From Natronospira proteinivora (lineage in GTDB: Bacteria; Pseudomonadota; Gammaproteobacteria; Natronospirales; Natronospiraceae), in the NCBI RefSeq assembly GCF_024170465.1, contig NZ_JALJYF010000001.1, positions 682,001 through 746,000 on the forward strand: 64,000 bases of DNA, given 5' to 3'. Every line of letters starts with the position of its first letter. Positions within the stretch are counted from its first letter, which is position 1. Under the pieces are notes generated by a model that was not told the DNA's origin, searched no databases, and saw only the letters and a program-made list of their open reading frames with translations. The position numbers and the translations under genes were made by a program. This document shows, piece after piece, positions 1-64,000 of the stretch.

Positions 1-948
1 GTGAAAAGTTTCATCGATGTCTTCTTCACTGTGATGGATGCGAAACTCCAGCAACTGGCCGGAGTCGGTCTGATACTCCCAATTCAACTGCCCGAAATGA
101 TTTTTCCAGTACTGATCCCTCGGCGGTTCAAAGGCCGGGTGGTCACGTCCCCATTCCTGTCGGCCCCGGCTGACACCCGCCCGGGCATGTAAATTGCTGT
201 TGGGGCCGGTGTGGTAGCGAAGCTGGGTATTGATGAAACGATGACTCTTTCCGTCAAACTCCAGTCGTTGATTATCAAATCCGTTATCACCCCATTGAGC
301 AGTGGAAATGCTCCAGTCCGTGCGGTCACTGGAGCCAAATTGGCGATATTGGGCACGGTGGGCGTAATCATCCCCGGCCAGCACTTCAATCTCGCCACCG
401 CTGCGATCGGCCGGATCACGGGTAATGATATTGATGGTGCCGAGAAAGGCGTTGGTACCAAAGGCGGAGGTGTTGGGGCCACGGGTCACTTCAATTCGCT
501 CGATGTCACTGACCGAATACGGCAGGGAAGGCCAGGGGACACCACCAAAACTGGGGGTGTAAACACTGCGACCATCCACCAGGACTTCCAGCCGACGAGA
601 ATAGGATTCCGCCCCAAAACCCATGACCACGGAAGACCAGTGCCCGGAGGTGTAACTCACTACGGCACCCGGTACATAACGTAGTAACTCCTGAATTTCC
701 CGGGCACCGGAAGCCTTGATCATTTCCCGGTCAATTACCGTCACGGAAACGGGTGAATCGTCCCGAGCCTGCCGAAGGCGGGAACCGGTCAATACCCGGG
801 CTGGACTTTCCAGGTAGGCGTCCTCGGTCAACAAGCCCTGGGCGTCATCCTCATTTCCAGCGTAAGCAGGGTTGGTCCAGGCAGTCAGGGCGGCCAGGAT
901 AACGGGGCTTGAGAGAGCCGTCCAATGGTGGCTGACACTGGCAGTCAT
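1..948 (-). CDS. TonB-dependent outer-membrane receptor, N-terminal part (cut by window edge)
   Basis: An open frame of 316 codons runs from an ATG at 948 to the left edge with no stop, so only the N-terminal part is visible. It starts with a signal peptide ending in AYA (about residue 30). A plug domain follows, with VSVTVIDREMI, a VLVDGRSVY segment, IERIEVTRGPN and FLGTINIITRDP, all characteristic of TonB-dependent receptors. The first barrel strands then begin. Such proteins import siderophores, cobalamin or other large ligands using TonB-ExbB-ExbD energy. The substrate cannot be told: the barrel is mostly missing, and no cobalamin riboswitch or Fur-like site is evident in the 129-bp gap to the divergent exonuclease gene. 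Confidence 0.88.
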   Translation of the reverse strand, partial: MTASVSHHWTALSSPVILAALTAWTNPAYAGNEDDAQGLLTEDAYLESPARVLTGSRLRQARDDSPVSVTVIDREMIKASGAREIQELLRYVPGAVVSYTSGHWSSVVMGFGAESYSRRLEVLVDGRSVYTPSFGGVPWPSLPYSVSDIERIEVTRGPNTSAFGTNAFLGTINIITRDPADRSGGEIEVLAGDDYAHRAQYRQFGSSDRTDWSISTAQWGDNGFDNQRLEFDGKSHRFINTQLRYHTGPNSNLHARAGVSRGRQEWGRDHPAFEPPRDQYWKNHFGQLNWEYQTDSGQLLEFRIHHSEEDIDETFH

Positions 949-1041
949 CGAGCCCTGCCTGTCTGTTTACGGTCATTATTTCTCATGGCCCTAAAGATAC
1001 CCGTTCAGGGCCTTCCAGGTCCATTTCCCCCGGCAGGGGTC

Positions 1042-1050
1042 TGGTACACT
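1042..1050 (+). promoter_or_regulatory. Candidate extended -10 promoter of the exonuclease-rlmD run
   Basis: The string TGGTACACT is an extended -10 element (TG-N plus TACACT). No good -35 lies upstream, as expected for this class. Transcription would start near 1057, leaving about 20 nt before the GTG start at 1078, with AGGAG at 1067-1071 inside that leader. The spacing is coherent; activity is inferred. Confidence 0.4.
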
Positions 1051-1077
1051 CACGCTTGGTTGAAACAGGAGCGGAAT

Positions 1078-1914
1078 GTGAACGTTCTGGCCTTTGACAT
1101 TGAGACCGTTCCAGATACTGAGACGGGCCGGCGACTGCTGGATCTGGGCGATCTGGACGATCAGGATACCGGGCGGGCCATGTTGCATCGGCGGCGCCAG
1201 GAAACCGGGGGACGGGATTTTCTGCCCCTGCATTTGCACCGGGTGGTGGCCATCTCCGTCGCCTTGCGTCAAGGGGATCGCTTTCGGGTCTGGACCCTGG
1301 GTGACCGAGACGCCGGCGAAGCCGAAATGATCGCTCGTTTCTACGAAGGGCTGGAGCGGTTTCAGCCGGATCTGGTGTCCTGGAACGGAGCCGGCTTCGA
1401 TCTGCCGGTTCTGCATTACCGGGCCTTGTTGCACGGGGTGCCGGCACCGGCCTATTGGGAAACTGGTGACAATGCCCAGGCCTTTCGCTGGAACAATTAT
1501 CTCAACCGTTTTCACTGGCGGCATCTGGACCTGATGGATGTGATGGCCGGTTTCCAGGGGCGAGGCACTGCCAAACTGGAAGAGGTGGCGGTGATGCTGG
1601 GTTTGCCCGGCAAGCTTGGCATGCATGGCAGTCTGGTCTGGGACCGCATTCTCGATGGTGATATCCAGGCGGTGCGAGATTACTGTGAAACCGATGCCCT
1701 GAATACCTATCTGGTGTATCTACGCTTTGAAGTGATGCGCGGTCGCCTGGATGCCCAGGGCTATGCCGATGAGCAGGCCCGGGTTCACCGTTTCCTGGAA
1801 ACGGCCGAGGGCGAGCATTTTCAACAATTTCTGGCCGGCTGGGAGGCGCGCCCCCTCTGGCAAGGGCACAACAGTCAAGACAAGGATTCCCGTGGTACGC
1901 AAGAAGAAGACTGA
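1078..1914 (+). CDS. Predicted 3'-5' exonuclease, PolB-like DEDDy family
   Basis: A 278-residue protein related to the proofreading domain of family B DNA polymerases, a stand-alone DnaQ-fold nuclease. Visible catalytic motifs are FDIETVPD (Exo I, residues 5-12), a WNGAGFDLP segment (Exo II) and YCETDALNTYLVY (Exo III, with Y and D in the DEDDy arrangement). The start is the GTG at 1078: it sits 6 nt after AGGAG (1067-1071) and matches the usual N-terminus just before Exo I. Substrate and role are not established for this family; DNA repair is a guess. The end overlaps the start of rlmD by 23 nt, which suggests translational coupling. Confidence 0.85.
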   Translation: MNVLAFDIETVPDTETGRRLLDLGDLDDQDTGRAMLHRRRQETGGRDFLPLHLHRVVAISVALRQGDRFRVWTLGDRDAGEAEMIARFYEGLERFQPDLVSWNGAGFDLPVLHYRALLHGVPAPAYWETGDNAQAFRWNNYLNRFHWRHLDLMDVMAGFQGRGTAKLEEVAVMLGLPGKLGMHGSLVWDRILDGDIQAVRDYCETDALNTYLVYLRFEVMRGRLDAQGYADEQARVHRFLETAEGEHFQQFLAGWEARPLWQGHNSQDKDSRGTQEED

Positions 1915-3214
1915 TATCCGCCTGACCCTGGATATACGGGACCTGTCCCATGATGGCCGGGGTGTGGGCAGTGCCGATAGTGGCAAGACCTTTTTCGCCC
2001 ATGGTGCCTTGCCGGGTGAGCAGGTGGTGGCCCGCCGGGAAAAGAAGCGGCGGGATCTGGATGAGGGGGTGGCTGAAGAGATTTTGCGGCCGTCCCCTGA
2101 CCGGGTAGAACCCCGCTGCCGTTTTTTTGGCCAATGTGGTGGTTGTGCCCTGCAGCACCTGTCCATCGAGGCACAGCGCCGGATCAAGGCGGACAGCCTG
2201 CTAGAGCAGCTTGAGCGACTCGGCCAGGTCCAGCCGGAAGAACGGATTCCCACTCTGAGCGGCCCGGCCTGGGGCTATCGTCGCCGAGCCCGGCTCGGGG
2301 TCAAGGACGTACCCAAGAAGGGGCGGGTGCTGGTGGGCTTTCGTGAACGACGAACGCCCTATGTGACGGACATGACCCGCTGTGAGGTATTGGTGCCCCA
2401 GGTGGGCGAGCGGCTTGAGGCCCTTTCCCGGTTGGTTGGCCAGTTGTCGGTGCGCGCCCGCCTGCCCCAGATTGAAGTGGCGGCCGGCGATGAGGACACG
2501 GCCCTGGTTCTGCGCCATCTGGATCCACTGAGTGACGAAGACCTATTGCACCTGTCTCGCTTTGAGCAGGAGAGCGGGTTCTGGATCTATTTGCAGCCCA
2601 AAGGACCGGATACCGTCCATGCCCTGAGCGATCAAGCCCCGCCGCTTAGCTATCGGCTGCCGGCCCATGATGTGGAAATTCGTTTTTTGCCCACGGATTT
2701 CATCCAGATTAACCGGGATATCAACCGAAGCATGATTGATCAGGCCCTGGCCTGGTTGGACGCGGGAGAAGGAGACTCGGTGCTGGATCTGTTCTCGGGG
2801 CTGGGCAATTTTGCTCTGCCCATTGCCCGCCAGGGCGCTCGGGTAACCGCTGTGGAAGGCGAAGCCGGTTTGGTGGGACGAGGCCGGGATAATGCCATCC
2901 GCAATGGCTTGGGCGAGGTGGTAGATTTTCATGTGGCCAATCTCTTCGAGGACGTGTCCGATCAGGCCTGGGCCCGGCGGGACTATCGCCTGGCGGTGCT
3001 GGATCCTCCACGCAGCGGCGCCCGGGAAGTGATCCCGAGACTCGGACGCATGGGCGTGGAACGAATCGTCTATGTTTCCTGCCATCCGGCCACCCTGGCC
3101 CGGGATGCGGGCCAGTTGGTTCACGAGGAAGGATTTACCTTGCGTGCCGCCGGCATCATGGACATGTTTCCCCATACCGGCCATGCCGAGGCTATGGCTG
3201 TGTTCGAGCGATAA
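1892..3214 (+). CDS. rlmD: 23S rRNA (uracil-1939-C5)-methyltransferase RlmD
   Basis: A 440-residue SAM-dependent methyltransferase that makes 5-methyluridine at position 1939 of 23S rRNA. An N-terminal TRAM domain (about residues 5-65) is followed by iron-sulfur cluster cysteines C76, C82 and C85 (CRFFGQCGGC), with a fourth candidate in TRCEVL. The SAM-binding motif is DLFSGLGNFALP, then the DPPRSG loop, and the catalytic cysteine lies in YVSCHPATLARD. The start chosen is GTG at 1892, 5 nt after AAGGA, giving a length close to the E. coli enzyme (433). It overlaps the exonuclease gene. The CYTH gene follows after 2 nt, so this is one transcription unit. Confidence 0.96.
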   Translation: MVRKKKTDIRLTLDIRDLSHDGRGVGSADSGKTFFAHGALPGEQVVARREKKRRDLDEGVAEEILRPSPDRVEPRCRFFGQCGGCALQHLSIEAQRRIKADSLLEQLERLGQVQPEERIPTLSGPAWGYRRRARLGVKDVPKKGRVLVGFRERRTPYVTDMTRCEVLVPQVGERLEALSRLVGQLSVRARLPQIEVAAGDEDTALVLRHLDPLSDEDLLHLSRFEQESGFWIYLQPKGPDTVHALSDQAPPLSYRLPAHDVEIRFLPTDFIQINRDINRSMIDQALAWLDAGEGDSVLDLFSGLGNFALPIARQGARVTAVEGEAGLVGRGRDNAIRNGLGEVVDFHVANLFEDVSDQAWARRDYRLAVLDPPRSGAREVIPRLGRMGVERIVYVSCHPATLARDAGQLVHEEGFTLRAAGIMDMFPHTGHAEAMAVFER

Positions 3215-3216
3215 CC

Positions 3217-3723
3217 ATGCCGCGAGAGATTGAGCGAAAGTATCTCCTTATTGATGAGCGCTGGCGAGAACAAGTGCTGCGAAGCCAGCCGTTCAGGCAA
3301 GGTTATCTGAGTGACCACCGCAGTGGGCGGGCCTCGGTACGGGTGCGGCTCAAGGGTGATCAAGGGGAGCTGAATATCAAGAGCCTGGAGCTGGGCAGCA
3401 GCCGTCAGGAATACGAATACCCCATCCCTGCATCGGAAGCCCGGGAGATGCTGGAGACCCTCTGCCAGGGACCCTTGATTGAAAAGACACGGCATTGGGT
3501 GGATTATCGGGGACAGGTTTTTGAGATTGATGAGTTCCACAGTGACAATGCCGGTCTGGTGGTGGCGGAGCTGGAACTGGACCGCGAGGATCAGCCAGTG
3601 GAAGCCCCGGCCTGGCTCGGGCCGGAAGTGACCCACCTGCCGCGCTATTTTAATGTGGCGCTGGCCCAGCGGCCCTATTGTCAGTGGTCGTCGGCGGAAA
3701 AGGCGGGTGAGGATGCGGATTGA
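3217..3723 (+). CDS. CYTH-domain protein (triphosphate tunnel metalloenzyme)
   Basis: A 168-residue single-domain CYTH protein. The signature EIERKYLL (ExExK) is at residues 4-11. Alternating charged strand motifs follow (RVRLKG, ELNIKS, VFEIDEF, VVAELEL), giving the eight-stranded tunnel that binds triphosphates and a divalent metal. Relatives include inorganic triphosphatases and class IV adenylate cyclases. Small bacterial CYTH proteins of this type are usually tripolyphosphatases or of unknown substrate, so I do not assign the reaction. The ATG lies 2 nt after the rlmD stop, and the end overlaps the next gene by 11 nt. Confidence 0.88.
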   Translation: MPREIERKYLLIDERWREQVLRSQPFRQGYLSDHRSGRASVRVRLKGDQGELNIKSLELGSSRQEYEYPIPASEAREMLETLCQGPLIEKTRHWVDYRGQVFEIDEFHSDNAGLVVAELELDREDQPVEAPAWLGPEVTHLPRYFNVALAQRPYCQWSSAEKAGEDAD

Positions 3724-4192
3724 AGTGGATATCAGCTGCCAGCGTTTGACCCTGTACACACCGGAAGGGCGGCGGCAAGACCAGTGGCCCGTGTCCACGG
3801 CAAAAAATGGTCCGGGCGAGGGCCATGGCAGCGGCTGTACGCCCCGCGGGCGTCATGTCATTCGCGCCCGCATTGGGGATGGACAGGCTGTGGGCACGGT
3901 CTTTGTGGGCCGGCGCCCCACGGGCGAAATCTGTGACGAGGCCCTGTTCCGAGCCCAGCCCGAGCGGGATTGGATTCTCACCCGTATTCTCTGGCTTTCG
4001 GGCCTGGAGCCTGGCAAGAACCGTCTGGGCGATGTGGACACCATGCGCCGATATATCTATATCCATGGTTGCCCGGATGCTTTTCCCATGGGTAAGCCCT
4101 TGTCTGCCGGTTGCATTCGCATGCGCAACCATGCGGTGATAGCCCTTTTCGAGCAAGTGTCGGTGGGCACAGAAGTCCTGATAAAGGAATAA
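3713..4192 (+). CDS. YkuD-family L,D-transpeptidase/carboxypeptidase without signal peptide
   Basis: A 159-residue protein made of one YkuD catalytic domain. The active-site signature is clear: IYIHG followed about 15 residues later by SAGCIRM, with the nucleophilic cysteine between G and I. Classic L,D-transpeptidases are exported, but this protein starts directly with MRIEVDIS and has no signal peptide or membrane segment. The ATG at 3713 overlaps the CYTH stop; the only nearby alternative, GTG at 3707, would not add an export signal. The gene ends 2 nt before nagZ, a cytoplasmic murein-recycling enzyme. This suggests a cytoplasmic L,D-carboxypeptidase acting on recycled tetrapeptides, like the ElsL/LdtK type described in Acinetobacter. 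That role is inference. Confidence 0.85.
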   Translation: MRIEVDISCQRLTLYTPEGRRQDQWPVSTAKNGPGEGHGSGCTPRGRHVIRARIGDGQAVGTVFVGRRPTGEICDEALFRAQPERDWILTRILWLSGLEPGKNRLGDVDTMRRYIYIHGCPDAFPMGKPLSAGCIRMRNHAVIALFEQVSVGTEVLIKE

Positions 4193-4194
4193 AC

Positions 4195-5223
4195 ATGGTT
4201 GCAGGCCCGGTGATGATGGATCTGGAAGGGACCAGCCTCAGTCGCGAGGAATCGGAGCTGCTGGCTCATCCGGCCGTGGGCGGGGTGATTCTCTTTAGCC
4301 GTAACTATGACTCACCGGGGCAGCTGTCCCGGCTGACTAGCGCCATTCGAGCCAGTCGGGAAACTCCCCTTTTGATTGCGGTAGACCAGGAAGGAGGGCG
4401 GGTGCAACGCTTTCACCAGGGATTTACCCGCCTGCCCCCCATGGCTCGTTTGGGGGAGGCATTTGATGCGGATCCATCCCAGGGTCTGCAGCTGGCCGAG
4501 CTCTGTGGCTGGGTCATGGCGAGCGAATTGCGGGCTCATGATCTGGATCTGAGTTTTGCCCCGGTGGTGGATCTGGACTTCGGCGCCAGTGCGGTGATCG
4601 GTGATCGGGCTTTCCACGATGATCCAGAGACGGTATTTCGTCTTGCCAGGGCCCTGGTGACCGGCATGCGGGCCGGTGGCATGTCTGCTACCGCCAAGCA
4701 TTTTCCCGGCCATGGGGGGGTGGTGCTGGATTCCCATGTGGATTGCCCGGAGGAAAGCCGTTCACTGGATGATTTGCGTGAATGGGATATGCAACCCTTT
4801 GCCCGTTTGATTCGCATGGACCTGCCATCGGTGATGATGGCCCATGTGGTTTACTCGGCAGTGGATTCCCGGCCGGCCAGTTTTTCCCGTCCATGGATTC
4901 AGGATATTTTGCGAACCCAATTGGGTTTTGCCGGTGCCGTGGTGGCGGATGATTTGTGCATGGCAGCTGCTATTGTGTTGGGAACGCCCGCCGAGCGGGC
5001 CCGGATGGCCCTGGAGGCCGGTTGTGATCTCATCCCGGTTTGTAATGACCGGGCGGCGGCGGTGGAAGTGATCCAGGCGGTGGGTGGTGATACCCCCCCG
5101 GCTACGCGGCATCGCCTGGCGCGTCTTCGGAGCAAGGCCCGTCAAACGGCCACGCCCAATATTGCCATTGATTGGGAAGCCGCCCGCCGGAAGGTGGCCC
5201 AACTCAGCAAAGGAGAGGCCTGA
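4195..5223 (+). CDS. nagZ: Beta-N-acetylhexosaminidase NagZ
   Basis: A 342-residue cytoplasmic glycoside hydrolase family 3 enzyme that removes N-acetylglucosamine from 1,6-anhydromuropeptides during peptidoglycan recycling. Conserved motifs include AVDQEGGRVQRF (residues about 60-71), the catalytic-loop segment KHFPGHG and a later VVADDL segment. The length matches the E. coli enzyme (341). The ATG at 4195 is 6 nt after AAAGGA (4183-4188), which itself covers the stop region of the YkuD gene. The stop TGA shares a base with the ATG of the downstream MscS gene, so the run is tightly coupled. Confidence 0.96.
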   Translation: MVAGPVMMDLEGTSLSREESELLAHPAVGGVILFSRNYDSPGQLSRLTSAIRASRETPLLIAVDQEGGRVQRFHQGFTRLPPMARLGEAFDADPSQGLQLAELCGWVMASELRAHDLDLSFAPVVDLDFGASAVIGDRAFHDDPETVFRLARALVTGMRAGGMSATAKHFPGHGGVVLDSHVDCPEESRSLDDLREWDMQPFARLIRMDLPSVMMAHVVYSAVDSRPASFSRPWIQDILRTQLGFAGAVVADDLCMAAAIVLGTPAERARMALEAGCDLIPVCNDRAAAVEVIQAVGGDTPPATRHRLARLRSKARQTATPNIAIDWEAARRKVAQLSKGEA

Positions 5224-6362
5224 TGGAGGAAGCCGGTGACGTACTCGAGATAATCAATGAGGTGATGCCGCTGGACTGGATCACCATGGTTCAGATTGGT
5301 GTGGTCATCTTTGTGACCGCGTTGGCGGATCTGGTGGTTCGCCAGATTTTTGTTCGGCTCGAGAGAAAGGCCCTGGAAACCCACCGGGTCTGGGATGATG
5401 CCTTTGCCCTGGGTTGTCGGCGGCCAGCCCGCTTTGCCATCTGGGTGATCGGGCTGAGCATCGCCATCGGCTTGATCGGCGAGGATATTCGCGCCGGTAT
5501 TTTCGAGCCGGTTGCGGATGCCCGCAACGTAGCCCTGATTGCGATCGTGGCCTGGGCCCTGATCCGCATGGTCCGTCGGATCGAGATCAACCTGGTCAAT
5601 CAGTGGTACCAAGAAGGGGAAGCGGTGGACCAGACCACTGTGGATGCAGTGAGTAAGCTGGTTCGTATCACCATTCTGGTGACGGCGGCCCTGGTCACCC
5701 TGCAGACGCTGGGTTTCAGTCTCACTAGTTTGCTGGCCGCGGGGGGGATTGGTGGTTTGGCTATTGGCTTTGCCGCCCAGGACCTGCTGTCCAACTTCTT
5801 TGGCGGGTTGACCATTTATATGGAGCGGCCATTTTCCGTCGGTGACTGGGTGCGCTCACCGGATCGGGAAATTGAAGGCACCGTAGAGGAAATCGGCTGG
5901 CGTCGAACGGTGATCCGGACCTTTGATCTGCGTCCCCTGTATGTGCCCAACGCGGTATTCAATCAGATATCTCTAGAGAACCCATCACGGATGTTTCACC
6001 GGCGTATTTTCGAAACAGTGGGTGTTCGTTACGATGACTTTGACAAGATTGAAGGGATTCTTAAAGATGTGAGGCAAATGCTTCATGACCATGAGGAGAT
6101 CACCAAGCAAAGGACACTGATGGTGTACTTCAATACCTATGCAGACTCCTCCCTGGACTTCTTCATCTACTGTTTCACCGAAACCAAGGTCTGGACGGAA
6201 TTCCATTCCGTTAAGGAAGATGTGCTGTTGAAGGTGGGGCAGATTATTGAAAAGCATGGCGCGGAAATCGCCTACCCCACACGCACCTTGCATGTGCCTG
6301 AGGGATTGGTGACACAAGGGGCGGCCACTGAAGCAGGAGGGGCTGATGAGCCAGGCAGATGA
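5223..6362 (+). CDS. Small-conductance mechanosensitive channel, MscS family
   Basis: A 379-residue inner-membrane channel that releases solutes on hypo-osmotic shock. Hydrophobic segments lie at about residues 19-38, 70-90, 105-122, 145-165 and 172-190. The pore helix and following glycine-rich stretch (LLAAGGIGGLAIGFAAQDLLSN) are the MscS hallmark and lead into the cytoplasmic beta domain (FSVGDWVR, EGTVEEIGWR, PNAVF). The ATG overlaps the nagZ stop as TGATG, with AAAGGAGAGG upstream. The tail overlaps the following phosphoribosyltransferase gene by 17 nt. Subfamily beyond MscS-like is not assigned. Confidence 0.93.
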   Translation: MEEAGDVLEIINEVMPLDWITMVQIGVVIFVTALADLVVRQIFVRLERKALETHRVWDDAFALGCRRPARFAIWVIGLSIAIGLIGEDIRAGIFEPVADARNVALIAIVAWALIRMVRRIEINLVNQWYQEGEAVDQTTVDAVSKLVRITILVTAALVTLQTLGFSLTSLLAAGGIGGLAIGFAAQDLLSNFFGGLTIYMERPFSVGDWVRSPDREIEGTVEEIGWRRTVIRTFDLRPLYVPNAVFNQISLENPSRMFHRRIFETVGVRYDDFDKIEGILKDVRQMLHDHEEITKQRTLMVYFNTYADSSLDFFIYCFTETKVWTEFHSVKEDVLLKVGQIIEKHGAEIAYPTRTLHVPEGLVTQGAATEAGGADEPGR

Positions 6363-6945
6363 GCCCAAGTCGCTGCCTTCAAGCGAGAATGGGAAATCGG
6401 TTCGACAGGGCCCGGCAGAGGCCTGGAGGCCTCTGCCGGAGACCGCAGAACTCATTCATGATGGAGCCACTGTCCAGGCGGCTTTTGATTCCATGGCCCA
6501 GGCGATTAACCGGGACTGGTCGGGCACGGAGCCGTTGGTAATGCCGGTATTGCTGGGCGGACTGATACCAGCAGGACAGCTTTTGCCCCGGCTGCTGTTT
6601 TCATTGCAACTGGAGACGATCCACGCCACCCGTTATGGAGGCGGGACCGAAGGGGGGCAGCTTCGCTGGATGGCGGAACCTCGAGTGCCACTGAAGGGCC
6701 GCCACATTTTGCTGATTGACGATATCCTGGACGAAGGTCTGACTTTGAAGGCGCTGGTGGACTACTGTCGTGAGCACGGTGCGGAGCAGGTGGGTACGGC
6801 GGTGCTGGTGAAAAAGCAGGGTAAGCAGCCACCGGCCATGGAGGCTGATTATGTGGGGTTGAAAGTGCCCGACCGCTACGTATTTGGCTGCGGCATGGAT
6901 CTGTATGAATACCATCGTCAGCTGCCTGGTATCTACGCAATCTGA
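6346..6945 (+). CDS. Hypoxanthine-guanine phosphoribosyltransferase
   Basis: A 199-residue type I phosphoribosyltransferase that converts hypoxanthine or guanine plus PRPP to the nucleotide. The PRPP-binding loop is ILLIDDILDEGLTL (about residues 120-133). Upstream lies the conserved PVLLGGLIPAGQLL segment and downstream VGLKVPDRYVFGCGMD, typical of HGPRTs. A 40-residue polar extension precedes the domain. The gene overlaps the mscS-like gene by 17 nt and sits 26 nt before the methylthioinosine phosphorylase gene, whose product releases hypoxanthine. The two therefore look like a salvage pair. Confidence 0.88.
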   Translation: MSQADEPKSLPSSENGKSVRQGPAEAWRPLPETAELIHDGATVQAAFDSMAQAINRDWSGTEPLVMPVLLGGLIPAGQLLPRLLFSLQLETIHATRYGGGTEGGQLRWMAEPRVPLKGRHILLIDDILDEGLTLKALVDYCREHGAEQVGTAVLVKKQGKQPPAMEADYVGLKVPDRYVFGCGMDLYEYHRQLPGIYAI

Positions 6946-6971
6946 TCATTGGATAACAACGGGATTCTCAA

Positions 6972-7712
6972 ATGGCCGAATTGGCAATTATTGGTGGTAC
7001 GGGGCTGACGGAGCTGGATGGTCTGGAAATTACCCACCGGGAAGTGGTTGCCAGCCCATTCGGTGAGCCTTCCGGACCCGTGGTTCATGGTCGTTTCTGC
7101 GGCACGGAAGTGACTTTCATGGCCCGGCATGGACATGGGCATACCATTCCACCCCATCAGGTCAACTATCGTGCCAATCTCTGGGCTTTGCGACGGGTTG
7201 GCGTGCGGCGGGTACTGTCCGTAGCCGCGGTGGGGGGCATTCGGGAAGATATGATCCCCGGGGGGGTGGCCATTCCGGATCAAATCCTGGACTACACTTG
7301 GGGACGGGATCACACCTTTTTTGAGGGAGAGCTCAAGGGCGTGACCCATATCGACTTCACCCAGCCATATTGTCCCGAACTGCGCCAATGGTTGCTAGTC
7401 GCGGCCAAGGAGGCTGATATACCGGTGAGTGACGACGGGACCTATGGCGCGACACAAGGCCCGAGGCTGGAAACGGCCGCCGAGATCGACAAATTGGAAC
7501 GGGATGGTTGCGACATCGTGGGCATGACCGGCATGCCCGAAGCAGCCCTGGCGCGAGAGCTGGGCTTGTCCTATGCTTGCTGTGCCGTGATTGCCAACCA
7601 TGCCGCCGGTCGGGGTGAGGCGGATATCCATGCGGATATCGAGGCCAACCTCAATATTGGCCTGGACAAGGCGCGTGCCATCATGGGGGCCTTGTTGAAA
7701 AACGGGGCCTAG
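6972..7712 (+). CDS. mtnP: S-methyl-5'-thioinosine phosphorylase
   Basis: A 246-residue member of the PNP/MTAP phosphorylase family, acting on the polyamine by-product methylthioadenosine after its deamination to methylthioinosine. It yields hypoxanthine and methylthioribose-1-phosphate. Family motifs are IIGGTGL at the start, the phosphate-binding MARHGHGHTIPPH segment, and MTGMPEAALARELGL. The base-recognition loop reads ANHAAG where adenine-specific MTAPs carry aspartates. An asparagine there is known from 6-oxopurine phosphorylases and supports inosine rather than adenosine specificity. The stop codon lies inside a perfect hairpin (7707-7741). Confidence 0.87.
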   Translation: MAELAIIGGTGLTELDGLEITHREVVASPFGEPSGPVVHGRFCGTEVTFMARHGHGHTIPPHQVNYRANLWALRRVGVRRVLSVAAVGGIREDMIPGGVAIPDQILDYTWGRDHTFFEGELKGVTHIDFTQPYCPELRQWLLVAAKEADIPVSDDGTYGATQGPRLETAAEIDKLERDGCDIVGMTGMPEAALARELGLSYACCAVIANHAAGRGEADIHADIEANLNIGLDKARAIMGALLKNGA

Positions 7713-7741
7713 AGGGCCATGGCGTTCATGGCCCTCTAGGC
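7707..7741. terminator. Perfect 15-bp hairpin between convergent mtnP and csiV
   Basis: Arms 7707-7721 and 7727-7741 are exact reverse complements around the 5-nt loop GCGTT. The left arm includes the mtnP stop codon. The T-run that follows is poor on either strand, so it may stop transcription from both sides inefficiently or protect the 3' end. Its position between convergent genes favours a bidirectional terminator. Confidence 0.6.
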
Positions 7742-7760
7742 TTGGATTCGGTACTGCGGA

Positions 7761-8591
7761 TTATTCCGGCCGGCCCACCCGGACGATGACACCGAAGCGG
7801 GGATGGTCCAGATAATGCAGTTCGCCCAATCGTCGCACGCGACGGCGTTCATTGAGACGATATCCAATAAAGGGTTCCAGCTGCTCCCGGCTTCTCAGGC
7901 TGTCGAAATCCCCCTGACCTGAGAGCAGATCCTGCAGTTGCTGGCGCCGTTCCTGGGCGGCATCCTCCGCTGCTCGGCGGTCATCCAGCTCCGGGTTGAA
8001 GATTAGATCGGCAGCGGCATGAAAGAAGCGGTTCCGGTAGACCGTCAAGGTGCCGTCCAGGGGGCGGGCAAGGTCCAGTTGCTCTTCGTCCTCGCGGCTT
8101 ATCTCAGACTCGCCGCTTTCTCCGGCCTGGCCCAAGTGTTCATCCTGAAAGGTGGCTTGTTGGGGTTCTTCCGTTGCGTCTGAATCGGCATCACGGCCCT
8201 CCTGGGCCCGGCGATCCACATAAAGACGCAGAACCGGGGCATCGTCTCTTTCCAGTTCCGGCAACTGGTAGCGATGATGGGTCAAAACCTCATAACGATC
8301 ATCGGAATCCAGGCGGTCCAGCACATCCCTCAGTCGGCTACCGGATACAGACCGTATATCCAGCTCCCGGGCTTCTTCGCTGTCCAGCTCCACGGCAGCC
8401 TCCAGCGTCGGCGGCATGCCGGGGTCATTTATCCATCGTTCTTCATCATGGCCGGTATCGCCATTGCGCTGAAATACAATGACCTCCACATCCAGCTGCC
8501 TGATATCCGTCTCGGCCTGGGCCGCATTATGGGACAGGCCCAAAAGGGAGAATGTGAGGGTGACGCCGGCAAGGGCGAGCAATCGTTTCAT
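7761..8591 (-). CDS. csiV: CsiV-family periplasmic protein
   Basis: A 276-residue exported protein with a signal peptide ending near AAQA (residue 26). It begins its mature part with the pattern VEVIVFQRNG, which is typical of the CsiV (peptidoglycan-binding) family, and the C-terminus has the family-like pattern LHYLDHPRFGVIVRV. The middle (about residues 135-180) is acidic and low in complexity. CsiV was described in Shewanella as a partner needed for lipoprotein-dependent activation of a transpeptidase; the role here is unknown. The gene starts 2 nt downstream of the mfd stop, an arrangement also seen in Pseudomonas-like genomes. Confidence 0.75.
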   Translation of the reverse strand: MKRLLALAGVTLTFSLLGLSHNAAQAETDIRQLDVEVIVFQRNGDTGHDEERWINDPGMPPTLEAAVELDSEEARELDIRSVSGSRLRDVLDRLDSDDRYEVLTHHRYQLPELERDDAPVLRLYVDRRAQEGRDADSDATEEPQQATFQDEHLGQAGESGESEISREDEEQLDLARPLDGTLTVYRNRFFHAAADLIFNPELDDRRAAEDAAQERRQQLQDLLSGQGDFDSLRSREQLEPFIGYRLNERRRVRRLGELHYLDHPRFGVIVRVGRPE

Positions 8592-8593
8592 GG

Positions 8594-11500
8594 TCAGCCT
8601 GCCTTTCTCTGTTCATCATCGGGTTTGAGCCGGGCCAGAATATCCCGCAGATAGCTTACGCGATCATCCCGCTCGGGTAATTCCTCATGAAAACGCAAGC
8701 GGGTCTGGCCGTCCAGTTTGAAGCGGTTGGGTTTGCTTTGCACCAGATCAATCAGTGCCACCGGGTTGATATCGGGTTCTTCCTCGAAGTCCAGCCGTCC
8801 ACCCTCCGGACCCATTTCCACCCGGCGGATTCCCAGGGGCTGGGCCAGCAGTCGGACCTCTGCGGTCAAAAACAGGTTCTTGGCATAGTCCGGTAACAGA
8901 CCGAAGCGGTCAATCATCTCCACTTGCAGCTCCCGCAATGTCTCACTGTCCTTGGCGCTGGCAATACGTTTGTAGAGGGTCAGCCGGGTGTGCACATCGG
9001 GCACATAATCCTCCGGTAGCAGTGCAGGGACCCCAAGCTCCACTTCCGGGCCGTGGTTGAGCGGCTTGTCCAGTTCCGGCTCCTCGCCCGCTTTGAGGGA
9101 TTTAACGGCTCGTTCCAGCAGTTCGGTATAAAGGCTGAAGCCCACTTCGTGGATTTGACCGCTCTGTTCATCCCCCAAGAGTTCCCCGGCACCCCGGATT
9201 TCCAGGTCATGGGTGGAGAGGGTAAAGCCGGCTCCCAGGTCTTCCAGGGACTCGATGGCCTCCAGGCGTTTGACGGCATCGGCGGTCATGGCGTTCCGGG
9301 GCGGGGTGAGCAAATAGGCATAGGCCCGATGATGGGAACGACCTACCCGGCCACGGAGCTGATGCAACTGTGCCAGGCCGAACTTGTCCGCCCGGTTGAT
9401 GATGATGGTGTTGGCCGTGGGTACGTCAATCCCGCTCTCCACTATGGTGGAGCAGACCAGGATGTTGGCCCGTCGATGGTAGAAATCCAGCATCACCCGC
9501 TCCATCTCCGATTCCCGCATTTTGCCGTGGGCCACTTCCACCTGGGCTTCCGGTAGTAGTTCGCGCAGTCGGCTGGCGGTTCGATCGATGGTTCTGACCT
9601 CATTGTGCAGGAAATAGACCTGTCCACCCCGGCGGATTTCCCGCAGACAGGCCTCCCGAATCAGTCCATCGGACCACTCATTCACGAAGGTCTTGACCGA
9701 CAGGCGTTCCGCCGGGGGGGTGGCGATGATGGACAGGTCCCGGATGCCGGCCAGGGACATATTCAGCGTGCGGGGAATGGGCGTGGCGGTGAGGGTCAGC
9801 ACATCCACCTCGGCTCGCAATTGCTTGAGTTGTTCCTTGTGCCGGACACCGAAACGGTGTTCCTCATCGATGATCACCAGCCCCAGGTCCTTGAACTTCA
9901 CATCCCGGGACAAGAGCTTGTGGGTGCCGATGACGATATCTACGGTTCCCTCCGCAAGACCTTCTAGGGTGGTGGTCTTGTCCTTGCCGCTGCCCATGCG
10001 GGACAGAGACGCAATCTTGATGGGCCAGTCGGCAAAGCGGTCCTTGAAAGTATCCAGATGCTGGCGACCCAGCAGGGTGGTGGGCACCAGTACCGCTACC
10101 TGCTTGCCGGCCTGCACCGCCACAAAGGCGGCCCGTAGGGCGACCTCGGTCTTGCCAAAGCCCACATCGCCACAGACCACCCGGTCCATGGGCTGGGTGG
10201 ACTTGAGATCGTCCACCACTGCCTGGATGGCCGTAGCCTGGTCGGGGGTCTCCTCAAAGGGGAAATCCTCCTCGAAGGCCCGGCGTTCCTTTTCCTCCAC
10301 CTTGAAGGCGGTGCCCTGCCGGGCCGAGCGGCGGGCATAGAGATCCAGCAGCTCGGCGGCCACATCCCGGGCCTTTCTGGCAGCCCGTTTGCGGGCCTTG
10401 TCCCACTGGTCCGAGCCCAGGCGATGGAGGGGGGCATTTTCGGGGCTGGTTCCGGTGTAACGACTGATCAGATTCAGCGAGGCCACCGGTACGTAGAGCT
10501 TGTCGCCGCCGGCGTATTCCAGTGTCAGGAACTCGGTGGGCTCATCGCCCATATCCAGGGTTTGCAGGCCCAGGTAACGGCCCACCCCGTGTTCCTCATG
10601 GATCACCGGGGCGCCTTCGCTGAGATCGGTGAGGTCCCGGACAATGGTTTCCGGGTCCTTGACCGCTCGGCGTCGTCGGCGCTGTTGGGCCCGTTCTCCG
10701 AACAGTTGAGGCTCGGCAATCACCGCCAGGCCTTCGTCCGGCAGGATCAGGCCCTCGGTCAATTCCGCCACGCAAATGGCCAGCGGTGGCGTTTGTTTCA
10801 GAAAGCCCTGCCAGTCACCGACCTGCACAGGCTTGCGTTGCCGTTCCGAGAGCATGTCGATCAGGGCTTCCCGTCGGCCGGGGGATTCGGCGGTAATCAG
10901 GATGGCACCGTCAAAATCATCCAGGAATTCGCTCAGGGCCCGGGCCGGGTCCTCGGCCCGGTGATCCAGGGGCAGGCGGGGCGGCGCCCGGGTGGCAAAG
11001 TTGTCCACCGGCAGGGCTTCTGGGTCGTGGGCGCCTTCCGGGCGTTCCAGGTAGACCTGACCATGACGTTCCAGGGCGGCTTGTACCGCTTCCGGGACCA
11101 GGGCGATGCGCGCCGGCTCCAGCAAGGGGCGTTCCCGGTCGTGGCCTCGCTGTTGGTAGCGTTCCTGGATTTCCTGCCATTGTCGTTCCAGGGCCGGAAA
11201 GGCCCCATCGGTCATGGCCACCGTGGCCACATCCGGCAGGTAGTCGAACAGGCTGGCGGTCTCGTCAAAGAACAGGGGCAGGTAATACTCAATCCCGCCC
11301 GGCTGATTGCCGTCGCTGATGGCCCGGTAGATCTCGCTTTGCTGCGGGTCGCCTTCAAATTGCTGTCGATACCGCTGGCGGAACTGTCGAATAGCCTCCT
11401 CCCCCAGGGGGAATTCCCGCGCCGGCAGCATTCGGATCTGCTCTAGTTTTTCGGTGGTCAGCTGGGTGTCCGGGTCAAAGGCGCGCAGGGATTCGATTTC

Positions 11501-12094
11501 GTCATCGAACAGATCAATGCGGAAGGGCTGGCGGCTCCCCATTGGAAACACGTCCACCAGCGAACCCCGCACTGCGAACTCCCCGTGTTCCATAACCTGG
11601 GAGACGGCCCGGTAGCCGGCGGTTTCCAGGCGTAGCCGGAGTTGATCAATATCCAGTCGCTGCCCGGTGTCCAGCATCAGGGCACCACCACTGACATAGC
11701 TTACCGGGGGCAGGCGTTGCATCAGGGTCTGGGCCGCAGTGATCACCACACCCCGTTCCATGTCCGGCAGCGTAGCCAGCGTCGCTAGCCGGTCGGAAAT
11801 GATGTCCTGGTGGGGGGAGAAGACATCGTAGGGCAGTGTTTCCCAGTCAGGGAAAATGGAGACCGTTAGATCCTCGGCCCGGGCAAAGAAGCGCACCTCA
11901 TCGGTCAGAGCCTCGGCCTCCTGCACGCTTTCACAGATCAGTAGTAGCGGGCCGCGGGCACGGGCGGCTGCGCGGGCAGTGATCAGACTGCGAGCAGAGC
12001 CATACAACCGGCCCCAGCGGCGGCGGTCGCCGGGACCATCTGGGAGTGAGGGGCGGGACAGGGAGGCTTTGGCGATGTTTTCGTTGACGGCCAT
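8594..12094 (-). CDS. mfd: Transcription-repair coupling factor Mfd
   Basis: A 1166-residue ATP-dependent translocase that removes RNA polymerase stalled at DNA lesions and recruits UvrA. Domain order is standard: UvrB-like module (about residues 1-340), the RNA-polymerase-interacting region starting near EHGVGRYLGLQTLD, then the RecG-like motor. The motor contains Walker A GDVGFGKTEVALRA, the DEEH box in VIIDEEHRFGV and the TATPIPRTL motif. A C-terminal TRCF domain follows. Length is close to the E. coli protein (1148). It is followed after 2 nt by csiV and preceded by an 83-bp gap from aguB on the same strand. Confidence 0.98.
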   Translation of the reverse strand: MAVNENIAKASLSRPSLPDGPGDRRRWGRLYGSARSLITARAAARARGPLLLICESVQEAEALTDEVRFFARAEDLTVSIFPDWETLPYDVFSPHQDIISDRLATLATLPDMERGVVITAAQTLMQRLPPVSYVSGGALMLDTGQRLDIDQLRLRLETAGYRAVSQVMEHGEFAVRGSLVDVFPMGSRQPFRIDLFDDEIESLRAFDPDTQLTTEKLEQIRMLPAREFPLGEEAIRQFRQRYRQQFEGDPQQSEIYRAISDGNQPGGIEYYLPLFFDETASLFDYLPDVATVAMTDGAFPALERQWQEIQERYQQRGHDRERPLLEPARIALVPEAVQAALERHGQVYLERPEGAHDPEALPVDNFATRAPPRLPLDHRAEDPARALSEFLDDFDGAILITAESPGRREALIDMLSERQRKPVQVGDWQGFLKQTPPLAICVAELTEGLILPDEGLAVIAEPQLFGERAQQRRRRRAVKDPETIVRDLTDLSEGAPVIHEEHGVGRYLGLQTLDMGDEPTEFLTLEYAGGDKLYVPVASLNLISRYTGTSPENAPLHRLGSDQWDKARKRAARKARDVAAELLDLYARRSARQGTAFKVEEKERRAFEEDFPFEETPDQATAIQAVVDDLKSTQPMDRVVCGDVGFGKTEVALRAAFVAVQAGKQVAVLVPTTLLGRQHLDTFKDRFADWPIKIASLSRMGSGKDKTTTLEGLAEGTVDIVIGTHKLLSRDVKFKDLGLVIIDEEHRFGVRHKEQLKQLRAEVDVLTLTATPIPRTLNMSLAGIRDLSIIATPPAERLSVKTFVNEWSDGLIREACLREIRRGGQVYFLHNEVRTIDRTASRLRELLPEAQVEVAHGKMRESEMERVMLDFYHRRANILVCSTIVESGIDVPTANTIIINRADKFGLAQLHQLRGRVGRSHHRAYAYLLTPPRNAMTADAVKRLEAIESLEDLGAGFTLSTHDLEIRGAGELLGDEQSGQIHEVGFSLYTELLERAVKSLKAGEEPELDKPLNHGPEVELGVPALLPEDYVPDVHTRLTLYKRIASAKDSETLRELQVEMIDRFGLLPDYAKNLFLTAEVRLLAQPLGIRRVEMGPEGGRLDFEEEPDINPVALIDLVQSKPNRFKLDGQTRLRFHEELPERDDRVSYLRDILARLKPDDEQRKAG

Positions 12095-12177
12095 GTGAAT
12101 TCAGCTAGGGGACTCTGCAGCTTGGATGATCGACAAACCCCCATTATCGCATACACGGCTACAGAGGCGTGTGCGCT

Positions 12178-13062
12178 TTACTCATCCCTGAAACGGCGGA
12201 AAAGGTCGCCATAGGCATCCACGCGGCGGTCCCGAAAAAAGGGCCAGATACGGCGGACCTGCTCATTGTGCCTCAGGTCCAGCCGGGCCTGGATCAGAGC
12301 CGCCGTCTCGTCCGCCTCGGCCAGCAATTCGCCCTGCGGCCCGCAGATGAAGCTGTGTCCCCAGAACTGGATGCCCGGTAGATGGGGTTCCGGGTGGGCT
12401 TCGTAGCCGACGCGATTAGAGGCCAGTACTGGCAAGGCATTCGCCACGGCATGGCCTCGCTGAACGGTCCGCCAGGCGTCCAGCTGGCGGGCTTGTTCGT
12501 CTTGGTCGTCCTCGGCGGACCAGCCAATGGCGGTGGGATAGAGGAGCAGATCAGCGCCGGCCAGGGCCATCAGGCGGGCCGCCTCCGGATACCACTGGTC
12601 CCAGCAGACCAGCACCCCCAGTCGGCCCACGGCGGTGTCGATGGGCTCAAAGCCCAGGTCTCCCGGCGTGAAATAGAACTTCTCATTGAAACCGGGGTCA
12701 TCGGGGATGTGCATCTTGCGGTAGCGGCCGGCCAGGCGTCCGTCCCGGTCCAGCACCACGGCGGTATTGTGGTAAAGGCCGGCGGCGCGCCGTTCGAACA
12801 GGGAGCCAACGATCACCGTGCCGGTTTCCCGGGCCAGGCGGCTCAGCCGCTCGCTACTGGGGCCGGGAATGGGCTCGGCGAGATCGAAGACCGCCGTGTC
12901 CTGCTGCTGGCAGAAATAGGGGCTGTTGTGGAGCTCCTGCAGCAAGACCAGCTGCGCCCCCTGTTGGGCTGCCTTGCGAACCTGCGCCTCGATTTGCTGC
13001 AGATTGGCTTGGACGCTGCCCCGGTCTCGATCCTGGATCAGCGCCACATTCAATTCCGTCAT
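12178..13062 (-). CDS. aguB: N-carbamoylputrescine amidase AguB
   Basis: A 294-residue nitrilase-superfamily amidohydrolase converting N-carbamoylputrescine to putrescine, CO2 and ammonia. The catalytic triad is visible: glutamate in LLQELHN, lysine in RKMHIPDDP and cysteine in VLVCWDQWYPEAAR. The start at 13062 (MTELNVALIQ) has the purine-rich GGAAGGTGGAG before it and overlaps the aguA stop by 4 nt as ATGA. The protein is near the usual family length of about 292. Together with aguA it gives the agmatine route to putrescine. Confidence 0.95.
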   Translation of the reverse strand: MTELNVALIQDRDRGSVQANLQQIEAQVRKAAQQGAQLVLLQELHNSPYFCQQQDTAVFDLAEPIPGPSSERLSRLARETGTVIVGSLFERRAAGLYHNTAVVLDRDGRLAGRYRKMHIPDDPGFNEKFYFTPGDLGFEPIDTAVGRLGVLVCWDQWYPEAARLMALAGADLLLYPTAIGWSAEDDQDEQARQLDAWRTVQRGHAVANALPVLASNRVGYEAHPEPHLPGIQFWGHSFICGPQGELLAEADETAALIQARLDLRHNEQVRRIWPFFRDRRVDAYGDLFRRFRDE

Positions 13063-14153
13063 GCTCCACCTTCCTGGGCGGGTAGGCCCGCGTCTGCCGG
13101 TACCACACCATCCGGATATTGCATGGTAACGCAATGCAGGCTGCCACCCTGGCGAATCAGGGCCCGGCAATCGATGCCGCGGACTTCATGCTCGGGAAAG
13201 GCCGCGCCAATCTTCAGTAAAGCGGTTTCATCGGCCGGATCCTGGTAGGTGGGCACCAGTACTTGCTGATTGGCTACCAGGAAATTGGCATAACCGGCGG
13301 GCATGCGACGCCCCTTGCTGTCATGGATGGGGCGGGGCAGGGGCAAGGGGATCAGGGCCCTTTCCCGGCCTGTCGGGTCAAGCAGGCCCCGCAGGGCGTC
13401 CGCCATGGCAGCAAGGGGCTCGAAATGAGGATCTGTGGCGTCGTCACAGCTCTGATGCAGCACCGCCCCCTGGGGGCCGAAACGAGCCAGGGTATCGATA
13501 TGGCCGTCGGTGTCGTCACCGGCCAGATTCCCCGTGCTCAGCCAGTGAATCCGCTCGGCACCCAGCCATTCCTGCAGGGCCTGCGCCATGGCGGAATGGT
13601 TCATGCCGATATTGCGATTTTCGTTCACGATGCAGCTTTCACGAAGCAGAAAATGCCCCTGGCCATCGGTTTCGATAGCGCCGCCCTCCAGGATCAGTCC
13701 GCTCTCAATGAGCGGGCATTTCCCGAATACGCCTTGCGAGTGCAGTGCTTGCGCCAGTTGATTGTCCTTATTCGCGGGATGCCTTCCGCCCCAGCCATTG
13801 AAGGTGAATTTGATCAGTGCCGGGCCTTGCGGCGTGGTTACAGTAAGCGGGGCATGGTCCCGGGCCCAACTGTCATCACTGGGGGCGAGCACAAAGCGGC
13901 ACCGGGGCAGGTGGGCGCCGGCTGCTGCCAGCGCCCGGCTGATGGCATGCCATTCGCCGTCGTCCCGAGCAACGATCAATACGGTCTGGTAGCGGGACAG
14001 GGCGGTGGCAATTTGGGTAAAACAACGGCGGGCCGGTTGCAGGTTGTGTGCCCAATCACCCTCGTCATGGGGCCAGGTTAGCTGGACCGCACTCTGACAG
14101 GCCCATTCCGCCGGCAGGCGGCGGCTGGGTGGAGGAGGGGATTCAGCCATCAA
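13059..14153 (-). CDS. aguA: Agmatine deiminase AguA
   Basis: A 364-residue guanidino-group-modifying enzyme that hydrolyses agmatine to N-carbamoylputrescine and ammonia. Recognisable segments are ESGLILEGGAIETDG, GDDTDGHIDTLARF (with the catalytic histidine region) and GGSLHCVTMQ (catalytic cysteine near the C-terminus). The length fits the family. It overlaps aguB by 4 nt, indicating translational coupling. No aguR-type regulator is adjacent. A small secreted protein gene lies just upstream on the same strand. Confidence 0.95.
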   Translation of the reverse strand: MMAESPPPPSRRLPAEWACQSAVQLTWPHDEGDWAHNLQPARRCFTQIATALSRYQTVLIVARDDGEWHAISRALAAAGAHLPRCRFVLAPSDDSWARDHAPLTVTTPQGPALIKFTFNGWGGRHPANKDNQLAQALHSQGVFGKCPLIESGLILEGGAIETDGQGHFLLRESCIVNENRNIGMNHSAMAQALQEWLGAERIHWLSTGNLAGDDTDGHIDTLARFGPQGAVLHQSCDDATDPHFEPLAAMADALRGLLDPTGRERALIPLPLPRPIHDSKGRRMPAGYANFLVANQQVLVPTYQDPADETALLKIGAAFPEHEVRGIDCRALIRQGGSLHCVTMQYPDGVVPADAGLPAQEGGA

Positions 14154-14159
14154 TGAAGG

Positions 14160-14462
14160 TCAGTCTGTGGCTTCCAGTACCGTGTGAAGCACCAGTTCGT
14201 GTTCAAAATACACGCTGTAATCCTCGTAGACCCAGCGGGTAATGGGGGGATCCCCCACCGGGCCCTCGATGTCCCGGGGCTCACCATGGACATTGCGGAC
14301 ATTTTCCATGTTCATACCACGGCTCGGCACATCAATGTCATGGGACTCGGCATCCTCGATCCAGAGCCGGTCGCCACCGGAGCGGGGTTCGGCCATGACG
14401 CTGCCATGGGACAGCAGGGCAATGGCCACTGCGGACAGGCAAATCTTGCTTCGGGAAGTCAT
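14160..14462 (-). CDS. Small exported protein of unknown function
   Basis: A 100-residue protein with a signal peptide (cleavage likely after SVMA, about residue 24) and no lipobox cysteine. The mature part is acidic and ends with GPVGDPPITRWVYEDYSVYFEHELVLHTVL. This resembles short SmpA/OmlA-like domains in which the distance between two structural parts depends on a conserved G-x-P-P-I-T-R-W-x-Y pattern. I recall similar proteins in other gammaproteobacteria, but no function. The ATG at 14462 is preferred over an upstream TTG at 14468 because GAGGA lies 6 nt before it. It probably shares a transcript with aguA and aguB. Confidence 0.72.
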   Translation of the reverse strand: MTSRSKICLSAVAIALLSHGSVMAEPRSGGDRLWIEDAESHDIDVPSRGMNMENVRNVHGEPRDIEGPVGDPPITRWVYEDYSVYFEHELVLHTVLEATD

Positions 14463-14496
14463 GACCAATCCTCTAGGTTTATTGCTTAAGTATTTG

Positions 14497-14525
14497 AATA
14501 TAGCAGGCCTGCCCCCGCCTGGAAA
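14497..14525 (-). promoter_or_regulatory. Candidate sigma-70 promoter for the small protein-aguA-aguB run
   Basis: Read on the minus strand, TTTCCA (14525-14520) and TATATT (14502-14497) are separated by exactly 17 bp. The -10 matches consensus at 5 of 6 positions and the -35 at 4 of 6. Transcription would start near 14490, giving a leader of about 28 nt that holds the GAGGA ribosome-binding site. Confidence 0.5.
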
Positions 14526-14607
14526 GGCCCGGCCCCAGGGGGCGGGCGTGATAGGCTCGGTTCTGTTGCCACTGCCAGAATCACAACAACGGGAGAGTGT
14601 CTGCTGC

Positions 14608-15312
14608 GTGGAATTCGAAACACCCTTGCTGGCTGGACGTCTGATCCGGCGTTACAAGCGCTTTCTTGCTGATGTGGTGCTGGATGACGGACGTCATGTC
14701 ACGGCCCATTGTCCCAATACCGGTTCCATGTTGGGTTGCCGGGCCCAGGGTCTGCGGGTCTGGCTGAGTCCGGCGGACAAACCAGGGCGGAGGCTGAAAT
14801 GGACCTGGGAGCTGGTTCAAACGGGTACCGGGGCCCTGGTGGGTATTCATACCGGTCGCAGCAATGCGTTGGTGACGGAAGCCATTAAGGCCGGCTGGGT
14901 GAAGGCGCTGGCTGGTTATGACTCCCTGCGACGGGAGGTAGCCCATCCCTCCGGCGGGCGTACCGATCTGCTGCTGGAATCCGGGGATCGGGCGGCCTGC
15001 TGGGTGGAGGTGAAGAATGTCACCGCCGCTGCCCGGGGGCGGGAGGCGCTGTTTCCGGACGCGGTCAGCGCCCGGGCTGCACGCCATCTGGATCATCTGG
15101 TGGATTCAGTGCGAGCCGGGGAGCGCGCCGTATTGTGCTTCTGTGTCCAGCGGGAGGACATCGATCGAGTGGTGCCGGCCCGGGAGATTGATCCGGTCTA
15201 TACCCGGGCGCTGGCGAGAGCGGCGGAGGCCGGGGTAGAAGTATTGGCCCTGGGAGCCCGATTGAGTCCTTTTGGGATCTGCTTGGAACGACAGCTGGAG
15301 GCTACGGTCTGA
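14608..15312 (+). CDS. sfsA: DNA/RNA nuclease SfsA (sugar fermentation stimulation protein)
   Basis: A 234-residue protein, the same length as E. coli SfsA. Conserved features are the N-terminal OB-like part (LIRRYKRFLADVVLDDGRHVTAHCPNTG) and the C-terminal nuclease-like core with GGRTDLLLES, CWVEVKNVT and FPDAVSARAARHLDHL. The D...E-x-K arrangement is that of PD-(D/E)xK nucleases. The start is GTG at 14608, about 12 nt after GGGAG, giving the family-typical beginning. Its physiological role is unsettled even in E. coli. Confidence 0.92.
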   Translation: MEFETPLLAGRLIRRYKRFLADVVLDDGRHVTAHCPNTGSMLGCRAQGLRVWLSPADKPGRRLKWTWELVQTGTGALVGIHTGRSNALVTEAIKAGWVKALAGYDSLRREVAHPSGGRTDLLLESGDRAACWVEVKNVTAAARGREALFPDAVSARAARHLDHLVDSVRAGERAVLCFCVQREDIDRVVPAREIDPVYTRALARAAEAGVEVLALGARLSPFGICLERQLEATV

Positions 15313-15375
15313 CAAGCACAGAGATTCACGCGGTCCGCTATAAAAGTCCGCCCCGGTATGGTTTAATCCCGCCCC

Positions 15376-16626
15376 ATGTTCAGACCTTACGAGTTTTTTG
15401 TCGGCCTGCGCTATCTTCGCGCCAAGCGCCGCAACCATTTCATCTCCTTCATTTCCGTCACCTCGGTGCTGGGAATCACCGTTGGCGTGGCGGCTCTGAT
15501 TACTGTCATGTCGGTGATGAACGGTTTCGAGAAAGAACTGCGGGATCGCATTCTCGGGATGGTCTCCCACGCCAGTATCACCAGCTATGGCGGGCGGGTG
15601 AGTGACTGGGAATCCCTGCGGGAAGAGATTCGCGGTGATGAACGTGTCCTGGGCTCAGCGCCCTTCATCGAGCGGGAGGGCATGCTGGCCCGCCAGGGAG
15701 AGCTGACCGGTGGCATGATCCGGGGCATCCTGCCCGATGAAGAGCCGGCCGTGTCCGATGTGGGCAATGAAATGCTCGAGGGGCAGCTGGAAAACCTGGC
15801 AGCGGGGGAGTATCGGGTGATTCTCGGTAGCGAACTGGCTCGTTCCCTGCGGGTATCAGTGGGAGATCAGGTTTTTCTCATGGTGCCTGAAGGTAATGTG
15901 ACGGTGGCCGGCTTCAGGCCCCGCATGCGACGGTTTGATGTGGCCGGCCTGTTCGAGGTGGGCATGTATGAATACGATCGCAGTCATGCCTTCATTCATC
16001 TTGATGACGCAAGAACCCTCTACCGCTTCAACGAGGGCGAGGTGGGCGGGATTCGCCTGAAACTGAACGATATGTTCGAGGCACCGGCGGTGGCCCGGGA
16101 TATCGCCGCCAATCTGGGCTCCGGATATTTCGTCCGGGACTGGACCCGCCAGCATGCCAATTTCTTTGCGGCTCTACAGATTGAGAAGACGGTGATGTTC
16201 ATCATTCTCTTTCTGATTGTTGCCGTGGCGGCCTTCAATATTATCTCCACCCTGGTGATGGTGGTGAACGACAAGCGTTCCGATATCGCTGTTCTGCGTA
16301 CCATCGGCACCTCACCGGCTTCGGTGATGGGGATATTTATTGTGCAAGGCACGGTGATCGGGATTGTAGGCACCCTGGTGGGGCTGGGTCTGGGCGTGGC
16401 CCTGGCCAGTAATGTGGAGTCGATCGTGCCCTGGCTGGAGGATGTGTTCAATACCGAGTTCCTGCCGGCGGATGTTTATTACATCAGTGATCTGCCCTCG
16501 GACCTGCAGTGGTCTGATGTGACTCGAATTACGGGCTTGGCCTTCGTGCTGACCGTGTTGTCGACTATCTATCCGGCCTGGCGAGCATCCCGGACGCAAC
16601 CGGCGGAGGCCCTGCGCTATGAGTAA
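15376..16626 (+). CDS. lolC: Lipoprotein-releasing ABC transporter permease LolC/LolF-type
   Basis: A 416-residue inner-membrane permease that extracts outer-membrane lipoproteins and hands them to LolA. The N-terminus [20 protein letters not shown] leads into a first membrane helix (about residues 22-48). A large periplasmic domain (about 50-265) follows, then three C-terminal helices (about 268-298, 315-345, 370-398) of the MacB/FtsX type. The gene overlaps lolD by 8 nt. No lolE follows lolD, so this may be the single LolF-like subunit working as a homodimer. A possible -10 (TATAAA) lies about 40 bp upstream. Confidence 0.92.
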
Positions 16627-17299
16627 GCATGCCGTTATCGCCTGCCGCAATCTCAGCCGTTCCTTTACCGATGCCGGGCGTACCGTGGAAGTGCTGAAAG
16701 GGGTGTCGCTGGATATTCAGTCCGGGGAGACCGCCGCCATTCTGGGGGCTTCCGGTTCCGGCAAGAGCACCTTGCTGCATTTGATGGGTGGCCTGGATCA
16801 GCCCACCGAGGGGGAGGTCTGGGTGGATGGCCAGGGCATGCATGCCCTTAAGGATGCCGAGCGGGGGCGTTTGCGTAATCAGGCCATTGGCTTTGTGTAT
16901 CAGTTTCATCATTTGCTGCCGGAGTTCACGGCCTTGGAAAACGCGGCCATGCCGCTTCTGATCCGTCGTGTACCAACAACCGAAGCCAGGGAAGCGGCGG
17001 CCGAAGTGTTGGAGCAGGTGGGTCTAGGTCACAGACTTGAGCACAAGCCGGGGGAGCTCTCCGGCGGGGAGCGTCAGCGTGCAGCGGTGGCCCGTGCCCT
17101 GGTTACCCGACCTCAATGTGTGTTGGCGGATGAGCCCACGGGCAATCTGGATTCCCGCACCGGCGGCCAGGTGGCGGATCTAATGCTGACGCTCAATGAA
17201 CGGTTTAACACCGCTTTGGTGATGGTTACCCATGACCGGGAGCTGGCGGCCCGAATGAATACCATCCATGAACTGGAAGACGGTATTCTGAAAGTCTGA
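16619..17299 (+). CDS. lolD: Lipoprotein-releasing ABC transporter ATPase LolD
   Basis: A 226-residue ABC ATPase powering lipoprotein release from the inner membrane. Motifs: Walker [14 protein letters not shown] (about residues 41-53), Q-loop region [17 protein letters not shown], which is typical of LolD, signature [15 protein letters not shown], Walker [13 protein letters not shown] and H-loop VTHD. The ATG lies inside the end of lolC (8-nt overlap). The stop is only 6 nt from the convergent DUF2062 gene, so there is no room for a lolE here. Confidence 0.96.
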
Positions 17300-17305
17300 G
17301 TTGTA

Positions 17306-17896
17306 TTATTCCGATTTCCGAGGTTCGTCTGCCTTGCTTGCCCTGGGGCGACGCTTGGGCCGTCGAAAGCGAATCCCCAGAAGCCGGCGTCTGGCTCTCC
17401 GGCGCCGAAACTGCCGCATCAGTGAATATTGCCAGGTGATGTTGATCACGGTGGCGGCGATTAATGCCGTGATGACGCCCAATGTGATCGAGCCCAGCAG
17501 CAGCGGTGTTCCGATTCTTTCTATTTCCTGCAAAATCATGCCGAGGCTCAAGCTGTCTTCTTCCATTTTGGGCGAGCGCTGCAACATCCAGTTGCCAAGC
17601 ATGTAAGCGGAGACCATCATTGGCCCCATCGAGAATGGGTTGGAAATGAAACTGGCAAGAATGGCCACGGGTAGATTGACCCGAAGCCAGACGGTCAGCG
17701 TCAGGACCACAAGGGTCTGGAAGGGGATGGGAAGCCAGGCACAGAAAACACCAATGCCAAAGCCCTTGGCAGTGCTTCGGCGGCTCAATGCCCACACGCC
17801 CGGATCCGTCATGAGGGCGGCAAAGGGACGCAACAAGCGAAATTTCGCCAGCTGTTCCCGCCGGGGTATGTGTCGCTTAAAGAATGACCTGGGCAT
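17306..17896 (-). CDS. DUF2062 membrane protein
   Basis: A 196-residue protein with the DUF2062 core: a GFGIGVFCAWLPIPFQT motif followed by hydrophobic helices (about residues 45-70, 78-100 and 125-155) and the ISNPFSMGPM segment. The C-terminal 40 residues are strongly basic (RRRRARRRLL onward) and probably cytoplasmic. Function is unknown. In Pseudomonas-type genomes a DUF2062 gene also lies between the lol genes and comEC, so this placement is ancestral rather than an insertion. Confidence 0.85.
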   Translation of the reverse strand: MPRSFFKRHIPRREQLAKFRLLRPFAALMTDPGVWALSRRSTAKGFGIGVFCAWLPIPFQTLVVLTLTVWLRVNLPVAILASFISNPFSMGPMMVSAYMLGNWMLQRSPKMEEDSLSLGMILQEIERIGTPLLLGSITLGVITALIAATVINITWQYSLMRQFRRRRARRRLLGIRFRRPKRRPRASKADEPRKSE

Positions 17897-18033
17897 ACCT
17901 CATCCTTCAGATGGCCATTTCCCCTAGCCTGGGTTGCCAATGACACCGGAAATTCGACATTGTAACCTCCCAAGAGTTTTTCGGCTTCGGTAAAATCGGT
18001 TCTCAATCATAAGGGCGGCAAGGAAGCTGTCAC

Positions 18034-20085
18034 ATGCAGGGATTTGCAATCGGCCTGTTTCTTGGTTGTTTTCTCCTGGTCTGGGCACCGGCCGGTGTTC
18101 AGCTCCCCTGGTTGATGCTTTCCGCCGGCTTGTTGTTGGCCGCGGTTCTATGTCTGCGCCCGGCACTATGGGTGGTATCTGGGTTCCTGCTGGGCTTGTT
18201 GCTCAGTGGTGTTACCGTCCACCAGCAACTCAATCATGGGCCGCATTGGCAACCCGGACAGACTCTGACTATAGAAGGTCGGATCAGCGGTCTGGTGGTG
18301 GAAGAGTCGGGAAGACTGCGATTCGAATTCCAGCCCCTGGATGAAACAGGACAGTCATGGGGGGGACCCTTGCGCCTTAGCTGGTCCCAACCGGCGCTGG
18401 CACCCCGAAGTGGGGAAGTATGGCGGCTGCCCTTGCGGTTGGATGGGAGCGAGGGCGAGCCCTTGCCCGGTGCTTTTGACCGTGACCGTTGGCTTTTCAG
18501 GCAGGGATTGGCCGGCTCGGCACGAGTGGATGTCCAGGGTACCGCCATTCGACTGCGGACGTCGCCAGCGGGTGTGAGCGAGCTGCGTCGCAGTCTGTCC
18601 CAGGCCGTCAAGCAGTTTTTGGAAAGTCGTCCGGAAGCTGCCTTGATTCGCGGCGTGACAGTGGGGGATCGCAGCGGATTCTCCGAAGAACATTGGCGGG
18701 TGCTCAACGCCACCGGAACGACCCATCTGGTTGCGATTTCCGGTCTGCATATCGGACTTGTGGGGGGAATGGTCCTGGGCCTGGGACACCTTCTGGCCCG
18801 ATACCGGCCGGGGCGGACCCCAGCCACCGTGGCAGCTGCCGGTCTAGCCCTGGTGACGGCCGCCGCCTACGCCACACTGGCCGGTTTTGCCCTGCCCACA
18901 CAACGGGCCCTATTGATGTTTTCGGTGCTGGTGTTGCTGATCCTGACCCGCCGCCAAACAGGACCCGCCGCAGGCTTGTCCCTGGCTGCTGTCGGGGTGC
19001 TGCTGCTCGACCCTCTGGCGGTCATGGATGCGGGGTTTTATCTGTCCTTCGCGCTTGTGGCCATGGTGTTGATGGTGGTAGCGGCTGGTGACCGCCCTCG
19101 GCCCTGGCTGGTGTTTGTCCGGGTTCAGTGGGTAACCGGTCTGGCCGTTTTACCCCTATTGATGCTCCTATTTGCATCTGGCCCAATTACCGGGCCGGTG
19201 GCAAATGCACTGGCCGTCCCTGTATTCAGCCTAGTGGTGGTCCCGATATCCCTGCTGGGAGCGCTGTTTTGGGTCATGGATCTGACAGTTCCGGCCCAGA
19301 TGGCCTGGATGATGGGGGCCGAGGTGCTGGAATGGCTGTGGCGGATTCTTCGGGTCCTGGCGGAAGGACCAGTCCTGACGGCGACCATGGAGCCCCGTCC
19401 GGTGTGGGTATTTACCGGCTTGCTAGCCATGGCGGCCATTCTATTGCCCGGCCCGGTGTGGACGCGCGGTCTGCTGCTATGCGCCCTGCTGCCGGTAGTG
19501 CTGGGTCCCCGGCCGGAGCCGCCTGGTCAATGGCAGCTGCAACATTGGGGCCTGCCGGGCGGCGGGCATGCTTGGTCCATCCATGGCTCGGGTGATCGAT
19601 TGATCTGGCTGGATGTGGGTCGCCCGGATCTGCGAGCCAGCCTGAATCATTGGTTAGCGGCTGAACTCCGAGACGAGTCGGCGGGGTTGTTGTTGAACCC
19701 GAGAGGCAGCATGGGCCCTGCTTCCCTGGATCCTGTGCTGGCCCTGATGCCCGGCCATGTGAAGCCCCAGTCGGGCTGGCCGGCTTTGATGCCGGAGCCC
19801 GGTAGGGCCAGTCCGGGCCCGGCGCGTCATTGTGACGGAATCCAGCTGGATGGATGGCGATTCGAGCGCAAAATGGATGCGGCGGGGGAGTCATTCTGCC
19901 AGGTTACGGGGCAGGGTATGATTGGCTCGCTGGTTCTGGGGCGGGACGATCTCCGTATTCTTGATCGGAACGGCGATTCCGTCTGGGCGGCCAGCGCCGA
20001 GGCGTGGTCCGGGACCGCCAGAGTGGAAATCAGCGGCGATCGTATACGGATTGAATCACCGCGCCCCTACTGGTGGCGGCCCTGA
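18034..20085 (+). CDS. comEC: ComEC/Rec2 DNA-uptake channel with degenerate C-terminal domain
   Basis: A 683-residue polytopic membrane protein that in competent bacteria carries single-stranded DNA across the inner membrane. An N-terminal helical/OB part (about residues 1-180) is followed by the Competence domain with VAISGLHIGLVGGMV near residue 233 and many helices to about 490. The last 190 residues sit where a metallo-beta-lactamase nuclease domain normally lies. They keep a WLDVGRPD strand but have no HxHxDH motif or other obvious metal ligands, and the domain is shorter than usual. The frame is intact, so this is decay of the domain and not a frameshift. Other competence genes are not in view. 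Confidence 0.88.
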   Translation: MQGFAIGLFLGCFLLVWAPAGVQLPWLMLSAGLLLAAVLCLRPALWVVSGFLLGLLLSGVTVHQQLNHGPHWQPGQTLTIEGRISGLVVEESGRLRFEFQPLDETGQSWGGPLRLSWSQPALAPRSGEVWRLPLRLDGSEGEPLPGAFDRDRWLFRQGLAGSARVDVQGTAIRLRTSPAGVSELRRSLSQAVKQFLESRPEAALIRGVTVGDRSGFSEEHWRVLNATGTTHLVAISGLHIGLVGGMVLGLGHLLARYRPGRTPATVAAAGLALVTAAAYATLAGFALPTQRALLMFSVLVLLILTRRQTGPAAGLSLAAVGVLLLDPLAVMDAGFYLSFALVAMVLMVVAAGDRPRPWLVFVRVQWVTGLAVLPLLMLLFASGPITGPVANALAVPVFSLVVVPISLLGALFWVMDLTVPAQMAWMMGAEVLEWLWRILRVLAEGPVLTATMEPRPVWVFTGLLAMAAILLPGPVWTRGLLLCALLPVVLGPRPEPPGQWQLQHWGLPGGGHAWSIHGSGDRLIWLDVGRPDLRASLNHWLAAELRDESAGLLLNPRGSMGPASLDPVLALMPGHVKPQSGWPALMPEPGRASPGPARHCDGIQLDGWRFERKMDAAGESFCQVTGQGMIGSLVLGRDDLRILDRNGDSVWAASAEAWSGTARVEISGDRIRIESPRPYWWRP

Positions 20086-20205
20086 TTTCGGGCCGGGGGC
20101 CAAATCAAGTATCATGCAGCGGTCAATTCTGGCTGATCATTAACTCATATTGCGTCACTGACAGCCCCTCGGGGCAGGGCGCCCGGAAAGGAGCATCTGG
20201 CAACA

Positions 20206-20823
20206 ATGCTTGAACTGATTCAGGCCGGCGGCTGGTTGATGCTGCCCATCATCCTCTGTTCCGTCATCGCCTTCGGTATTGTCGCTGAGCGTCTCTGGAC
20301 CCTTCGCACAAGCAGAGTCACCCCGCCGCATCTGGCCGCGGAAGCCTGGCAATGGCTGCAGAGTGGTGAGTTGAGCGATGAGCGCATCAAAGCGTTGCGG
20401 AACAACTCACCCCTGGGGCGCATTCTGGCTGCCGGACTCATGCATCGTCACGGCGATCGACAGCTGATGAAGGATACCGTGGAGGATACCGGTCGCCACG
20501 TGGTCCACGACCTGGAACGCTACCTCAATACCTTGGGGACCATCGCCGCCATCACCCCGCTTTTGGGGTTGCTGGGCACCGTGGTGGGCATGGTGCGGGT
20601 CTTTACTGCTATCACGGCCCATGGGGTTGGAGATCCCGGCGCCCTGGCCGGTGGTATATCCGAAGCCTTGTTGACCACAGCGGGCGGCTTGACCGTGGCC
20701 ATTCCTTCACTGATCGCCTATCGCTATCTGAGAGGCCGGGTGGATGAGCTGGTGGTGGACATGGAACAGCAGGCCATGAAGCTGGTTGATGCCTTGAGTG
20801 GTCATGCGGGGAGGCAGGGATGA
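20206..20823 (+). CDS. exbB: ExbB/TolQ/MotA-family proton channel subunit
   Basis: A 205-residue inner-membrane protein with three hydrophobic segments (about residues 8-30, 105-135 and 150-172). The conserved proton-channel pattern is TPLLGLLGTVVGMVRVF together with ISEALLTTAGGLTVAIPSLIAY. It works with ExbD and a TonB-like protein to energise outer-membrane transport. It overlaps exbD by 4 nt (ATGA). Position upstream of msbA and lpxK is a conserved gammaproteobacterial arrangement. GGAAAGGAG lies 12 nt before the ATG. Confidence 0.92.
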   Translation: MLELIQAGGWLMLPIILCSVIAFGIVAERLWTLRTSRVTPPHLAAEAWQWLQSGELSDERIKALRNNSPLGRILAAGLMHRHGDRQLMKDTVEDTGRHVVHDLERYLNTLGTIAAITPLLGLLGTVVGMVRVFTAITAHGVGDPGALAGGISEALLTTAGGLTVAIPSLIAYRYLRGRVDELVVDMEQQAMKLVDALSGHAGRQG

Positions 20824-21266
20824 ATCTCCGGCCTCGCCGTTCGGAAGAACCGGAAGTCAATCTCACGCCATTGATTGACGTGGTTTTCCTGCTGCTTGTG
20901 TTCTTCATGGTTTCCACCACCTTTGTCAGGGAGGCAGATCTGGAGATCATTCTCCCCGAAGCCTCGCTGGAAGGTGTGGAGGAAGCCCCGGATCGCCCCT
21001 TGGAAGTGGTGGTGTCAGCGGACGGGGTGTACTACGTCAATGGCCGGGAACTGGTAAACAGTCGCCCCGAAACCCTGGATACCGCCATCCGGCGGGTGAT
21101 CGGGGATGATCGGGACGTGCCGGTAACCATTCGGGCCGACGCTAATGCCCGTCATCAGTCCGTGGTAACGGTTATGGATGTGGCCGGAAAACTGGGGTTC
21201 AGCCAAATTCAGGTGGTGACGGCGGAAGAGACGGAACCCGACGCGGTTGACGAGGAGAGACCATGA
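20820..21266 (+). CDS. exbD: ExbD/TolR-family biopolymer transport protein
   Basis: A 148-residue protein with a single membrane helix near the N-terminus. The pattern EVNLTPLIDVVFLLLVFFMVS holds the functional aspartate at about residue 20 that couples proton flow to the ExbB channel. The rest is a periplasmic TolR-like domain (about residues 45-140). Both ends overlap neighbours by 4 nt: ATGA with exbB and ATGA with msbA, so the three genes are translationally coupled. Confidence 0.93.
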   Translation: MNLRPRRSEEPEVNLTPLIDVVFLLLVFFMVSTTFVREADLEIILPEASLEGVEEAPDRPLEVVVSADGVYYVNGRELVNSRPETLDTAIRRVIGDDRDVPVTIRADANARHQSVVTVMDVAGKLGFSQIQVVTAEETEPDAVDEERP

Positions 21267-23041
21267 CTGGGGACGCCAACCGCCAAAGTGCGCCGGGTAT
21301 CGAGCACGAAAAGGAAGCCTTCCAGGTCTATCGGCGTCTTTTGGGCTATGTGGCCCCCCATTGGCGGATATTTCTGGTGGCAGTGGTCAGTATGGGTCTG
21401 TTTGCTGTCTCTCAGGCCGGTTTCCCCGCCATCCTCAAGCCCCTGACCGATGAGAGCTTGGTGGCTCGGGACCCGGAAGCCATCCGTATCATGCCGCTGT
21501 TCCTGATGGGCCTGTTCATCCTCCGGGGAATCACCGGCTTTCTCTCCACCTTCTATATGAACTGGGTGGGGCGCCGAGTGATCAAGCAGTTGCGCACCGA
21601 GACCTTCCGTCAGATGCTGGCGCTGCCAGTGAACTATTTTGACCAGTCTTCCTCCGGGGTGCTGGTTTCCAAGCTGACTTACAACATCGAGCAGATTGCC
21701 GAATCGGTGACCAATGCCATTACGGTGCTGGTTCGGGACTCCCTGACGGTTCTGGCCTTGTTGGCCTATATGCTGTGGATCAGCATTCCCCTGACGGCCT
21801 TCCTCCTGGTAACCGCCCCCTTGCTGATGGGGCTGGTACGTTTTGTCAGCAAACGGTTTCGAAAGTACAGCGGCCGGATTCAAAACTCCATGGGGGATGT
21901 AACCCGGGTGGCCGAGGAGGTGATCGGTGGCCAGCGGGTGGTGAAGGTATTTGGTGGACAGGATTATGAAGCCCGCCGTTTTGAATCCATTAATGAGCAT
22001 AACCGACGCATGCATATGCGCATGGTCGCCACCAAGGCCGGCAGTGTCCCGGTGGTGCAGTTGATTGCCGGTATCGGTATCACCGGCATCATCTATTTCG
22101 CCACCTTGCCCGGGGTTCTGGACCAGATCACGGTTGGGGCCTTCGTGGCCTTTCTGGGGGCCGCCATGCTGCTCATGGCGCCGCTGCGGAATCTGGCCAA
22201 TGTGAACGCGGTTCTGCAGAAGGGGATTGCCGCAGCCCACAGCGTGTTCGCCCTACTGGATACCGAGCCGGAAGACGAGGGGGGTAGCCGGACCATCAAG
22301 CGCGCCGAAGGTGAAGTGAGATTCGACAACGTCTCTTTCAGCTATGGCGAAGGCAAGGAAACCGTGCTCAAGGACATCAATCTGGACGTGAAGGTCGGGG
22401 AGGTGATTGCCCTGGTGGGTCGTTCCGGCAGTGGCAAGAGTACATTGGTAAGTCTGCTGCCCCGTTTCCATGATCCGGACAGCGGACAAATCACTCTGGA
22501 CGGGGTGCCTCTGCAAGAATACCGGCGTGCCGATCTGCGCAATCAAATTGCCATGGTCAGTCAGGATGTGGTCCTGTTCAATGACACGGTAGAACACAAT
22601 ATTGCCTATGGCAGCCTGGAAGAAACTGATCGCAAGGCAGTGCTGGAAGCGGCTCGCAAGGCTTATGCTCTGGATTTCATAGAGCGTTTGCCGGAAGGGC
22701 TGGAGACCGTGGTGGGGGATCGAGGCGTATTGCTGTCCGGGGGGCAACGCCAACGTATTGCCATTGCTCGGGCCTTGCTCAAGGATGCGCCCCTGTTGAT
22801 TCTGGATGAGGCTACATCGGCACTGGACACCGAATCGGAACGTCATATCCAGCGGGCTCTGGCCCGACTAATGGAAAACCGGACCACCTTTGTCATTGCC
22901 CATCGTCTGTCTACCATCGAGAACGCCGATCGCATCCTGGTATTGGATCAGGGGCGTATCGTGGAGGCGGGCAGCCACAGTGAACTGCTGACAAAGGGCG
23001 GCCACTACGCCATGCTGCATCGCATGCAGTTCGAGGAATAA
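21263..23041 (+). CDS. msbA: Lipid A export ABC transporter MsbA
   Basis: A 592-residue half-transporter that flips lipid A-core across the inner membrane. The N-terminal six-helix region (about residues 28-320) is followed by the ATPase: Walker [18 protein letters not shown], the Q-loop MVSQDVVLFNDTVEHNIAYG, signature LSGGQRQRIAIARALL and Walker B LLILDEATSALDTESE. Length is near the E. coli protein (582). It overlaps exbD by 4 nt and is followed by lpxK after 9 nt. The msbA-lpxK pairing confirms the substrate assignment. Confidence 0.96.
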   Translation: MTGDANRQSAPGIEHEKEAFQVYRRLLGYVAPHWRIFLVAVVSMGLFAVSQAGFPAILKPLTDESLVARDPEAIRIMPLFLMGLFILRGITGFLSTFYMNWVGRRVIKQLRTETFRQMLALPVNYFDQSSSGVLVSKLTYNIEQIAESVTNAITVLVRDSLTVLALLAYMLWISIPLTAFLLVTAPLLMGLVRFVSKRFRKYSGRIQNSMGDVTRVAEEVIGGQRVVKVFGGQDYEARRFESINEHNRRMHMRMVATKAGSVPVVQLIAGIGITGIIYFATLPGVLDQITVGAFVAFLGAAMLLMAPLRNLANVNAVLQKGIAAAHSVFALLDTEPEDEGGSRTIKRAEGEVRFDNVSFSYGEGKETVLKDINLDVKVGEVIALVGRSGSGKSTLVSLLPRFHDPDSGQITLDGVPLQEYRRADLRNQIAMVSQDVVLFNDTVEHNIAYGSLEETDRKAVLEAARKAYALDFIERLPEGLETVVGDRGVLLSGGQRQRIAIARALLKDAPLLILDEATSALDTESERHIQRALARLMENRTTFVIAHRLSTIENADRILVLDQGRIVEAGSHSELLTKGGHYAMLHRMQFEE

Positions 23042-23050
23042 TACCAAGTC

Positions 23051-24046
23051 ATGGGGACCGGACTGCGCCCAAGACTGGAAGCTTGGCTGAATCGCCGCTG
23101 GTACGGTGACCGCAGGCCGGAATGGCCTCTGCGGCTGCTGGCCCGTCTGCAAGGGTGTTTGGTGGACGTGAACCGACGCCGCGCCGAAGGGGCCTGGCAG
23201 GCGCCTGTGCCGGTGGTGGTGGTGGGCAACCTCACCGCCGGCGGAAGCGGCAAGACGCCCCTGGTGGCCTGGCTCGCCAGCCAGCTGAAAGCGCGTGGGC
23301 TGAGGGTTGGTATCGTCAGCCGGGGGTATGGTCGCCGTCGGCAAGACCTGCGCCTGCTGGGGGAGGATGACGACTGGCGAAGCGGGGGAGACGAGCCTCT
23401 GTTGCTGCACCACCTGACAGCCTCTCCAGTGGCGGTGGGCCGGGATCGTGTGGCCGCTTGCCAGTTGTTGCTTGCCCACCATTCCATCGATCTTATTCTC
23501 AGCGACGATGGCCTGCAGCATTACCGTCTTCATCGAGACCGGGAGCTGCTTGTCATCGACCGCAGTCGGGGGTTTGGGAATGGGCGATTGCTGCCTGCCG
23601 GCCCCCTTCGGGAACCGGTGGACCGGGCCCGCCTGGTGGACTGGACAATCTGGAGCGGGGGCGTGCCCGCCGGCGAGACGGGCCTTGCTATGACCCTGTC
23701 GGTGGATGAGGCGGTTCGTCTTGCCGACGGTAGCAGTCGGCCGCTCGGCGCCTTTGCGCCTGGTCCGGTTCGGGCGGTAGCGGGAATCGGTGACCCCGCC
23801 CGTTTTTTTGATAGTCTGGAGGCGTATGGCCTGAAACTGTTCCGGGAAACGCCGGGCGACCATGGGCAATGGCAGCCCGGGGAAGAGGACTACCTGCCGG
23901 TCTTAATGACCGACAAGGACGCCATTAAACTGCATGGGCAGTCCCAGGGGGACTGGTGGCGGGTGCCGCTCAAGGCCCGAGTGAGTCCTTCAGAGGCATT
24001 GCTGGACGATATTCAGTCATTGATTTCGAATGAGGAAACACCATGA
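23051..24046 (+). CDS. lpxK: Tetraacyldisaccharide 4'-kinase LpxK
   Basis: A 331-residue membrane-associated kinase that phosphorylates the 4' position of the lipid A disaccharide precursor. The P-loop is [15 protein letters not shown] (about residues 58-72). The SRGYGRR segment and [16 protein letters not shown] with its catalytic aspartates follow, then the [20 protein letters not shown] stretch. Size agrees with the E. coli enzyme (328). It overlaps the Trm112-like gene by 4 nt. Confidence 0.96.
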
Positions 24047-24237
24047 GTGTGGATCGCAAGACCCTGGAGCTACTGGTTTGCCCGGTCTGCAAGGGGAAGC
24101 TGATTTATCAACGAGGGGATGAGGAGCTGATCTGCAAGGCGGATCGCCTGGCGTTTCCGGTTCGGGACGGGATTCCGGTGATGCTGGAAGAAGAGGCGAG
24201 AAGTATCAGTCTTGAGGAGAGGGACGCGCTGAAATGA
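24043..24237 (+). CDS. Trm112-family small zinc-ribbon-like protein
   Basis: A 64-residue protein. CPVCKGKL at residues 13-20 is the first half of the Trm112/YcaR fold. The second half ([21 protein letters not shown]) keeps one cysteine, so a full four-cysteine zinc site is not present. The YcaR family lies between lpxK and kdsB in many gammaproteobacteria. Its bacterial role is unclear. It overlaps both neighbours by 4 nt, which means tight coupling within the msbA-lpxK-kdsB run. Confidence 0.9.
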
Positions 24238-25007
24238 GTTTCAAGGTGGTCATTCCGGCTCGCTATAGTTCCATCCGGTTTCCGGGCAAGCCTCTGACGC
24301 GGATTGCGGGCGAGCCTATGGTTCGTCATGTCTGGCAACGGGCGGTGGATGCCGGGGCCGAGTCGGTGATTATTGCAACCGATGATCACAGTATACGAAC
24401 TCATTGCGAGCAATTCGGCGCCCGGGTTTGCATGACCAGCCCCGCGGCTTCATCGGGAACGGACCGGGTGGCGGAAGTGGTTTCCCAACTGGGATGGCCG
24501 GATGAGGATGTAGTGGTCAATCTTCAGGGGGATGAGCCCTTGATGCCCGTGTCTGCCATTCGTGATGTGGCGGATCAGTTGCTCAACGAAGCCTCGGCGG
24601 ATATCGGTACCCTTTGCTGGCCTATCGATACGGCTGAAGAGCTGATGAACCCTAATGTGGTGAAGGTGGTGGTGGCTCGTAGCGGTTCGGCCCTCTACTT
24701 CAGCCGTGCACCCATCCCCTGGAACCGCGATGAGCCGGTCAACCGTCATGCCGGTGACGGGGCGGCCCCTCGGGCCGTGTACCGACATATTGGTCTGTAT
24801 AGCTATCGGGCAGGGGTCCTGGCCCGCCTGGCCAATGAACCGCCTTGTGAGCTTGAACAGATTGAACAGCTGGAGCAGCTCCGGGCTCTATGGATTGGAC
24901 TGCGTATCCAGGTGAGACAGGCCGGGGAGATGCCGGGGCCGGGCGTGGATACGCCGGAAGATGCGGAGCGGGTGGAGCAGCTCTTGAATGATGCCGAAGC
25001 CGGCTGA
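24234..25007 (+). CDS. kdsB: 3-deoxy-manno-octulosonate cytidylyltransferase KdsB
   Basis: A 257-residue cytoplasmic enzyme that makes CMP-Kdo, the donor for the inner core of lipopolysaccharide. It has the nucleotidyltransferase start [29 protein letters not shown], and the [12 protein letters not shown] region followed by [12 protein letters not shown]. Length is close to the E. coli enzyme (248). It ends the comEC-exbBD-msbA-lpxK operon. The next gene is convergent, 17 nt away. Confidence 0.96.
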
Positions 25008-25024
25008 GCGGATTGGCTTGGCGC

Positions 25025-25300
25025 CTATTGATGGGGCGGGTCCAGAACTTCCATATTATTGAGCTCAGGGTTTAGGCCCTCGCCTCGGGGGTTCTTGATG
25101 CCGAGACCCAGTACATCGGGCAGGGCACGCACTGGTTCACCATGGGCATTACTGAGCACCCGTTCGCTGTCATCAGCGGCCTGGAGTACGATCTCCATCT
25201 CTTCATCCAGCACTTCGATGATGTGCCATTCATGATTGAGATAACGCACTCGGCGGCCGATCAGCGCTTCCAGTTCCTCGATTGAAGGGATTTTGTCCAT
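25025..25300 (-). CDS. Small hypothetical protein, 91 residues
   Basis: I do not recognise this gene. It would be an acidic 91-residue cytoplasmic protein with no signal peptide or membrane helix. The N-terminal half looks like a small beta-rich domain: IGRRVRYLNHEWHIIEVLDEEMEIVLQA reads like an SH3-like or DUF-type barrel. The C-terminal 30 residues (PDVLGLGIKNPRGEGLNPELNNMEV) look extended. It lies between convergent kdsB and the divergent phosphatase gene. No strong ribosome-binding site precedes the ATG. It fills a gap that would otherwise be empty, and its composition resembles its neighbours. Confidence 0.6.
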   Translation of the reverse strand: MDKIPSIEELEALIGRRVRYLNHEWHIIEVLDEEMEIVLQAADDSERVLSNAHGEPVRALPDVLGLGIKNPRGEGLNPELNNMEVLDPPHQ

Positions 25301-25396
25301 AATGCTCGCATGATGGCCTGTGTCCGGCCTATGGTCGCGCTAAACTCCATCGCTGGCAAGGGCTTTGCATTTGGATGATGGCTGAGGAAAACTGAA

Positions 25397-25870
25397 ATGA
25401 GCAAACGTATCTTGTTTGTCTGCATGGGCAATATTTGCCGTTCACCAACGGCGGAGGCGGTTTTCCGTCATCGTCTCACGGCCCATGGTCATGCCTTGTC
25501 GCTGGTGATCGATTCGGCCGGCACCCATGGCTACCATGTGGGGCATCCGCCGGATGGGCGGGCTGTTGAGGCGGCAGCCCGCCGCGGGGTGTCGCTGGAA
25601 GGTATTACCGCCCGCCGGGTGGAGGAGGGGGATTTTCACCGTTTTGATTTGATCCTCTGTGCCGATGAATCCAATCTGCGCATGCTCGAAGAAATGCAGC
25701 CACCGGGCAGTCCTGCGCGCCTGCAGTTGCTACTGGAATTCGCCGATAGTTCGGAAAGGGAAGTTCCGGATCCCTATTATGGTGGCGACAAGGGCTTTGA
25801 GAAGGTGCTGGACCTGATTGAGTCAGCTTGTGATGGCCTGATCCACCGACTGGCTTCCAGCAGTCGGTGA
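25397..25870 (+). CDS. Low-molecular-weight protein-tyrosine phosphatase
   Basis: A 157-residue cysteine phosphatase. The P-loop VCMGNICRSPTAE near the N-terminus provides the nucleophilic cysteine (residue 9) and arginine. The general-acid loop is VPDPYYGGDKGFE near residue 122. Unlike Wzb-type enzymes it is not next to a tyrosine kinase or capsule genes; in Pseudomonas a similar gene also follows kdsB. Its target is unknown. The start ATG at 25397 has only a weak AGGAAAA before it. A strong terminator follows. Confidence 0.93.
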   Translation: MSKRILFVCMGNICRSPTAEAVFRHRLTAHGHALSLVIDSAGTHGYHVGHPPDGRAVEAAARRGVSLEGITARRVEEGDFHRFDLILCADESNLRMLEEMQPPGSPARLQLLLEFADSSEREVPDPYYGGDKGFEKVLDLIESACDGLIHRLASSSR

Positions 25871-25924
25871 TCAACTTTCTCTAGCAATCCGAACGAAGCC
25901 CAAGCCAACTCATCTCCTCCACAA

Positions 25925-25955
25925 AAAAAAGGCCGGTCATCGACCGGCCTTTTTT
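25925..25955. terminator. Bidirectional rho-independent terminator between the phosphatase gene and rne
   Basis: The perfect stem GGCCGGTC (25931-25938) and GACCGGCC (25942-25949) has a 3-nt loop. It is flanked by a run of 8 A on the left and 6 T on the right, so the structure ends transcription on both strands. It lies between the phosphatase stop (25870) and the rne stop (25977). Confidence 0.92.
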
Positions 25956-25976
25956 GTTATGGCTTATCGTGAATGG

Positions 25977-28859
25977 CTAGTCCCTGGAATCATCATCATT
26001 CTTGTGATTGTCACCATTGACGGATTCGGGCCGTTGCGGCTCCCGGGGTTTTTCTTGGGAATCTACCGGACGTCCCTGGCCCTGATCGGGGTTGCCTTTT
26101 CCGGATTCTGCCTTGCCGGCATTGTCATCGGATTGCTTGTCAGTGGCCGGGGCACTGTCGCGCTTTTCTTCACGCGGCTTGTTCCGCTGAGCTGGCGGCT
26201 CATCGGCCGTCGGCGTCCGATCGGCTACGGATTCCGATTTTGGCTTATTCTCCGGGGCTTGCTCCCGCGTCGGGCGTGCCTCCTGCTCTGGACCCGTGGC
26301 GGGCGAGGGTGTCTGAGTATCGGGCTGACCCCGTTCCTGGGATTTCAGGTTTTCCTTTTGCTGGGCCTCATAGGCGCGCTTGGTTTCTTCCAGGCGAGCC
26401 GCACGGGCCGCACTCAGGCGGCTTTCTTCCGCGTTGGTACCTTGATTGGGTCCTGACTCGGCGGGTTGATGTCGTTCCGGGCCATTGCCAGCGGTATTTG
26501 AGTCGCCACGGCTCTGGGCCTGGGATTGATCCCGTGCGGGTTTTTCAGCGGCCCGGTTCTGGTCTCGGTTCTGGTCTCGGTTCTGGTCTCGGTTCTGGTC
26601 TCGGTTCTGGTCTCGGTTCTGGTCTCGGTTCTGGTCTCGGTTCTGGTCCCGGTTCTGGTCCCGGTTCTGGTCCCGGTTCTGGTCCCGGTCCTGGCCCTGG
26701 CCCTGGCCCTGGCCCTGGTCCCGGTTTCGCTGACCACCGCGACGCCGACGGCCGCCGCGGCGGCCACGCCGGGTGCTTCGGCCGCCGCGACCGTCACCAC
26801 TCTTGCGTTGTTCATCGTCCTGGCGCTGCTCCGGCTTGCCATCGGTTTTCGAGACTTGACCGTCCGCATCGTCGCTCTTGCCTTTCTGCGGTTGGGCATC
26901 CTGAGGTTTGTTCTGGCGCTTGTCCGGGCCTGGCTTGTTGCCACTGGGCCTTGTCTGGCGGTCCCCGCCGTCTTCACGGTTGCCTCCACGGCGGCGACGG
27001 CCTCGGCCCCGACGGCCACGTCGGTTGCCACTGCCATCCGAGCGGCGCTTGTCACCGTCCTCGCGACGAGGCTCTCCTCGTTGCCCCCGCTGACGACGGG
27101 GCTGACGTTTGGACTTGTCTTGCTGCTCATCCCCGCTGCTGAACAGCCATTGCCACAGGCGGACCAGTAGCCCCGGCCCCTGGGGCGCTGCAACGGCCGT
27201 GGGTTTGGTTTTCTCACCATCGGCCGGGGTAGGGGCCGGACTGTCCGGTGCGATGCTCTTCACCGCCGGCGTTTCGCCCGAGGCGACCTTGCGGATTTCT
27301 CCCCGCTGATGGGGTTTCTTGATTTCTTCCTGTTCCTCGAAACGGATCTGGTAGCTGGCAGAGCTTTGACTGAGTTCGGTGACCTCGTCATGCCGCATTC
27401 TGTGGATGGTGTAGTCCGGGGTTTCCAGTTGCCGGTCCGGCACCAGCACCAGTTCTACCTTGCAGCGTTGTTCCACCTCGGCAATACGCTCCCGTTTCTC
27501 ATTGAGCAGGTAGGTGCCAACGTCCACCGGCAACTGGGCTACCACCCGTGCCGTATTCTCCTTCATCGCCTCTTCTTCCAGGATGCGGAGAATGGACAGC
27601 GCCAAGGAGTCCACGCTGCGGATCCGGCCTTCGCCCTTGCAGCGCGGGCAGATTTCCTGGCTCGATTCACCCAGTGACGGTTGCAGACGTTGGCGGGACA
27701 TTTCCAACAGCCCGAAGCGGGAAATGCGGCTGACTTGGACCCGGGCCCGGTCCATCTTCAAAGCATCACGAAGGCGTTGCTCCACATCCTTCTGGTGTTT
27801 GACGGGGCCCATATCGATGAAGTCGATCACCACCAGACCACCCATGTCGCGGATTCGCAGTTGACGCGCGATTTCGTCGGCGGCCTCGAGATTGGTGTTC
27901 AGCGCTGTCTCCTCGATATCGCCCCCCTTGGTGGCGCGAGCCGAGTTGATATCGATGGCAGTCAGGGCTTCGGTGTGGTCCAGCACCACCGAACCACCGG
28001 ATGGCAGGCGCACCTCCCGGGTAAAGGCCGATTCGATCTGGCTTTCAATCTGATAGCGGGTGAACAGGGGAACGTCATCGTCGTAATGCTTGAGCTTGTC
28101 CAGGTTGTGGGGCATGACCTGGGCCATGAAGTTATGCGCTTCCTGGTAGATTTCGGGGCTGTCCACCAGGATTTCACCAACGTCCGTACGCAAATAATCA
28201 CGGATGCAGCGGATAATGACATTGCTTTCCTGGTAAATCAGGAAGGGGGCCTTCTTTTCTTCCGCCGCCTGTTCAATGGCGCGCCAGACCTGGAGCAGAT
28301 AATCCAGGTCCCATTGCAATTCCTCGGTGCTGCGACCGACACCCGCCGTACGAACGATCACCCCCATGCCTTCGGGGATGTTCATTTCACTCATGGCCTT
28401 GCGCACTTCCGCCCGGTCGTCCCCTTCGATGCGGCGGGAAACGCCACCGGCCCGGGGATTATTGGGCATGAGCACCAGGAAACGGCCCGCCAGACTGATG
28501 AAAGTGGTCAGGGCGGCGCCCTTGTTGCCGCGTTCTTCCTTGTCCACCTGGACCACCACTTCCTGACCTTCCTGAATGGCGTCCTTGATGTTGACTCGGC
28601 CAGGATTGTCTCCGGTTTCGCCCTTGAAGTAGCCGCGGGCAATTTCCTTGAGAGGGAGAAAACCGTGCCGCTGGGCGCCGAAATCGACGAAGGCGGCTTC
28701 CAGGCTGGGTTCCACCCGGGTGACCTTGCCCTTGTAGACATTGGCCTTTTTCTGTTCCCGGGAAAGGACTTCGATATCCAGGTCGTAGAGGCGTTGGCCG
28801 TCCACCATGGCCACGCGCAACTCTTCCGGTTGAGTTGCGTTAATTAGCATTCTTTTCAT
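25977..28859 (-). CDS. rne: Ribonuclease E
   Basis: A 960-residue endoribonuclease, the core of the RNA degradosome. The catalytic half (about residues 1-515) starts with [22 protein letters not shown], nearly as in E. coli. It holds the S1 domain (about 36-125), catalytic aspartates in [12 protein letters not shown] and VVIDFIDMG, and the zinc-link CPRCKGEGR. The second half is disordered and highly charged: arginine-rich RNA-binding stretches ([14 protein letters not shown]), an 11-copy DQNR repeat and a Pro/Glu/Lys-rich tail. The 502-bp divergent region to rluC should include the autoregulatory leader known from E. coli. Confidence 0.97.
26557..26724. repeat. 12-bp tandem repeat inside rne (DQNR repeats)
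   Basis: Eleven exact-length 12-bp units run from 26557 to 26688. The first seven read TTCTGGTCTCGG on the plus strand and the next four TTCTGGTCCCGG. A decayed tail follows (26689-26724) with CCTGGC-type units encoding Gln-Gly and Asp-Arg. In the rne frame each unit encodes Asp-Gln-Asn-Arg. The two homogeneous blocks point to recent slippage or unequal crossing-over, and the period is a multiple of three so the frame is kept. Confidence 0.97.
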
Positions 28860-29361
28860 GAAAAAATCCCGCTAGCGCTCAACCGGCAGCTGGCAGGGTC
28901 TGGGAAGGCCGTTGTCGTGGACAGGTCTCATCTTAGCCACGGAAACAGAATGAATCCGTGCCGCACGGGCGCCGCCCGCTTTCGGCGGCTGCCTGAAATC
29001 CTGCCATTCATCACTCGGCGCTTCCAGACCACGCTGCTGCGTGGGAGCGCATTTCCAAGTCGCCCATCCGCGGTACATACCGCCGGAGGGTCGAGCGATG
29101 AAAACATATGGAGCCCCGGCATGTTCTCGCCGGCCTGGCTCCCCCTGAACTCTGTTCGCAGAGTTATCCTTCTTTCTCTTCACTGCTGCGCAGTCTTGTC
29201 ATGTCTGCGTCCGGATTCACCCGGTTGGTCTCCTGCATTCCGGCGTGCCGCTTGGCAGGGTTGTGCCGGCCAGGGCCCAGGATTTGGGCGGGGCGAACCT
29301 CTCCGGTAATATATCAGCGATACCCGCCTGACTCAATCAGCGCAATTCCCGGGAGTATTTC
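28860..29361. other. 502-bp divergent intergenic region between rne and rluC
   Basis: No gene could be supported here; the reading frames inside it have no family features and overlap each other on opposite strands. It separates divergent rne and rluC, as in other gammaproteobacteria where rne has a leader of several hundred nt that its own product cleaves. The rne ATG is preceded by GCGGGATTTTTTC and the rluC ATG by GGGAGTATTTC. I could not assign promoters or the conserved rne hairpins by eye. Confidence 0.6.
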
Positions 29362-30309
29362 ATGACAGATGGCCCGCGTCTCGTGGAGGCCGGCGAGGAT
29401 GATGCCGGGCAGCGGATCGACAACTATTTGCGCCGGATTCTAAAGGGCGTGCCCAAGGGGCTGGTTTACCGACTGCTCCGCACCGGTCAGGTTCGGGTCA
29501 ACAAGCGTCGAACCAAGCCCCACTACAAGCTGGTCAGCGGCGATCAGATCCGTATCCCGCCGGTGAGCGGCCGGGCCAGCCGGGCGGGAAAGGTCCCGGA
29601 GCGGCTGCAGCATCGCCTGCAACGCCGGATTCTATACGAGGATGACCGCCTGATCGTGCTGAACAAGCCTGCCGGTGTGCCGGTACACGGGGGCAGTGGT
29701 CTGCATTTCGGCCTCATAGACGGCCTGCGCCAGGCCCGGCCGGACAGTCATTATCTGGAGCTGGTCCACCGCCTGGACCGGGAGACCAGTGGCTGTCTGC
29801 TGATCGCCAAGCGGCGTTCCACGTTACGTCGTCTGCACGCGGCCCTGCGGGAGAATCAGGTCAAAAAGACCTATCAGGCGCTTGTCTTCGGTCACTGGGA
29901 GGCGGCCGAGTCGGTGCGGGCTCCGCTCCAGCGGAGCGCCCGAGACAGTGGTGAAAACCGTATGTACGTGAGCGAAACGGGCAAGGCCTCGCGGACCGAT
30001 TTCCGGCCCCTGGCCCATTTTCCAGGCTGGACCCTGGTGGAGGCCCGTCTGCATACGGGGCGGACCCATCAGGTCCGGGTTCATGCCGCCCATCGCGGGC
30101 ACCCGCTGGCAGCGGATAATCGTTATGGCCATGCCGAGGCAGACCGGGCGAGTCAGGCCCTGGGCCTAAAGCGCCTTTTCCTGCATGCCTCCGCCCTGAG
30201 TTTCCAGCATCCCGATCGTGAGGGTCAGGTGGTTTCGGTGGAGGCGCCCCTGGATGATGACCTAGCCTCGGTCCTGGCGCAGCTGAAATCGGGGCAGGGC
30301 GGCGAATGA
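29362..30309 (+). CDS. rluC: 23S rRNA pseudouridine synthase RluC
   Basis: A 315-residue RluA-family pseudouridine synthase that modifies positions 955, 2504 and 2580 of 23S rRNA in E. coli. An S4 RNA-binding domain (about residues 15-75, with RIDNYLRRILKG and GQVRVNKRR) precedes the catalytic domain. HRLDRETSGCLL (about 138) contains the essential aspartate, and RTHQVRVHAAH is conserved near residue 234. Divergence from rne supports RluC over RluD. It overlaps the HAD phosphatase gene by 4 nt. Confidence 0.95.
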   Translation: MTDGPRLVEAGEDDAGQRIDNYLRRILKGVPKGLVYRLLRTGQVRVNKRRTKPHYKLVSGDQIRIPPVSGRASRAGKVPERLQHRLQRRILYEDDRLIVLNKPAGVPVHGGSGLHFGLIDGLRQARPDSHYLELVHRLDRETSGCLLIAKRRSTLRRLHAALRENQVKKTYQALVFGHWEAAESVRAPLQRSARDSGENRMYVSETGKASRTDFRPLAHFPGWTLVEARLHTGRTHQVRVHAAHRGHPLAADNRYGHAEADRASQALGLKRLFLHASALSFQHPDREGQVVSVEAPLDDDLASVLAQLKSGQGGE

Positions 30310-30962
30310 AGCTCGAGCAATTGCAGCTGGTGATCTTCGACTGGGATGGCACCCTGATGGACTCCACCGGCCATATTGTTGCCTCCATACAGGCTGCGGC
30401 CCAGGACCTGGGTCTGTCGCCGCCTTCTGAAGCCAAGGCCCGATCTGTCATCGGACTGAGTCTCGATCGGGCCCTGTCCACTGCCATGCCCGGGCTTTCT
30501 CCAGAGACGGCGCGGGCTTTCGCCTTGGCCTACCGGGAACGCTATCTGGCTGAAGACCGGGATGAGGGCGCCTTGTATCCGGGGGCCGGGGCATTGCTGG
30601 ATCAGCTGGATGCGGCCGGGCTCTGGTCCGCGGTGGCCACCGGCAAGGGACGGGTGGGGCTGGATCGGGCCATGCGGGAGATGGGCGTGGAGGCGCGGTT
30701 TGTGGTCACCCGTTGTGCCGACGAGTCCCGTTCCAAGCCGCATCCGCAAATGCTGGAGGATATTCTGACTTTCACCGGCCTGGAAGCCACTCAGGCGTTG
30801 ATGGTGGGGGATACCAGCTACGATCTGGATATGGCCCGGGCCCTGAACATGCCGGCGGTGGCGGTTTGTGAAGGCGCCCATGAGCCTAAACGGCTTCGGG
30901 AAAGCCGGCCCATGGCGCTGTTGGATCATGTGGGCCAGCTGGCGGACTGGCTGGGCATATAG
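30306..30962 (+). CDS. HAD-superfamily phosphatase (phosphoglycolate-phosphatase-like)
   Basis: A 218-residue HAD hydrolase. Motif I is FDWDGTLMDS (residues 10-19, with nucleophile D11 and acid D13), motif II is ATGKGR, and motif III/IV is SKPHPQML then MVGDTSYDLDMA. The cap is alpha-helical (C1 type), between motifs I and II. The substrate is not fixed by sequence: the closest named family is phosphoglycolate phosphatase, but rluC-linked paralogues are generally uncharacterised. It overlaps rluC by ATGA and ends 13 nt from convergent yceF. Confidence 0.9.
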   Translation: MKLEQLQLVIFDWDGTLMDSTGHIVASIQAAAQDLGLSPPSEAKARSVIGLSLDRALSTAMPGLSPETARAFALAYRERYLAEDRDEGALYPGAGALLDQLDAAGLWSAVATGKGRVGLDRAMREMGVEARFVVTRCADESRSKPHPQMLEDILTFTGLEATQALMVGDTSYDLDMARALNMPAVAVCEGAHEPKRLRESRPMALLDHVGQLADWLGI

Positions 30963-30975
30963 CCGGGCTGCGTGA

Positions 30976-31569
30976 TCATTGGAGGGGGTCGAAGCCCAGG
31001 CTGCGCAGCCCCCGGGCCACCGCAATCAGGGGCAAGCCGATCAAGGCCGTGGGATCCTGGTTATCGATGGCTTCAAATAGGTTGATTCCCAACCCTTCGC
31101 AACGAAAGCCGCCGGCACAGTCCAGTGCCGGCTCGCGTTGCAGGTAACGCTTGGCTGTTTCGGCCGAAAAATCCCGAAAGTGGACGCGGGTGAGGTCACG
31201 ATAATTGAAGGACTGTCCGGAAACGGTATCCAGCATATGCAGGCCAGTGTAAAAGGTGACCTCCCGGCCGGCGGCACGACTCAGCATCTCAATGCCCCGC
31301 TTCAGACTGCCGGGCTTGCCCAGAATCTCTCCATCCAGCACCGCGGCCTGGTCGGAACCGATGACCAGGCAGGGATGGGACTCATGGTGGGCTATTGCCT
31401 CGGCCTTGCGGTGACTGAGGCGGTCCACATAGTCCTCGGGTCTTTCACCGCTCAAGAGGGATTCATCCACATCGGCAGGCCGCTGGCTGAAACTTGGGAT
31501 CAACCGTTGCAGCAATTCGGCTCGGTAAGGCGAGCGGGATGCGAGTATGATGGTGGTGGCTGCAGTCAT
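30976..31569 (-). CDS. yceF: Maf-family nucleoside triphosphate pyrophosphatase YceF
   Basis: A 197-residue Maf protein, probably the 7-methyl-GTP pyrophosphatase type because of its place between rluC and yceD-rpmF, as in E. coli. Signature segments are ILASRSPYRAELL, SQRPADVDESLL, VIGSDQAAVLDGEILGKPG and the GGFRCEGLGINLFEAIDNQDPTALIGLPL C-terminal part. The start chosen is ATG at 31569, which begins one codon before the family-typical segment. An in-frame start farther upstream would add 17 residues not seen in the family. No strong ribosome-binding site is visible. Confidence 0.92.
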   Translation of the reverse strand: MTAATTIILASRSPYRAELLQRLIPSFSQRPADVDESLLSGERPEDYVDRLSHRKAEAIAHHESHPCLVIGSDQAAVLDGEILGKPGSLKRGIEMLSRAAGREVTFYTGLHMLDTVSGQSFNYRDLTRVHFRDFSAETAKRYLQREPALDCAGGFRCEGLGINLFEAIDNQDPTALIGLPLIAVARGLRSLGFDPLQ

Positions 31570-31693
31570 GCTGTAATCCAAGGTAATGGGTCTTGAGCCC
31601 GGGTGAAAAAGTCCGGACAATTCTAGCGCTTAGGGCAAGCAGCGGCCAGGGTGATGAGTGCAGCAAAAACAACAAGTTGCCGCAGCCCTGCTT

Positions 31694-31722
31694 TTGACAG
31701 CTAGGCTTGATTAGCGTAGGAT
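31694..31722 (+). promoter_or_regulatory. Candidate sigma-70 promoter of yceD-rpmF
   Basis: A consensus -35 TTGACA (31694-31699) is followed after exactly 17 bp by TAGGAT (31717-31722, 4 of 6). Transcription would start near 31729, within 3 nt of the yceD ATG at 31732, making the message leaderless or nearly so. The AGGA in the -10 could instead serve as a ribosome-binding site for a longer transcript. Confidence 0.5.
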
Positions 31723-31731
31723 TGAGCGTTT

Positions 31732-32304
31732 ATGTCGGAAAGCCTGATCGAACCGGTGGATCCGGAACAGCTGGCAGCGGCAGGGGAGTCCCTTGTCGGA
31801 CGTCTGTCGATGGACCAGCTGCCCCGCGTCAAGGCCCTGCTGGGGAGTTCCGGTGAGGCTGCGCGCGCCCTTGAGGCCGAGTGCCATTTCCGCTTCGGGC
31901 GGGATGAAATGGCCCGTCTGACCCTGGAGGGGGAAGTCAGCACCCGCATTCCCATGGAATGTCAGCGCTGCCTTGAGCCGGTGTGGCTATCCCTGACCAC
32001 CTCGTTCTCCCTGGTCATTGTGGACTCGGAGGCGGCAGCAGAGGCCTTGCCGGTGGAAAAGGATCCGCTTTTCCGGGAACGCCGGCTGATCAAGCTGGCC
32101 ACGGTGGCGGAAGATGAGTTGTTGGTGGTGATGCCCCAAGTGGCGCGTCACCCCGATGTGCAGGAGTGCGGGTCCTTGGCCCGTGATGATCGTCTCTTTG
32201 TGGACGAAGCAGTGGATGCCCCCACGGTATCCGATCAAGCGCCCAAACAACGTCCCTTTCAGGTCCTTGCCGGACTGAAGGGGGAGAAGGGAAGGCGCCG
32301 TTAG
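31732..32304 (+). CDS. yceD: YceD/DUF177 protein, large-subunit rRNA accumulation protein
   Basis: A 190-residue DUF177 protein required for normal 23S rRNA accumulation in E. coli. The conserved core is VSTRIPMECQRCLEPVWL (about residues 68-85, with the two cysteines) and the region around the ending LARDDRLFVDEAVDA. Position immediately upstream of rpmF is highly conserved. No classical Shine-Dalgarno sits at the usual distance; only AGGA at 31718-31721 lies 10 nt upstream. Confidence 0.93.
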   Translation: MSESLIEPVDPEQLAAAGESLVGRLSMDQLPRVKALLGSSGEAARALEAECHFRFGRDEMARLTLEGEVSTRIPMECQRCLEPVWLSLTTSFSLVIVDSEAAAEALPVEKDPLFRERRLIKLATVAEDELLVVMPQVARHPDVQECGSLARDDRLFVDEAVDAPTVSDQAPKQRPFQVLAGLKGEKGRRR

Positions 32305-32405
32305 CCGGAATGGCAATAGTGCCGGCCGGCAAGGGTTTTCGAGGGAAATCCAGTGGACGGATTTTCAACTTAAAGCATTCAGTAGCCTGAATTTGGAGCA
32401 TAACC

Positions 32406-32612
32406 ATGGCCGTTCAAAAACATCGTAAAACACCGTCCAAGCGTGGCATGCGCCGCGCCCATGACAGCCTCAAGAACCCCACTGTCTCCGTGGACCCCAC
32501 CACGGGGGAAAGCCATCGTCGCCATCATGTGAGCCCGGATGGCTATTATCGGGGGCGCAAGCTGGTTGCCACGCCGGTGGATGAGATCGATCTGGACGAA
32601 GACGAGGACTGA
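32406..32612 (+). CDS. rpmF: 50S ribosomal protein L32
   Basis: A 68-residue ribosomal protein with the standard start [17 protein letters not shown] and [14 protein letters not shown]. The family's usual zinc-binding cysteines in this region are absent (HRRHHV replaces a cysteine-type motif), as in other gammaproteobacterial L32 proteins. A short acidic tail ([10 protein letters not shown]) follows. The gene lies 101 nt after yceD. A strong terminator-like hairpin separates it from plsX. Confidence 0.97.
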
Positions 32613-32642
32613 GTATCCCCGTCATCTCCCTGGAAGTATGCA

Positions 32643-32681
32643 CCGGCCGCGGCCTGATACCGGGTCCGCGGCCGGCTTTTT
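32643..32681 (+). terminator. Terminator/attenuator between rpmF and plsX
   Basis: Arms CCGGCCGCGG (32643-32652) and CCGCGGCCGG (32666-32675) form a perfect 10-bp stem with a 13-nt loop. After one C, five T follow (32677-32681). It is a classical intrinsic terminator inside a conserved gene cluster, so it should reduce plsX-fabH transcription relative to L32. Confidence 0.85.
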
Positions 32682-32730
32682 CCGGATCGAGCTTTGCGTC
32701 GCCCTTTGGGTGGCGGCTGGAGTTTAAGGC

Positions 32731-33759
32731 ATGAGCGGTCGGGTAACACTGGCACTGGACAGCATGGGAGGTGACCACGGCGCAGGCGTTGTGGTGCCGG
32801 CCGCGCTGTCCATCCTCAAAAAGCGGGATGATATCGATCTCATCCTGGTGGGAGATGAGCAGCTTTTGGCTGAACATCTTTCGGATGTGGAGCCCGCCAT
32901 TGGCGACCGTATTCGTGTTCACCATGCCAGCCAAGTGGTGGGCATGGACGAATTGCCGTCCCAAGCCCTCCGGGGCAAGAAAGACTCTTCCATGCGGGTG
33001 GCCATCAACCTGGTCAAGCAAGGAGAGGCCCAGGCCTGTGTCAGTGCCGGCAACACCGGCGCGCTGATGGCAACCGCCCGTTTTGTTCTCAAAACCCTGC
33101 CGGGGATTGATCGTCCCGCCATCATCTGTCCCATTCCGGCCAAGGGTGGGCACACCCATATGCTGGACTTGGGGGCCAATGCCGACTGTACGGCGGAGCA
33201 CCTTGTGCAGTTCGCCGTCATGGGGTCTGCACTGGCCAACGCCGTACACGACATGGATTCACCCCGGGTAGGTTTGCTGAATATCGGCGAAGAGGAAATC
33301 AAGGGCACGGAAACCGTTCGAGATGCCTCCCAGTTGCTGGGTGAGAGCAGCCTCAACTACATTGGTTATGTGGAAGGCAATGACATCTTCTCCGGCGATG
33401 TGGATGTGGTGGTGAGCGATGGTTTTGTTGGTAATGTGTCGCTCAAGACCATGGAAGGGGTGGCAAAGATGATCGGTGCCTATATCCGGGAAGAATTCAG
33501 TCGCAATCTGTTTACCAAGCTTTTAGGACTGATCGCCATGCCGGTCTTGAAGGCCTTGCGTCGACGAACAGATCCGCGGCGTTATAATGGGGCCAGTCTG
33601 GTGGGGCTCCAGGGCATCGTGATCAAGAGTCATGGTGGTGCCGACGTGGTGGCTTATGAGAATGCCATCCGTATTGCCGCACTGGAAGTGGAGAAGGATG
33701 TGCCGGCTCGAATCAGCCGGCTTCTGGCGAATGAAGAAAAAGAGAGGCAGGGCGTCTGA
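32731..33759 (+). CDS. plsX: Phosphate acyltransferase PlsX
   Basis: A 342-residue peripheral membrane enzyme that makes acyl-phosphate from acyl-ACP for phospholipid synthesis. Typical segments are [56 protein letters not shown] and [14 protein letters not shown]. Length is close to the family norm of about 340-350. The ATG at 32731 follows the rpmF terminator, so it may need its own promoter. Its stop overlaps the fabH ATG as TGATG. Confidence 0.97.
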
Positions 33760-34724
33760 TGTATTCACGCATAGCCGGCACGGGCCGTTACCTCCCCGAA
33801 AAGGTCCTCACTAACTTTGATCTGGAAAAGATGGTGGAGACCAATGACCAATGGATTCGGGACAGGACGGGTATCGAACGCCGGCATATTGCGGCGGATG
33901 ACGAAACCACCTGTGATCTTTGTGAGCACGCCTCGCGAAAAGCCATGGAGGCGGCCAGCGTCACCCCCGATGATATCGACATGATTATCGTGGGGACCAC
34001 AACCCCCGATCAGATTTTTCCCAACGTGGCCTGCCTGCTACAGGAGCGTCTTGGCAATCGCGGGGTTCCCGCGATTGGACTGGAAGCGGCCTGTAGCGGT
34101 TTTATTTACGGCATGAGCGTGGCGGACAAGTTCATCCGGACGGGTGCCGCTAAGCGGGTACTGGTGGTGGGGGCGGAAACCCTCTCACGTTTTGTTGACT
34201 GGACGGATCGTTCTACCTGTGTGCTGTTCGGTGACGGGGCCGGTGCCGTGGTGCTGGAAGCCAGTGATGAAGCAGGCATTGTCTCCACCCATATCCATGC
34301 CGATGGCGGTTACAAGGATCTCCTGTATTTCCCTTCTGGGGTTTCCAAAGGCTTCAATGACCTGAAATCCGGCAAGGATTTCGTTCAGATGAAGGGCAAT
34401 GAAGTGTTCCGGGTGGCTATCACAACCCTGGGTCGGATTGCCAGGGAGACGCTGGAATCCAACGGCATGACCACTGATGACATTGACTGGCTGATCCCCC
34501 ATCAAGCCAATCTGCGTATCATCGAAGCCACGGCCAAGAAGCTCAAAATGCCCATGGAGCGGGTCATTCTGACCGTGCAGGATCACGGCAATACCTCGGC
34601 GGCCTCCGTTCCCATGGCCTTGGATGTAGCGATTCGGGATGGCCGGGTCAAACGGGGCCAGACTCTCCTGCTGGAAGCTTTCGGGGGCGGTTTCACCTGG
34701 GGGTCGGCGCTGATTCGTTACTAA
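33759..34724 (+). CDS. fabH: 3-oxoacyl-ACP synthase III FabH
   Basis: A 321-residue ketoacyl synthase that starts type II fatty acid synthesis by condensing acetyl-CoA with malonyl-ACP. The Cys-His-Asn triad is clear: cysteine in EAACSGFIYG (about residue 113), histidine in LIPHQANLRI and asparagine in DHGNTSAAS. The start overlaps the plsX stop. The next gene is convergent after 12 nt, so fabD, fabG and acpP, which usually follow, are absent here. Confidence 0.97.
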   Translation: MYSRIAGTGRYLPEKVLTNFDLEKMVETNDQWIRDRTGIERRHIAADDETTCDLCEHASRKAMEAASVTPDDIDMIIVGTTTPDQIFPNVACLLQERLGNRGVPAIGLEAACSGFIYGMSVADKFIRTGAAKRVLVVGAETLSRFVDWTDRSTCVLFGDGAGAVVLEASDEAGIVSTHIHADGGYKDLLYFPSGVSKGFNDLKSGKDFVQMKGNEVFRVAITTLGRIARETLESNGMTTDDIDWLIPHQANLRIIEATAKKLKMPMERVILTVQDHGNTSAASVPMALDVAIRDGRVKRGQTLLLEAFGGGFTWGSALIRY

Positions 34725-34736
34725 CAGCGGCGACCC

Positions 34737-35561
34737 TTACAAACGTTCCTGTTCTCGCTCCCGGGTAGCCGGGATATCCGTGGGCACGGTTATCTCCAGC
34801 TCCGCACCATCCCGCCAGATGGTTAAAGTGGCCGAATCACCGGCTGCCCGGATCGCATCCAGAAAGGCCAGTGGGCTATCCGGCCTGACCTCATCCACCG
34901 CCAGAATGAGGTCACCAGGTTGGATCCCCTGGTCGGCCGCAGCCCCTTCCACACGACTCACCAGCATGCCTTCGTCTTCCGGCAGTTCCAGTTCCTGGCG
35001 CAATTCGCTGTCAGCCGCGACGACGGTAATGCCGGCGGCCCGTACCACATCCTGTGAGCCTTCCGGAGCTTCGAAATCGAAGTCCAGATCGGCTCGTAGA
35101 ATCTTGCGCGTGACTTCGATGCGCGACCCCGTTCGCACAGCCAGTGCCAGCCCGTCGCTGGGGCGGCTGTCCACCCGGATGTTGTCTTCCCCCGACCGGG
35201 ATAGCAAGAGCCGCCCATGATAGGTGCCGTTTCTCAGATCGTGGACCTGGAGGGCCTCCAGTTGGGCATCCAGGGATTGGATGGTGTTGGCCAAGAGATC
35301 ATGGGTCATGGGGCGTGGTGCATCCACCTCGTGCAGGCCTTGAAGAATGGCCTGGGCTTCCACCACGCCAATGAAGATGGGGACCACCTCTCCGGATTCC
35401 GGCTCCCGCAGTAGGGCCACGGGGGTTCCGGACTGTCGGTCCAGGCCAACGGTGGATAACTCCACGGTCACCAGCTCATCGTCCTCTTCCGAGGCAGCAT
35501 GTCCGAACACGAGGAGCCCGGCCAGACTAAGGGTGAGCAGGGCGAGCAGGGCAGGTCGCAT
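34737..35561 (-). CDS. Exported bifunctional-nuclease (DUF151) protein with C-terminal PDZ domain
   Basis: A 274-residue protein with a signal peptide (about residues 1-22, ending FGHAA), a DUF151/BFN domain (about 28-155) and a PDZ domain (about 185-262). The BFN part shows VPIFIGVVEAQAILQGL, RPMTHDLLANTI and IRVDSRPSDGLALAVRTGSRIEV, all typical of this family. The PDZ domain has GAAADQGIQPGDLILAVDEV. BFN proteins characterised in plants have nuclease activity, and most bacterial ones are cytoplasmic, so export plus PDZ is unusual. The gene follows gspF on the same strand after a 112-bp gap. A GGAGG lies 8 nt before the ATG. Confidence 0.85.
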   Translation of the reverse strand: MRPALLALLTLSLAGLLVFGHAASEEDDELVTVELSTVGLDRQSGTPVALLREPESGEVVPIFIGVVEAQAILQGLHEVDAPRPMTHDLLANTIQSLDAQLEALQVHDLRNGTYHGRLLLSRSGEDNIRVDSRPSDGLALAVRTGSRIEVTRKILRADLDFDFEAPEGSQDVVRAAGITVVAADSELRQELELPEDEGMLVSRVEGAAADQGIQPGDLILAVDEVRPDSPLAFLDAIRAAGDSATLTIWRDGAELEITVPTDIPATREREQERL

Positions 35562-35673
35562 GGGCTGAACCTCCGGTATTCAGGGAAGAGCCAAAATGCT
35601 CGTGACCCTAAGTGTACGCCTGCGGGTGGTCTGGATGAAAGCGCGGCCAGCCGCGATGCCGGGTTGGACGCTG

Positions 35674-36912
35674 TCAGGCGACCATGCGATTGAGATCCAG
35701 AATGGGCATCATCAGGGCCAGGACAATCATCAGCACAATCACGGCCATTACCATGATCAGAATGGGCTGAAGCAGCGACATAAGGGTGCTAGTCAGGGAT
35801 TCCATTTCCCATTCCTGGTTACTGGCGGCCCGTTCCAGCATCTCCTCCAGTTCCCCCGAGGTTTCGCCACTGCGTATCAAGTGGATGGTCATGGGTGGGA
35901 ACAGGCGACTGGCCTGCAGGGAGCGGCCAATGGGAGCCCCCTCCCTGACTCGGTTGGTGGCTTCGGCGATGGCATCGCGCATGGGTAGATTGCTGACTAC
36001 CTCGCCGGAAATGCGCATGGAATCCAGCACTGGGACACCACTGCCGGCGAGAATGCTCAAGGTGCGGGCGAATCGGGCGGTGTTGAAGCCGCGGGTGATA
36101 CGACCGATCAGCGGCAGGGTCAGCAGGAAACGGTGGTATTTTCGTTTTGGTCCTTCCCGTTGAAGGATCCGCTGACCAATGTAGTAAGCCGCCCCCAGTA
36201 TGAGAATCAGCCAGATACCGTTCTCCTGGAGAAAGTCACTGCTGTTGATCATGATCTGGGTGAGCTGGGGTAGTTCCTGTCCGGTGTCTTCGAAGACCTC
36301 AACCACCTGGGGCACCACATGAACCAGGAGGCCCACCACGATCAGTGCTGCGACCACGGTGAGTACAATGGGGTAGACCATGGCCTGGGACAATTTCTGG
36401 TGCAGTTTCTGGCGGCTCTCGGTATATTCCGCCAGCCGCCCAAGAACACTGTCCAGGTGACCGGACTGTTCCCCCGCAGCCACCGTGGAACGGTAGATTT
36501 CAGGAAAAGCCTGGGGGAATTCGGCCAAACCATCCGCCAGGCTATGGCCTTCCATGACGCGAGATCGGACGGCCATGAGGATACTCTTGACCCGAGGTTT
36601 TTCCGATTGCTCGGCCACCGCGCTGACGGCTTCTTCCAGGGGCAGGCCGGAGCGAATCAATGTGGCCAGCTGCCGGGTCAGCAGGGCCAGGTCCCCGGCG
36701 TTGATGCCCCGTCCGAATCGAACCGCCGGCCGCGTGTATTGCGATTTGCCATCGCGGCCTTTGGGCTTACCGCCGGCCACCTCCGCCACATCCAGAGGAG
36801 TCAGGCGCTGTTCTCGCAGCTGTTGGCGGATATGGCGGGCGGTATCGCCTTCCAGCACACCTTTTTTCTGTTTGCCCTGGGGGTCAAGCGCGGTGTATTC
36901 AAAGGCGCCCAT
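35674..36912 (-). CDS. gspF: Type II secretion inner-membrane platform protein GspF
   Basis: A 412-residue polytopic platform protein that couples the secretion ATPase to pseudopilus assembly. It has the family start [18 protein letters not shown] and two GspF repeats (about residues 75-200 and 275-400) with three membrane helices. Conserved segments are LPLEEAVSAVAEQSEKP and IGRSLQASRLFPPMTIHLIRSGETSGELEEMLERAA. Its ATG overlaps the gspE stop by one base. The secretion identity follows from gspC, gspD and gspE upstream. Confidence 0.95.
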   Translation of the reverse strand: MGAFEYTALDPQGKQKKGVLEGDTARHIRQQLREQRLTPLDVAEVAGGKPKGRDGKSQYTRPAVRFGRGINAGDLALLTRQLATLIRSGLPLEEAVSAVAEQSEKPRVKSILMAVRSRVMEGHSLADGLAEFPQAFPEIYRSTVAAGEQSGHLDSVLGRLAEYTESRQKLHQKLSQAMVYPIVLTVVAALIVVGLLVHVVPQVVEVFEDTGQELPQLTQIMINSSDFLQENGIWLILILGAAYYIGQRILQREGPKRKYHRFLLTLPLIGRITRGFNTARFARTLSILAGSGVPVLDSMRISGEVVSNLPMRDAIAEATNRVREGAPIGRSLQASRLFPPMTIHLIRSGETSGELEEMLERAASNQEWEMESLTSTLMSLLQPILIMVMAVIVLMIVLALMMPILDLNRMVA

Positions 36913-38495
36913 CAGTCTTCCCGTGTTACCCGAACAACTTCTTCGATGGTGGTTTCCCCGGCCAGAATCTTGCGACGACCGTCATCCCGAATGCTGGGGC
37001 TCAGCTTGCGGGCGTAGGCTTCCAGGTCTTGCTCGGCGCTGCCGTCATGGATCATGGTACGCATGCGATCATCGACGGGTACCAGCTCATAGATACCCAT
37101 CCGGCCACGGTAGCCGGCATGGTTGCAGGCTTCACAGCCCTGGGGTTTGTAAAGTGTCAGGGGCTCGTTGGCCGGAAAGCCCAGCATCTCCCGTTCCCGC
37201 TGTTCCGGCTGGTAACCGGTTTTGCACTCGGGGCAGAGCTTTCGCACCAGGCGTTGGGCCGCGAGACCCAGCAAGGAAGATGAGAGCAGAAAGGGTTCCA
37301 CACCCATGTCCCGAAGCCTGGCCACTGCACCGACCGCGGTATTGGTGTGCAGGGTGGAGAGTACCAGGTGACCGGTAAGACTGGCCTGGACCGCAATCTC
37401 GGCGGTTTCAAGGTCACGAATCTCACCTACCATCACTACATCCGGATCCTGACGCAGAATGGCGCGAAGTCCACGGGCAAAGGTCATGTCCACCTTGGTA
37501 CTCACCTGGGTCTGGCCAATACCATCCAGGTAATACTCAATGGGATCCTCCACCGTCATGATGTTTCGACTGGTCTCGTTGAGCCGGGTAAGACTGGCGT
37601 AGAGGGTTGTGGTTTTACCCGAGCCGGTGGGCCCGGTAACCAGGATAATCCCATGGGGTTTGTGGATGAGCTCGTCCATCAATGCCTGGGCCTTGGATTC
37701 CATGCCCAGGTGGTCCAGGTTCAGCCGGCCTGCCTGCTTGTCCAGCAAGCGCAGCACCACTCGCTCCCCGTGTCCGGAGGGCAGGGTGGACACACGCACA
37801 TCCACGGCGCGACCAGCCACCCGCAGGGAGATTCGGCCATCCTGGGGAATCCGTTTCTCGGCAATGTCCAGCTTGGCCATCACCTTGACCCGGGATACCA
37901 GAAGGGGTGCCACCGCCCGTTTTGAGGTGAGTGCCTCACGCAGAACCCCGTCCACCCGGAATCGGACAACCAGGCGGTTTTCGAAGGGTTCAATGTGAAT
38001 ATCCGAGGCGCTTTCCTTGACCGCTTCGGTGAGTAGTGCGTTGATCAGGCGGATGATAGGGGCATCATCATCCGCCTCCAATAGATCCTCGGGTTCCGGT
38101 AGGGACAGGGCGACGCTGTTAAGGTCCACGTCGTCTTCCAGGCCCTCCATCATCTGGGTGGCCGAGTTGGCGTCTTCGTAGGCTTGCTGAAGGATCTGGT
38201 CGAATTCCTCTCCCGAGACCTTGCGCAGGGCCAGGCCAACACCCGCGAAGCGGCGCACTTCAGCCAGGGAAGCCGGGCTCAAATTAGGCCGGCAGATCAG
38301 CTCGGTACGGCCGTCATCCAGCGTTTCACCAAGCAATACCCCGTGGCGGCGGGCAAAGGCAAAGGGCAGGCGACGATGGTCGTCTGCCTCACTCATCATT
38401 TCGCCGTCATCACTGCCTGAAACCGATGCCTCACCACCCTCGAATTGGCTGGCCAGGCGATCGGTTTCCTCGTTTAATGGGTTACTGCTCGCCAT
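36912..38495 (-). CDS. gspE: Type II secretion ATPase GspE
   Basis: A 527-residue hexameric ATPase that drives pseudopilus growth. The N1E-like domain (about residues 35-125) precedes the ATPase with Walker [15 protein letters not shown], the Asp box ESGVEDPIEY-type region ([13 protein letters not shown]), Walker [15 protein letters not shown] and the zinc-binding tetracysteine CPECK...CEACN in the C-terminal third. The start at 38495 ([10 protein letters not shown]) lies 14 nt inside the end of gspD. A longer in-frame start upstream would run into gspD coding and is rejected. Confidence 0.96.
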
Positions 38496-40533
38496 TGCCG
38501 GCTTCGTCCTCATCTTCCAGGTCGAGATGGGGGGCGCGTCCACGGGTGCGTCCCTCATCATCATGGTGGGGGGTGCGGCGGAACTGTTCCAGGGGTTCCA
38601 GCCGGGGCCGTTCAACACCGTGAACCCGAGGCACCCGGTCCGTATCCCCTTCCTGGAGATCGCGCATGCGGGTGTATTTGGCCTCGGTGTAGTGTCGGGC
38701 ATCGTCCGGCCCCCGCAAAATCATGGGCTTGAGAAAGACCATGAGATTACGTTTCTCCGAGTCGGTGCTGGTACTCTTGAAGAGGTTGCCCAGTACCGGG
38801 ATGCTGCCCAGGATCGGGACGCGCTGCTCCTGTTCCCGGAGTTGTTCGTCGATCAGGCCGCCCAACACGATGACTTCACCATCTTCCACAATCACTCGGG
38901 TGTTGATGGCACGGCGGTTGGTGATCAGGTCGGCCGCACCACTGACGCCACCGGCAATGCTGGAGACTTCCTGTTCGATATCCAGAAATACGGCATCCCC
39001 TTCGTTGATTCTTGGTGTGATCTTGAGGGTAATGCCTACGTCTTCCCGTTGAATGGTCTGGAAGGGGTTGACCATGCCAGCTCCACCGCCAGGCTGCTGT
39101 CCATCGCGCTGGTCACCCCGTTGGCCGCCACCACCCACATTGGAGTAGCTACCGGTCAGGAAGGGGACCTGCTGACCAACGGTGATTTCCGCCTCTTCAT
39201 TGTCCATAGTGAGCAGTGTCGGGGTGGAGAGGATATTGGTCTTGGAATCACCCGCCAGGGCTCGAAACAAGGCGGCGAAGTCCAGGCCGCCGGCACGGGT
39301 GCGGCCCAGGCCAAAGACCAGCCCGTCACCCATGGACTGGAGGGCCTGCTCAGAGGCCCCGGCGGCAGCCGCGCCACCGATGGTGCCGATATCGGCACCG
39401 GACTGGGGGAAGCGGGTCAGGCCGAAGGGATTGGAACCATCCTCATCCATGGCTGCCCAGGTCACGCCCAACTCACCGGTCCGGTCTTCACTGACTTCCA
39501 CGATGATGGCTTCCACCAGTACCTGAGCCCGGCGGATATCCAGCTTTTCGATCACCGAGGTGATTTCCCGCATCTGTCGCGGCGGTGCGGTGAGGACCAG
39601 GGAGTTGGTGCCTTCATCGGCGACGATGCTGACGCGGTCCTCATCCCGTTCGCTGGCCCCATCCTCCACATGGCTGCGCAAGACATCTGCCATGGTGGTG
39701 GCATCGGAGTAATGCAGGTAATGGACCTTGGAGTTTCCGCCTTCCTCCATGGGGGTGTCGAGATGGGAAATCAGGGCCCGCATGCGCAGGCGGTCCGAGC
39801 TGGCCCCCCCCAGCAACACGCTGTTGCTGCGTTCATCCGCCACCAGGCTCAGCGGGGCACTGCCATCACCCCGGTCCCGACGTTCCATGGAGCTCAGGAC
39901 CCGAACCACTTCATTGGCGGAGGCGTGTTCCAGACGGATGACCTCGATTTCATCGTCCTTGGCTCGGTCAATGCGGTTAATCAGCTGACGAACCCTTTCA
40001 ATATTGGCGCGCCGGTCCGCGATCACAATCATATTGGACACATTGACAGCCGCCAAGTGTGAATGCTGGGGTACCAGTGGTCGGAGAATGGGGACCAGCT
40101 GAGCTGCCGGCACATGTTCGAGCTCGATGACCCGGGTCTCGATCTCGTCACTGAACTCGCCGTCGGACAGGCTCAGTTCTCCACCCGGCATCTGGCGGGC
40201 ATCGGAGGAAGGGACGATCTTGACGGTATTGCCGCTTTCCATGGCGGCGAAGCCATGTACCTGAAGAATGGACAGGAAAGTATCGTAGACCGCTTCCGGG
40301 GGAATCGCTCGTGACGAGGTGACGGTAATTCGTCCCTTCACCCGGGGGTCAACGATGAAGTTGCGACCCGTGACCTCGGAAATGGAATTGGCCACCTCCC
40401 GGATATCCGCTTCCTTGTAGTTGAGGGTGACCTCTTCGGCCCAAGCGAGAGACATGCTCAACAGCAGGAGTAATGCCACGCCTAGACTACGAGCGGAAAA
40501 CGATGAACAATGGAATGTCGCCTTGTCAGTCAT
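38482..40533 (-). CDS. gspD: Type II secretion outer-membrane secretin GspD
   Basis: A 683-residue secretin that forms the outer-membrane channel. It has a signal peptide (about 1-28, ending SLAWA), an N0 domain with [30 protein letters not shown]1 to N3 domains to about residue 340, and the secretin domain. This ends with [32 protein letters not shown], a signature of GspD. A Gly/Gln-rich insertion ([16 protein letters not shown]) lies in the secretin region. The last 70 residues are acidic and carry no recognisable S-domain pattern. The ATG at 40533 lacks a clear ribosome-binding site; a TTG 12 nt upstream is possible. Confidence 0.95.
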
Positions 40534-40585
40534 GGGTATGTCCAATGTCGAAAATCAGTATCCTGGTTCGGTGCCGCAGCATTCA

Positions 40586-41509
40586 TTAGTCCAGGGAGAT
40601 AGTGACCTGTATTTCCCGGCCACCTCGCTGAATGGTCAGTTCTACCGATGAGGCATCTTGCAGGTCATTCATTAATTGCATGCCTGCTGCGGGAGAATCC
40701 AGATTCTGGCCATCGACCGCAGTGACGATATCTCCAGCTCTCAAGTCCATGGCCTGAAAAGCCTCCCGCATGCTGCCGGGAAAAATACGAAAGCCCACCA
40801 TTTCTCCGTCCACATGATGGGGAGTCGGGCGAATAACATCGGTAATGCGTTCAGGGTCTTCTTGAATGGCCGAGCGTAGATCGGCCACCTCATCCGGCAC
40901 GGTAACCTCGCGGTCGTCCTGGTCGCCCCCGTCCCCATTGGCGCGTTGGCTCAGAGTCAAGCCCTCGTCATCGTCCCGTGGCAGGCGAAGGGTTTCCAGT
41001 TCACCGCCGCGCTCCAGAATGACCCGGTCCCGGTATATGGCCCGTACCGAGGCCCCTGAGCCGATACTGTCACCAACACTGTAGCTTTCATCATCGTCTG
41101 TGTCAGAGGCGATGATGGCTCGCGCCATTTCCGGGATCTCGGTGGCCAGTACCCCCCGCAGTTCCAGGTTCAGTTGGGTTTCCGGGGCATCCACTTCTGC
41201 CAGGTCCAGCTCCTGGGTTGGATCATCCTCAGGGTCCGGGTCCCCGAATACGGACTGGGCCAGCAACTGGTCCAGATCCGCGACACCCCGACCCTCTCCA
41301 TTGGCGTTCGCCGGTGATTGGGCGGGCGGGGCGGCGTCGGCGGCCTCGTCATTCAGGGGGATCAGCTTCCAGGTGGTATCCGCCAGGGCATAGGCAATGG
41401 CGATGACCAGGAGAAGGGAAACGAACACGGGGAGCCGTCGGCCCAGCCGTTGAAGCTGCTCCTGGTCCGGATTGCGCCACTGCGCGATATTGGCGAGTCG
41501 AAAAGCCAT
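40586..41509 (-). CDS. gspC: Type II secretion inner-membrane protein GspC
   Basis: A 307-residue bitopic protein linking the inner-membrane platform to the secretin. It has one membrane helix (about residues 28-46, VFVSLLLVIAIAYALA), an acidic linker, a homology region with LELRGVLATEIPEMARAIIA, and a C-terminal PDZ domain (about 225-305) with RAGDIVTAVDGQNLDSPA. The linkers are rich in Asp and Glu. It opens the gspC-D-E-F run; a 52-nt gap precedes gspD. A good promoter lies upstream. Confidence 0.9.
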   Translation of the reverse strand: MAFRLANIAQWRNPDQEQLQRLGRRLPVFVSLLLVIAIAYALADTTWKLIPLNDEAADAAPPAQSPANANGEGRGVADLDQLLAQSVFGDPDPEDDPTQELDLAEVDAPETQLNLELRGVLATEIPEMARAIIASDTDDDESYSVGDSIGSGASVRAIYRDRVILERGGELETLRLPRDDDEGLTLSQRANGDGGDQDDREVTVPDEVADLRSAIQEDPERITDVIRPTPHHVDGEMVGFRIFPGSMREAFQAMDLRAGDIVTAVDGQNLDSPAAGMQLMNDLQDASSVELTIQRGGREIQVTISLD

Positions 41510-41570
41510 GTTTGCTGTCGCCTAAGCTGCGGCGACCTTTCCCCCCGTTGGAAATGGTCCCAAGCGATGC

Positions 41571-41600
41571 ATCATACGGATAATAAGACCACAGGCTCAA
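41571..41600 (-). promoter_or_regulatory. Candidate sigma-70 promoter of gspCDEF
   Basis: On the minus strand TTGAGC (41600-41595) and TATGAT (41576-41571) are 18 bp apart. The -10 matches consensus at 5 of 6 positions and the -35 at 4 of 6. Transcription would start near 41564, giving a leader of about 55 nt before gspC. The -35 lies inside the left arm of an inverted repeat (41592-41622). Confidence 0.5.
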
Positions 41601-41622
41601 GCATTTGTCTCCCCTGAGCCTG
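41592..41622. promoter_or_regulatory. Inverted repeat overlapping the gsp -35 element (operator candidate)
   Basis: Arms CAGGCTCA (41592-41599) and TGAGCCTG (41615-41622) are exact reverse complements, spaced by 15 bp. The left arm covers the predicted -35 of gspC, the expected place for a repressor. The same repeat lies upstream of the divergent cyclase gene, so it could affect both. It could also fold as an RNA hairpin. No known regulator motif is recognised. Confidence 0.4.
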
Positions 41623-41809
41623 TTGGATTCCACGGCAGCGCCTATCGGGCGCCAGCGGATTTGGGCCGCGGGCGCGACTTTATCGCGGTTGCCGGTGGTC
41701 TAGTATGGGGCAAAACCTCATCCTTGGTGTAGAGTTGTTCGCCCCATTCTCCATTTTTGGACGTCATAGGCACAGCGGGGCTGGGAATGACAAAGGGCGC
41801 TTACGCGAA

Positions 41810-44092
41810 ATGACAGAGGCAGGGGAGTACCGCCGTGGCACGCGCCGGCGGGACAAACGGGAGCTGCGCTGGCGGGTGCTGATTTCGGCAACCCTGCTGG
41901 GCCTGTTTTCCGCCCATGTTTCGGGGCTGCTGCCCATTGGGGCCATTTCCCATCTGGAGAACCTGGCCTATGACAGCCGGCTCCGCGCCACCATGCCCTT
42001 TTCCGTGGATGAACGAATCGTCATCGTCGGTGTGGATGAGCCCAGCCTTGCCCAGGAGGGACGCTGGCCCTGGCCGAGAGAGCGGATCGGGACCTTGGTG
42101 GATCGTCTTTTTGATCGCTACGGCGTGCGTAGCGTGGGGCTGGATATTGTTTTTGCCGAGCCCCAGGACGGTCGCCGGGTTTCCTCTGCCGGTGGCCGGA
42201 CGCACGGTCAATGGCGGGCACTTGGGGGATGGCTTGAGTCTGGAGAGCAACTGGAGCAGGAGCAAACCCCGGATGAACGCTTGGCGGAGGTGCTCCGGGG
42301 GCGTCCGGTTACCACAGCCATGATCTTCCGGGATGCCAGTGATGCCCGCTCGGTGGGCGTGTTGCCGGAATCGGTCATGCGCTGGGAGGATCTGCCCCAG
42401 GGTCTGGCGCCTGAGGAATCGCTGAGTTTTACTGCCAATCTGCCCGTGGTGGCCGATGCCGCGCCCAGTGGTTTTACCGATAATGTGTTGTTGGACCGGG
42501 ACGGTCATTATCGGCGAGTGCCGTTGTTTCGGGCCCATCGCGGTGAGATTTACCCGTCCTTTGCTTTACAGATGGCCTGGACGGAGAAAGGGGGCAAGCC
42601 TCGGACGCTTGATTTCGAGCACGGCGGTGGCTCTGGCTTGTTCTCGGGCCATGGTCTGGGCTTGGGCGAAAATTGGGTCCCCATGGATCGCCAAGCGGCA
42701 GTGAATGTCCCGTTTCGAGGACCTCGCTTTAGTTTTTCCTACTTGTCGGCAGCGGAAGTGCTCAATGAGAGTGCCCCGGAAGATCTGCTGGAGGATCGAA
42801 TCGTTCTGGTGGGTGCCTGGGCTTCCCGTCTGACGCAGGTCTACGCGACCCCCGTCGCCCAGGCCATGCCCAGCGTGGAGGTTCAAGCGAATATTCTTTC
42901 CGGTCTGCTTGAGGGCCGGGTTTTGCACCAGGCGCAGAATCCCGTGCTTGCCGAATTGACGACGCTGTTGCTGGTAGCGGCAATTCTGACTGCGGTATTC
43001 TTCTATTTGGGTGGTTGGTGGGCCGCGGGCGCCACCTTGCTGATACTGATGATTTACAGCGCCCTCAATGTCGGGGCCTGGGTCACGATGTCACTGGTGC
43101 TTCCCTATGCTTCGGTGGCCTTATTCATCGTCAGCTTGTTCGTACTGCATCTTCTCTACAGTCAGATCATCGAAGCCAGGACACGTAGTCAACTTTCCAC
43201 GGTATTCGGCCAGTACGTGCCGCGGGAGCTGGTGGATGAGCTCTCCGAGCGTCCCCAGAATGCAAGTCTGGAAGGCGAAAGCCGGCACATGACCGTGCTG
43301 TTTTCAGATATTCACGGCTTCTCCGGGATTGCCGAGGCCCTGGCGCCCCGTGAGCTGACTCGACTGATGAACGAGTTTCTCACCGGTATGACCCGGGTTA
43401 TCCAGAATCACCGGGGGACCATCGACAAGTACATGGGTGACTCGGTGATGGCCTTTTGGGGGGCACCACTGGATGCGCCTGATCATGCCCGGCGAGCGGT
43501 GCTGGCCGCACTGGATATGCAGCGGGAAATGGTCCGTTTGAACCGACAGTTCGGTGAGCGTGGCTGGCCCCATCTGCGGCTGGGCATCGGCATTAACACC
43601 GGTCACATGAGCGTGGGGAATATGGGCTCCGAGTTTCGCATGGCGTACACCGTCATGGGCGATGCGGTGAACCTGGGATCCCGCCTGGAAGGCCTGACTC
43701 GTCAGTATGGGGTGGGCATCATTGCCAGCCAATTCACGCGCAATGCCGTTCCCGAGGTGCGCTTCATGGAGTTGGGGCCGGTGGCCGTGCGTGGTCGTGA
43801 AGGCCCCGTCACGCTCTATGAGCCGCTGGGATTGCCGGACCAGCTTAGTCAGCAGGAGCAGCATCGGGCCGAGCGTTTTGAAAAGGCCCTGGATGCCTTG
43901 CGGGCTGGTCGTGACTGGGAAGTGGAGATGCTGGTCGAGACCCTGTTGGTGGACGATCCGCTCAGGCACCGCCTATACCGCTGGTTGCTGGGGGAACTCC
44001 GGGGCCAAGACACCGCCCAAAGTGGAGAGAAAGCGGAAACGGAGCAGGAAATCGCGGGCCGGGGAGAAAGCCGGCGGGAAAATGGTCTATAG
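41810..44092 (+). CDS. Adenylate/guanylate cyclase with CHASE2 sensor domain
   Basis: A protein of 760 residues from the chosen ATG at 41810; an in-frame ATG at 41705 would add 35 residues with no recognisable feature. A basic N-terminus precedes one membrane helix (about 20-40). The periplasmic CHASE2 domain (about 45-380) shows YDSRLRATMP, VDEPSLAQEGRWPWPRERI and GLDIVFAEP. Three helices (about 385-460) and the class III cyclase domain follow, with VLFSDIHGFS, KYMGDSVMAFWGAP and YTVMGDAVNLGSRLEGL. This topology is well known for membrane cyclases. ATP as substrate is likely but unproven. The gene is divergent from gspC. Confidence 0.85.
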   Translation: MTEAGEYRRGTRRRDKRELRWRVLISATLLGLFSAHVSGLLPIGAISHLENLAYDSRLRATMPFSVDERIVIVGVDEPSLAQEGRWPWPRERIGTLVDRLFDRYGVRSVGLDIVFAEPQDGRRVSSAGGRTHGQWRALGGWLESGEQLEQEQTPDERLAEVLRGRPVTTAMIFRDASDARSVGVLPESVMRWEDLPQGLAPEESLSFTANLPVVADAAPSGFTDNVLLDRDGHYRRVPLFRAHRGEIYPSFALQMAWTEKGGKPRTLDFEHGGGSGLFSGHGLGLGENWVPMDRQAAVNVPFRGPRFSFSYLSAAEVLNESAPEDLLEDRIVLVGAWASRLTQVYATPVAQAMPSVEVQANILSGLLEGRVLHQAQNPVLAELTTLLLVAAILTAVFFYLGGWWAAGATLLILMIYSALNVGAWVTMSLVLPYASVALFIVSLFVLHLLYSQIIEARTRSQLSTVFGQYVPRELVDELSERPQNASLEGESRHMTVLFSDIHGFSGIAEALAPRELTRLMNEFLTGMTRVIQNHRGTIDKYMGDSVMAFWGAPLDAPDHARRAVLAALDMQREMVRLNRQFGERGWPHLRLGIGINTGHMSVGNMGSEFRMAYTVMGDAVNLGSRLEGLTRQYGVGIIASQFTRNAVPEVRFMELGPVAVRGREGPVTLYEPLGLPDQLSQQEQHRAERFEKALDALRAGRDWEVEMLVETLLVDDPLRHRLYRWLLGELRGQDTAQSGEKAETEQEIAGRGESRRENGL

Positions 44093-44191
44093 CTGGGGCG
44101 GAGAGGACAAATCCGGGTGAGAGGCCCCGCGCCCCTTCGGAAAGGACAGGAATTGGCCAGCCCCGGAATCAGGTCGATCCTGCCAAAGGGG

Positions 44192-44220
44192 TTCGGAGCA
44201 AGCGCTGAATGGGCTAAAAT
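44192..44220 (+). promoter_or_regulatory. Candidate promoter close to the clpS start
   Basis: TTCGGA (44192-44197) and TAAAAT (44215-44220) are 17 bp apart; the -10 matches 5 of 6 and the -35 only 3 of 6. The -10 ends 7 nt before the clpS ATG at 44228, so a transcript from it would be leaderless or nearly so. A run of G (AGGGGG) directly before the ATG is too close to be a normal ribosome-binding site. Confidence 0.35.
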
Positions 44221-44227
44221 AGGGGGC

Positions 44228-44560
44228 ATGAACGAGATCAACGGACAAAAGGATACCTCGCCCGGCAATCCCGGCGTGGCAGTGGAGGAAGCTCGGCCAG
44301 AGGTGCGCCGGCCACCCCTCTACAAGGTGCTCTTGCTGAATGACGACTTCACCCCCATGGATTTCGTGGTGGAGGTTCTTCAGAAGTTTTTTCGCATGGA
44401 TCGAGAAAAGGCGACCCAGGTCATGCTGAATGTACATACCAAGGGGAAAGGCGTCTGCGGTGTGTTTACCTTCGAAATTGCGGAAACCAAGGTGGCCCAG
44501 GTGAATGACTACGCCAAAAAACACCAGCATCCGCTGCTTTGCACCATGGAGCAGGCCTGA
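44228..44560 (+). CDS. clpS: ATP-dependent Clp protease adaptor ClpS
   Basis: A 110-residue N-recognin that binds N-terminal Leu, Phe, Trp or Tyr of substrates and delivers them to ClpAP. A disordered, Pro-rich tail (about residues 1-30) precedes the core with [15 protein letters not shown], where the Asn-Asp pair and following residues line the N-degron pocket. [21 protein letters not shown] segment forms the ClpA interface. The ATG at 44228 is chosen because translation further upstream has no family features. clpA starts 40 nt downstream. Confidence 0.96.
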
Positions 44561-44600
44561 ATGGCTCTGCTGATCTTTAAGCCTCAAGCAAAGGTGCGCC

Positions 44601-46868
44601 ATGCTCAGCAAGGAACTTGAATTCTGTCTCAACGCCGGCTTTAAGGAAGCTCGCCAGAAGCGTCATGAATTCATGACCGTCGAGCATCTCTTATTGGCAC
44701 TGCTGGATGCGGCTCAGGTCATGGAGATTCTTCAGGCCTGTGGTGCGGACCTGGAAAGTCTGCGTCAGGAGTTGGCCCATTTTATCGACGAGACCACCCC
44801 GCGTCTGGAAGAGAGTGAGGGTGATGATGTCCAGCCCACATTGGGCTTTCAGCGGGTTCTGCAGCGCGCGGTTTTCCATGTCCAGTCCTCGGGCAAGAAG
44901 GAAGTCACCGCTTCCAATGTCTTGGTCGCCATCTTCGGTGAGAAGGAAAGTCACGCCGTCTATCTGCTGGGCAAGCAGACCATTACCCGTCTGGACGTGG
45001 TCAACTACATCTCCCATGGTATCTCCAAGATTTCCGGGGAGGAGAGTCCGGAAGCCCAGAGCGAGGAAGAAGAGGGGACGGTGGAAGAGGGGGATGGTAG
45101 CCCTCTGGAAAAATATGCCACCAATCTTAACCGTCAGGCCCGTGAAGGGCGCGTGGATCCCCTGATCGGTCGGGCGGATGAAGTGGAGCGCACCGTCCAG
45201 GTGCTGTGCCGACGTCGCAAGAACAACCCCCTGTTCGTGGGGGAGGCTGGCGTGGGCAAGACCGCCCTGGCGGAAGGCCTGGCCAAGCGTATTGTGGACG
45301 GTCAGGTACCGGACCCCCTGGAAGACAGCACCATCTATTCCCTGGATTTGGGTGCGCTGATCGCCGGGACCAAGTACCGGGGGGATTTCGAGAAACGGCT
45401 CAAGGGCGTCATCGCCGAACTCAAGCGTCGACCGGGCTCGGTGCTGTTCATCGATGAAATCCACACCATTATTGGTGCCGGGGCCGCTTCCGGCGGTGTC
45501 ATGGATGCTTCTAATCTGATAAAGCCGGTGCTGACTTCGGGGGAACTCCGCTGCATCGGTTCCACCACCTATCAGGAATACCGGGGCATCTTTGAAAAAG
45601 ACCGGGCTCTGTCTCGGCGTTTCCAGAAAATCGATGTGCCCGAACCCTCGGTGGATGAAACGGTGGAGATTCTCAAGGGGTTGCGTGGCCGTTTCGAGGA
45701 ACACCACGATGTGAAGTATCCACTGCGTTCCCTGCGGGCGGCGGCGGAGCTGGCTTCGCGCTACATCAATGATCGTTTTTTGCCGGACAAGGCCATCGAC
45801 GTGATCGACGAGGCGGGGGCCAATATGCGTCTGCGCCCGGTCACCCGGCGGCGCAAGACCATCCATGTCAGTGATGTGGAGGATATTGTGGCGCGGATTG
45901 CCCGGATTCCGCCGAAAACTGTGTCCTCCACCGACAAGGATGTGCTCAAGAACCTGGATCGCAACCTGAAATTGGTGATCTATGGTCAGGATAAGGCCAT
46001 CGGAACCCTATCCTCGGCGATCAAAATGTCCCGCTCCGGATTGGGAAATCAGGACAAGCCTATCGGCTCCTTCCTGTTTGCCGGCCCCACCGGGGTGGGT
46101 AAAACGGAGGTGACCCGCCAGCTGGCCCAGGTGATGGGAATTGACTTCATCCGTTTTGATATGTCCGAGTACATGGAGCGTCATACCGTGAGCCGCCTGA
46201 TTGGCGCGCCGCCGGGTTATGTGGGTTACGACCAGGGAGGCTTGTTGACCGAGGCGGTTACCAAGAAACCCCATGCCGTTCTGCTGCTGGATGAAATCGA
46301 GAAGGCCCATCCCGAGGTCTTCAATATTCTGCTGCAATTGATGGATCATGGCACGCTAACCGATAACAATGGCCGCAAGGCGGATTTCCGCAATGTGGTG
46401 CTGGTGATGACCACCAATGCCGGCGCTCAGGAACGAGCCCGGCCGTCCATGGGCTTTATCGGCCAGGACAACAGCAGCGACAGCATGGAATTGATCCGTC
46501 GCATGTTCACGCCAGAGTTCCGTAATCGTCTGGATGCCATCGTGGAATTCGAGGGCCTGGATCAGCGGACCGTGGCTCAGGTGGTAGACAAGTTCCTCAT
46601 CGAGCTGGAAGCCCAGCTGGAAGAGAAGGGGGTCAGCCTGGATGTGGACGAAGCCGCCCGGGCCTGGATGGCGGAGCGGGGTTACGATCCAACCATGGGG
46701 GCACGCCCCATGGCCCGTCTGATTCAGGACAGTATCAAGCGTCCCCTGGCCGAGGAGCTGCTGTTTGGCAAGCTGGTGGCCGGCGGCACGGTGACGGTAG
46801 GGGTTCGGGATGGCGAGCTGGACCTTAGCATCAAGGCAGCCGAAGACAATCCCGTGCTGGAGAAATAA
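44601..46868 (+). CDS. clpA: Clp protease ATP-binding subunit ClpA
   Basis: A 755-residue AAA+ unfoldase that partners with ClpP. The ClpS-binding N domain (about 1-145) is followed by an acidic linker, D1 with Walker [15 protein letters not shown] and Walker [15 protein letters not shown], and D2 with [14 protein letters not shown] and [14 protein letters not shown]. The ClpP-docking loop reads MGF (in [10 protein letters not shown]), a conservative variant of the IGL of E. coli. Length is almost that of E. coli ClpA (758). AAAGGTG lies upstream of the ATG. Confidence 0.97.
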
Positions 46869-46990
46869 GCCAGGCAAGACCAGCCACAGGTCTCCCGTCC
46901 CCCGTACACGGTATCAATGGCGTGTTGGGGGCGGGGGAGCCGTTATGGCGCAGGGGTGCTGGCAGTCGGAAGTAACCGCAGCGGGCGGGA

Positions 46991-47209
46991 TTAACGGCCG
47001 CGGTAGACGATGCGACCCTTGTTCAGATCGTAGGGGGTCAGTTCGACGGTGACCTTGTCGCCGGTCAGGATTCGGATATAGTTCTTGCGCATCCGACCTG
47101 AAATATGAGCCGTCACCATGTGCCCGTTTTCCAGTTCTACTCGAAACGTGGTATTGGGCAGGGTTTCCACGACCCGGCCTTCCATCGTTATATGATCTTC
47201 CTTCGCCAT
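46991..47209 (-). CDS. infA: Translation initiation factor IF-1
   Basis: A 72-residue S1-fold protein that binds the ribosomal A site during initiation. The sequence [22 protein letters not shown] and the segment [21 protein letters not shown] are nearly identical to E. coli IF-1. GAGG lies 5 nt before the ATG. It is convergent with clpA over a 122-bp gap and lies downstream of bpt. Linkage of infA to the clpA-aat region is conserved in gammaproteobacteria. Confidence 0.98.
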
Positions 47210-47229
47210 TGGACCTCACTCATTTTGGG

Positions 47230-47254
47230 AAAACGCGGATTTTGACTGATCCGC
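47230..47254 (-). terminator. Weak intrinsic terminator after bpt
   Basis: On the minus strand GCGGAT (47254-47249) and ATCCGC (47240-47235) form a 6-bp stem with an 8-nt loop, followed by G and TTTT. It lies about 50 nt beyond the bpt stop and just before infA. The short stem makes termination partial at best. Confidence 0.4.
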
Positions 47255-47304
47255 CGGTGGCTAATCAACCCCGGGGAAGGATTCAGCCGTTGTTTTCAGG
47301 CCGC

Positions 47305-48030
47305 TCAGTCGGCAAGGAGGCGTTTCCAGCGCCCGCCCAGCATCAATTCCGCCGGTTTGTATTCCGTTTTGTAGGCCATCTTTGGGCTGTCCTGAATCCA
47401 GTAGCCCAGATAGACATAAGGTCGGTTTTGCGCTCGCACCGCCTCAATCTGCCAGAGGATGGTGTATTGCCCCAGGCTGCGATGGGACTGGGACGGTTCA
47501 TAGAAGGAATAGACCGCCGAGGCGCCGTCCTCAAGCCAATCCACGATAGCCACCGCTACCAGCTCACCATCTCCATAAAAGCAGATCATTCGGGTATCCG
47601 CCCATTGGGATTGGATAAAGCCCAGGTAGTCCTGTTCATCCCCCTCGGCCATGGGGCCTCCGGGGTGGCGATGTGCCTGATAGCGCTGATAGAGCTGGAA
47701 GGCTTCAGGATCGAAGCTTGTATCCCTTTCCTCTACCACGAGATCCTTGTTTTGCCGCCAGCAACGTCGATAACGACGACGCCAGTCGAATTCCGCCACC
47801 GGCACCCGAATAGGGATGCAGGCCGAGCAGGCGCTGCAGTGGGGGCGATAGAGGTATTCACCGCTGCGCCGGAAGCCGATGCTGGAAAAGGCAGTGTGAT
47901 CACTCCGTCCGCGCACCGAACCCGGCTCCACCACGATATTCCGGGACAGTTGGTCCTCCCGGTAGGGGCAGGGGTGCTCCCCGGTGAGCAGCAAACGGGG
48001 GGCATTGGCTGCCGGTGTGTCACGTTGCAT
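47305..48030 (-). CDS. bpt: Aspartate/glutamate leucyltransferase Bpt
   Basis: A 241-residue aminoacyl-tRNA-protein transferase that adds Leu to N-terminal Asp or Glu, turning secondary into primary bacterial N-degrons for ClpS. Conserved segments are LLLTGEHPCPYREDQ, RPHCSACSACIPIRVPV (cysteine-rich N-domain) and YVYLGYWIQDSPKMAYK near the C-terminus. The ATG at 48030 is preferred because GGAG lies upstream; an ATG at 48066 has none. E. coli lacks this gene, while Vibrio and Pseudomonas have it. It lies in the same neighbourhood as aat, clpS and clpA. Confidence 0.94.
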   Translation of the reverse strand: MQRDTPAANAPRLLLTGEHPCPYREDQLSRNIVVEPGSVRGRSDHTAFSSIGFRRSGEYLYRPHCSACSACIPIRVPVAEFDWRRRYRRCWRQNKDLVVEERDTSFDPEAFQLYQRYQAHRHPGGPMAEGDEQDYLGFIQSQWADTRMICFYGDGELVAVAIVDWLEDGASAVYSFYEPSQSHRSLGQYTILWQIEAVRAQNRPYVYLGYWIQDSPKMAYKTEYKPAELMLGGRWKRLLAD

Positions 48031-48118
48031 GGGGCGCACTCCAAGCCTTGAGATGGAGGGCCCCATTCTAGCAGGCTGTGATTATCTCCGATGTTTCGGA
48101 CCACCCGCCTCTTCTGTT

Positions 48119-49993
48119 TCAGAGCTGGAATCGGCGAAGCAGTCCAGCCAGATCCTGGGCCTGATCATCCAGAGAGCGACTGGCCGTAGAGGCCTCTTCC
48201 ACCAATGCTGCATTCTGCTGGTTGACCTGTTCCAGCTGGCTGACTGCCTGATTGATCTGGTCAATGCCCGAAGACTGCTCATTGGCGGCAGCGGCGATTT
48301 CGCTCATGAAGGTATTGACCTGCTTTACGCCTTCTCCGATTTCGTGCAGCCGTTCACTGGACGTGGCAACCAACTGTTCGCCGTCGTCCACCTTGTCGAC
48401 GGTGGACTCCACCACGGTCCGGATACGCTTGGCTTCATCGGCACAACGTCCGGCCAGGGAACGGACTTCCTGGGCCACTACCGCAAAGCCACGGCCGTTT
48501 TCCCCGGCCCGGGCGGCTTCCACCGAGGCATTCAGGGCCAGGAGGTTAGTCTGGAAGGCAATACCGTCAATGGCCTCAATAATGGAGGTGACTTCCTCAT
48601 TGGCCTTCTTGATCTCCCCCATGGCCTGGGCTGCCTTCTGACCGACCGCTTCCGCTGAGTTGGTTTTTTCATTCAGCCCTTCGGTCAGTTTTCGGGCATG
48701 GCCGGCGGACTCAGCGGTTTCCTTGACGGTGGCACTGATTTCTTCAACGCTGGTAGCGGTTTCCGATAGGGATGAAGATTGTTCCTCGGTTCGACTGGCC
48801 AGATCGTCGTTACCCTGGGAAATTTCATTGCTGGCTGTGCTCACCGACTCGGCTGATTGCCTTATGTCTCCCATCATTTCACGGAGGTTTTGCTGCATCT
48901 CATTAATATGAGCCAGCAGGCTGGTGGTATCGCCTTTGCGTACGGGCACATTTCGGGTGAGGTCGCCATCCACCACCCGCCGAACCACCTCGGAGGCTTG
49001 TTGGGGGTCACCGCCCAGAACACGAATAACGGACCGAACCACAGCCAGGCTGGCCCCGACGGCAATCACCACGATGATTACCGTGATGCCCACCAGCAAC
49101 CAGAACATTCGATTGACATCCGCCAGGGCCTCGGCTTCTGGAATTTCCACGATCAGGCCCCAGTCCAGCCGGGGCAGATAGCTGAAGCTGCCAATAACCG
49201 GTGTACCTGCCGCATCTTGGTATCGATCGACGCCATCTTCACCGGCCGCCACGGCTTGTGCTGCCCGCGTCTCGATGGTGGTGTCTTGCCCCCTCAGGGC
49301 GGCGATCGGAGTGATGGGGGTCCCGTCACTGGCCAGCAAAAAGGTATCCGATTCCCCACCCAGGGACAGATCTTCCATGCGATCAAAGAGCACGTCCAAG
49401 CGGACGGCGGCCCGCACCACCCCGGCTACCTGCTGGGCATCGTCATAGACGGGGATTACAACATTGCTGACTCGATTGCCTGTGGCACGGGAGACAAGGG
49501 GCTGGGAGAATACCGCTTCCCCTCGGATAGCCTGTCGGAACCAGTCCCGGTCAGCCACATGGAAATCGTTGGCTTCTTCCGGTGACATGATTCGGGCGTC
49601 ACCGTCATGGCTTACGCCGGACAGGCCCCGGCCATTGGGGGAGACAAAGAAGATGGTATCAAAATAGCCGTCCTGGTCGGCTAGCTGCGCCAGAAAGTGA
49701 TTGATCTGATCCACTTCCAGGTTGCGAACCGGGGCTAGGCCAGCAATGTAGCGTACTTCGTCCTGACGGGCATTCAGCCATTGGGCGAATGACTCGGTCA
49801 TCATCTCGCCGGTACCCTGAAGTTGGTTCACCGTGGCCTGGGTATAGGAATCCCGGTACTGCATGTAGACCAGACTGGCCACCAGAATGACCGACGCCAA
49901 GACCAGCGACACAATCATCAGTGTCAGTCGGCTGCGAAAATCGAGCCGCTTGAGAATGCTCTTTGGCCGAGGGGGCGAAGCAGTTTCCCGCAT
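48119..49993 (-). CDS. Methyl-accepting chemotaxis protein with double Cache sensor domain
   Basis: A 624-residue chemoreceptor. TM1 (about 22-44) is followed by a periplasmic dCache-type domain (about 45-295, with FDTIFFVSPNGRGLSG and DWFRQAIRGEAVFSQPLVS). TM2 (about 302-325), a HAMP domain (about 326-378) and the signalling domain follow. The hairpin tip reads IEAIDGIAFQTNLLALNASVEAARAGENGRGFAVVAQEVRSLA. No CheR-docking pentapeptide ends the protein. The ligand is unknown; related sensors bind amino acids or carboxylates. It interrupts the bpt-aat linkage seen in other genomes, with no chemotaxis genes nearby. AGGA precedes the ATG by 8 nt. Confidence 0.95.
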   Translation of the reverse strand: MRETASPPRPKSILKRLDFRSRLTLMIVSLVLASVILVASLVYMQYRDSYTQATVNQLQGTGEMMTESFAQWLNARQDEVRYIAGLAPVRNLEVDQINHFLAQLADQDGYFDTIFFVSPNGRGLSGVSHDGDARIMSPEEANDFHVADRDWFRQAIRGEAVFSQPLVSRATGNRVSNVVIPVYDDAQQVAGVVRAAVRLDVLFDRMEDLSLGGESDTFLLASDGTPITPIAALRGQDTTIETRAAQAVAAGEDGVDRYQDAAGTPVIGSFSYLPRLDWGLIVEIPEAEALADVNRMFWLLVGITVIIVVIAVGASLAVVRSVIRVLGGDPQQASEVVRRVVDGDLTRNVPVRKGDTTSLLAHINEMQQNLREMMGDIRQSAESVSTASNEISQGNDDLASRTEEQSSSLSETATSVEEISATVKETAESAGHARKLTEGLNEKTNSAEAVGQKAAQAMGEIKKANEEVTSIIEAIDGIAFQTNLLALNASVEAARAGENGRGFAVVAQEVRSLAGRCADEAKRIRTVVESTVDKVDDGEQLVATSSERLHEIGEGVKQVNTFMSEIAAAANEQSSGIDQINQAVSQLEQVNQQNAALVEEASTASRSLDDQAQDLAGLLRRFQL

Positions 49994-50120
49994 TACGTAA
50001 TTCCTGTGCTGGTCATTTGGACGATTTTCAATGGTCTTTCCAACGATATCGGCATTACAGACGCAGACTTGAGTCTAGAGCGTGGAGAAAACCGGGCGGG
50101 GAAGAATGGGCCGGTAGGGA

Positions 50121-50852
50121 TTAAAGGCAGGATGGGCGGTGCTGGAGGGGCCAGTGCCCCTGGTCAGTGGGGGCCAGGCCCCCACTACCGATAGCCATGG
50201 AGACTCGTCTGAGGAATGTCTGACGTGGGATTTCCCGAGCGCCCATGCGCAGCAGGTGAGGGCTGCTGACCTGACAGTCCATGAGTTCGAACTGCCAGGC
50301 GGCCAACTGGGCATCCAGCCAGGCCATGGCGATCTTGGAACCATCCCGGCGCCGGCTGAACATGGATTCACCGAAAAAGACCCGGCCCAGGGAGATACCG
50401 TAAAGGCCGCCGGCCAGCTCGCCATCCATCCAGACCTCAATGGAGTGGGCATGGCCCCGTTGATGCAGTCTCGTGTAGGCCTCAATCATGGCCGGCGTGA
50501 TCCAGGTACCTCCTTGATCGGGCCTTAGGTCCACATCGGCACAGGCATGGATAACCGATTCGAAGGCCTGATCCAGGCTCACCCGGTAGTTCTGCTGACG
50601 CAGGGTTCTCCGCAATCGGCGACTGATATGCAGCTGGCCCGGCTCAATGACCAGGCGGGGGTCCGGTGACCACCAGAGGATGGGGTTGCGATCATCAAAC
50701 CAGGGGAAGATGCCCTGGCGGTAGGCCGCCAGCAGCCGCTCTGGAGAAAGATCCCCGCCGGCGGCCAGCAGGCCGTTGGGTTCCTCCAGGGCCTGGCTGG
50801 GGTCGGGGAACTCAGCGGGAGCCCCTTTGGGAATCCAGGGAAGCTGGGTCAT
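50121..50852 (-). CDS. aat: Leucyl/phenylalanyl-tRNA-protein transferase Aat
   Basis: A 243-residue enzyme that adds Leu or Phe to N-terminal Lys or Arg, creating N-degrons read by ClpS. Conserved segments are [50 protein letters not shown], and [19 protein letters not shown] with the catalytic region. Length matches the E. coli enzyme (234). It overlaps the upstream FemAB-like gene by 4 nt (ATGA). Two tandem GC-rich hairpins lie in its last 65 nt. Confidence 0.96.
50146..50185 (-). terminator. Tandem GC-rich hairpins inside the aat 3' end
   Basis: Read on the minus strand, GTGGGGGCC and GGCCCCCAC (50185-50177 and 50175-50167) form one stem, then AGGGGC and GCCCCT (50161-50156 and 50151-50146) a second. 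Neither is followed by a T-run. They end about 23 nt before the aat stop, so they may act as 3'-end stabilisers rather than terminators, or simply reflect GC-rich coding. Confidence 0.3.
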
Positions 50853-52006
50853 GGGCCGAGCGCCTGTTCGCGGTGGAAGGGGAGATGGGCCCGGGCGCTG
50901 GCCATATAGGCGGCGTTATGGGCTCTTTCTTCCTCGGCGAAGCGGCTAACGGCGGCATGGAAGCGTGGGTCGGGAATCCAGTGCATGGAGCAGGTGGTCA
51001 CCGGTTCGAAGCCGCGCAACAGCTTGTGTTCACCCTGGGTACCCGGATCAAAGTAATCCAGGCCGTTCGCAATGCAATATTCGATTCCCTGGTGGTAGCA
51101 GGTTTCGAAATGCAGGCCATCAAGTTCGCGGGTGCAACCCCAGTGCCGGCCATACAGGGTTCTCTCGCCGCGCAGGCAGAAAGCCAATGCCAGCAGTTCA
51201 CCATTCCGGTCCCGACCTTCGATCAGTACCACGGAGTCGGATTGCTGCTGGCACAGCTGCACGAAGAAGGACTTGGGCAGATAAGGGGTTTGGCCCCGTC
51301 GCCAATAGGTTGCGGCATAGAGGGGATAGTATTCATCCCAGTCGAGATCACGCACGGCGTCCCCATCCTGCCATGTGAAGCGGATTCCAGCGTCCCGAAC
51401 GGTGCGCCGTTCCCTTCGCAGGTTCTTGCGCTTCTTGGCGCGAAAGCGGCCCAACCAGTCGTCGAAACTGGTGTAGCCCCGGTTATGCCACTGGAAACGG
51501 CAGCCTTCACGGCGGATCCAGTGGCGTGCCTGCATGGCTTTGGCTTCATCCTCCCGGCAGAAGAGGGCATGGGCAGTGGAGCAGCTTCGTTGCCCGGTCT
51601 CTGCTTCCAGAGCCGCGATCAGGCGCTCTTGTTGTTGACTGTCTCGGGCAGGGATTCGTGGCCCTACCAGGGGGCTAAAGGGAATGGCGCTGACCAGTTT
51701 CGGGTAGTAGGCCAGCCCGTTCCGATGCCAGGCATCAGCCAGGGCAAAATCAAAGACGAATTCCCCGAAGGAGTGGCTTTTCTCGTAGAGGGGGAGGGCC
51801 GCGTTCAACCGTCCCTGGGCGTCATCCAGGCCCAGATGGCGGGGAATCCAGCCTGTCTCGGGGCTGGCGGCGCCGCTGCTTTCCAGCAGTCTCAGAAAAC
51901 CATGCTGCATGGCCGGCTGGTCCGTTCCCACCAGCTGGTCCCAGTCCTCGGCGGGCACATCCGCCAAATCCATGGTCCGGATTGTGCCCGCCTCGGTGTC
52001 CTGCAT
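50849..52006 (-). CDS. FemAB-like GNAT-type acyltransferase (PF04339 family)
   Basis: A 385-residue cytoplasmic protein of the family often labelled peptidoglycan biosynthesis/recognition or GNAT. Conserved parts are [43 protein letters not shown] near residue 75-115, [16 protein letters not shown]-type sequence, and [18 protein letters not shown] around 190-210. The second acyltransferase domain ends with [21 protein letters not shown]. The substrate is not known. Position directly before aat, with ATGA overlap, suggests a possible connection with tRNA-dependent aminoacyl transfer, since FemABX enzymes use aminoacyl-tRNA. This is inference. Confidence 0.85.
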
Positions 52007-52011
52007 TTCTA

Positions 52012-53275
<1,264 letters not shown>

Positions 53276-54331
53276 ATGCGCATTGGCATTCCCCGCGAGC
53301 TCAAGCCGCTCGAAGGCCGGGTCGGCCTGATTCCCGCCGCCTGTGGCGAGCTTGTCCGTCAGGGGCACGAGGTATTCATCGAATCCTCGGCTGGCGTGAA
53401 AAGTGGTTATACTGACGATCAGTACCGGGAATTGGGCGTAACGGTGCTGGACACCGCCGATGCGCTGTTTGAAAAAGCCGAGATGATCATCAAGGTCAAG
53501 GAGCCCATTGAGCCCGATCTCAAGCGCCTGCGCAAGGATCACCTGCTGTTCTGCTACCTGCATCTGGCCGCCGAGCCGGAGCTGACCGCCCGTCTGAAGA
53601 AAATTGGTCTCACCGCAGTGGCTTTTGAAACCGTGGAAGAAGGCGGTAATTTGCCCCTGCTGGCACCGATGAGCGACATTGCCGGGCGCATCTCCATTCA
53701 GGTGGCCACCCATCTCCTGCACCAGCCGGAAGGCGGCAAGGGGATTCTGCTGGGCGGCGTGCCGGCCGCCAAGCGCGGCAAGGTGGTGATCATCGGTTGT
53801 GGCATGGCCGGGGGCAATGCCGCCCAGATGGCCGCAGGTTTGGGTGCCGAAGTGGTGGTCTTTGATAAGGACCCGGCCAAACTGGCCTGGGCCCGAACCT
53901 TCGGTTCTAACGTGACTGCCCTTTATCCCCATACCGATGATGTAATTGATCAGCTCAAGACTGCCGATATCGCAGTGGGGGCAGTGTTGGTGGCCGGTGC
54001 CCGGGCGCCTCACGTGATTTCCAAGGAAGCCGTGCGCCGGATGCAGCCGGGCAGTGTGGTGGTGGATATCTCGGTGGATCAGGGTGGCTGTGTGGAAAGC
54101 ACCCGCCCCACCACCTACGATGATCCCACCTATGAGTGGGAAGGCGTGACGCATTTTACCGTCACCAACATGCCCGGGGCGGTGCCTCGGACGGCCTCCC
54201 AGGCTCTGTCCGCCGCCATCGCGCCTTATTGCGTGCGCTTGGCCAATGGTCAATGGCGAGATTATGAGCCGCTGATCAAGGGCATTAATGTGGAAAACGG
54301 CAAGGTAGTTCATCCGGCTATTGAAGGCTGA
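53276..54331 (+). CDS. ald: Alanine dehydrogenase
   Basis: A 351-residue NAD-dependent enzyme that interconverts L-alanine and pyruvate plus ammonia. It starts with MRIGIPRELKPLEGRVGLIPA; the conserved catalytic lysine is in MIIKVKEPIEPD and the histidine in CYLHLAAEPELT. The NAD-binding fold has VVIIGCGMAGGNAAQMAAGLGAEVVVFD. The chosen ATG is 4 nt after AAAGGAGG. A terminator follows. Lrp-type regulation is common for ald, but no lrp-like gene lies alongside. Confidence 0.96.
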   Translation: MRIGIPRELKPLEGRVGLIPAACGELVRQGHEVFIESSAGVKSGYTDDQYRELGVTVLDTADALFEKAEMIIKVKEPIEPDLKRLRKDHLLFCYLHLAAEPELTARLKKIGLTAVAFETVEEGGNLPLLAPMSDIAGRISIQVATHLLHQPEGGKGILLGGVPAAKRGKVVIIGCGMAGGNAAQMAAGLGAEVVVFDKDPAKLAWARTFGSNVTALYPHTDDVIDQLKTADIAVGAVLVAGARAPHVISKEAVRRMQPGSVVVDISVDQGGCVESTRPTTYDDPTYEWEGVTHFTVTNMPGAVPRTASQALSAAIAPYCVRLANGQWRDYEPLIKGINVENGKVVHPAIEG

Positions 54332-54370
54332 ATTAGTCGTTTTTACTCGCCCATTGGCACTTGTTTGGGG

Positions 54371-54401
54371 ACCGGTCGGCAGCTACTGTCGGCCGGTTTT
54401 T
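54371..54401 (+). terminator. Rho-independent terminator of ald
   Basis: ACCGGTCGGCAG (54371-54382) and CTGTCGGCCGGT (54386-54397) form a 12-bp stem with two G-U pairs and a 3-nt loop CTA. It is followed by a run of five T (54397-54401). It lies 40 nt after the ald stop and isolates ald from ftsK. Confidence 0.85.
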
Positions 54402-54546
54402 GCTTGTGCTTGCGGTCCGGGCTTGTTTCCTGGGCCGGAGGCAACGAAAATAGGGAAATTGCTCCGTTGGGGCAGCGTGTAATTTTCCGGTGCAGCAAGA
54501 AGTTGCGTAGGTCTTTTGAGATGAATTCTCCATAGGGGGCAGGGAC

Positions 54547-56901
54547 TTGGCTCAGGCGAAGACAAAGAAAGGTGAAAGCCGGGTTTCCCGGCAGCGCCTG
54601 ATGCGCGGGCTGCGGGAATCGGCTTTCTGGATCTGCCTGGCCTTAGCGCTGGTTCTGCTGGCCGCCCTGGCCAGTTATTCTCCTGCTGATCCCGGTTTTT
54701 CCCACACCGGCGGCTACGAGGCTGTGAACAACTGGGTGGGGCCCACAGGGGCCTGGTTGGCTGATTTTCTCCTGTTTCTTCTGGGGTACCCTGCTTATCT
54801 CCTGCCGGTGTTGGTGGTCTGGAGTGGTTGGCTGATTTTTCGGGCCCGGGATGACAATGACGAAGGGGTCGATGGTCTTACCCTGGGCTTGCGTTTTCTG
54901 GGCCTGGTGCTGGCCGTGGCCACGGCCAGCACCCTGTGCGCCATGAACTGGGCCGTGGATCCCGCCCGGGTGCCTCTGGAAGCTGGTGGTGCCGGAGGGG
55001 TGCTTGGGGTTTCTCTGGGGGAGTTTGCCGAACAGACTCTGGGCTATCTGGGTAGCACCCTCATTCTGTTGGCCCTGTTCTTCACTGGTGTGACCCTGTT
55101 TACCGGTCTCTCCTGGCTGGCGGTGATGGATGCCACCGGCCGTTTCACCATGGATCTGACCGAGAAGCTGCGTAATCGCTGGGCCCGTTTCCTTCAATGG
55201 TGGCAGGATCGCCGCAAGCGCCGTGAGCAGGTGGCGGAGGTCCGGGAGAAGACCCGGGAAGCCAAGAAACGCAAGCCACCCAAGATCGAACCGGTACTCA
55301 GTGACGTCAAACCCAGTGCCCGGAGCGAGCGGGAACGCCAGAAACCCCTGTTCGAGCCGGCCCCGTACAAGGGCGGAGAGGCCCAGCTGCCGGCCTTGTC
55401 CTTGCTGGATAGCCCACCGGCTCGCAAGGGCGGGTATTCGGAAGCCTCTCTGGAGGCCATGAGCCGCCTGGTTGAGCATAAGCTCAAGGACTTCGGTGTG
55501 GATGTGGAAGTGGTGGCGGTCAATCCCGGCCCGGTGGTCACCCGTTTCGAGTTGCAACCGGCTGCCGGGGTGAAGGTCAGCCAGATTAGCAATCTGTCCA
55601 AGGATCTGGCCCGGGCCATGTCCGCCATCAGTGTCCGGGTGGTGGAGGTGATCCCCGGTAAATCCGTGGTGGGTCTGGAAATCCCCAATGAGGACCGGGA
55701 GCTGGTCACCCTGGGCGAAATCCTCAAATCCGAGGCCTATGATGCCTCCAAGTCACCCCTGACCCTGACCCTCGGCAAGGATATTAGCGGCCGGCCCATG
55801 GTGACTGATCTTCAGAAGATGCCCCACTTGCTGATTGCCGGGACCACTGGCTCGGGTAAGTCGGTGGCCATCAATGCCATGATCCTGAGCCTGCTGTACA
55901 AGGACACGCCGGAAAACATGCGCCTGATCATGATCGACCCCAAAATGCTTGAGTTGTCGGTCTATGAGGGCATTCCCCATCTCTTGTCGCCGGTGGTGAC
56001 GGACATGAAGGACGCCGCCAATGCCCTCAAATGGTGTGTGGGGGAAATGGAACGGCGTTACAAACTGATGGCGGCTCTCGGGGTCAGAAACCTGGCCGGT
56101 TACAATCGCAAGATTCGTGATGCCCGCAGTCGGGGCGAGCCGATAAAGGATCCCTTTGCCCATCAAGGGATGCCGCCGGATGCCGCCCCCGAGGATTTGC
56201 GCGAGCCGGAAGAATTGGAAACCATGCCCCACATCGTGGTGGTGATCGATGAGCTGGCCGACATGATGATGATTGTCGGCAAGAAGGTGGAGGAGCTCAT
56301 CGCCCGCCTGGCTCAGAAGGCCCGGGCCTCCGGCATCCATCTGGTGCTGGCCACCCAGCGGCCATCGGTGGATGTGATTACCGGTCTGATCAAGGCCAAT
56401 ATCCCGGCCCGGATTGCTTTCCAGGTCTCCTCCCGGGTGGATTCCAGAACCATTCTGGACCAGATGGGGGCCGAAGCCCTGCTGGGTCACGGGGATATGC
56501 TTTTCCTGCCGCCCGGGACCTCCATGCCGGAGCGGGTGCATGGGGCCTTTGTCTCCGACCAGGAAGTGCACCGGGTGGTGGATGAATTGAAGCAGAGCGG
56601 TAAACCGGATTATGACGAGGATATTCTCAAGGGTCCTTCGGAACCGGTGCCGGGTATGCCCAGTCTACCGGGTGAGGGTAGCAACGGCGGGGATGAGAGC
56701 GACCCCCTCTACGACCAGGCCGTGCGCTTGGTGACGGAAAGCCGTAAAGCCTCAATCTCAGGGGTCCAGCGACGGCTCAAGATCGGTTACAACCGGGCGG
56801 CACGTATGATCGAAGAAATGGAAGAGGCCGGGATTGTCGGGCCGCTTCAGCCCAATGGCTCCCGTGAGGTAATCGCGCCGCCCCCCCCGGACGCCAACTA
56901 G
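54547..56901 (+). CDS. ftsK: DNA translocase FtsK (short-linker form)
   Basis: A 784-residue septal DNA pump. Four membrane helices lie in residues 25-200. A basic linker of only about 75 residues follows, in contrast to the long Pro/Gln-rich linker of E. coli FtsK (1329 residues). The motor has Walker [17 protein letters not shown] and Walker B region [13 protein letters not shown], and the C-terminal winged-helix gamma domain [24 protein letters not shown] reads chromosomal KOPS sites. The start is TTG at 54547, which follows G-rich sequence; the next in-frame ATG is 18 codons later and would still precede the first helix. FtsK-lolA-rarA-serS order is conserved. Confidence 0.94.
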
Positions 56902-56928
56902 GATCCCCTTTATTGCATGGAGATTTCG

Positions 56929-57585
56929 ATGCCACGTTTTCAGATCAGTCGATGGACACACGGCTTGGCCCTTGCCCTGGTCCTGCCGGCGCTCATGTTG
57001 CCAGGCACGGTCTTGGCCGAGTCCGAAGCGGGTGATGCGGCCCCATTGAAACAGGCTCTTGATCGTCTGGAGACCTTGCAGGCCGGCTTTGAGCAGACGG
57101 TGCTGGATTCGGAGTTCACCGTGGATGAGGTTTCCTCAGGGACCTTTGCCATCAAGCGGCCGGGGCGGTTTCGCTGGGATTATCAGACGCCTTTCGAACA
57201 GTTGATCATTTCCGATGGCGAGGAAATGTGGATCTATGAGCCTGACATGGAGCAGGCCAGTGTTCAGCCCATGGACGAGACCCTGGCCACCAGCCCAGCC
57301 ATGTTACTGACTGGCCGCGGTGACCTGGAAGACAGCTTCCGGATCGAGGACGACGGTGTGCAGGGGGAACTGCACTGGTTCCGCTTGACCCCGCGTGTGC
57401 AGGACAGTGAATTCGAGGTGGTGCGGATTGCCCTGGGGGATGAAACTGTGGAACTGATGGAACTGCGGGACAATCTGGGACAGACCACGCGCATCGAGTT
57501 TCACAGCATTCAGCACAATCCCGACTTGGATGACTCATTGTTCCAGTTCACCCCGCCCGACGGCGTCGACGTCATTGGCCGGTGA
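56929..57585 (+). CDS. lolA: Periplasmic lipoprotein carrier LolA
   Basis: A 218-residue periplasmic chaperone that takes lipoproteins from LolCD(E) to LolB. The signal peptide (residues 1-28, ending TVLAES) is followed by the hydrophobic-cavity fold: LQAGFEQTVLD, GTFAIKRPGRFRWDYQTPFEQLIISDGEEMWIYEPDMEQA and LDDSLFQFTPPDGVDVI. The start ATG at 56929 is preferred over ATG 56917 because GGAG ends 6 nt before it. It is located between ftsK and rarA, its usual position. Its stop overlaps the GTG start of rarA (GTGA). Confidence 0.95.
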   Translation: MPRFQISRWTHGLALALVLPALMLPGTVLAESEAGDAAPLKQALDRLETLQAGFEQTVLDSEFTVDEVSSGTFAIKRPGRFRWDYQTPFEQLIISDGEEMWIYEPDMEQASVQPMDETLATSPAMLLTGRGDLEDSFRIEDDGVQGELHWFRLTPRVQDSEFEVVRIALGDETVELMELRDNLGQTTRIEFHSIQHNPDLDDSLFQFTPPDGVDVIGR

Positions 57586-58919
57586 AGCCTGCAAACCATA
57601 AGGCGGGTATTGGCGACACGGTCACCCCCCTGGCCGAGCGCATGCGTCCCACCACCGCGGCAGAGCTGGTGGGGCAGGAATCCCTGCTCAAAGAGAATGG
57701 CCCCCTGCGTCAAGTACTGGAAGGGGGCCGCCCCCATTCCATGATCCTCTGGGGCCCGCCCGGCACGGGCAAGACCACCATTGCGCGCATGGTGGCGCGG
57801 GCTTCGGGGGCGGAATTCGTGGCCCTGTCGGCCGTTATGGCCGGGGTGAAGGATGTCCGGGCAGCCGTGGAAGCCGCCAAGGCGCGCCGCGATATGGAAA
57901 ATCGGGCGACGTTGCTGTTTCTGGACGAGGTCCACCGCTTCAATAAGGCCCAGCAGGATGCCTTCCTGCCCTGGGTGGAGGACGGCACTCTGGTTTTCGT
58001 GGGTGCCACCACGGAAAACCCCTCTTTTGAGCTCAATAATGCCCTGTTGTCCCGGGCCCGGGTGTATCGCCTGGGCGCCCTGGATGAGACCGGCCTGGTC
58101 GATCTCCTGCAGCGGGCCCTGGCGGATCAGGATCGGGGGCTGGGTGCCCTGGCTATCGAAGCGGAGCCCTCGGCCCTGGAAGAAATCGCCCAGCTGGCCG
58201 ATGGTGATGCCCGTCGGGCGCTGACCCTGCTGGAAGTGGCGGTGGAGGGTCTGGGGCAGGGCGGTCACCTGGACCGGGCCGTGGTCGCCTCGGTGGCGGT
58301 GGGTGGCGAACGGCGCCGCTTCGACAAGGGCGGTGACGATTTCTACGACCAGATATCGGCCCTGCATAAGTCCATCCGTGGCTCGGCCCCGGATGCCTCC
58401 CTGTATTGGCTGGCCCGCATGTTGGACGGCGGCTGTGATCCCCTGTACATTGCCCGCCGTCTGGTTCGTGTCGCCTCCGAGGACATTGGCAACGCCGACC
58501 CCCGGGCCCTGGATCTGACCCTCAATGTCTGGGAGGTGCAGTCCCGACTGGGGAGTCCGGAAGGGGAGCTGGCCCTGGCCCAGGCAGTCAGCTATCTGGC
58601 GGTGGCGCCCAAGAGCAACGCGGTCTATACCGCCTGGAAAGCGGCTTGCCGGGATGTCCAGTCGGAAGGCTCCAGACCGGTGCCGGTTCACCTTCGCAAT
58701 GCCCCCACCAAGCTTATGAAGGAATTGGGGCATGGCCGGGCCTACCGCTATGCCCACGATGAAGCGGATGCCTATGCTGCTGGCGAAGTCTACATGCCCG
58801 AGGGTATGGAAGGGCGGCGTTATTACCGGCCCAGTGACCGGGGCCTGGAAGCCAAGATTGCCGACAAGCTCCAGCGTCTGCATCAGAAAGACTTGGAATA
58901 TAAGAGAAAAAACAAGTAG
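57582..58919 (+). CDS. rarA: Replication-associated recombination protein RarA (MgsA)
   Basis: A 445-residue AAA+ clamp-loader-like ATPase that acts at stalled replication forks. Walker A is WGPPGTGKTTIARMVA (about residues 55-70), Walker B LLFLDEVHRFNKAQQDAFLPWVE, sensor 1 FVGATTENPSFELN and the arginine finger region LSRARVYRLG. The C-terminal tetramerisation domain ends with YMPEGMEGRRYYRPSDRG. The start is a GTG at 57582 sharing its bases with the lolA stop. Length is near E. coli (447). Confidence 0.96.
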   Translation: MKPANHKAGIGDTVTPLAERMRPTTAAELVGQESLLKENGPLRQVLEGGRPHSMILWGPPGTGKTTIARMVARASGAEFVALSAVMAGVKDVRAAVEAAKARRDMENRATLLFLDEVHRFNKAQQDAFLPWVEDGTLVFVGATTENPSFELNNALLSRARVYRLGALDETGLVDLLQRALADQDRGLGALAIEAEPSALEEIAQLADGDARRALTLLEVAVEGLGQGGHLDRAVVASVAVGGERRRFDKGGDDFYDQISALHKSIRGSAPDASLYWLARMLDGGCDPLYIARRLVRVASEDIGNADPRALDLTLNVWEVQSRLGSPEGELALAQAVSYLAVAPKSNAVYTAWKAACRDVQSEGSRPVPVHLRNAPTKLMKELGHGRAYRYAHDEADAYAAGEVYMPEGMEGRRYYRPSDRGLEAKIADKLQRLHQKDLEYKRKNK

Positions 58920-60291
<1,372 letters not shown>

Positions 60292-60341
60292 TTTGCGCTA
60301 TGATGGCCGTATGATCCTTATCTAACGTGGAGGCTTGAACC

Positions 60342-60785
60342 ATGGAAATGACCCTGCGATCGATCCTCAGCGGCAAGCCAAGCAAGCTGCATGTGGTAGG
60401 GCTCAATGACACGGTTCGCGAAGCGGTGCGCATTATGGTTGCGGGGGATGTGGGCTCGGTGCTGGTAATGGACGAGGGCGGATTGCGGGGCTTGTTCACC
60501 GAGCGTGACTTGATGCGCCGGGTGGTGGCCGAGGGCCGGGACCCAGGGCATCTGCTGGTGGAGGATGTGATGACCCGGGAGATTGTTACCGTGAGTCCGG
60601 ATATCACCATCTCCCAGGCCATGGCCCTGTGTACCGAGCGCCGTATTCGCCACCTGCCCATTTATGATGGCGAGACGCTGATGGGGATGGTCTCCGCCGG
60701 GGATCTGACCAAGGCGGTGGTCCAGGACAAGCAACACACCATTGATGATCTGATCAGCTATATCTACGGCGGTGAGACCATCTAG
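60342..60785 (+). CDS. CBS-pair domain protein
   Basis: A 147-residue protein formed by two CBS domains in tandem (about residues 15-70 and 80-138). Features are NDTVREAVRIMVAGDVGSVLVMDEGGLRGLFTERDLMRRV and then SQAMALCTERRIRHLPIYDGETLMGMVSAGDL. Such stand-alone modules bind adenine nucleotides and control partner proteins; the partner here is unknown. The ATG is preceded by GTGGAGGCTTG. It is 50 nt after serS and convergent with uup. Confidence 0.9.
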   Translation: MEMTLRSILSGKPSKLHVVGLNDTVREAVRIMVAGDVGSVLVMDEGGLRGLFTERDLMRRVVAEGRDPGHLLVEDVMTREIVTVSPDITISQAMALCTERRIRHLPIYDGETLMGMVSAGDLTKAVVQDKQHTIDDLISYIYGGETI

Positions 60786-60797
60786 GGAATCCCTGCA

Positions 60798-62717
60798 CTA
60801 GGCCCCGGCCTTTTCCTCCAGCGCCAGCCAGCGTTCGGTTTTTGCCTCCAGCCGCTTTTCAATGGTCTCCATCTCATCAAGGGTGTCCCGAATGGTTTGC
60901 TGGTCCTGTTGATAGAATTCCGGGTCAGCGACTTTTTCCTGTACACGAGCCAGCTTGGACTCCAATGTCTCGATCTCGCCGGGCAGGGCATCCAGTTCCA
61001 GCTTCAGTTTATAGCTGAGCTTGGCTCGCTTTGGGGGGCTGGACTTGTTTGCTTTGCTACTCCCCCCTTTGTCCTGCGTCTGCGTAGCGGGTGACGCCCC
61101 GGTTTGCTGCTCGTAGGCGGCAAGACTGCCGCCTTGGTCGATCCAGTCGCTGTAGCCACCCACGTATTCCCGAACCATGCCGGGGGCCTCGAAGGCCAAG
61201 ACGCTGGTTGCCACCTGGTCGATAAAGTCCCGGTCGTGACTGACCAGCAGCAATGTGCCGGCGTAGTCCACCAGTCGGTCTTCCAGTAACTCCAAGGTTT
61301 CCAGGTCCAAATCATTGGTGGGTTCGTCAAGCACCAATAGATTGGCCGGCTGGCTGAACATCCGCGCCAGCATCAGGCGATTGGATTCACCCCCTGAGAG
61401 TTTATCGATGGGTGCCCGTGCCTGTTCCGGGCTGAACAGGAAGTCGCCCAGATAGCTGATGACATGCAGCTGCTTGCCGTTGATGTCGATGAAATCCCGG
61501 CCTTCACCGACATAATCAATGGGGGTCTGGCCGGGCTTGAGGGCCGCGCGCTGCTGGTCGAAGTAGGCTAGCTCCAGCTTGCTGCCGTGACGAAGTCGGC
61601 CTTGGTCAGGCTCGAGTTCTCCCAGCAGTAGGCGGAGCAGGGTGGTCTTGCCGCAACCATTGGGCCCCACCAGGGCGATCTTGTCGCCCCGCATCACCCG
61701 CAGGTCCAGCGGTTCAAGATGCCAGTCCCCTTGTTGATGGCTCAATTCCCGGGCCTCCAGCACCAGCTTGCCCGAACGTTCCGCGGCCTGGATATCGAAG
61801 TCCGCATTGCCGCTACGTTCCCGCCGCTGGGCGCGTTCCTGCCGCATGGCTTTCAGTGCCCGCACCCGGCCTTCGTTACGGGTACGCCGAGCCTTGACGC
61901 CCTGACGAATCCAGCGCTCTTCCTGAGCCAGTTTCTTGTCGAATTCAGCTTGATGTCGGGCTTCCACTTCCAGGCGATGGGCCCGCTCCCGCTCGTAGGC
62001 GGCATAATTGCCGGGCCACAGGCTGAGCTTGCCCAGGTCCAGCTCGAGAATGTCGGTGGCCAGGTTCTTTAGAAAGGCCCGATCATGGGTCACGAACAGC
62101 AGGCTGCCGCCAAAGGCCTTGAGATAGCCTTCCAGCCACTCAATGGACAGGATATCCAGATGGTTGGTGGGCTCATCCAGCAGCAGCAGGTCCGGCTGGG
62201 CCACCAGGGCCCGGGCCAGGGCAGCCCGGCGACGCCAGCCCCCTGACAAGGCTGACAGGGTCTGATCCCCATGCAAGTCCAGGCGGCTGAGTACATGCGC
62301 TACCCGTTGGTCGGCCGCCCAGGCATCGGCGGCATCCATGGCCTCCTGAACCCGGCCCAGTCGGGTCATGGAGGCTTCATCGGTCTGCATGGAGAGCTCA
62401 TGAAACTCCCGGATCAGGGCGGCTTCATGGCCCAGGCCTTCACTGACAAACTCCCAGACCGTGCGCTCATCCGCCGGTGGCAGGGCCTGGCCCAGGAAAC
62501 CGATTCGGGCTTCCGGGCGGCGCCAGACTACGCCTTCATCCACCGCCATTTCCCCGGCGATGATCCGCATCAGGGTGGATTTCCCGGCCCCATTCCGGCC
62601 CAGCAGGGCGATTCGGCGCCCTTCTGGGATGGAAAGATCGGCCTTGTCCAGCAGGACATGGTTGCCAAAGGCCAGCGAGGCCTGGTCAATGCGTATCAGG
62701 GATTCCGTGCTTGCGAT
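60798..62717 (-). CDS. uup: ABC-F ATPase Uup, apparently with an AUC start codon
   Basis: A protein of 639 residues with two ABC ATPase domains and a C-terminal coiled coil, as in E. coli Uup (635). Domain 1 has Walker A LLGRNGAGKSTL, signature LSGGWRRRAALARALV and Walker B LLLLDEPTNHLD. Domain 2 has GPNGCGKTTLL, LSGGESNRLMLARM and LVLDEPTNDLD. The first ATG in frame (62570) lies inside Walker A of domain 1, so it cannot be the start. Upstream to the in-frame stop (62769-62771) there is no ATG, GTG or TTG. ATC at 62717 (residues then read I-A-S-T-E-S-L-I-R) lies 8 nt after GGGAGGA, which makes it the best start. A CTG at 62699 is possible. Confidence 0.9.
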   Translation of the reverse strand: MASTESLIRIDQASLAFGNHVLLDKADLSIPEGRRIALLGRNGAGKSTLMRIIAGEMAVDEGVVWRRPEARIGFLGQALPPADERTVWEFVSEGLGHEAALIREFHELSMQTDEASMTRLGRVQEAMDAADAWAADQRVAHVLSRLDLHGDQTLSALSGGWRRRAALARALVAQPDLLLLDEPTNHLDILSIEWLEGYLKAFGGSLLFVTHDRAFLKNLATDILELDLGKLSLWPGNYAAYERERAHRLEVEARHQAEFDKKLAQEERWIRQGVKARRTRNEGRVRALKAMRQERAQRRERSGNADFDIQAAERSGKLVLEARELSHQQGDWHLEPLDLRVMRGDKIALVGPNGCGKTTLLRLLLGELEPDQGRLRHGSKLELAYFDQQRAALKPGQTPIDYVGEGRDFIDINGKQLHVISYLGDFLFSPEQARAPIDKLSGGESNRLMLARMFSQPANLLVLDEPTNDLDLETLELLEDRLVDYAGTLLLVSHDRDFIDQVATSVLAFEAPGMVREYVGGYSDWIDQGGSLAAYEQQTGASPATQTQDKGGSSKANKSSPPKRAKLSYKLKLELDALPGEIETLESKLARVQEKVADPEFYQQDQQTIRDTLDEMETIEKRLEAKTERWLALEEKAGA

Positions 62718-62721
62718 GGTC

Positions 62722-63606
62722 CTATTCCTCCCAGTCGAAATTGGAGAGCCGTGCCAGCTCCTCCGGTGTCAGGATGCCTTCATGCTGTTCGCCATCAATG
62801 ACCCAGGTGGGGAATTGCTCAATCCCGGCATTGACGCAGGCTGAGGCCATGAGCCCACTGCGCCCCTGGGGGTGGCATTCCACGAAAGGCAGGCGCTCGC
62901 TGGAGGCGCCGAAAAGGTCTTCCTGTTCCTGGCAGGCCGGGCACCAGGACGCCCCATAGTAGCGGGCACCTTCTTCATCCAGATGTGTGGCCAGGGCTTG
63001 CAGTTGGGGGTCTTCCCGGCCCATGCCGGGGCCGAGCAGGCCGCTGTAATGCAGATGCATGACCGCCAGGATGACCAGGGTGGTGGCGCCGGTGTTGAGC
63101 AGCCAGTCACGCCAGGGTTGTCCGGGGCCGGCTGCTGGTCGTTTGATGGTCAGCCAAATGAAAATGGCGCTGATGGTGGCCAGGGAAATCAGGCACCAGA
63201 AGCACACCGCCTGAAGCTCAATCAGGCCAATGGCGGTGAGGTAAAGACTGACCGCCAGCCCCACCAGGGAGATGAACCACTGTCGCCGCCAGCGTTTGGT
63301 GGCCGGGCGCATCTCAAAGCTGATCAGGGCGATTGCGGCATAGGTAAGGAAACCGAACAGGGCCACCGGGATGCCGAACAGGGTGGACCAGCGGCTCGCC
63401 TGAATGATGTCACAGCCGGAACCCTCGGCACACAGCGGCATACCGGAAGTGGTGGATGCAGCCAGGGTCAGCCAGGCCGTTACCAGCATTCCGAACAGGG
63501 CCAGGCCCAGCACCGGCCAGTCCGGCTGGCGCTGGGTCTTGCGCTGTTCCATGGCACGTCGGGTATCTTTCTTCGCCTGTCGACGTTTTGCTTTCTGTTT
63601 GGACAT
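62722..63606 (-). CDS. VKOR-thioredoxin fusion protein (disulfide bond formation)
   Basis: A 294-residue inner-membrane protein. A basic N-terminus (residues 1-25) leads to a VKOR four-helix domain (about 28-180). Its loop cysteines are in PLCAEGSGCDI, with the ASRWSTLFGIPVALFG family segment, and its active CXXC is in AVCFWCLIS. A fifth helix leads to a periplasmic thioredoxin-like domain (about 210-285) with WCPACQEQEDLFG and a conserved cis-proline region FPTWVIDG. VKOR enzymes oxidise partner thioredoxin domains and pass electrons to quinone, replacing DsbB. The ATG at 63606 follows AAGGTGG; ATG 36 nt upstream is less likely. The stop lies 4 nt before the uup start. Confidence 0.9.
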   Translation of the reverse strand: MSKQKAKRRQAKKDTRRAMEQRKTQRQPDWPVLGLALFGMLVTAWLTLAASTTSGMPLCAEGSGCDIIQASRWSTLFGIPVALFGFLTYAAIALISFEMRPATKRWRRQWFISLVGLAVSLYLTAIGLIELQAVCFWCLISLATISAIFIWLTIKRPAAGPGQPWRDWLLNTGATTLVILAVMHLHYSGLLGPGMGREDPQLQALATHLDEEGARYYGASWCPACQEQEDLFGASSERLPFVECHPQGRSGLMASACVNAGIEQFPTWVIDGEQHEGILTPEELARLSNFDWEE

Positions 63607-63701
63607 GGGACCACCTTTTGCAATGTTTTTCGTCGCCGCCAAGAATACGGTTAACGCTACATGACGTCCATCTGGCGAACTGTTTTTTTATACTCATGAC
63701 G

Positions 63702-63732
63702 AAAAAGGCCGGCCCACATCGGGCCGGCCTTT
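63702..63732 (-). terminator. Rho-independent terminator after the BI-1 gene
   Basis: On the minus strand AAAGGCCGGCCC (63732-63721) and GGGCCGGCCTTT (63715-63704) form a perfect 12-bp stem with a 5-nt loop, followed by more T (63703-63702), giving five T in a row. It lies 20 nt beyond the BI-1 stop at 63753. Confidence 0.92.
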
Positions 63733-63752
63733 CCACCGTGATTCAGACCCAA

Positions 63753-64000
63753 TCAGTCGTTGGCAAAGCCCAGCAGATGCAGCAGGCTTAGGAAGAGATT
63801 GTAGATGCTGACAAACAGCGACACGGTGGCGTGAATGTAGTTGGTCTCGCCCCCGTTCACGATCCGGCTGGTTTCAAACAGGATCAGGCCGGACATCAGC
63901 AGTACAAACATGCCGGATACTGCCAGGGACAGGGCCGGCATCTGGAAGATGACCGCCGCCAGGCCTGCCAGGAAGGCGGTGATGATGCCGACGAATAGGA
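63753..64000 (-). CDS. BI-1/YccA-family inner-membrane protein, C-terminal part (cut by window edge)
   Basis: An open frame of 82 codons enters from the right edge and ends at TGA (63755-63753). It is almost entirely hydrophobic, with helices [40 protein letters not shown] and [18 protein letters not shown]. The sequence [30 protein letters not shown] is the signature end of Bax-inhibitor-1/YccA family proteins. E. coli YccA interacts with the FtsH protease; the exact subtype here is not decidable. The terminator at 63702-63732 follows. Confidence 0.92.

Follow-up and report, generated by a model that had tools for sequence, protein, structure and literature searches.

The locus studied here raises the question of whether a protein that joins a bifunctional nuclease (BFN, DUF151) domain to a PDZ domain, and that is encoded next to genes of the type II secretion system in Natronospira proteinivora, belongs to that secretion machinery. 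The window, which is the whole stretch of 64,000 nucleotides that was analysed, contains the BFN–PDZ gene at positions 34737–35561 of the minus strand, with an ATG at 35561, a GGAGG ribosome-binding sequence 8 nt upstream and the stop codon, included in this range, at 34737; the reading frame of 274 amino acids is further supported by Pfam matches and by orthologues. The gene is the last in the array gspC–gspD–gspE–gspF–BFN–PDZ, all on the minus strand. The position directly after gspF and on the same strand was as the original prediction had described it, and no promoter or terminator was predicted in the 112 nt gap between the two genes. The gsp genes were named by NCBIfam equivalog models, all of which scored above their cut-offs: gspF (35674–36912, minus strand; TIGR02120, 518 bits versus 424), gspE (36912–38702, minus strand; TIGR02533, 720.7 bits versus 630; the coordinates are those of the listed open reading frame), gspD (38482–40545, minus strand; TIGR02517, 568.7 bits versus 351) and gspC (40586–41509, minus strand; TIGR01713, 115.8 bits versus 101.6). 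Because the listed frame of gspE overlaps gspD, its real start is probably internal. The other flank of the BFN–PDZ gene is formed by the convergent genes plsX and fabH. Elsewhere in the window, an RNase E-like open reading frame (25977–28859) carries an in-frame DQNR repeat run in its C-terminal region.

The source genome encodes a single BFN domain. About 165 kb from gspCDEF it contains a second gsp cluster (L135:4942–10552, corresponding to G000:C1:888942–894552), in which GspG scored above cut-off and is followed by apparent gspH to gspN genes, read from the order and sequence of the open reading frames only. The type II system of this organism is thus split into two separate loci and looks complete.

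As had been claimed from the sequence, a signal-like segment, a BFN domain and a PDZ domain are present in one protein. The BFN domain (PF02577) was matched by Pfam at residues 50–157 (35091–35414, minus strand; 109.9 bits versus a cut-off of 27, E = 7.7e-32), the fold itself beginning from about residue 30. The PDZ domain spans residues ~172–262 (34776–35048, minus strand); PDZ_6 was matched at residues 205–250 (33 bits versus a cut-off of 27, E = 5.1e-8), and the same region also matches the HtrA/DegP model TIGR02037 at residues 176–265 (E = 8.8e-11). A trypsin-like protease domain was sought in the protein with Pfam and NCBIfam and was absent, only the PDZ region matching HtrA models. The signal-like sequence, residues 1 to ~22 (35496–35561, minus strand), consists of a hydrophobic segment followed by GHAAS. 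A signal-like hydrophobic N-terminus was present in 49 of the 51 family members examined, many of them ending in AxA-R-E, and the two exceptions, L083 and L099, have late start choices in the heuristic used; in L110, where the L083 gene is given an earlier start, more upstream sequence of the signal-like kind is present. The protein therefore appears, from its sequence, to be exported into the cell envelope through a Sec-type signal-like sequence. The most divergent relative within the same family of organisms (L077:2650–3495) has a possible lipobox, LLAC, and may be a lipoprotein, where the other copies of that family look soluble.

An AlphaFold model built with a 44-sequence alignment had a mean pLDDT of 87, with low values in the signal, linker and tail regions; the signal-like N-terminus was modelled as a lower-confidence helix apart from the fold. 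The top Foldseek match in the PDB was TM0160 of Thermotoga maritima (PDB entries 1sj5 and 1vjl), with TMt values of 0.83–0.87 and an r.m.s.d. of 1.7–2.5 Å, and the next matches were the PDZ structures of MamP and HtrA/DegP; phmmer matched the BFN domain to 1sj5/1vjl with an E value of 1e-21. According to Spraggon et al., as quoted in PMC7249048, the putative active site of TM0160 is formed by Asp115 and His58 together with Thr57 from the other subunit. These residues align with Asp136 (35154–35156, minus strand; in the motif DSRPSD), His87 and Thr86 (both in 35301–35306, minus strand) of the BFN–PDZ protein, which are invariant in all 44 aligned proteins and are putatively catalytic; Arg83, Pro84, Asp131, Arg133, Pro134 and Ser135 are likewise invariant. 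The PF02577 score, the TM0160 fold, the motifs RPxTHDL and DxRPSD and the Thr/His/Asp set together place the domain in the BFN family. In the PDZ region, Ala175-x-Gly177-Ile178-Thr179-Val180 is nearly invariant and resembles a ligand loop; we take it to be the counterpart of the carboxylate-binding loop of DegP. With a PDZ fold, such a loop and a signal-like sequence that predicts export, the protein groups with the envelope PDZ proteins. As judged from sequence and model, its PDZ domain is HtrA/MamP-like and not specifically GspC-like.

The C-terminus forms a further conserved element, one that the original prediction had not mentioned. Between the last PDZ strand and a conserved end lies a linker of variable length and sequence, and the final residue is Val, Leu, Ala, Thr or Met in 50 of the 51 family members. 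Among the 42 proteins whose tail could be cut, which are not independent sequences, 33 end in Φ-x-Φ-COOH, versus 1 of 408 internal tail positions; this ending recurs in the families f109, f173 and others despite their differing linkers. It matches the pattern of class II PDZ ligands. Such a tail suggests either self-plugging of the PDZ domain or docking on HtrA-type partners. In the family of N. proteinivora (f1) the tails read xE[RT]L and lack the hydrophobic residue of position −2, and the source protein ends in QERL-COOH (tail at 34740–34775, minus strand), so that the self-ligand idea applies less there, and the lineage linked to gsp genes differs in exactly this feature; deviations also occur in the f124 copies and in some others. 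In the monomer model the tail is undocked and disordered (pLDDT below 50 at residues 264–274), which neither supports nor excludes self-plugging.

The fusion was found in six gammaproteobacterial families, designated f1, f109, f124, f158, f173 and f180. In a sample drawn evenly from the class, 11 of 369 genomes had BFN domains, as did 3 of 398 genomes in a sample of the phylum. The six families contain 87 BFN-positive genomes: all four genomes of f1, all three of f158, 28 of 47 in the order of f109 (all of one genus), 49 of 275 in f173 (in 8 of 24 genera), two in f124 and one in f180. A BFN domain followed by a PDZ region was present in the 51 sequences that were inspected in full, the f180 copy being cut by a contig end. 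The remaining carriers in f109 and f173 are known as open frames, mostly of about 290 residues or more (exceptions, 207 and 239 residues), and are presumed to encode the fusion as well. Two other gammaproteobacteria (L075 and L076) encode BFN-only proteins without a signal sequence or PDZ domain. One scan of the contigs of named genomes gave for the most part PDZ-only matches, from Devosia and others, and no BFN–PDZ protein, and a plasmid search returned ordinary BFN proteins only. One candidate relative (L051, 29% identity over residues 42–261) was rejected as an HtrA-like protease without a BFN domain. The fusion is patchily distributed within the Gammaproteobacteria.

In the three other genomes of f1, orthologues with 54–69% identity occupy the same place, between gspF and fabH, with gaps of roughly 80–105 nt after gspF, and the adjacency is therefore not due to chance. 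The conserved block in this family comprises a CHASE2 gene, gspC–F, the BFN–PDZ gene, fabH and plsX. In a congener, clpS- and clpA-like open reading frames lie past the CHASE2 gene in the same block (L079:893–1225 and 2–835). Since the whole surrounding block is conserved, the adjacency in four of four genomes is also explained by shared descent. Outside f1, the stretches of 13–20 kb that surround the gene contained no gspC–F homologue (at an E value of 1e-4) in f109, f124, f158 or f173; the f180 contig, at 5 kb, is too short to judge. The neighbours sampled outside f1 encode phosphoglucose isomerase, glycogen synthase, peroxiredoxin, short-chain dehydrogenases, CorA and GGDEF proteins. In L104, L068 and L110 a short-chain dehydrogenase is encoded close by; it was considered as a possible linkage and rejected, these family members being divergent and the positions different. 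The original prediction had named in advance, as the finding that would count against it, the same architecture scattered without gsp linkage, and this is what the search found: the fusion occurs in at least five other families and is unlinked in the four that could be judged, linkage being confined to f1 (4/4).

The presence of GspD in the genomes that carry the fusion gave the same answer. GspD above cut-off was absent from 44 of the 49 f173 carriers, where scoring covered no more than the best four candidates of each genome, and from 12 of the 28 f109 carriers, all 12 of which are at least 96% complete; with the same limit for f173, this amounts to 56 of 77 carriers in the two families. No positive association between the fusion and GspD was found, with Fisher odds ratios of 0.60 (p = 0.38) and 0.36 (p = 0.21) for f173 and f109 (best four candidates per genome in f173), the p values being descriptive only as the genomes are related. 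The many carriers of the fusion that lack the machine are decisive against a general type II role, and both linkage and co-occurrence lead us to reject a type II secretion component as the general role of the protein. The BFN–PDZ protein is probably not part of the type II machine, and its place beside gspF is peculiar to one family, the simplest explanation being that the gene block was inherited as a whole from a common ancestor.

A connection with type II secretion that is specific to the f1 lineage may exist. In this reading, the protein would be a periplasmic helper co-expressed with gspCDEF, its PDZ domain contacting GspC, GspD or substrates. The immediate succession of gspF and the BFN–PDZ gene on one strand in all four f1 genomes, the gap sizes given above, the negative promoter and terminator prediction in the window and the apparently complete system with gspG–N elsewhere are consistent with this, as is the presence of a PDZ domain in GspC, which had been pointed out in the original prediction and which Pfam also recovered in the neighbouring gspC product. 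GspC is a periplasmic protein with a PDZ domain, and its gene lies in the same cluster, but it is membrane-anchored and has its own T2SSC domain, and its PDZ domain is only weakly similar to that of the BFN–PDZ protein. Given the four families without gsp linkage, the many near-complete genomes with the fusion and without GspD, the HtrA-like PDZ domain and the synteny of the whole f1 block, we regard an accessory role as unlikely even within f1. In another reading, the protein would itself be a type II substrate, a secreted nuclease that digests extracellular DNA and RNA. Its signal-like sequence, the gsp neighbour in f1 and the apparently complete type II system argue for this, whereas the many carriers without GspD argue against it, the PDZ ligand loop and conserved tail suggest an interactor within the envelope and the possible lipobox in L077 points to membrane anchoring; among the readings considered, this is the least probable. 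The related idea that the PDZ domain guides a nuclease to the type II machinery is not supported either, given the carriers without GspD and the HtrA/MamP-like PDZ domain.

Of the closest known proteins, TM0160 has the same fold, with 34–35% identity in the structural alignment, and retains the Thr/His/Asp site, but its solved chain has no PDZ domain and its function is not established. The HtrA/DegP family and MamP are envelope proteins with the same type of PDZ domain, but neither contains a BFN domain: the PDZ domain is accompanied by a serine protease domain in HtrA and by cytochrome domains in MamP. The plant BBD proteins (OmBBD, AtBBD1 and AtBBD2; DUF151–UVR) also join a BFN domain to an interaction module; they are nuclear, cytoplasmic or plastid proteins with HCR and UVR regions, whereas the BFN–PDZ protein looks exported and has a PDZ domain. 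They have DNase and RNase activity in vitro (PMC7249048), an activity that is partly independent of metals and in tension with a report of DNA binding (PMC7249048). In the literature searched, demonstrated nuclease activity was found for plant members only and for no bacterial BFN member. The same literature, with partial coverage, yielded no paper that brings together a bifunctional nuclease, PDZ and type II secretion, and none on DUF151 with PDZ, although domain databases may list the architecture. As far as this search goes, the exported BFN–PDZ fusion is uncharacterised, in agreement with the original prediction, whose author knew of no characterised protein built in this way.

The explanation that we favour, at roughly even chances, is that this is an uncharacterised exported envelope protein in which the BFN domain acts on a nucleic acid or phosphoester under the control of the PDZ domain, and that it does not belong to type II secretion as a general component. 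The protein would be exported through its Sec-type signal-like sequence to the periplasm or envelope and would work there as a homodimer, by analogy with other BFN proteins, of which TM0160 and Rv1829 are reported to be homodimeric (PMC7249048). The BFN domain, possibly a nuclease, would have nucleic acid or a related phosphoester as its substrate, and the PDZ domain would bind C-terminal peptides, from its own tail or that of a partner, and so control where or when the BFN domain acts. This explanation is weakened by other BFN proteins that are reported as interaction partners of proteins (CLPC1, CheA), by analogy with which the BFN domain of the fusion may be non-catalytic. The plastid DUF151–UVR proteins, which are highly enriched with a CLPC1 trap, may link clients to plastid CLPC, and an archaeal DUF151 protein bound CheA; together with the HtrA-type PDZ domain and the Φ-x-Φ-COOH tail, these proteins suggest a non-catalytic envelope adaptor, in which BFN would serve for binding and the PDZ domain and tail would link clients to a protease of the HtrA type or to a different PDZ protein. 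We consider such an adaptor rather doubtful: the invariance of the putative active-site residues is unexpected in a pure scaffold, and a conserved protease neighbour was not seen in the gene surroundings sampled. A more specific form of the favoured explanation, that of an envelope nuclease, is very unlikely as it stands. Here, the C-terminal tail would occupy the PDZ groove of its own or the neighbouring subunit and switch the enzyme, until a competing C-terminus, for example that of a misfolded outer membrane protein, frees it; if true, this would be a peptide-gated nuclease in the periplasm.

In conclusion, the BFN–PDZ protein is a real, well conserved and apparently exported fusion and is not a new kind of system, and its likely misreading as a secretion component is corrected here. 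BFN proteins are ancient and widespread, and what the domain does in bacteria is not settled. A form that is widely distributed and apparently exported, and in which the proposed active site is intact, would place the domain outside the cytoplasm, and the attached peptide-binding PDZ domain predicts how BFN could be targeted or regulated.
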